Of a stretch of 20,594 bases of DNA, positions 1 to 20,594 are shown piece after piece (positions within the stretch are counted from its first letter, which is position 1; every line of letters begins with the position of its first letter). The translations under genes and the position numbers were made by a program. The notes beneath the pieces were generated by a model. The model had not been told where the DNA came from, did no database searches, and worked only from the letters and a program-made list of their open reading frames with translations. The DNA comes from an uncultured Bacteroidales bacterium (GTDB lineage: Bacteria > Bacteroidota > Bacteroidia > Bacteroidales > Muribaculaceae): NCBI GenBank assembly GCA_949123685.1, contig CASBHZ010000051.1, forward strand, positions 1-20,594. The letters are read 5' to 3'.

Positions 1-806
1 ATATGCGGGGAGACCGCCTTGACAACGTGCTTCCAAACGTGGGGTATGACATCCTTGCCGGACAATGGGACGGGATGAGGATATCCGGAGAATCCTACAA
101 TAACCGCCTTGAATATGTAGATATGCGTTCAACAGCCAAGGGATTGCAAGTCGATTCATGCAGTGATGCCTCAACATTAAAACTATTACTGCGGAACTCA
201 TGGCTCCATAATTCGCAATCTCACGTTCTCGAATCCAAATATGCATTCATACAAGCCTACGGAGTGTGTTTCTCCGAAGCCGCAGATGCCGTGGTAAGTC
301 TTCACGGAGGAGTAAATAACTTTATACAATGCACAGTTGCCAACAACTATCTCTTCTCCGCCATATCGGAGCCTCTACTCTGTCTGTATCATTGTCTGCC
401 CGAAGACATTGAAAAGAATCCGGACAACACAAACGCGCTAATGAAAGCAAGTTTTGAAAATTCTATCATATACGGACTATCCAAGGATCTAAACAAAGGG
501 GATTTCACCGAATCTGAAGTATTCTTCCGCAACGTATCATTAAAATCAGAAGGCAAAAATGATGACAATTTTATCGACTGCCTGTGGGAATGCGACCCTC
601 TTTTCCTGACAGACCGACCGAAGTATTATTTCAATTATCATGTAAAAACGGACTCTCCCGTAATAGGCAAAGGGAATCCCGATCTCGACCCACCGGCTAC
701 GGAGACTGACATCGACGGCAACAACAGATTCTCCGGACAACCCGACGGCAAACCTGTTCTCGGGGCGTATGCCTGTCCGGAGCAGCCCGAAGATATTGGG
801 AGTTAG
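1..806 (+). CDS. Secreted right-handed beta-helix (choice-of-anchor-Q type) protein, 3' part
   Basis: The 267 visible residues are the C-terminal part of a larger protein; the frame is open to the window edge, so the ATG at 3 is probably internal. The body has irregular short beta-type stretches with recurring small and Asn residues (for example NSWLHNSQSH, FENSIIYGLS), as in parallel beta-helix repeats. The tail reads PVIGKGNPD...DIDGNNRF...DGKPVLGAY, which closely matches the conserved end of Bacteroidota beta-helix lipoproteins (S.A.D.G....D..G..R....D.GAYE). Such proteins are usually exported, surface-exposed lipoproteins that bind or degrade glycans; the signal sequence would lie outside the window. 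No catalytic residues are identifiable. The gene ends 76 bp before metG, whose promoter probably overlaps its last codons. Family call fairly confident, function unknown. Confidence 0.7.
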   Translation, partial: MRGDRLDNVLPNVGYDILAGQWDGMRISGESYNNRLEYVDMRSTAKGLQVDSCSDASTLKLLLRNSWLHNSQSHVLESKYAFIQAYGVCFSEAADAVVSLHGGVNNFIQCTVANNYLFSAISEPLLCLYHCLPEDIEKNPDNTNALMKASFENSIIYGLSKDLNKGDFTESEVFFRNVSLKSEGKNDDNFIDCLWECDPLFLTDRPKYYFNYHVKTDSPVIGKGNPDLDPPATETDIDGNNRFSGQPDGKPVLGAYACPEQPEDIGS

Positions 807-827
807 GGGATTTTTTGTTAATTTTGC
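795..827 (+). promoter_or_regulatory. Predicted Bacteroidota-type promoter for metG
   Basis: TAATTTTGC at 819-827 fits the TAnnTTTGY -7 consensus. ATTG at 795-798 lies 20 bp upstream as a near match to the -33 TTTG box. Transcription would start near 834, giving a leader of about 50 nt before the ATG at 883. The -33 part falls inside the final codons of the upstream gene. Confidence 0.5.
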
Positions 828-882
828 AGATTATTAGTGATTTGACAATAAGTAAGTATTGAAAATAAAGTAACATACATAT

Positions 883-2922
883 ATGAAAGAATTTAAACGT
901 ACCCTTATAACGACAGCTCTCCCATATGCAAACGGTCCGGTGCATATCGGACACCTTGCCGGCGTATATGTCCCGGCAGATATCTATGCCCGTTATCTTC
1001 GACTCAAAGGCGAGGAGGTGCTTCTCATCGGTGGCAGTGACGAGCACGGAGTGCCAATTACAATTAAGGCAAAGAAAGAGGGCGTTACCCCTCAAGACAT
1101 AGTTGACAGGTATCATGCCATAATCAGAGACTCTTTCGAAGGGTTAGGCATTTCTTTCGATGTCTACGGACGCACCACTTCCGAGACTCACCGCAAAACA
1201 GCTTCCGACTTCTTCCGCCGCCTTTATGAGAAAGGTGAATTTGTGGAAAAAACGTCGATGCAACTTTATGACGAACAGGCAGGACAGTTTCTTGCCGACC
1301 GCTACGTGACAGGCACATGCCCCCATTGTGGCAATGAAAACGCATACGGCGACCAATGCGAAGCATGCGGGACATCACTCAACGCTACAGACCTCATAAA
1401 CCCGAAATCAGCAATAACGGGTAATGCACCGATATTAAAAGAGACCTCCCATTGGTATCTGCCCCTTGACAAATGGCAGAAACCCTTGGAGAAATGGATT
1501 CTTGAGGAGCATAAGGAATGGAAATCAAATGTATACGGTCAATGCAAATCCTGGCTCGACATGGGTCTCCAGCCTCGCGCCGTAAGCCGCGACCTTGACT
1601 GGGGCATTCCCGTGCCTGTAGAAGGAGCCGACGGGAAAGTGCTCTACGTATGGTTTGACGCGCCAATAGGCTATATCTCCAACACTATAGACCTCGTAGG
1701 AGAAGACTACACGAAATGGTGGAAAGATCCGGAAACCCGTATGCTCCATTTCATCGGTAAAGACAATATCGTATTCCATTGCATAGTCTTCCCGGCAATG
1801 CTTATGGCAGACGGAAGCTACAACCTCCCCGACAACGTTCCTGCAAACGAATTTCTTAATCTTGAAGACGACAAGATCTCGACTTCACGCAACTGGGCAG
1901 TATGGCTCCACGAATATCTTGTCGACTTCCCCGGCAAACAGGATGTGTTGCGTTATGTCCTGACAGCCAACGCTCCGGAAACCAAAGACAACAATTTCAC
2001 TTGGAAAGACTTCCAGGCACGCAATAACTCCGAACTCGTTGCCATACTCGGAAACTTCGTAAACCGCGCGATGGTGCTTGACCACAAATATTTCGGCGGA
2101 GAGATTCCCGAATGTGGCGAATTGCAAGCTATCGACGAAGAAGCTATCAGAGAAATAAAAGACTCAGTTGCCACACTGACTGAAAATCTCAATAATTTCA
2201 AATTCAGGGAGGCGCTCAAGGATGCTATGAATATCGCCCGCGTCGGTAATAAATATCTCGCCGACACAGAGCCTTGGAAACTTTGGAAAACAGATCCGGA
2301 ACGTGTGAAAACAATCTTGAACATTGCGCTTCAGATCTGTGCGAACTTAGCTGTGACATTCGAACCGTTCACCCCATTCATGAGTACCGACCTGCGCAAT
2401 ATGCTCGGCATCGGAACAATCAGCTGGGATATGGCAGGAAAGTTCGACCTGATACCCGCCGGCACCAAGATTGCCGAGCCGCACCTTCTCTTCGAGAAAA
2501 TTGAAGACGCTCCCATCGAAGCTCAAGTACAGAAACTCCTTGACACGAAAAAAGCGAACGAAGCTATGTCTTGGAAACCGGAACCGGTGAAAGAGAACTG
2601 CACATACGAAGATTTTGAGAAAGTTGATATCCGCGTAGGGAAAGTGCTTGAATGCACCAAAGTGAAAAAATCCAAGAAACTGCTGCAGTTCCTGATTGAG
2701 GACGGCATGGAAAAACGCACAATCCTCAGTGGAATAGCGCTTTCATATGACGACCCGTCAGTCCTGATAGGGAAAGAAATATGCTTCATCGCTAATTTCG
2801 AGCCACGCAAGATGATGGGTATCGAATCGCAAGGCATGATCCTGTCGGCAGTCAACAGCGACGGCAACTTGGTAGTCGTAGGCCCGACCGGACCTGTAGC
2901 ACCCGGAGCCTGCGTAGGATAA
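883..2922 (+). CDS. metG: Methionyl-tRNA synthetase with C-terminal tRNA-binding domain
   Basis: Cytoplasmic class I aminoacyl-tRNA synthetase that charges tRNA-Met with methionine using ATP; essential. The N-terminal Rossmann domain has the HIGH motif at residues 21-24. A zinc knuckle has Cys146, Cys149, Cys159 and Cys162 (CPHC...CEAC). The second ATP signature is KISTS at 331-335, a normal KMSKS variant for this enzyme. The anticodon-binding helical domain follows, then a roughly 105-residue OB-fold EMAPII/Trbp111-type domain from about 575 ([13 protein letters not shown]) to the end at 679, which in homologues mediates dimerisation and tRNA binding. Length and domain order match Bacteroidota MetG. 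The start gives the expected N-terminus just before the LPYANG motif. Monocistronic as far as can be seen, with its own promoter. Confidence 0.98.
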
Positions 2923-3216
2923 CAGCACAGCACCAAGCTCCGCCAAGGCGGAATCTCACCAAACCATTGCCGGCAACCCCAACCCAAGCCGGCAATGGTT
3001 AAAACCCTCCCTCCCTCACCTCGCCAGCAAAGGTTCTCGCCCGCAAAGGTTAAGTGCCAAGCCGCCTTGGCGGGTGGAAAAGAGCCCGCAATGGTAAAAC
3101 CACCCCTCCCTCACCTCGCCAGCAAAGGTTAGGTGCCATGCCGCCTTGGCGGGTGGCAAAGGGCCGGAGGCTAAGCAACTTGCCCAATAAATCAATTCAA
3201 TTAAATCAGAGGAATT
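2923..3216. repeat. REP-like palindromic repeat cluster upstream of the RAYT gene
   Basis: This 294-bp gap is built mainly of related repeats. A palindromic core CCGCCTTGGCGG occurs at 3062-3073 and 3141-3152, with the reverse complement CCGCCAAGGCGG at 2940-2951; each can fold as a 5-bp stem with a 2-nt loop. In the two plus-oriented copies, flanking CCA/TGG (3' copy GCCA/TGGC) extends the hairpin through a small internal loop. A longer direct repeat starting GCAAAGGTTA(A/G)GTGCCA and running through the core is at 3043-3080 and 3122-3160. A second direct repeat (35 positions, 2 mismatches) is at 3001-3035 and 3096-3130. A perfect 13-bp inverted repeat, AACCATTGCCGGC, has arms 2962-2974 and 2988-3000. 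No T-run follows, so these are not obvious terminators. Placement immediately before a RAYT-type transposase suggests REP/BIME-like elements. Confidence 0.7.
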
Positions 3217-4296
3217 ATGGCAGAAGATGATCCCGAGGCTCGGAATAGAGTCAATGCAGCAAATCATGACCCGGACATTTCTTCTGCAGCAAAGGGGACT
3301 TATCGCAACCCGAGGAAACCGAGTTTTAGTCGCAATGCCTTTTGGAATGATTATCACGGTAGGAGAATCTACATGTACACATTCAAAATGGCGAAAGGAT
3401 TCCCTCCGCTGAGCGTAATCAAAGGAAATCCCAAGGTTGCTGATACTGACCAAGATCCTCCAAGAGCTGAATATACCGAAATCGGATATAAGGTATATGA
3501 AATCTTCAATGGCGTATTAGAAAAATACCCTTCGGTTAAGACCCTTAGGCTTCTCCTAATGCCGGATCATATCCATCTCGTTATTTTTGTCACGGAGAGG
3601 ATTGAAGTGCATGCGGGCAGAATCGCCGGTCATCTGAAGAGTGTCTGCAGCTCCCGGCTCAAGGAGTTCGCATCCGAGCCGTCCCAGAACCTGCATAGCG
3701 GCAAAACAGGATTCACCATATTCGACGGCAAGCCGCATCATTCCATCCTGAAAGGGAAGGGACAACTTGAGAAGATGCTGAGATATGTTGACGACAATCC
3801 TCGCCGACATCTTATCAAATCCCGGAACAAGGATTTATTTCGCATCCGCAGGAAGGTACAGATCGGAGAGCACACGTTTGCCACTATCGGCAATATGTTT
3901 CTACTGAGGTACCCCGAAATTATACCTGTAAGAGTGAGACGAAGTTTCTCTGAAGATGAATATTCCACCTACCGACAGGACTGTCTTGAAAAAAGCAGAA
4001 ACGGAGCAGTGCTCGTATCTCCATTCATAAGCACGAAGGAGAAAGAGATCATGAGACTTGCGATGCAGCAAGGCGGAAGGCTGATAATAATACGTAAAGA
4101 AGGCATTCCTGAACGCTATAAGCCATCGGGTGATTTCTTCGATTATTGCGCGAAGGGTAAGTTACTATATCTGGCACCATGGGAATATGACACATGCAAA
4201 CCTACATTGACCCGGGAGGATTGCCTCGCCATGAACAAAATGGCAGAAGAGATCGCCAACCTCGATAAGCCTTGCAAAATCATAAACAATTTATAA
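3217..4296 (+). CDS. RAYT/IS200-like Y1 transposase with C-terminal DprA/Rossmann-like extension
   Basis: The N-terminal half (about 45-220) is a Y1 transposase domain of the REP-associated tyrosine transposase type: HUH-type metal-binding pair His118-Ile-His120 (MPDHIHLVIF), and the presumed nucleophile Tyr190 in LRYVDDNPRR, matching the Y..xNP motif of RAYTs. Such enzymes nick and rejoin single-stranded DNA at hairpins. Typical RAYTs have roughly 150-220 residues; this one has 359. The extra part (about 240-345) contains VLVSPFIS (to 272), ....A...GG.LIII and GKLLYLAP (314-321), a pattern resembling DprA/SMF or LOG-type Rossmann folds; that assignment is inference. AGAGGA lies just upstream of the ATG at 3217. 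Palindromic repeats occupy the preceding gap; the gene ends convergently with a 6-bp overlap on the glycosyltransferase cluster. It looks intact and domesticated rather than part of an IS, since no matching ends are visible downstream. Confidence 0.8.
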   Translation: MAEDDPEARNRVNAANHDPDISSAAKGTYRNPRKPSFSRNAFWNDYHGRRIYMYTFKMAKGFPPLSVIKGNPKVADTDQDPPRAEYTEIGYKVYEIFNGVLEKYPSVKTLRLLLMPDHIHLVIFVTERIEVHAGRIAGHLKSVCSSRLKEFASEPSQNLHSGKTGFTIFDGKPHHSILKGKGQLEKMLRYVDDNPRRHLIKSRNKDLFRIRRKVQIGEHTFATIGNMFLLRYPEIIPVRVRRSFSEDEYSTYRQDCLEKSRNGAVLVSPFISTKEKEIMRLAMQQGGRLIIIRKEGIPERYKPSGDFFDYCAKGKLLYLAPWEYDTCKPTLTREDCLAMNKMAEEIANLDKPCKIINNL

Positions 4297-5085
4297 ATAT
4301 TGTTCAACTCCCTTTGAGGCACGGACTATGCCTTCATCGCGGTGTTTCCGCGCGGTATCGTGATTACTATGGCTTTTATCCATCGCAGCCTCCCGATGCC
4401 ATAAATGATAAGAAAGTGCGCAGAATTTAAGATATCTTTTACCCAGACCGAGATTCTTAAAACGGAAAGAGAGATCAAGATCTTCTCCGCCCCATCCTTC
4501 GAAATTCTCGTCATAACCGTTTACAGCTATAAAATCATCCCGAAAGAAAGACATGTTGCATCCTAATACATTCTCCCTGTTTTTGCGATAGCGGGGAGCG
4601 AGATAATCAGCAATCCCAACCATACGCATTGCATTAGCGCGTTTTGCCTCAATCCCTGATGTGAAAGGCGTTATTTTTCGCGGATCCCGGGCTGCGCACA
4701 CTTCATCCGTAAGAGTTTTCCCTAACTGCACTCTCCCTCCTTTCAGAAAATATCCTTTTCTACTTTCACGCACATGATCTGCGATGAAGCGTTTATGAAG
4801 GAATAAATCTCCATCAATCTGAATAATATACTCTCCAGAGGCGACCGCCACGCATTTATTACGTATCATCGCAAGGCGGAAGCCTTCATCTTCCTGACGG
4901 ATATATTTCAGCGTCACAGGAAAATCCTTCTGGAAACGGTGCACAAGAGCTACTGTATCCTCCCGGGAACCATCATCCCCGACAATAACCTCATTCGGAA
5001 GAGGGTTGAGCGCTGAAATGCTTTTCAGGCAGACTTCCAGCGCATCCGGACGATTATAGGTTGATATTATCAATGAAGTGGTCAT
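4291..5085 (-). CDS. Family 2 glycosyltransferase
   Basis: GT-A fold transferase of 264 residues, predicted to add a sugar from a nucleotide-sugar donor to a growing surface glycan at the cytoplasmic face. It starts with SLIISTYNRPDAL; the nucleotide-binding DDGS is at 37-40, the metal-binding DGD (DXD) at 91-93, and the catalytic-base region WGGEDLDL has Glu201-Asp202. The C-terminal part resembles the galactosyltransferase-like Glyco_transf_7C module, with GW-GGED followed by H..H residues. No membrane segments. Last gene of the five-gene minus-strand cluster, 31 nt after its upstream neighbour, and convergent with the RAYT gene. Donor and acceptor specificity cannot be read from sequence. 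Confidence 0.9.
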   Translation of the reverse strand: MTTSLIISTYNRPDALEVCLKSISALNPLPNEVIVGDDGSREDTVALVHRFQKDFPVTLKYIRQEDEGFRLAMIRNKCVAVASGEYIIQIDGDLFLHKRFIADHVRESRKGYFLKGGRVQLGKTLTDEVCAARDPRKITPFTSGIEAKRANAMRMVGIADYLAPRYRKNRENVLGCNMSFFRDDFIAVNGYDENFEGWGGEDLDLSFRFKNLGLGKRYLKFCALSYHLWHREAAMDKSHSNHDTARKHRDEGIVRASKGVEQYL

Positions 5086-5116
5086 ATATTTATCGTGGAT
5101 TGGTTAGAATCAAAAA

Positions 5117-5965
5117 TCAGCGGTTGATACCTGTTGCAACATAAGTTGTTTTGTTTTTGCGTGCAGCCGCATACAGTGCGGCATTTTTATCCGAACTCCA
5201 ATCAAGGCGATCATGATGGCGATGAAGCATCAAAGCATAATGAGAAGCCTTGCGATGACCTATGCCGGCATTTTCAAGGCGAAGATCAAGGTCGCAATCT
5301 TCTCCCGTGCCGGGATCGGTGTATCTTTCATCAAATCCATTCACCTTTTCGAAATCAGAACGAAATATCCCGAAATTAGCACCGAGAATACCTTGATCCT
5401 TGATGCCCAAGGGTTTTCCTGAAATATACGGAAAGCGCCATGTTCTTCGCAACTGAGAGAGAGTCTTGCCTAACGATTCCCGAAAAATGGATTTGAGAAT
5501 CGTTACCCTTGCTTTATGAAAATAATTCTTGGGCAATTCCTCCCAACTTTCCAGCATATCACTAAGAGGCTGTCCTGTTTCAACTCGTCTGCCTCCCATC
5601 ACAACGCCTCTGGTTGCGAGTCTCACATGATCTGCCACAAAATCAGGATGAGGTATGCAGTCACCATCAATAAATACCAGATATTGACCGTCCGACATTC
5701 TGACTGCATTGTTGAGAGCTTCATTCTTTCTCCATCCCTTATCCTCATGCCAGGAGTGCAATATCTTGATTTCCGGATGTGACCGAATATAATCTTCCGT
5801 CTTTGCCACATTCTCCCGAGAAGAACCGTCATCAGCTATGACTACTTCAAAATTGCCATATGTCTGCTGACGCAAAGCATCCAGAATAAGACTAAGCCAA
5901 CGGAAATGATTGTAGACAGACACAATCACCGAGACACGAAGAGAATTATCATCAGTCGGTTTCAT
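5117..5965 (-). CDS. Family 2 glycosyltransferase
   Basis: GT2/GT-A enzyme of 282 residues, similar in plan to its downstream neighbour but with clearly different sequence. VSVIVSVYNHFRWL opens the nucleotide-binding domain, DDGS is at 45-48, the DGD metal site at 100-102, and a GTGEDCDLDLRL segment supplies the acidic catalytic region; HRHHDR lies near the C-terminus. No signal peptide or membrane helix. The start is the ATG at 5965, which leaves a 25-nt gap to the preceding gene, consistent with cotranscription. Two adjacent GT2 enzymes suggest successive additions to the same oligosaccharide, for example LPS/LOS core or a capsule unit, but the sugar is unknown. Confidence 0.9.
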   Translation of the reverse strand: MKPTDDNSLRVSVIVSVYNHFRWLSLILDALRQQTYGNFEVVIADDGSSRENVAKTEDYIRSHPEIKILHSWHEDKGWRKNEALNNAVRMSDGQYLVFIDGDCIPHPDFVADHVRLATRGVVMGGRRVETGQPLSDMLESWEELPKNYFHKARVTILKSIFRESLGKTLSQLRRTWRFPYISGKPLGIKDQGILGANFGIFRSDFEKVNGFDERYTDPGTGEDCDLDLRLENAGIGHRKASHYALMLHRHHDRLDWSSDKNAALYAAARKNKTTYVATGINR

Positions 5966-5990
5966 CGTATTTTAATTTATTGAACAGTTT

Positions 5991-6842
5991 TTATTTATTC
6001 AATTTTCTTAGCACAAGTTTCACGAGATGCTCGAAATGGCGTGGAGTTAGAGGATAATGCATAAAACGACGTTTATATAACTTCCGAAGAGGTGCATCTT
6101 TTTTCAGGATCTTCAGAAAGCGGAAGCACTGCCTCTCCTCCTCATATTTCATCTGCGAAGGCGTAAGATTTATGCCGTCTACTACACGAGGAAGAATATA
6201 TTTCCATTTTTTTTCGTATACCTTCAAAGTCTGATCAAGCCATTTTTGATCGAAATTTCCAGCAGAATCATGGTAGACATCAACACAGAAACAAACATAA
6301 TTCCTGTATTTTAACGACAGATTGAGAGAAAAATCCACATCGTAGCAATGAAATCCTGTGAGCAACTCCTCATCAAAAGGATTATCTGCCCACACCTCCT
6401 TGCGAACGAACATCGCAAGTCCGTCAATTGCCACGACCTCGACAAATGGTGTTTTGGCGTCATAATTGGCGCGTGCCATTTCTCCACACTGCAATACATT
6501 TACATACATCCACTTGAGTCCCATGCCCCAGCCGCCTGGCATGTTGAACATCAGTTTAGAACCGGCGAAACCGATAGTGCCGCAGTGCGGTTCGTCGAGT
6601 TTACAGCGGATTTTATCAAACCAGTTCCCAGTCTGGAATCCTGCATCCTCGTGCATAAAAAGGAGATATGGATAACGAGCCCGGACAGCGCCTTCATTAT
6701 ACACATTTGCCAGCGAACGTGGATCTTTCCTATTTTCAATAGCAATTATTTCATAGGGAACTTCTCCGATAGTGTCGGTGATGTTCCGACGGAATCTCTC
6801 CAGTCTTTCCGGATAAACCGTGCTTACAATAATAGATAACAT
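5991..6842 (-). CDS. Glycosyltransferase, GT2-like with HEDAGF motif
   Basis: A 283-residue transferase if translated from the ATG at 6842 (MLSIIVSTVYPERL). The frame is open further upstream to a GTG at 6908, but the extra residues do not look like a glycosyltransferase start, so I prefer 6842. It lacks a canonical DXD; instead it has YLLFMHEDAGF, as in the Glyco_tranf_2_5-like group where HED(A/V) takes the metal site, followed by GFAGSK, VVAIDGLAMFVRKEVW and FHCYDVDFSLN, all typical of that group. Cytosolic, no membrane helices. Presumed to act on the same surface glycan as its neighbours. A 203-bp gap separates it from the GT90-like gene, the only sizeable gap in the cluster, and a 31-codon mini-ORF lies there. 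Confidence 0.85.
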   Translation of the reverse strand: MLSIIVSTVYPERLERFRRNITDTIGEVPYEIIAIENRKDPRSLANVYNEGAVRARYPYLLFMHEDAGFQTGNWFDKIRCKLDEPHCGTIGFAGSKLMFNMPGGWGMGLKWMYVNVLQCGEMARANYDAKTPFVEVVAIDGLAMFVRKEVWADNPFDEELLTGFHCYDVDFSLNLSLKYRNYVCFCVDVYHDSAGNFDQKWLDQTLKVYEKKWKYILPRVVDGINLTPSQMKYEEERQCFRFLKILKKDAPLRKLYKRRFMHYPLTPRHFEHLVKLVLRKLNK

Positions 6843-6953
6843 CTGATATATGCTAATTATATTAATTATATCTTCGGTCCCATCTAATGAACACTCTGTA
6901 ATATACACTTTTAAATCTACTCAATTGTTTGTCTCCAAATCCTTCATTTCAGA

Positions 6954-7049
6954 TCAATGTCTGAGAAAAGCGTCATATTCCAGCCTCTTTTCTTCAGACC
7001 ACTTGCGCTCAATCGGCAATAGGGAGATTGCCGTTATTATAGATATCAT
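6954..7049 (-). CDS. Candidate 31-residue ORF coupled to the GT90-like gene; possible glycosyltransferase remnant
   Basis: An ATG at 7049 overlaps the TGA of the upstream gene as ATGA (7046-7049), the classic layout for translational coupling. The reading frame encodes 31 residues, beginning MISIITAISLLPIE and ending EYDAFLRH, then TGA. The first residues resemble the opening beta strand of GT2-like enzymes; the next gene in the cluster starts MLSIIVST. The ORF may therefore be the leftover start of a deleted glycosyltransferase, or a real micropeptide. No domain is recognisable, and chance cannot be excluded at this length. Confidence 0.3.
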   Translation of the reverse strand: MISIITAISLLPIERKWSEEKRLEYDAFLRH

Positions 7050-8035
7050 ATATTTTCTTGTTTATTTTTATTTGCAACTATAGAAAGATATTTATCCACC
7101 ACAAGCAACGTGACGATTCTTTCTCTCTTCTTGTCATTGAATTGAGATGCCCATTTCCTTGACTCTTCGGAGATAATCCTCGCTTCGTCGGGATGGTCTA
7201 TATAATATCTGATTTTATATCCTACATCAGAGAAATCAGGAGCAATCTCTATGTAATGCGTTCCCGGCACAAGCCGGGAATGCATCAGCCAACCGTCGAC
7301 GGTTGGTTTCGGCATCACCGGGACGCAATTCGAAGCCATAATCCATTGAAGTGCGGAAGCCATGTCGTATCCTTCCAAGGCAAGTATGAATTTATACTTG
7401 AAATGTCCGGGAATAGACACAAATTCAGACTGCCATCGCGAAGGATTAGTGCGGTTTGTATCTCCCAAATCAAACATCTCATTGTCTGCCCATTGTTCGA
7501 AGAATCTGATTCTCGCCGGTTTATTGAAAATATCACCCCTGAAAAAAAGCTTAGGAATCTTTTCATCAAACGGGATATTATCGTGCGGACGTAACCAGTG
7601 ACGAATTGAATCAAGATTCAGGATCACTGCATTCTCCTCATTATGTCCGCTAAGCCTACGTGCTTTCATAAGCGTCGGCACTTCCGGATTTTCCCATATA
7701 TCTCCATCTTTGAAAGCAAGGACAGCATCTTTGGGGAAGCAACGCAAAGCACGTTGTGCATCCAATGCATAACGGCTCTGAAACCGTCCTGACTTAACAT
7801 CCCTGAGGACAATACCGGTTCCTGGTGGTATGGAAAAAGGCTTTTCACAACGACAATATATGTCACGACGCCAGCGGAGATAATCGGCATCGGATCGCTT
7901 CTCCCAATTGCTTAATAATCTTCTGCGATAATTATTAAGCCAACTTCTGGGCACAAGATTATACAATGCCCCCTTAATATAGAAGAAAAGCGCAATCCTT
8001 TTACCGGGCCGTATATATTTCTCAAGAATATTCAT
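7046..8035 (-). CDS. GT90/CAP10-like glycosyltransferase (LPS-modifying type)
   Basis: A 329-residue protein resembling the CAP10/GT90 family, which in bacteria includes enzymes acting on lipopolysaccharide core or O-chains. Visible hallmarks are KLFFRGD with Arg166-Gly-Asp168, ILALEGYDMASALQWIMASNCVPVMP, and the PDFSDVGYKIRYYIDHPDEA segment near the C-terminus, which in this family follows the conserved acidic and arginine donor-binding residues. The ATG at 8035 is chosen; the frame can be extended only to a TTG at 8044. With 8035 the gap to the preceding stop is 5 nt, so it is tightly coupled to the GT4 gene. The N-terminal GKRIALFFYIKGALYNLVP stretch is hydrophobic enough for membrane association but is not a clear helix. 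Sugar specificity unknown. Confidence 0.85.
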   Translation of the reverse strand: MNILEKYIRPGKRIALFFYIKGALYNLVPRSWLNNYRRRLLSNWEKRSDADYLRWRRDIYCRCEKPFSIPPGTGIVLRDVKSGRFQSRYALDAQRALRCFPKDAVLAFKDGDIWENPEVPTLMKARRLSGHNEENAVILNLDSIRHWLRPHDNIPFDEKIPKLFFRGDIFNKPARIRFFEQWADNEMFDLGDTNRTNPSRWQSEFVSIPGHFKYKFILALEGYDMASALQWIMASNCVPVMPKPTVDGWLMHSRLVPGTHYIEIAPDFSDVGYKIRYYIDHPDEARIISEESRKWASQFNDKKRERIVTLLVVDKYLSIVANKNKQENI

Positions 8036-8040
8036 AATAA

Positions 8041-8964
8041 TCAACCGAATGGCAAGTTGTTCAACCGGCGTTCATAATATTTAATATAATTGGAAGCCAT
8101 AATATCGGCATTGAACATATCCGCAGCATACTCATGGCACCGTACAGAATCAGCATCGAACGTGCGAAGCGCATTAGCCAAGACATTTTCATCTTCGCTT
8201 AGAACTCCAAATTCCGGAAGCACCAATTCCGGAATGGAACCATGTGGTGTCGCAAACACCGGCGCACCGAAATATAGCGACTCCACGACGGCAAGTCCGA
8301 AAGGTTCATCCCACAACACAGGAAAAATTAATCCCTTCGACTTGTTTGCTACCACCCCTTTACGGATATTGTCTACCATCCCGTGAAAACGGACGTGTTT
8401 GTCAAGTGTGAAACGGAAACCCATTTTAAAGTTAAGCCGATACCCACCGAGAACATCAAGTTTCTCTCCGGCTGCTGCGGCAATCCTTATAGCACCTCTG
8501 ATATTTTTCACCTTCCATGCCGCCTTCCCCAGAAAAAAGCAACCATCCCTTCTTAAGTCATGCCGGAAAGGAGGATAATCGTCCCAGTCAAGTCCATTAT
8601 ATACGAATGAAGACGCCCCGTGTCTATGCGCGTGATTGGAGGATACATATATTGCATACGGGTCTTTCAAGACCCCTTGCGGCATGTTTCCGTGAACAGT
8701 CACAACATACGGACGTTCCAACCCATAAGGAGCCACATTCTGGAAATGCACTATATCAACATCCGGTGGGATCTGATATCCTATCGGCATCTGAGGGTCA
8801 AGCTCTATCACGCGACCAAAATCTGCCTTTGAGCCTTTCAGAGCCATAAGCGTGACGTTATGACCGGCACGCGCCAAAGCCTTGCCAAGACCCCAAACCA
8901 CCCTTTCTGTGCCGCCATACGCAGACACCGGCAGTTTTGCATTAACATGAAGAGCTATATTCAT
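8041..8964 (-). CDS. Family 4 glycosyltransferase (GT-B fold)
   Basis: First gene of the minus-strand glycan cluster, 307 residues. The N-terminus has the glycine-rich acceptor-domain loop AYGGTERVVWGLGKALARAGHNVTL. The C-terminal donor domain shows FLGKAAWKVKNI and the E-x7-E signature DEPFGLAVVESL with Glu220 and Glu228, which in GT4 enzymes contact the nucleotide-sugar. It is on the short side for GT4 (usually 350-400) but both Rossmann halves appear present. Retaining mechanism by family. No signal peptide; presumably acts at the inner face of the cytoplasmic membrane. A good promoter lies immediately upstream, and the four further transferases follow in the same direction. Confidence 0.92.
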   Translation of the reverse strand: MNIALHVNAKLPVSAYGGTERVVWGLGKALARAGHNVTLMALKGSKADFGRVIELDPQMPIGYQIPPDVDIVHFQNVAPYGLERPYVVTVHGNMPQGVLKDPYAIYVSSNHAHRHGASSFVYNGLDWDDYPPFRHDLRRDGCFFLGKAAWKVKNIRGAIRIAAAAGEKLDVLGGYRLNFKMGFRFTLDKHVRFHGMVDNIRKGVVANKSKGLIFPVLWDEPFGLAVVESLYFGAPVFATPHGSIPELVLPEFGVLSEDENVLANALRTFDADSVRCHEYAADMFNADIMASNYIKYYERRLNNLPFG

Positions 8965-8980
8965 ATATATCTGTTTTTAT

Positions 8981-9015
8981 GCAAAAATAATATTTTTTAT
9001 CCATAGCCTTTCAAA
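8981..9015 (-). promoter_or_regulatory. Predicted promoter of the glycosyltransferase cluster
   Basis: On the minus strand TATTTTTGC (8989 to 8981) exactly fits TAnnTTTGY. A TTTG (9015 to 9012) lies 22 bp upstream, slightly longer than the usual 19-21. The predicted transcript start is about 10 nt from the ATG at 8964, so the leader would be very short. It sits back-to-back with the promoter of the M28 gene. Confidence 0.5.
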
Positions 9016-9041
9016 AAATCAATAAAAACAGCTAATTTTGT
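9009..9041 (+). promoter_or_regulatory. Predicted promoter of the M28/glutaminyl-cyclase-like gene
   Basis: TAATTTTGT at 9033-9041 fits TAnnTTTGY. TTTC at 9009-9012, 20 bp upstream, is a one-mismatch -33 box. Initiation would fall near 9048, inside the tandem repeat that follows, giving a leader of about 70 nt. Confidence 0.5.
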
Positions 9042-9044
9042 AAT

Positions 9045-9080
9045 TGAAGTTGTTTAAACCAATGAAGTTGTTTAAACTAA
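9045..9080 (+). repeat. Tandem duplication of an 18-bp unit containing GTTTAAAC
   Basis: TGAAGTTGTTTAAACCAA at 9045-9062 is followed directly by TGAAGTTGTTTAAACTAA at 9063-9080, a single C/T difference. Each unit holds the 8-bp palindrome GTTTAAAC (9052-9059 and 9070-9077). The pair starts at the predicted transcription start of the M28 gene, so it could be a paired operator or simply a slippage duplication. Confidence 0.75.
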
Positions 9081-9117
9081 TTTAAGTTATAAGAAAATCT
9101 GAAGAGTTGTAAACTTC

Positions 9118-10092
9118 ATGAAGAAAGGAATGTCTCTTTTACACATTGCTGTTCTGCTTTTTGCATCTTGCAACCCTGGCAAAGGAACCAACGCGACTCC
9201 CGATTCGGATTCCGTTGATTCCGAGTGCACTCCCGTAAAAACATCACACTTCGATGCCGACAGCGCATATACCTATCTGAAACATCAGGTTGATTTAGGT
9301 CCGCGAGTCCCAAACACGGAAGCTCACCGCAATGCAGGAGACTGGATGGTAAGAGAATTGAACCGGCACGGAGCATCCGTAATAGAGCAACGCGCAGACC
9401 TTAAAGCTTTCGACGGCACAATCCTGAAGGCACGCAACATATTCGGGCAATATAATCCTGAAAAAGATGACCGCACCCTGCTTTTAGCACATTATGATTG
9501 TCGCCCGTGGGCGGACGAAGATCCGGATCCCGACAAAAGAAGACTTCCGGTAGATGGTGCCAATGACGGGGCAAGCGGAGTTGCTGTGCTTTTAGAAACG
9601 GCACGGCAGATTTCCATTGAGAATCCCGGCAAAGGGATAGACATACTTTTCGTGGATGCCGAAGACTGGGGCACTGAGGGCAATGACGATTCGTGGGCAA
9701 TGGGTGCAAGGTATTTCGTCAGGAATCCCATAAAAGAGAATTACCATCCTGCGAGAGTTATAGTTGTCGATATGGTAGGGGGAGCCGGAGCTAAATTCCC
9801 CATTGAATATTTCTCTCACCAGTCGGCTCCCGATCTTGTATCGGAGATATGGAACGCGGCATCCGAGGCAGGTCACGGAAGCTTATTCCTCGCACAGCTT
9901 GGAGGAGCAGTAACCGATGATCATGTAGAATTTATAAAAGAAGGGATACCGGCAGTGGATATTATAGAGTATCATACCCGCTCCGGCTTCAATCCGCATT
10001 GGCACACTTCCAAAGACAACATGGACAATATAGACAGGAATACCCTCAAGGCTGTGGGAGAAACCTTGATTAAATACCTGTATTCTGAATAA
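9118..10092 (+). CDS. M28-family zinc peptidase / glutaminyl-peptide cyclotransferase-like lipoprotein
   Basis: A 324-residue exported lipoprotein: signal peptide MKKGMSLLHIAVLLFASC with the lipobox cysteine at 18. The mature part is an M28 alpha/beta-hydrolase-type zinc fold. Candidate metal and catalytic residues follow the glutaminyl cyclase pattern: His125/Asp127 in LAHYDCRPWAD, Asp150 in DGANDGASGV, Glu182-Asp183 in DAEDWG, Asp267-Asp268-His269, and His296 in HWHTSKDNMD. In QC-type enzymes Asp, Glu/Asp and the His of the WHT motif bind one zinc and the first Glu is the catalytic base, so N-terminal glutamine cyclisation of exported proteins is the likeliest activity; many Bacteroidota proteins start with Gln after signal peptidase I cleavage. 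An aminopeptidase role is the alternative. tyrS follows after 52 bp on the same strand. Confidence 0.85.
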   Translation: MKKGMSLLHIAVLLFASCNPGKGTNATPDSDSVDSECTPVKTSHFDADSAYTYLKHQVDLGPRVPNTEAHRNAGDWMVRELNRHGASVIEQRADLKAFDGTILKARNIFGQYNPEKDDRTLLLAHYDCRPWADEDPDPDKRRLPVDGANDGASGVAVLLETARQISIENPGKGIDILFVDAEDWGTEGNDDSWAMGARYFVRNPIKENYHPARVIVVDMVGGAGAKFPIEYFSHQSAPDLVSEIWNAASEAGHGSLFLAQLGGAVTDDHVEFIKEGIPAVDIIEYHTRSGFNPHWHTSKDNMDNIDRNTLKAVGETLIKYLYSE

Positions 10093-10144
10093 TAACCATA
10101 TATCTACCCTCTCCTGATAATCAAGATAATAAACAAAAAAGCAT

Positions 10145-11437
10145 ATGAATTTCATTGAAGAACTGACATGGCGCGGCATGATACACACAATGATGCCAGG
10201 CACCGACGAGCAACTTAACAAAGAGATGACAACAGCATATCTCGGGATTGATCCCACTGCAGATTCCTTACATATAGGTCATCTATGCGGAGTGATGATG
10301 CTGCGTCATTTTCAACGTTGCGGACATAAACCGTTAGCACTCGTAGGAGGCGCCACGGGCATGATCGGAGATCCTTCAGGCAAGTCGGCAGAGCGTAATC
10401 TTCTTGATGAAGCCACCCTGCGTCATAATCAGGAATCAATAAAGAAACAACTTGCCAAATTCCTTGATTTTGAATCCGATGCCCCCAACCGCGCAGAGAT
10501 GGTCAACAATTATGACTGGACCAAGGACATAACATTCTTGGACTTCGCTCGTGAAATCGGCAAGCACATCACGGTCAACTACATGATGGCTAAAGACAGC
10601 GTGCAGAAACGTCTTAACGGTGAGGCACGCGACGGATTAAGCTTCACTGAATTTACTTATCAGCTGCTCCAAGGTTTCGATTTCCTCCATCTGTATCAAG
10701 ACAAGAACTGTAAGCTTCAGCTCGGCGGTTCGGACCAATGGGGAAATATAACAACAGGAGCCGAACTGATACGCCGTAAGATCGGAGGAGAAGTATTCGC
10801 CCTCACATGCCCCCTAATCACCAAAGCTGACGGTGGAAAATTCGGAAAAACCGAAAGCGGCAACGTCTGGCTCGATCCCCGCTACACTTCTCCATACAAG
10901 TTCTATCAATTCTGGCTTAACGTATCAGACGCGGATGCCGAGAAATATTTAAAGATATTCACATTCCTCTCAAAAGAGGAAATTGAAGAACTAAGCCGCG
11001 AACATAGCGAGAATCCGGGAGCACGCCCCTTGCAGAAACGCCTTGCCAAGGAAGTGACGACAATGGTTCACAGCGAGAAGGATTACAACGCGGCTGTCGA
11101 AGCGTCACAGATACTTTTCAGCAACTCAGCAGGCGAAGCACTGAAAGCTCTCGACGAGCAAACCCTACTTGATATTTTTGATGGCGTGCCGAGGTTTACC
11201 ATTTCAAGAACAGAACTTGAATCAGGCATACCGGCGCTTGACCTTTTGGCAGTAAAGGCAAACGTGTTCCCCTCGAAAGGAGAGGCACGAAAAATGATTC
11301 AAGGAGGTGGTGTTAGCCTCAACAAGGAAAAACTTACCGATCCCGCCGCAACAATCGATGCATCCTCTCTTTTAGGAGGTAAATATTTGCATATACAGAA
11401 AGGTAAAAAGAACCATTTCCTTATAATTGCCGAATAA
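10145..11437 (+). CDS. tyrS: Tyrosyl-tRNA synthetase
   Basis: Class I synthetase of 430 residues that activates tyrosine with ATP and transfers it to tRNA-Tyr; cytoplasmic homodimer. The HIGH motif is at residues 43-46 (DSLHIGHL), preceded by YLGIDPTA, the start of the tyrosine pocket. [11 protein letters not shown] and [12 protein letters not shown] are family signatures of the active site. The second ATP motif is KFGKT at 232-236, normal for bacterial TyrRS. The C-terminus (about 360-430) is an S4 RNA-binding domain containing [17 protein letters not shown]. Length is typical. It may be co-transcribed with the upstream lipoprotein gene, because the 52-bp gap shows no strong promoter or terminator. 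Confidence 0.98.
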
Positions 11438-11486
11438 TTCGAGATATTAAGTCTACCTCACATAACCAAACCAAGTTCCATCAATT

Positions 11487-12482
11487 ATGGACAACACTCC
11501 TCTTGTTTCCATTATCATACCGAATTTCAACCACTCCCGATTTCTCAGGGAACGGTTGGAATCAGTACTCAACCAGACATTCAGCGATTTCGAAATCATT
11601 CTCCTCGATGATGCATCCACCGACAATTCAGTGGAGATTCTGAAAGAATATGCGAAAGACCCACGAGTGTCTCATCTGGTTGTGAACAAAGAGAACAGCG
11701 GAAGTCCTTTCCGTCAATGGGAACGGGGAATCGAGCTATCACGCGGAAAGTATATCTGGATTGCCGAAAGTGATGATAGTTGCGACCCTGACTTTCTGTT
11801 GACCTGCGTGGCGATGATGAAAAACAATTCGAAGGCTGTGATAGCATTCGCCGGTTCGGTCACCATTGACGAAAACAGTTCAAAAATAGAAATTGATAAC
11901 GACCGTTGGTATGACAAACGGTTCAGAAAGCGACGAGGCGAATGCCGTGTGTTTGACGGCATTCAATACATAACCCATAATCTCATTTGGATCAACTACA
12001 TCTACAACGCCAGCGGCACTATTTTCAGACGTGATGCTTACGGTGACGGCTCGGAATTCGAAAGCTGTGTGAAGATGCGTAATGCCGGCGACTGGCTCTT
12101 CTGGTCAATCATGGCAGCCAAAGGAGATGTGATTGAGATTTACCGAAAGCTCAATCGCTTCAGGTTCCACTCCGGAAGCACCACGCGTAAGGGCATCAAC
12201 AAAGGGAAATCCAACGGAAATCTCTTCGATGAAGATTTCATAGTTCTGAGACATATTTTCGAGAACACCAGAATTCCAACTGTGAGGAAGATGATACGCT
12301 TAGGAGCATTGATGAAAAGAATACAACGCACTCAGATGAGTGAGGAAGACAGGGAGGTTGCATATCTAAAAGGGAAGGAATTGTTAAAATACAACAAAAA
12401 AGATTACCTGATTGAACGAATATCAAAGATACTATCTATCTTCATTCCCGGAATAAGCACACTTCGCAACGACAGGCTGTAA
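11487..12482 (+). CDS. Family 2 glycosyltransferase
   Basis: A 331-residue GT2 enzyme: LVSIIIPNFNHSRFL start, DDAS at 41-44, and the metal-binding region as SDD at 95-97 (IAESDDSCDPDF). The mid region has NYIYNASGTIFRRDAY and AGDWLFWSIMAAKGDV, matching GT2 enzymes of exopolysaccharide and O-antigen loci that use ESDD in place of DXD. The C-terminal 80 residues are basic and helical, with a short hydrophobic end (ISKILSIFIPGIS) that may sit on the membrane. It follows tyrS by 49 bp and ends 53 bp before a strong hairpin. It is separated from the minus-strand cluster by two housekeeping-type genes, so it need not act in the same pathway. Confidence 0.9.
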   Translation: MDNTPLVSIIIPNFNHSRFLRERLESVLNQTFSDFEIILLDDASTDNSVEILKEYAKDPRVSHLVVNKENSGSPFRQWERGIELSRGKYIWIAESDDSCDPDFLLTCVAMMKNNSKAVIAFAGSVTIDENSSKIEIDNDRWYDKRFRKRRGECRVFDGIQYITHNLIWINYIYNASGTIFRRDAYGDGSEFESCVKMRNAGDWLFWSIMAAKGDVIEIYRKLNRFRFHSGSTTRKGINKGKSNGNLFDEDFIVLRHIFENTRIPTVRKMIRLGALMKRIQRTQMSEEDREVAYLKGKELLKYNKKDYLIERISKILSIFIPGISTLRNDRL

Positions 12483-12535
12483 CAGCACGTCTCTTGAAAT
12501 TTAAACACGTAGGCTTATCGCTCATAAATTGCAAC

Positions 12536-12589
12536 AAATAAAACCTCAGGGTGAAGATGAATAGCTATCTTCACCCTGAGGTTTTATTT
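12536..12589. terminator. Perfect 23-bp inverted repeat, probable bidirectional terminator
   Basis: The arms 12536-12558 and 12567-12589 are exact reverse complements, with an 8-nt loop. The GC-rich inner part (CCTCAGGGTGAAGAT) and outer A- and T-rich ends give a stem followed by GTTTTATTT on the plus strand and a similar T-rich tail on the minus strand. It ends transcription of the GT2 gene and insulates the next gene, whose first ATG is only 7 bp away. Confidence 0.85.
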
Positions 12590-12596
12590 AGAAGAC

Positions 12597-13832
12597 ATGT
12601 TTATGAGAATGAAAAAAAGAATACAACTTGATAAAGTCAAACTTTTCAAGACGGAGACATTGCCGGAAAATCCAGACAATACACAGGAAGATTCTGACAT
12701 TACTCAAGATTGTGGCATTGAGTTTATGCTCGAGGGGGAAACTTTAGCCGGACATGGACCGCAGTCGCCAGCAATAGTTACCGATGAAAACGGGAAAACA
12801 CATCGCAATATGGGAGGATGGCACGAAGTGGAGGTTGCATTCTCTGTTGCGGAAAGTGACATTGTAAGAGTCAATGCATGGTTCGATGACAATTATCAGG
12901 GTGTCACCACTCCAGAAAGTGCAGTCCTCCAGAAAAATCGCACTTCGGCTGTCCATAATGCTCTCAAAACATATTTTAACGCTGCGCATGCATCGAATCT
13001 TTTTACTTCCCCTTTCAGAATAGGATGGATATCCAGATTTACTGACAATTCCCTTTCAGAAATGCATGATTGCGGTTCATTGGATTGTTTTCATACCGCA
13101 CCTCGACTTCCCGTTACAACTCATCAACTCACCGACAAATATCTTTATACCCGCGCACAGGTTAGAAATGTTCCTGCCCGTCTTCATTACAGATTCAAAT
13201 CTTCTGCAGAATTTCTTGCATACCACAGCAAGATCGCGGCAATAGAGATATACGCCACCAAGCAGGTTGCCCTTTATGCTTCGGAAGCAGAAGTCGCCGG
13301 TATACGCAGCATAACTATTGATGGCAATCCTCACCGATGCTGGCATTATGAGAGATACGCAGAAAATGATGTCAGGTTGCTTATTTCTCAAGATAATGAT
13401 TTTCGCAGAATCGCGACAATTCCCATCAATGAAATCGAAGATAATGATGAATTTTCTCCTCTTCCGATAGCACCGGGCACACTAACCGATTTCTCAAAAT
13501 TACCAAAACCTGATTCTTCAACGAGCCAGGAGCCGCCAATGATAGGAAAGAGAATAAAAATACTCACAGAACCGCTCCATCTCGATTATCCCGAAGATGA
13601 AAAAAGCGTTCGGTGCGTCACACTCAGAGGCGTATTCCGAAGAGAAACGACAAAACTACGGCTTTATGCCTCGCAACATCGTGAGAACCGACAGCTCATC
13701 GCCTCAGCTACCGGACCATATATCCGGGGGATATACGGGACGCGGTGGAGGTGGTTTGAAATTGAGATTGAAGCCTCTATGCGCGAAGGTGATTTTTTCG
13801 AAGCCGTGACATTTGAATTCAACGTTTCTTGA
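12597..13832 (+). CDS. Unrecognised 411-residue protein, possibly mobile-element or phage-structural-like
   Basis: I do not recognise this family firmly. There is no signal peptide or membrane segment; ATGs at 12597, 12603 and 12609 are all possible starts and no ribosome site decides between them. The protein looks like a chain of beta-rich modules: WHEVEVAFSVAESDIVRVNAWFDD near 75-100, a middle LHYRFKSSAEFLAYHSKIAAIEIYAT segment, and a C-terminal unit (about 325-411) with TLRGVFRRET, LRLYASQHRENRQLIAS and IRGIYGTRWRWFEIEIE. The last pattern resembles the repeated end of long hypothetical proteins carried by Bacteroidales phages and integrative elements (LYGS...W.L..S....RG..GT.Y..F.I). That link is from memory and unverified. 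Its stop overlaps the end of the SemiSWEET gene by 14 bp, convergently. A terminator stands just upstream and no good promoter is visible. Confidence 0.7.
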   Translation: MFMRMKKRIQLDKVKLFKTETLPENPDNTQEDSDITQDCGIEFMLEGETLAGHGPQSPAIVTDENGKTHRNMGGWHEVEVAFSVAESDIVRVNAWFDDNYQGVTTPESAVLQKNRTSAVHNALKTYFNAAHASNLFTSPFRIGWISRFTDNSLSEMHDCGSLDCFHTAPRLPVTTHQLTDKYLYTRAQVRNVPARLHYRFKSSAEFLAYHSKIAAIEIYATKQVALYASEAEVAGIRSITIDGNPHRCWHYERYAENDVRLLISQDNDFRRIATIPINEIEDNDEFSPLPIAPGTLTDFSKLPKPDSSTSQEPPMIGKRIKILTEPLHLDYPEDEKSVRCVTLRGVFRRETTKLRLYASQHRENRQLIASATGPYIRGIYGTRWRWFEIEIEASMREGDFFEAVTFEFNVS

Positions 13833-14085
13833 AATAGTCGTTATACATCTTTATTCCAAAAACGATAGCGGAAGACGTTCCTGTAATCAAGTTGGTAATC
13901 CAAAGAGGCACATTGCCAAGGAGAAAACCCTGGATAACGAAAAATACCGATCCCAGAAACATCAGAAGAAAAGTAGGAAGCGCGATACCATCCGTATCAC
14001 GGGTGCGGATTGTATATATCGCCTGTGGCAGATATCCAAACACCATACATATTGCGGCTAAATAGCCAATAATTGTTACAAGCAT
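13819..14085 (-). CDS. SemiSWEET (PQ-loop) small-molecule transporter
   Basis: An 88-residue membrane protein with three predicted helices (about 3-21, 37-56 and 59-80), the size and topology of bacterial SemiSWEETs, which dimerise to form a bidirectional uniporter for sugars. The PQ motif is at Pro20-Gln21 (FGYLPQAIYTIRTRDTDGIALP), followed by the charged loop typical of the family. Asn65 in VPLWITNLITG corresponds to the conserved Asn of helix 3 that lines the substrate pocket. A basic C-terminus (YFKKR) faces the cytoplasm by the positive-inside rule. It lies 99 bp downstream of the DUF115-like gene on the same strand. The actual substrate is not determined by sequence. Confidence 0.88.
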   Translation of the reverse strand: MLVTIIGYLAAICMVFGYLPQAIYTIRTRDTDGIALPTFLLMFLGSVFFVIQGFLLGNVPLWITNLITGTSSAIVFGIKMYNDYFKKR

Positions 14086-14099
14086 GTTTTAGACTTTAA

Positions 14100-14166
14100 A
14101 CTTTAGGATTTAGGATTTAGGCGAAGCTTTCTAATGCCTAAAGCCTAAAACCTAATACCTAATACC
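14100..14166. repeat. TTTAGGAT/CCTAATA heptad repeats forming an imperfect hairpin
   Basis: Left side: TTAGGAT, TTAGGAT, TTAGGC (14103-14122). Right side: GCCTAAA, GCCTAAAA, CCTAATA, CCTAATA, CC (14136-14166). Positions 14109-14122 pair with 14136-14149 with one mismatch in 14, leaving a 13-nt loop containing AAGCTT. It lies between the DUF115-like and SemiSWEET genes. No T-run follows on the minus strand, so it is not a standard intrinsic terminator. Confidence 0.65.
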
Positions 14167-14184
14167 AAATTTAAACATTTAACA

Positions 14185-15027
14185 TTACAACTGGGTTCTC
14201 GGGAAAGCGTCGATAAAAGAGCCGGGGGTTGCGTTAAATATCTCGACTCCACGGGAGTCGGCAAACTTTTTGACATCGAAATAGCTCCTGAACGCTATCG
14301 CAAAACTTTCGTATATCTGATGAAGACGAATATCTTTGTACAGGCTTTCCACCCGGTCTCGTTCTTTCTCATTATCACGGTAGAAATGAGGCTGAACGGA
14401 AACGACCCGGTTATTGTCAGTGACCCATAAAGTCTTACTCCAGCTATGGTCTGCACCTGTAAGGACTATACGCGAATAACCTTCACGAATCGCCGTCATT
14501 AACGAGGGCACCAATACATTCCTCGGTCTCGGCATAGCCAACCCGGCACCATAAAGCTTATGCACAAGCCACTTCCACCCTGAAGCCGGAGTGAGATTGA
14601 AATACCGCACCTCAACATTCGCAGGAAGAGATTGCAACTCTGCAAAAGATTTTTTCTGTGCCGGGACATAGACAACCATATTCCAATCGACACGACGCAG
14701 CGCCTCCCACATCTCCTCAACATTTCCCGGCTTTTCCTTTTGAAAAAAAAGTCCGTCAGCGATGAGGTGCATAGCCGGTTTGAGATCAAAAAAGTCAGAA
14801 GTAAGGGGAGCGAAATTTACGGACAAGAGATCATGCGCAGCCAATACACTACGATGATTATCAATCGCATCGCGCAGCGAAGGTCCGTTTCCCATCACTA
14901 TAAGCGTGGCGTCTCCACGATTACGGGATGGGGAGGGACACCGAGACATCAACACCACTTTAACAAGCGATGCTAAGGAGTCGGAAAATGCTGTCACAAC
15001 GCTCTTTATCCTATCAATTTTTTTCAT
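14185..15027 (-). CDS. DUF115-like GNGPSL protein, probable glycan-related transferase
   Basis: A 280-residue soluble protein. The diagnostic segment is LIVMGNGPSL with GNGPSL at 46-51, followed by LLSVNFAPLTSDFFDLKPAMHLIAD, VLTGADHSWS and a C-terminal GVEIFNATPGSFIDAF. The GNGPSL loop plus a later G(A)DHS motif and the NATPGS end are the pattern of DUF115/MptE-like proteins and of bacterial GT42-type sialyltransferases, both nucleotide-binding Rossmann folds. Bacteroidota homologues are commonly found in surface polysaccharide loci, so transfer of a sugar or phosphate-linked group is plausible, but no activity can be claimed. No signal peptide is present. Transcribed divergently from the ferritin region. 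Confidence 0.75.
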   Translation of the reverse strand: MKKIDRIKSVVTAFSDSLASLVKVVLMSRCPSPSRNRGDATLIVMGNGPSLRDAIDNHRSVLAAHDLLSVNFAPLTSDFFDLKPAMHLIADGLFFQKEKPGNVEEMWEALRRVDWNMVVYVPAQKKSFAELQSLPANVEVRYFNLTPASGWKWLVHKLYGAGLAMPRPRNVLVPSLMTAIREGYSRIVLTGADHSWSKTLWVTDNNRVVSVQPHFYRDNEKERDRVESLYKDIRLHQIYESFAIAFRSYFDVKKFADSRGVEIFNATPGSFIDAFPRTQL

Positions 15028-15048
15028 GCTATTTTTGTTACTTAATTA

Positions 15049-15080
15049 CAAAATTGCGAAATAATTGTTACTTTTGCAAA
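15049..15080 (-). promoter_or_regulatory. Possible promoter of the DUF115-like gene
   Basis: On the minus strand CAATTTTG (15056 to 15049) is one mismatch from TAnnTTTG. TTTG (15080 to 15077) lies exactly 20 bp upstream as the -33 box. The start codon at 15027 follows about 20 nt later. The -33 box overlaps a TAnnTTTGY match on the plus strand. Confidence 0.4.
15069..15077 (+). promoter_or_regulatory. TAnnTTTGY match, distal ferritin promoter candidate
   Basis: TACTTTTGC fits the -7 consensus exactly, but no TTTG lies 19-21 bp upstream. If active it would give a leader of about 250 nt for the ferritin gene. Confidence 0.3.
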
Positions 15081-15168
15081 AAGATTTCACACAGAATTGT
15101 TGTATGCTATGCATAACTACTTTTAAGATAAGTAAGTAATAAAAATTAATGCACATATAAAACGCTGT

Positions 15169-15176
15169 TATTTTTG
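15169..15176 (+). promoter_or_regulatory. TAnnTTTG match, proximal ferritin promoter candidate
   Basis: TATTTTTG fits the core of the -7 consensus and is closer to the gene, predicting a leader of about 150 nt. No clear -33 box is present. Confidence 0.3.
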
Positions 15177-15178
15177 AG

Positions 15179-15322
15179 ATGTTTTTGCCGCGTAATGAAG
15201 GAGCATATAGGCATATGCGACTGAATTACAAGGTGAAAACAGCCAAAAAGAACAAGTTTTATAGTGCAAGATTTCATTACTTACATATATCGATTAATTT
15301 TTATTATTTACTTATTCATTAA
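15179..15322 (+). CDS. Candidate 47-residue basic ORF upstream of ferritin
   Basis: An ATG at 15179 opens a frame of 47 codons ending TAA at 15320-15322, 12 nt before the ferritin start; a second ATG is at 15215. The middle is strongly basic (MRLNYKVKTAKKNKFYSARF) and the end is rich in Ile, Tyr and Leu. No Shine-Dalgarno sequence is visible and no family is recognised. The start lies almost at the predicted transcription start of the proximal promoter, which argues against translation from 15179. It could equally be an untranslated leader. Confidence 0.2.
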   Translation: MFLPRNEGAYRHMRLNYKVKTAKKNKFYSARFHYLHISINFYYLLIH

Positions 15323-15334
15323 TACAATCAAAAT

Positions 15335-15853
15335 ATGACAATCAATCAGAAATTGGCAGATGCCATCAACGATCAGATCAACGCTGAGTTTTGGTCAGCA
15401 TTCCTTTATCTTTCAATGGCATGTTACTGGGAGCAGCAAGGAAGGTCAGGAGTTGCAAATTGGTTCAGGATCCAATTCAAGGAAGAGCAGGCACACGCAG
15501 AAATTTTCATCAACTATCTCCACGCCCGTGGTGCCGAAGTTAAACTCCAAGCCATCGACAAGATGAAACATACATGGGAATCACTTGAAGAGACATTCAG
15601 CGACACCCTGGTGCACGAACAGAGCGTCACCAAACGCATTAATGACCTATACGCCCTCGCTGAAGAGCTGAAAGATTATGCCACCCGTCAGATGCTTAAC
15701 TGGTATGTGGCAGAGCAGGTTGAAGAAGAACACAACGTGCAGGATATCCTCGACAATCTCAAACTTGTAAACGGCGACGGTACAGGCATCCTCCAGATAG
15801 ACAGAGAACTCGGAGCAAGAACATTCGTAGCTCCAAGCATCGCTCAGCAATAA
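15335..15853 (+). CDS. ftnA: Bacterial non-haem ferritin
   Basis: Iron-storage protein of 172 residues that assembles into a 24-mer shell, oxidises Fe(II) and stores it as ferric mineral in the cytoplasm. All the ferroxidase-centre residues known from E. coli FtnA are present with a +1 shift: Glu18, Glu51, His54, Glu95, Gln128 and Glu131. Four-helix bundle signatures NAEFWSAFLYLSMA, FKEEQAHAEIF and YVAEQVEEEHN are intact; a short C-terminal helix follows. Length is typical. The gene stands alone after a long upstream region and before the pckA promoter, and no terminator is obvious between them. In Bacteroides, ferritin responds to iron and oxygen; nothing in this sequence proves that here. 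Confidence 0.96.
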   Translation: MTINQKLADAINDQINAEFWSAFLYLSMACYWEQQGRSGVANWFRIQFKEEQAHAEIFINYLHARGAEVKLQAIDKMKHTWESLEETFSDTLVHEQSVTKRINDLYALAEELKDYATRQMLNWYVAEQVEEEHNVQDILDNLKLVNGDGTGILQIDRELGARTFVAPSIAQQ

Positions 15854-15922
15854 TTTCAACCGGCAATCGATCCAATTACGGAATTTTTTCCATAATATTA
15901 ATCTTATTTGAAAAAATTTGAT

Positions 15923-15931
15923 TAATTTTGC
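15923..15931 (+). promoter_or_regulatory. Predicted pckA promoter (-7 element)
   Basis: TAATTTTGC fits TAnnTTTGY exactly. TTTG occurs at 15907-15910 and 15917-15920, but closer than the usual 19-21 bp, so the -33 box is uncertain. The predicted leader is about 95 nt. This gap shows no other clear element. Confidence 0.45.
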
Positions 15932-16032
15932 AACGTGGTCAAAATAGAAGAACAGGATTTTTGAAATAAGGTGCGCCACCACCTCGCAAACAGGTAAAAT
16001 AATATAAAACCCAAATAAATATCTAAAGATTT

Positions 16033-17637
16033 ATGGCAACATTAGATCTGTCCCAGTACGGGATAAAGGATGTGAAAAATATCATTCACAATCCCTCTTA
16101 TGAAGAGCTTTACAAGGATGAGACCAACCCCAACCTCGAGGGTTATGAAAAAGGAATCGTAACTGACCTCGGTGCAGTTGACGTATTCACCGGCGTTTAT
16201 ACAGGTCGTTCTCCCAAAGATAAATATCTCGTAAAAGACGAGGTTACAGAAAACACCGTATGGTGGACTTCTGACGAATATAAAAACGACAACAAACCCA
16301 TCAGCACAAAAGTATGGGACGAGCTTCGCGAGAAAGCTGTAAAGGAGCTCAGCGACAAGACTCTTTATGTTGTTGACTTGTTCTGCGGCGCTAACGAGGC
16401 TACCCGCCTTAAAGTTCGCTTCATCATGGAGGTTGCATGGCAGGCTCACTTCGTGACCAACATGTTCATCCGCCCTACCAAAGAGGAACTTGCTGACTTC
16501 ACTCCCGACTTCGTTGTTTTCAACGCATCAAAAGCTAAATGCGAGAACTATGAGGAGCTCGGCCTCCACTCTGAGACAGTTGTAGCATTCAACATCAAAG
16601 AGCGTGAGCAGGTTATCATCAACACTTGGTATGGCGGCGAGATGAAGAAAGGTATGTTCTCAATGATGAACTACTTCAATCCACTCCGCGGCATCGCTTC
16701 AATGCACTGCTCTGCCAACACAAATATGGAAGAGACTTCAACAGCCATCTTCTTCGGTCTTTCAGGCACAGGCAAGACAACCCTTTCTACCGATCCCAAA
16801 CGCAAACTTATCGGTGACGACGAGCATGGCTGGGACGATGACGGTGTCTTCAACTACGAAGGCGGTTGCTACGCTAAGGTTATCAACCTTTCAAAAGAAA
16901 ACGAGCCCGACATCTATGGCGCTATCAAACGCGACGCTCTCCTTGAGAACGTAACTGTAGGCGAAGACGGCAAATGCGATTTCGCAGACAAGAGCGTGAC
17001 TGAGAATACTCGCGTGTCTTATCCTATCCACCACATCGAGAACATCGTTAAGCCCGTATCAAAGGGTCCGGCTGCAAAGCAGGTTATCTTCCTCAGCGCA
17101 GACGCGTTCGGAGTTCTTCCTCCTGTAGCTATCCTCAACAACGAGCAGGCTAAATACTACTTCCTCAGTGGCTTCACCGCTAAGCTCGCCGGAACAGAGC
17201 GTGGTATCACTGAACCCACTCCCACTTTCTCGGCTTGCTTCGGTCAGGCATTCCTCTCGCTCCATCCTACAAAATATGCAGAAGAGCTTGAGAAGAAGAT
17301 GAGCCTCAACGGTGCAAAGGCATATCTCGTGAACACAGGTTGGAACGGTACCGGCAAACGTATCTCAATTCCTGACACACGCGGTATCATCGACGATATC
17401 CTCAATGGCGACATCGAGAAAGCTCCTACAAAGGTTCTTCCTTACTTCGATTTCGTTATCCCGACTGAACTTCCCGGTGTTAACCCCGCTATCCTTGATC
17501 CTCGCGACACTTATGCTGACGCTCAGGAATGGGATGACAAGGCTAAGAAACTCGCTGAGATGTTTATCAATAACTTCAAGAAATTTGAGACAAACGAAGC
17601 CGGCAAGGCTCTCGTGGCTGCCGGTCCTCACATCTAA
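16033..17637 (+). CDS. pckA: Phosphoenolpyruvate carboxykinase (ATP)
   Basis: Interconverts oxaloacetate + ATP and PEP + CO2 + ADP. In Bacteroidales it commonly runs toward oxaloacetate, fixing CO2 on the way to succinate and propionate and making ATP. The 534 residues carry Arg59 (GRSPKDKY) for oxaloacetate binding, the kinase-1a P-loop GLSGTGKTT at 242-250, the kinase-2 region GDDEHGW at 261-267 with the metal-binding Asp pair, and [14 protein letters not shown], all diagnostic of the ATP-dependent class rather than the GTP class. Codon choice differs from the neighbours: many GTT, GCT, CTC, CGC and AAC codons and few rare ones, consistent with very high expression. It has its own promoter and a strong terminator, so it is probably monocistronic. 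Confidence 0.98.
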
Positions 17638-17659
17638 TCGACAGCATCAGCCAACTATA

Positions 17660-17696
17660 AAAAAGGAGACACTTCGGTATGAAGTGTCTCCTTTTT
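17660..17696 (+). terminator. Rho-independent terminator of pckA
   Basis: The perfect 16-bp arms AAAAAGGAGACACTTC (17660-17675) and GAAGTGTCTCCTTTTT (17681-17696) flank a 5-nt loop and end in a T-run. It lies 23 bp after the pckA stop and separates it from the efflux operon. Confidence 0.92.
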
Positions 17697-17759
17697 AACA
17701 TTCTGTAGGTGAACTCGAAAGACCTTTCATCCGTTCTAAGGGGAAAAGGTTACGAATTT

Positions 17760-19178
17760 ATGAAACTGCTTTGGAAAACACTCATTGTCTCATCGGCTCT
17801 CGGTTCAATCCAGATTCCGGTATATTCAGAAAAGGTCTCGGAATTGCGAGATTCCATCCCCGATGCATGGACTTACGTGCCTGAGCAAACCACATCGCTA
17901 CCTTCCAACGACCAATGGTGGGAAGGTTTCGATGATCCGGAGTTGACATCATTGATAAAACTCGGAGAAAACAACTCCTTCAACCTTTCAATGGCGCTTC
18001 ACCGCATAGAAATGGCACGCCAGAACTGGGAATCGGCAAAAGCCGCCTATTATCCAACCATAGGAATAAGCGCAGGCTGGACAAAAGAACAACAATCCGG
18101 CATGACTTCCAACCATACGGGCAAGGCAATGGGACTTGACTATTTCTCTTTAGGATTAAACTTCTCATGGGAGATTGACGTGTTCGGCAAAGTTCGCGAG
18201 CAGTCAAAAGAAGGGAAAGCAAGCTATAATGCCTCAAAGGCTGAGTATTCAGCAGCAATGGTATCCCTATGTTCCAATATCGCCACTGCGTATTTCAACT
18301 ACCGACTCGCCCAGCAACGCATCAATGTTGCCCAGCAACAGATAGAATCACAGGAACGCATATCAAAAATTACAGAAGCGCGTTATGAAACCGGATTAGC
18401 TTCAAAACTTGATGTGGCTCAATCTCTGACCGTGCTTTATTCCACTCAGGCAAGCTTGCCCGCACTCATAAACATGCGCACAGCCGCCCTCAACAGCATC
18501 GCCCTTCTCACCGGATGCTACCCGGACAAGATAAAGGATGACTTGTTAGCGGAACGTGAGCTGCCCAATGCTTTCCGAATGGTGAAAATAGGAGTTCCCG
18601 CAGACCTTTTACGCCGACGTCCGGACATACTTCAGGCTGAATACGAACTTGCAGGGTATGCAGCACAGGTGGGAGTGGCTAAAAAAGATTTCCTCCCTGT
18701 CCTCACACTTAATGGAGCAATCGGGACATCCGCCCATAAGATAGATGACCTTTTCAGTAAAAACAGTTTCACATATTCGGTCGCGCCACAACTGTCATGG
18801 ACCATCTTCGAAGGGTTGGCACGCAATCACCGTCTGGCTGCTGCAAAAGAGCAAATGCTGGCAGGCATCGACAATTACAATCTCACGGTGATGAATGCCG
18901 TTATAGAGACCGAAAATGCCCTCTCCACTTATGACAGCGCCCTCCGGCAGATTTCCCTCTACCGGAAAGTTTTAAAAGAGAGTCAGGAAGCATTCTCGCT
19001 TGCCGTGGACCGCTATAAACGGGGACTTTCCTCTTTCACAGACGTGATGAACGCGCAGATCAGTCTGCTCGACTATGAGAACACCCTTTTAGAAACACGC
19101 GCAGCGGCCCTGACATCGCTGATAAAGGTATATGCCGCAGTAGCCGGAAATCCGGCAGAAATAATTGAAAACAACTGA
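17760..19178 (+). CDS. TolC/OprM-type outer-membrane efflux factor
   Basis: First gene of a tripartite RND efflux operon; it forms the trimeric outer-membrane and periplasmic tunnel. I choose the ATG at 17760 (MKLLWKTLIVSSALGSIQIP, a signal peptide) over the upstream GTG at 17709; this gives 472 residues, with GGGGAAAAGG just upstream as a plausible ribosome site. Two outer-membrane-efflux repeats are visible: the first with WWEGFDDPEL and NLSMALHRIEMARQ, the second with GVPADLLRRRPDILQAEYELA, the classic NodT/OprM signature, then YKRGLSSFTDVMNAQISLLDYENTLLE. Most NodT-type factors carry a lipobox cysteine; none is seen here, so it is probably not lipidated. The stop is 4 nt from the adaptor start. 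No local repressor gene is in the window. Confidence 0.93.
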   Translation: MKLLWKTLIVSSALGSIQIPVYSEKVSELRDSIPDAWTYVPEQTTSLPSNDQWWEGFDDPELTSLIKLGENNSFNLSMALHRIEMARQNWESAKAAYYPTIGISAGWTKEQQSGMTSNHTGKAMGLDYFSLGLNFSWEIDVFGKVREQSKEGKASYNASKAEYSAAMVSLCSNIATAYFNYRLAQQRINVAQQQIESQERISKITEARYETGLASKLDVAQSLTVLYSTQASLPALINMRTAALNSIALLTGCYPDKIKDDLLAERELPNAFRMVKIGVPADLLRRRPDILQAEYELAGYAAQVGVAKKDFLPVLTLNGAIGTSAHKIDDLFSKNSFTYSVAPQLSWTIFEGLARNHRLAAAKEQMLAGIDNYNLTVMNAVIETENALSTYDSALRQISLYRKVLKESQEAFSLAVDRYKRGLSSFTDVMNAQISLLDYENTLLETRAAALTSLIKVYAAVAGNPAEIIENN

Positions 19179-19182
19179 TACT

Positions 19183-20280
19183 ATGAGATACTTTTACGTA
19201 ATCGCCGTGATCATATTGACATTGAGCGGCTGCCATAAGAAAAATAAAGCCACGGAAGGGACCACGCCCCAAGTGGAAGTCTCCACGCCGATAATAGATT
19301 CGGTGACGCTTCACCGATCATATCCGGGATATATCCGCGCCGCCAACAGCGCAGACGTGGTGGCGCGTGTAAACGGAATGCTTCTCACTCAGAATTATAA
19401 AGAGGGTGATTACGTAACCAAGGGTCAGGTGCTCTTCACTATAGAGCCATCAAAATATCGCGATGCAGTGCAACAGGCTCAAGCCTCATTAAAGACAGCC
19501 GAAAGCCAATACTCATATGCGTCCAGGCAATATGAAGCCATGAAACGCGCCATCCAGGCGGATGCCGTCTCGGAAATGGAGGTGGTGCAGGCAGAGAGCA
19601 GTATGAACACTGCAAAAGCCGCCATACAGAATGCAAAGGCAGCCCTCGCCACGGCTATGGAAAATCTAAGCTATTGCACCGTGCGCGCCACGCGCTCCGG
19701 ACATTGCTCGATAGCCAACGTATCCACCGGTAACTATCTCAATGGGGAAGCCTCGCCGGTAACACTCGCCAAAATATATGACGACACCGATGTCAAAGCA
19801 GTCTTCGAAATAGAAGATTCCCAATACGAAATGATGATGAACGGAAACCGGGCAGACGAAAACAACCTGTTGAGGTCCATACCCCTGAACTTCCAGAATC
19901 CGCTGCCCCATTCATATACAGCCGACCTCTATTATGTGTCACCCAACGTGGAGACAAACACCGGTACCATACGACTGGAAGGACATTTATCCAATAAATA
20001 CAAAGAGCTGAAAGACGGGATGTATGTCTCCGTAGACCTCCCCTACGGCACTGAACCCAAGGCGATACTCGTGCGCGACGCATCGATCGGCACAGACCAG
20101 CTCGGCAAATATCTTTATGTGGTCAATGACTCCGACAAAGTGGTCTATACACCTATCGAAGTAGGAGAAATATACAGGGACTCTTTAAGGATAGTTAACA
20201 AAGGCATAACAGGTAAAGAGCGTTATGTAACCAAAGCTATCCTCACTGTCCGAAACGGTATGCAAGTGATTCCACGTTAA
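19183..20280 (+). CDS. RND efflux periplasmic adaptor lipoprotein (membrane fusion protein)
   Basis: A 365-residue AcrA/MexA-type adaptor linking the inner-membrane pump to the outer-membrane factor. I start at the ATG at 19183 rather than a TTG at 19165 that lies inside the previous gene. Signal peptide [17 protein letters not shown], lipobox Cys17, so it is anchored by lipid. Order of domains: beta-barrel start ([19 protein letters not shown]), half-lipoyl motif [27 protein letters not shown], alpha-hairpin coiled coil (about 95-150; [21 protein letters not shown]), second lipoyl half and beta-barrel (LNG...VTLAKIYD...VKAVFEIED), then the membrane-proximal domain. The usual A-P-x-D-G at the return lipoyl strand is replaced by RATRSG. 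Ends 13 nt before the pump gene. Confidence 0.93.
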
Positions 20281-20293
20281 TAAATTCAAGAAA

Positions 20294-20553
20294 ATGTTAT
20301 CTAATTTCTTCATAAAACGACCGATATTCGCTACGGTCATTGCCATACTGATGGTATTGGCGGGACTCATGACCCTTAAGTCCCTCCCCGTGTCGCAATA
20401 TCCAGACATAACCCCGCCGACGGTAGTGGTCAACGCCTCATATCCCGGTGCCAACGCCACCACCGTAGCGCAATCGATCGGCGTGCCTATCGAACAGCAA
20501 ATCAACGGAGTTGAAGGGATGCTCTATATGAGTTCCAATTCCGGAGACGATGG
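20294..20553 (+). CDS. RND multidrug efflux pump, 5' fragment (AcrB/MexB type)
   Basis: Start of the inner-membrane proton-drug antiporter (full proteins have about 1000-1060 residues; 86 complete codons are genomic here). The N-terminus [25 protein letters not shown] is the conserved first transmembrane helix with the FIxRPIFA signature, followed by [25 protein letters not shown] and the porter-domain start [16 protein letters not shown]. This clearly belongs to the hydrophobe/amphiphile efflux family and completes the operon. The genomic sequence ends at about 20553. The apparent continuation DRKSVV and stop are translated adapter and must not be read as a truncation of the gene. Confidence 0.95.
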
Positions 20554-20594
20554 AGATCGGAAGAGCGTCGTGTAGGGAAAGAGTGTGTCTCCTT
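20554..20594. other. Illumina TruSeq adapter contamination at the contig end
   Basis: From 20554 the sequence begins AGATCGGAAGAGCGTCGTGT and continues to 20586 as the exact 33-base reverse complement of the TruSeq universal (read 1) adapter. The remaining 8 bases, GTCTCCTT at 20587-20594, sit exactly where an i5 index would be in a dual-index library. This is not biological sequence. Confidence 0.95.

What the first reader, a model, noticed from the sequence alone, without database searches (positions are those of the whole stretch)
20554..20594. Untrimmed Illumina adapter ends the contig and fakes a stop codon in the efflux pump gene
Positions 20554-20586 equal the reverse complement of the TruSeq universal adapter, and the last 8 bases occupy the i5 index slot. 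In frame it reads D-R-K-S-V-V-stop, a tell-tale of adapter read-through. An automatic annotator would report a complete 93-residue protein instead of the start of a pump of about 1000 residues.
Basis: partly seen in the sequence, partly recalled or inferred. Interest (0 to 1): 0.8.

Follow-up and report, generated by a model that had tools for sequence, protein, structure and literature searches.

The report
Sequencing adapter left on contig end
The last 41 bases of this gut-bacterium contig are a leftover piece of an Illumina sequencing adapter, which makes the start of an efflux-pump gene look like a short finished gene; this is a common data artefact, not biology.

Summary
Window 20554-20586 equals, 33 of 33 bases, the Illumina TruSeq P5-side read-through adapter; the sequence ends 8 bases later. 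The adapter and the layout 33 bases + index + GTGTAGATC are documented (PMC7070063, PMC10418082; passages). DNA identity to the nearest relative fetched, L121, is 203 of 260 up to 20553 and 7 of 41 after. Of 80 relatives (capped list), 78 show the RND gene start; these 78 continue with pump sequence, none with DRKSVV. The 33-mer occurs in 120 viral-contig stretches (capped); 105 of 122 matches end within 50 bases of the held sequence's end; a scramble finds none. Four of 397 sampled family genomes carry it near a contig end, one ending 33+8 like the window. The false stop has an annotated precedent: an 'endonuclease' of phage HMD-P3 ends DRKSVV* at the adapter's TAG. Open: which index GTCTCCTT is, whether base 20554 is genomic, and proof from reads, which were not available. 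Artefact; low interest.

The parts
20554..20586 (+). 33-base Illumina TruSeq P5-side adapter as seen at the 3' end of a read-through read (reverse complement of the universal adapter arm); the first A may be an A-tail or a genomic base
   Evidence: exact match, 0 of 100 shuffles; used as the read-2 trimming sequence in PMC7070063 (passage)
20587..20594 (+). 8 bases in the i5 index slot (GTCTCCTT), after which the sequence ends
   Evidence: position and length fit the 33 + index + GTGTAG layout; differs from the single-index continuation AGATCTCG at 6 of 8 bases; index not identified
20294..20553 (+). genuine start (86 full codons plus two bases) of an RND efflux permease gene, cut by the contig end
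   Evidence: Pfam ACR_tran 110.1 bits, residues 3-87; 203 of 260 bases identical to L121
20573..20575 (+). false stop codon TAG supplied by the adapter
   Evidence: ORF end; adapter frame 2 reads DRKSVV*
19165..20280 (+). periplasmic adaptor (membrane fusion) gene just upstream, complete ORF
   Evidence: TIGR01730 RND_mfp 195.5 bits, cut-off 94.9
17709..19178 (+). outer-membrane efflux channel gene, complete ORF
   Evidence: TIGR01845 outer_NodT 322.3 bits, cut-off 210.05

Best explanation
A library fragment of a gut bacterium, by its relatives of the Muribaculaceae kind, ended at 20553 (or 20554). Its insert was shorter than the read, so the sequencer read through the insert into the P5-side adapter and the i5 index. 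The adapter was not trimmed, and the assembler extended the contig 41 bases into it, where it stops. The adapter's second frame supplies DRKSVV and a TAG stop, so the open start of an RND permease gene of about 1000 residues looks like a finished 93-residue gene. Shown: adapter identity, its place at the end of the sequence, loss of homology at the junction, the false stop. Inferred: short insert, read-through, missing trimming, and that the last 8 bases are the index.
For: 33 of 33 bases, single copy, 0 of 100 shuffles. By a 75% rule, 81 of 122 continue with the single-index adapter and 9 of 122 with 8 bases then GTGTAGAT; 23 have fewer than 6 bases left and 9 fit none of these. 28 stretches match adapter + N8 + GTGTAG. 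4 of 397 sampled family genomes have it, with 5 to 16 bases left. DNA identity with L121 falls from 203/260 to 7/41 at the junction. 78 of 80 relatives show the RND start and these 78 continue with pump sequence.
Against: None of weight. The 8 slot bases were matched to no index, and they are not among the 14 slot sequences seen in the 28 stretches; the sequence ends before the GTGTAGATC that would prove the slot. No reads or parent assembly. Five relatives' genomes taken one by one, the nearest (L121) among them, hold no copy (0 of 5), so the artefact is not common to the group. The 33-mer is not only at ends: L092 has it 2.9 kb from the end, and of 7 phage records H1, H3 and H5 have it inside. 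Of these I read only HMD-P3 (H1), which carries a full adapter with index slot and is an artefact too.
Confidence: 0.985

Rival explanations
1. The bacterium really carries the 33 bases, through an insertion or rearrangement that truncates its pump gene.
For: It is in frame and gives a stop, as other sequence might; no reads are on hand to exclude it directly.
Against: Exact identity to a synthetic oligonucleotide in the last bases of the sequence; none of the 78 relatives with the gene start has it; 0 of 72,556 plasmid records and 0 of 20,395 E. coli records match.
Confidence: 0.003
2. The adapter part is right, but the last 8 bases are not an i5 index; they are sequencing error, a linker, a custom adapter continuation or mis-assembly.
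For: One text search for the slot and its reverse complement gave 1 paper, listed for the reverse-complement string and not opened; no viral contig has the slot after the adapter; the sequence ends before the confirming GTGTAG. Garbled tails do occur after this adapter (L053, L103; L224).
Against: Length and position equal the index slot; L225, a relative's contig, ends in the same way after 8 other bases; the single-index continuation differs at 6 of 8 bases.
Confidence: 0.12
3. The adapter came in as a ligation chimera or adapter dimer joined to the fragment rather than by simple read-through.
For: L112 shows both adapter arms back to back at the start of a viral contig, so such molecules do enter assemblies.
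Against: Only the plain 33 + 8 structure is present here, with nothing after it.
Confidence: 0.04

Closest known systems
Illumina TruSeq adapter read-through (P5 side, dual-index layout)
   Same: 33 bases identical, followed by an 8-base slot, at the end of the sequence; documented as a trimming target (PMC7070063, passage) and with the index layout (PMC10418082, passage).
   Different: The index was not identified, and the sequence stops before the GTGTAGATC that follows the index.
Adapter inside phage record PQ462667.1 (Escherichia phage HMD-P3)
   Same: Annotated endonuclease XIJ71931.1 ends ...EHQ-DRKSVV* at the adapter's TAG, the same false stop.
   Different: There the adapter lies inside the record and is complete: slot TTCCTCAG, then GTGTAGATCTCGGTGGTCGCCGTATCATT.
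RND efflux permease, Pfam ACR_tran / NCBIfam RND_permease_1
   Same: The 86-87 genuine residues match the start of the profiles and follow the adaptor and channel genes.
   Different: Only about 8% of the gene is present (87 of 1029 profile positions); the last six residues and the stop are adapter.

Membership tests
Illumina TruSeq P5-side adapter contamination | exact adapter sequence | tested here: met
   33 of 33 bases; sequence as in PMC7070063 (passage)
Illumina TruSeq P5-side adapter contamination | lies at the end of an assembled contig | tested here: met
   ends 8 bases from the window end; that the window end is the contig end is inferred
Illumina TruSeq P5-side adapter contamination | homology to relatives stops at the first adapter base | tested here: met
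   203/260 then 7/41 identical with L121; 78 of 80 relatives (capped list) continue with pump sequence, in the other 2 the gene start was not found
Illumina TruSeq P5-side adapter contamination | 8-base i5 index followed by GTGTAGATC | tested here: inconclusive
   8 bases present, sequence ends before GTGTAG; index not found
Illumina TruSeq P5-side adapter contamination | raw reads soft-clipped at the junction | not testable with these tools
   no tool gives reads; no assembly held
RND (HAE1) efflux permease | match to the start of the family profile, above Pfam's cut-off | tested here: met
   PF00873 110.1 bits, cut-off 28
RND (HAE1) efflux permease | full-length profile match above NCBIfam's subfamily cut-off | tested here: not met
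   131.7 bits against 1250 for NF000282, as only the start of the gene is present; filed as the start of such a gene, not as a complete member
RND (HAE1) efflux permease | next to adaptor and outer-membrane channel genes | tested here: met
   TIGR01730 and TIGR01845 above cut-offs

The most novel reading that the evidence does not exclude
Adapter-made protein ends (DRKSVV-stop, [11 protein letters not shown] and the third frame [10 protein letters not shown]) form a recognisable, largely uncounted class of false C-termini in protein databases, and a screen for these peptides would find many annotated but truncated genes.
Probability: 0.75. Interest if true: 0.25.

Novelty: not a real feature. 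Interest (0 to 1): 0.06.

Why it matters
It matters only as data hygiene. A reader of the annotation could take a cut efflux-pump gene for a complete 93-residue protein, and a protein database could gain a false C-terminus. It also shows that adapter peptides in the three frames can serve as a quick check for cut genes.

Tried and rejected
A real insertion in the chromosome was considered and rejected: the 33 bases equal a synthetic oligonucleotide, a scramble of them is found nowhere in the viral contigs, and 78 relatives with the gene start lack it. A second adapter at the start of the window was sought with the 13-base core and not found; other adapter types were not sought there. The single-index continuation was tested for the last 8 bases and rejected, as 6 of 8 differ. 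The index was sought in papers and in viral contigs without success. I asked whether contigs tend to end 41 bases after the adapter start, as one fixed assembler word length might cause: of 143 adapter starts (122, 21 more), 2 end at 41, and the commonest distances are 47 (14) and 48 (10), partly because the pattern needs at least 47. So 41 is not special. Paper searches for adapter contamination of contigs (listings seen) showed no paper by its title on this artefact in metagenome contigs; passages of PMC7111523 and PMC7218494 were seen, the latter saying that GenBank screens for adapters and that contamination sits mostly in short contigs and contig flanks. The adapter's peptides as strings gave 0 papers, in an open-access library only.

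Full report
What is there. The window ends ...GACGATGG AGATCGGAAGAGCGTCGTGTAGGGAAAGAGTGT GTCTCCTT. The 33 bases 20554-20586 occur once, without mismatch, and not at all in 100 shuffles with up to 3 mismatches allowed. The frame that starts at ATG 20294 runs through the junction into DRKSVV and a TAG, a formally complete ORF of 93 codons.

What the 33 bases are. They are the sequence that one metagenome study passes to cutadapt as the read-2 adapter (PMC7070063, passage seen); 57 papers in the library hold the 33-mer together with words on metagenomes and assembly (listing). Another paper gives the layout as these 33 bases, the P5 index, then GTGTAGATCTCGGTGGTCGCCGTATCATT (PMC10418082, passage seen). 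The window ends 8 bases after the 33, at the end of an 8-base index slot. The 8 bases differ from the single-index continuation at 6 of 8 positions.

Controls in public sequence. Of the 122 matches in them, 105 have at most 50 bases after the adapter and 119 at most 300. The three others are L092, 2.9 kb from the end; L112, where the adapter stands at the start of the contig and is followed by the other arm; and L049, where it lies reversed near an end. By a 75% rule 81 of 122 continue with the single-index adapter and 9 of 122 with 8 bases and GTGTAGAT; 23 have fewer than 6 bases left, and 9 fit none of these, some of them garbled or cut index tails. A scan for adapter + 8 + GTGTAG found 28 stretches with 14 different slot sequences, GTCTCCTT not among them. 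A scramble of the 33-mer found none. Five relatives' genomes searched one by one hold no copy. In a sample of 397 genomes from the family of L121's genome, 4 hold the 33-mer, with 15, 5, 16 and 8 bases left before the contig ends, and the last of these, L225, ends after exactly 8 further bases, as the window does. Among annotated collections, 0 of 72,556 plasmid records, 0 of 20,395 E. coli records and 7 of 50,697 phage records match. Of the 7 phage matches, 3 (H4, H6, H7) lie within 75 bases of a record end, 1 (H2) about 260 from the start, and 3 (H1, H3, H5) inside.

Where biology stops. The nearest is L121 (79% identity); the titles of the close ones name Porphyromonadaceae, Muribaculaceae, Muribaculum, Barnesiella, Heminiphilus, Duncaniella and the like, and the protein database calls an adaptor protein from a contig of L121's length a Muribaculaceae one (P0124), so placing the window near Muribaculaceae is an inference. 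In 78 of the 80 the start of the RND permease gene was found; these 78 go on past the window's junction with pump sequence, most often (G)SY.LT(I/V)TF, and none with DRKSVV. On the DNA level 203 of 260 bases agree with L121 from 20294 to 20553 and 7 of 41 from 20554 on. The first adapter base also agrees with L121, so it may be genomic or the A-tail of the library fragment (the A-tail step is recalled knowledge).

The gene. The genuine 86-87 residues match the start of Pfam ACR_tran and of NCBIfam RND_permease_1, the latter far below its full-length cut-off because the gene is cut. The two upstream genes are an adaptor and an outer-membrane channel, above their cut-offs. The contig therefore holds what looks like an ordinary tripartite efflux operon cut in its third gene. 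Which compounds it exports cannot be told.

The false protein. The warning about annotation has direct precedents. In phage HMD-P3 (PQ462667.1) the annotated endonuclease XIJ71931.1 ends ...EHQDRKSVV* at the adapter's TAG, with a full index slot and adapter behind it. Among the 120 listed relatives of the window's ORF (of 1039 found), P0119 ends in [11 protein letters not shown], the adapter's first frame, and P0004 ends in DRKSTL, which resembles the other adapter arm (recalled) but not exactly. In the viral set, 18 of 122 adapter matches have an upstream frame open for 60 codons or more that runs into DRKSVV*; no gene prediction and no control was made there. The window's own 93-residue product is not in the list, so for this contig the misannotation is a forecast. 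P0034, identical to the first 71 residues, comes from a 1900-base contig, and P0121 is nearly identical to the adaptor protein, so close kin of this organism have been sequenced elsewhere.

Verdict. It is adapter read-through at a contig end: a known kind of artefact, correctly read. Not settled: the identity of the index, the exact junction base, and direct proof from reads.

Noticed in passing
L226 (phage record PQ462667.1, 7418-7755): A deposited 'complete' phage genome holds a full Illumina adapter with index slot TTCCTCAG inside the record; it ends one annotated endonuclease with DRKSVV* and lies between it and a second CDS also called endonuclease.
   Followed up: partly
L112, from about position 10: Both Illumina adapter arms stand back to back at the start of a viral contig.
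   Followed up: no
L148, L150, L161, L166: MAG records titled Paenibacillus, Lachnospiraceae, Alistipes timonensis and Staphylococcus carry an adaptor gene 49-53% identical to the window's and an RND gene like those of the Muribaculaceae loci; the record titles look wrong.
   Followed up: no
window 3217-4296 (+): Weak match to Y1_Tnp, 20.2 bits with cut-off 23; resembles REP-associated transposases (recalled).
   Followed up: no
window 13819-14085 (-): 88-residue PQ-loop protein (PF04193 51.7 bits, cut-off 22; MtN3_slv 22 bits, below its cut-off 23.7), SemiSWEET-like by size (recalled).
   Followed up: no
window 19165-20280 (+), P0121: The nearest database copy of the adaptor protein has Y where the window has C in LSGC, the expected lipoprotein site.
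   Followed up: no
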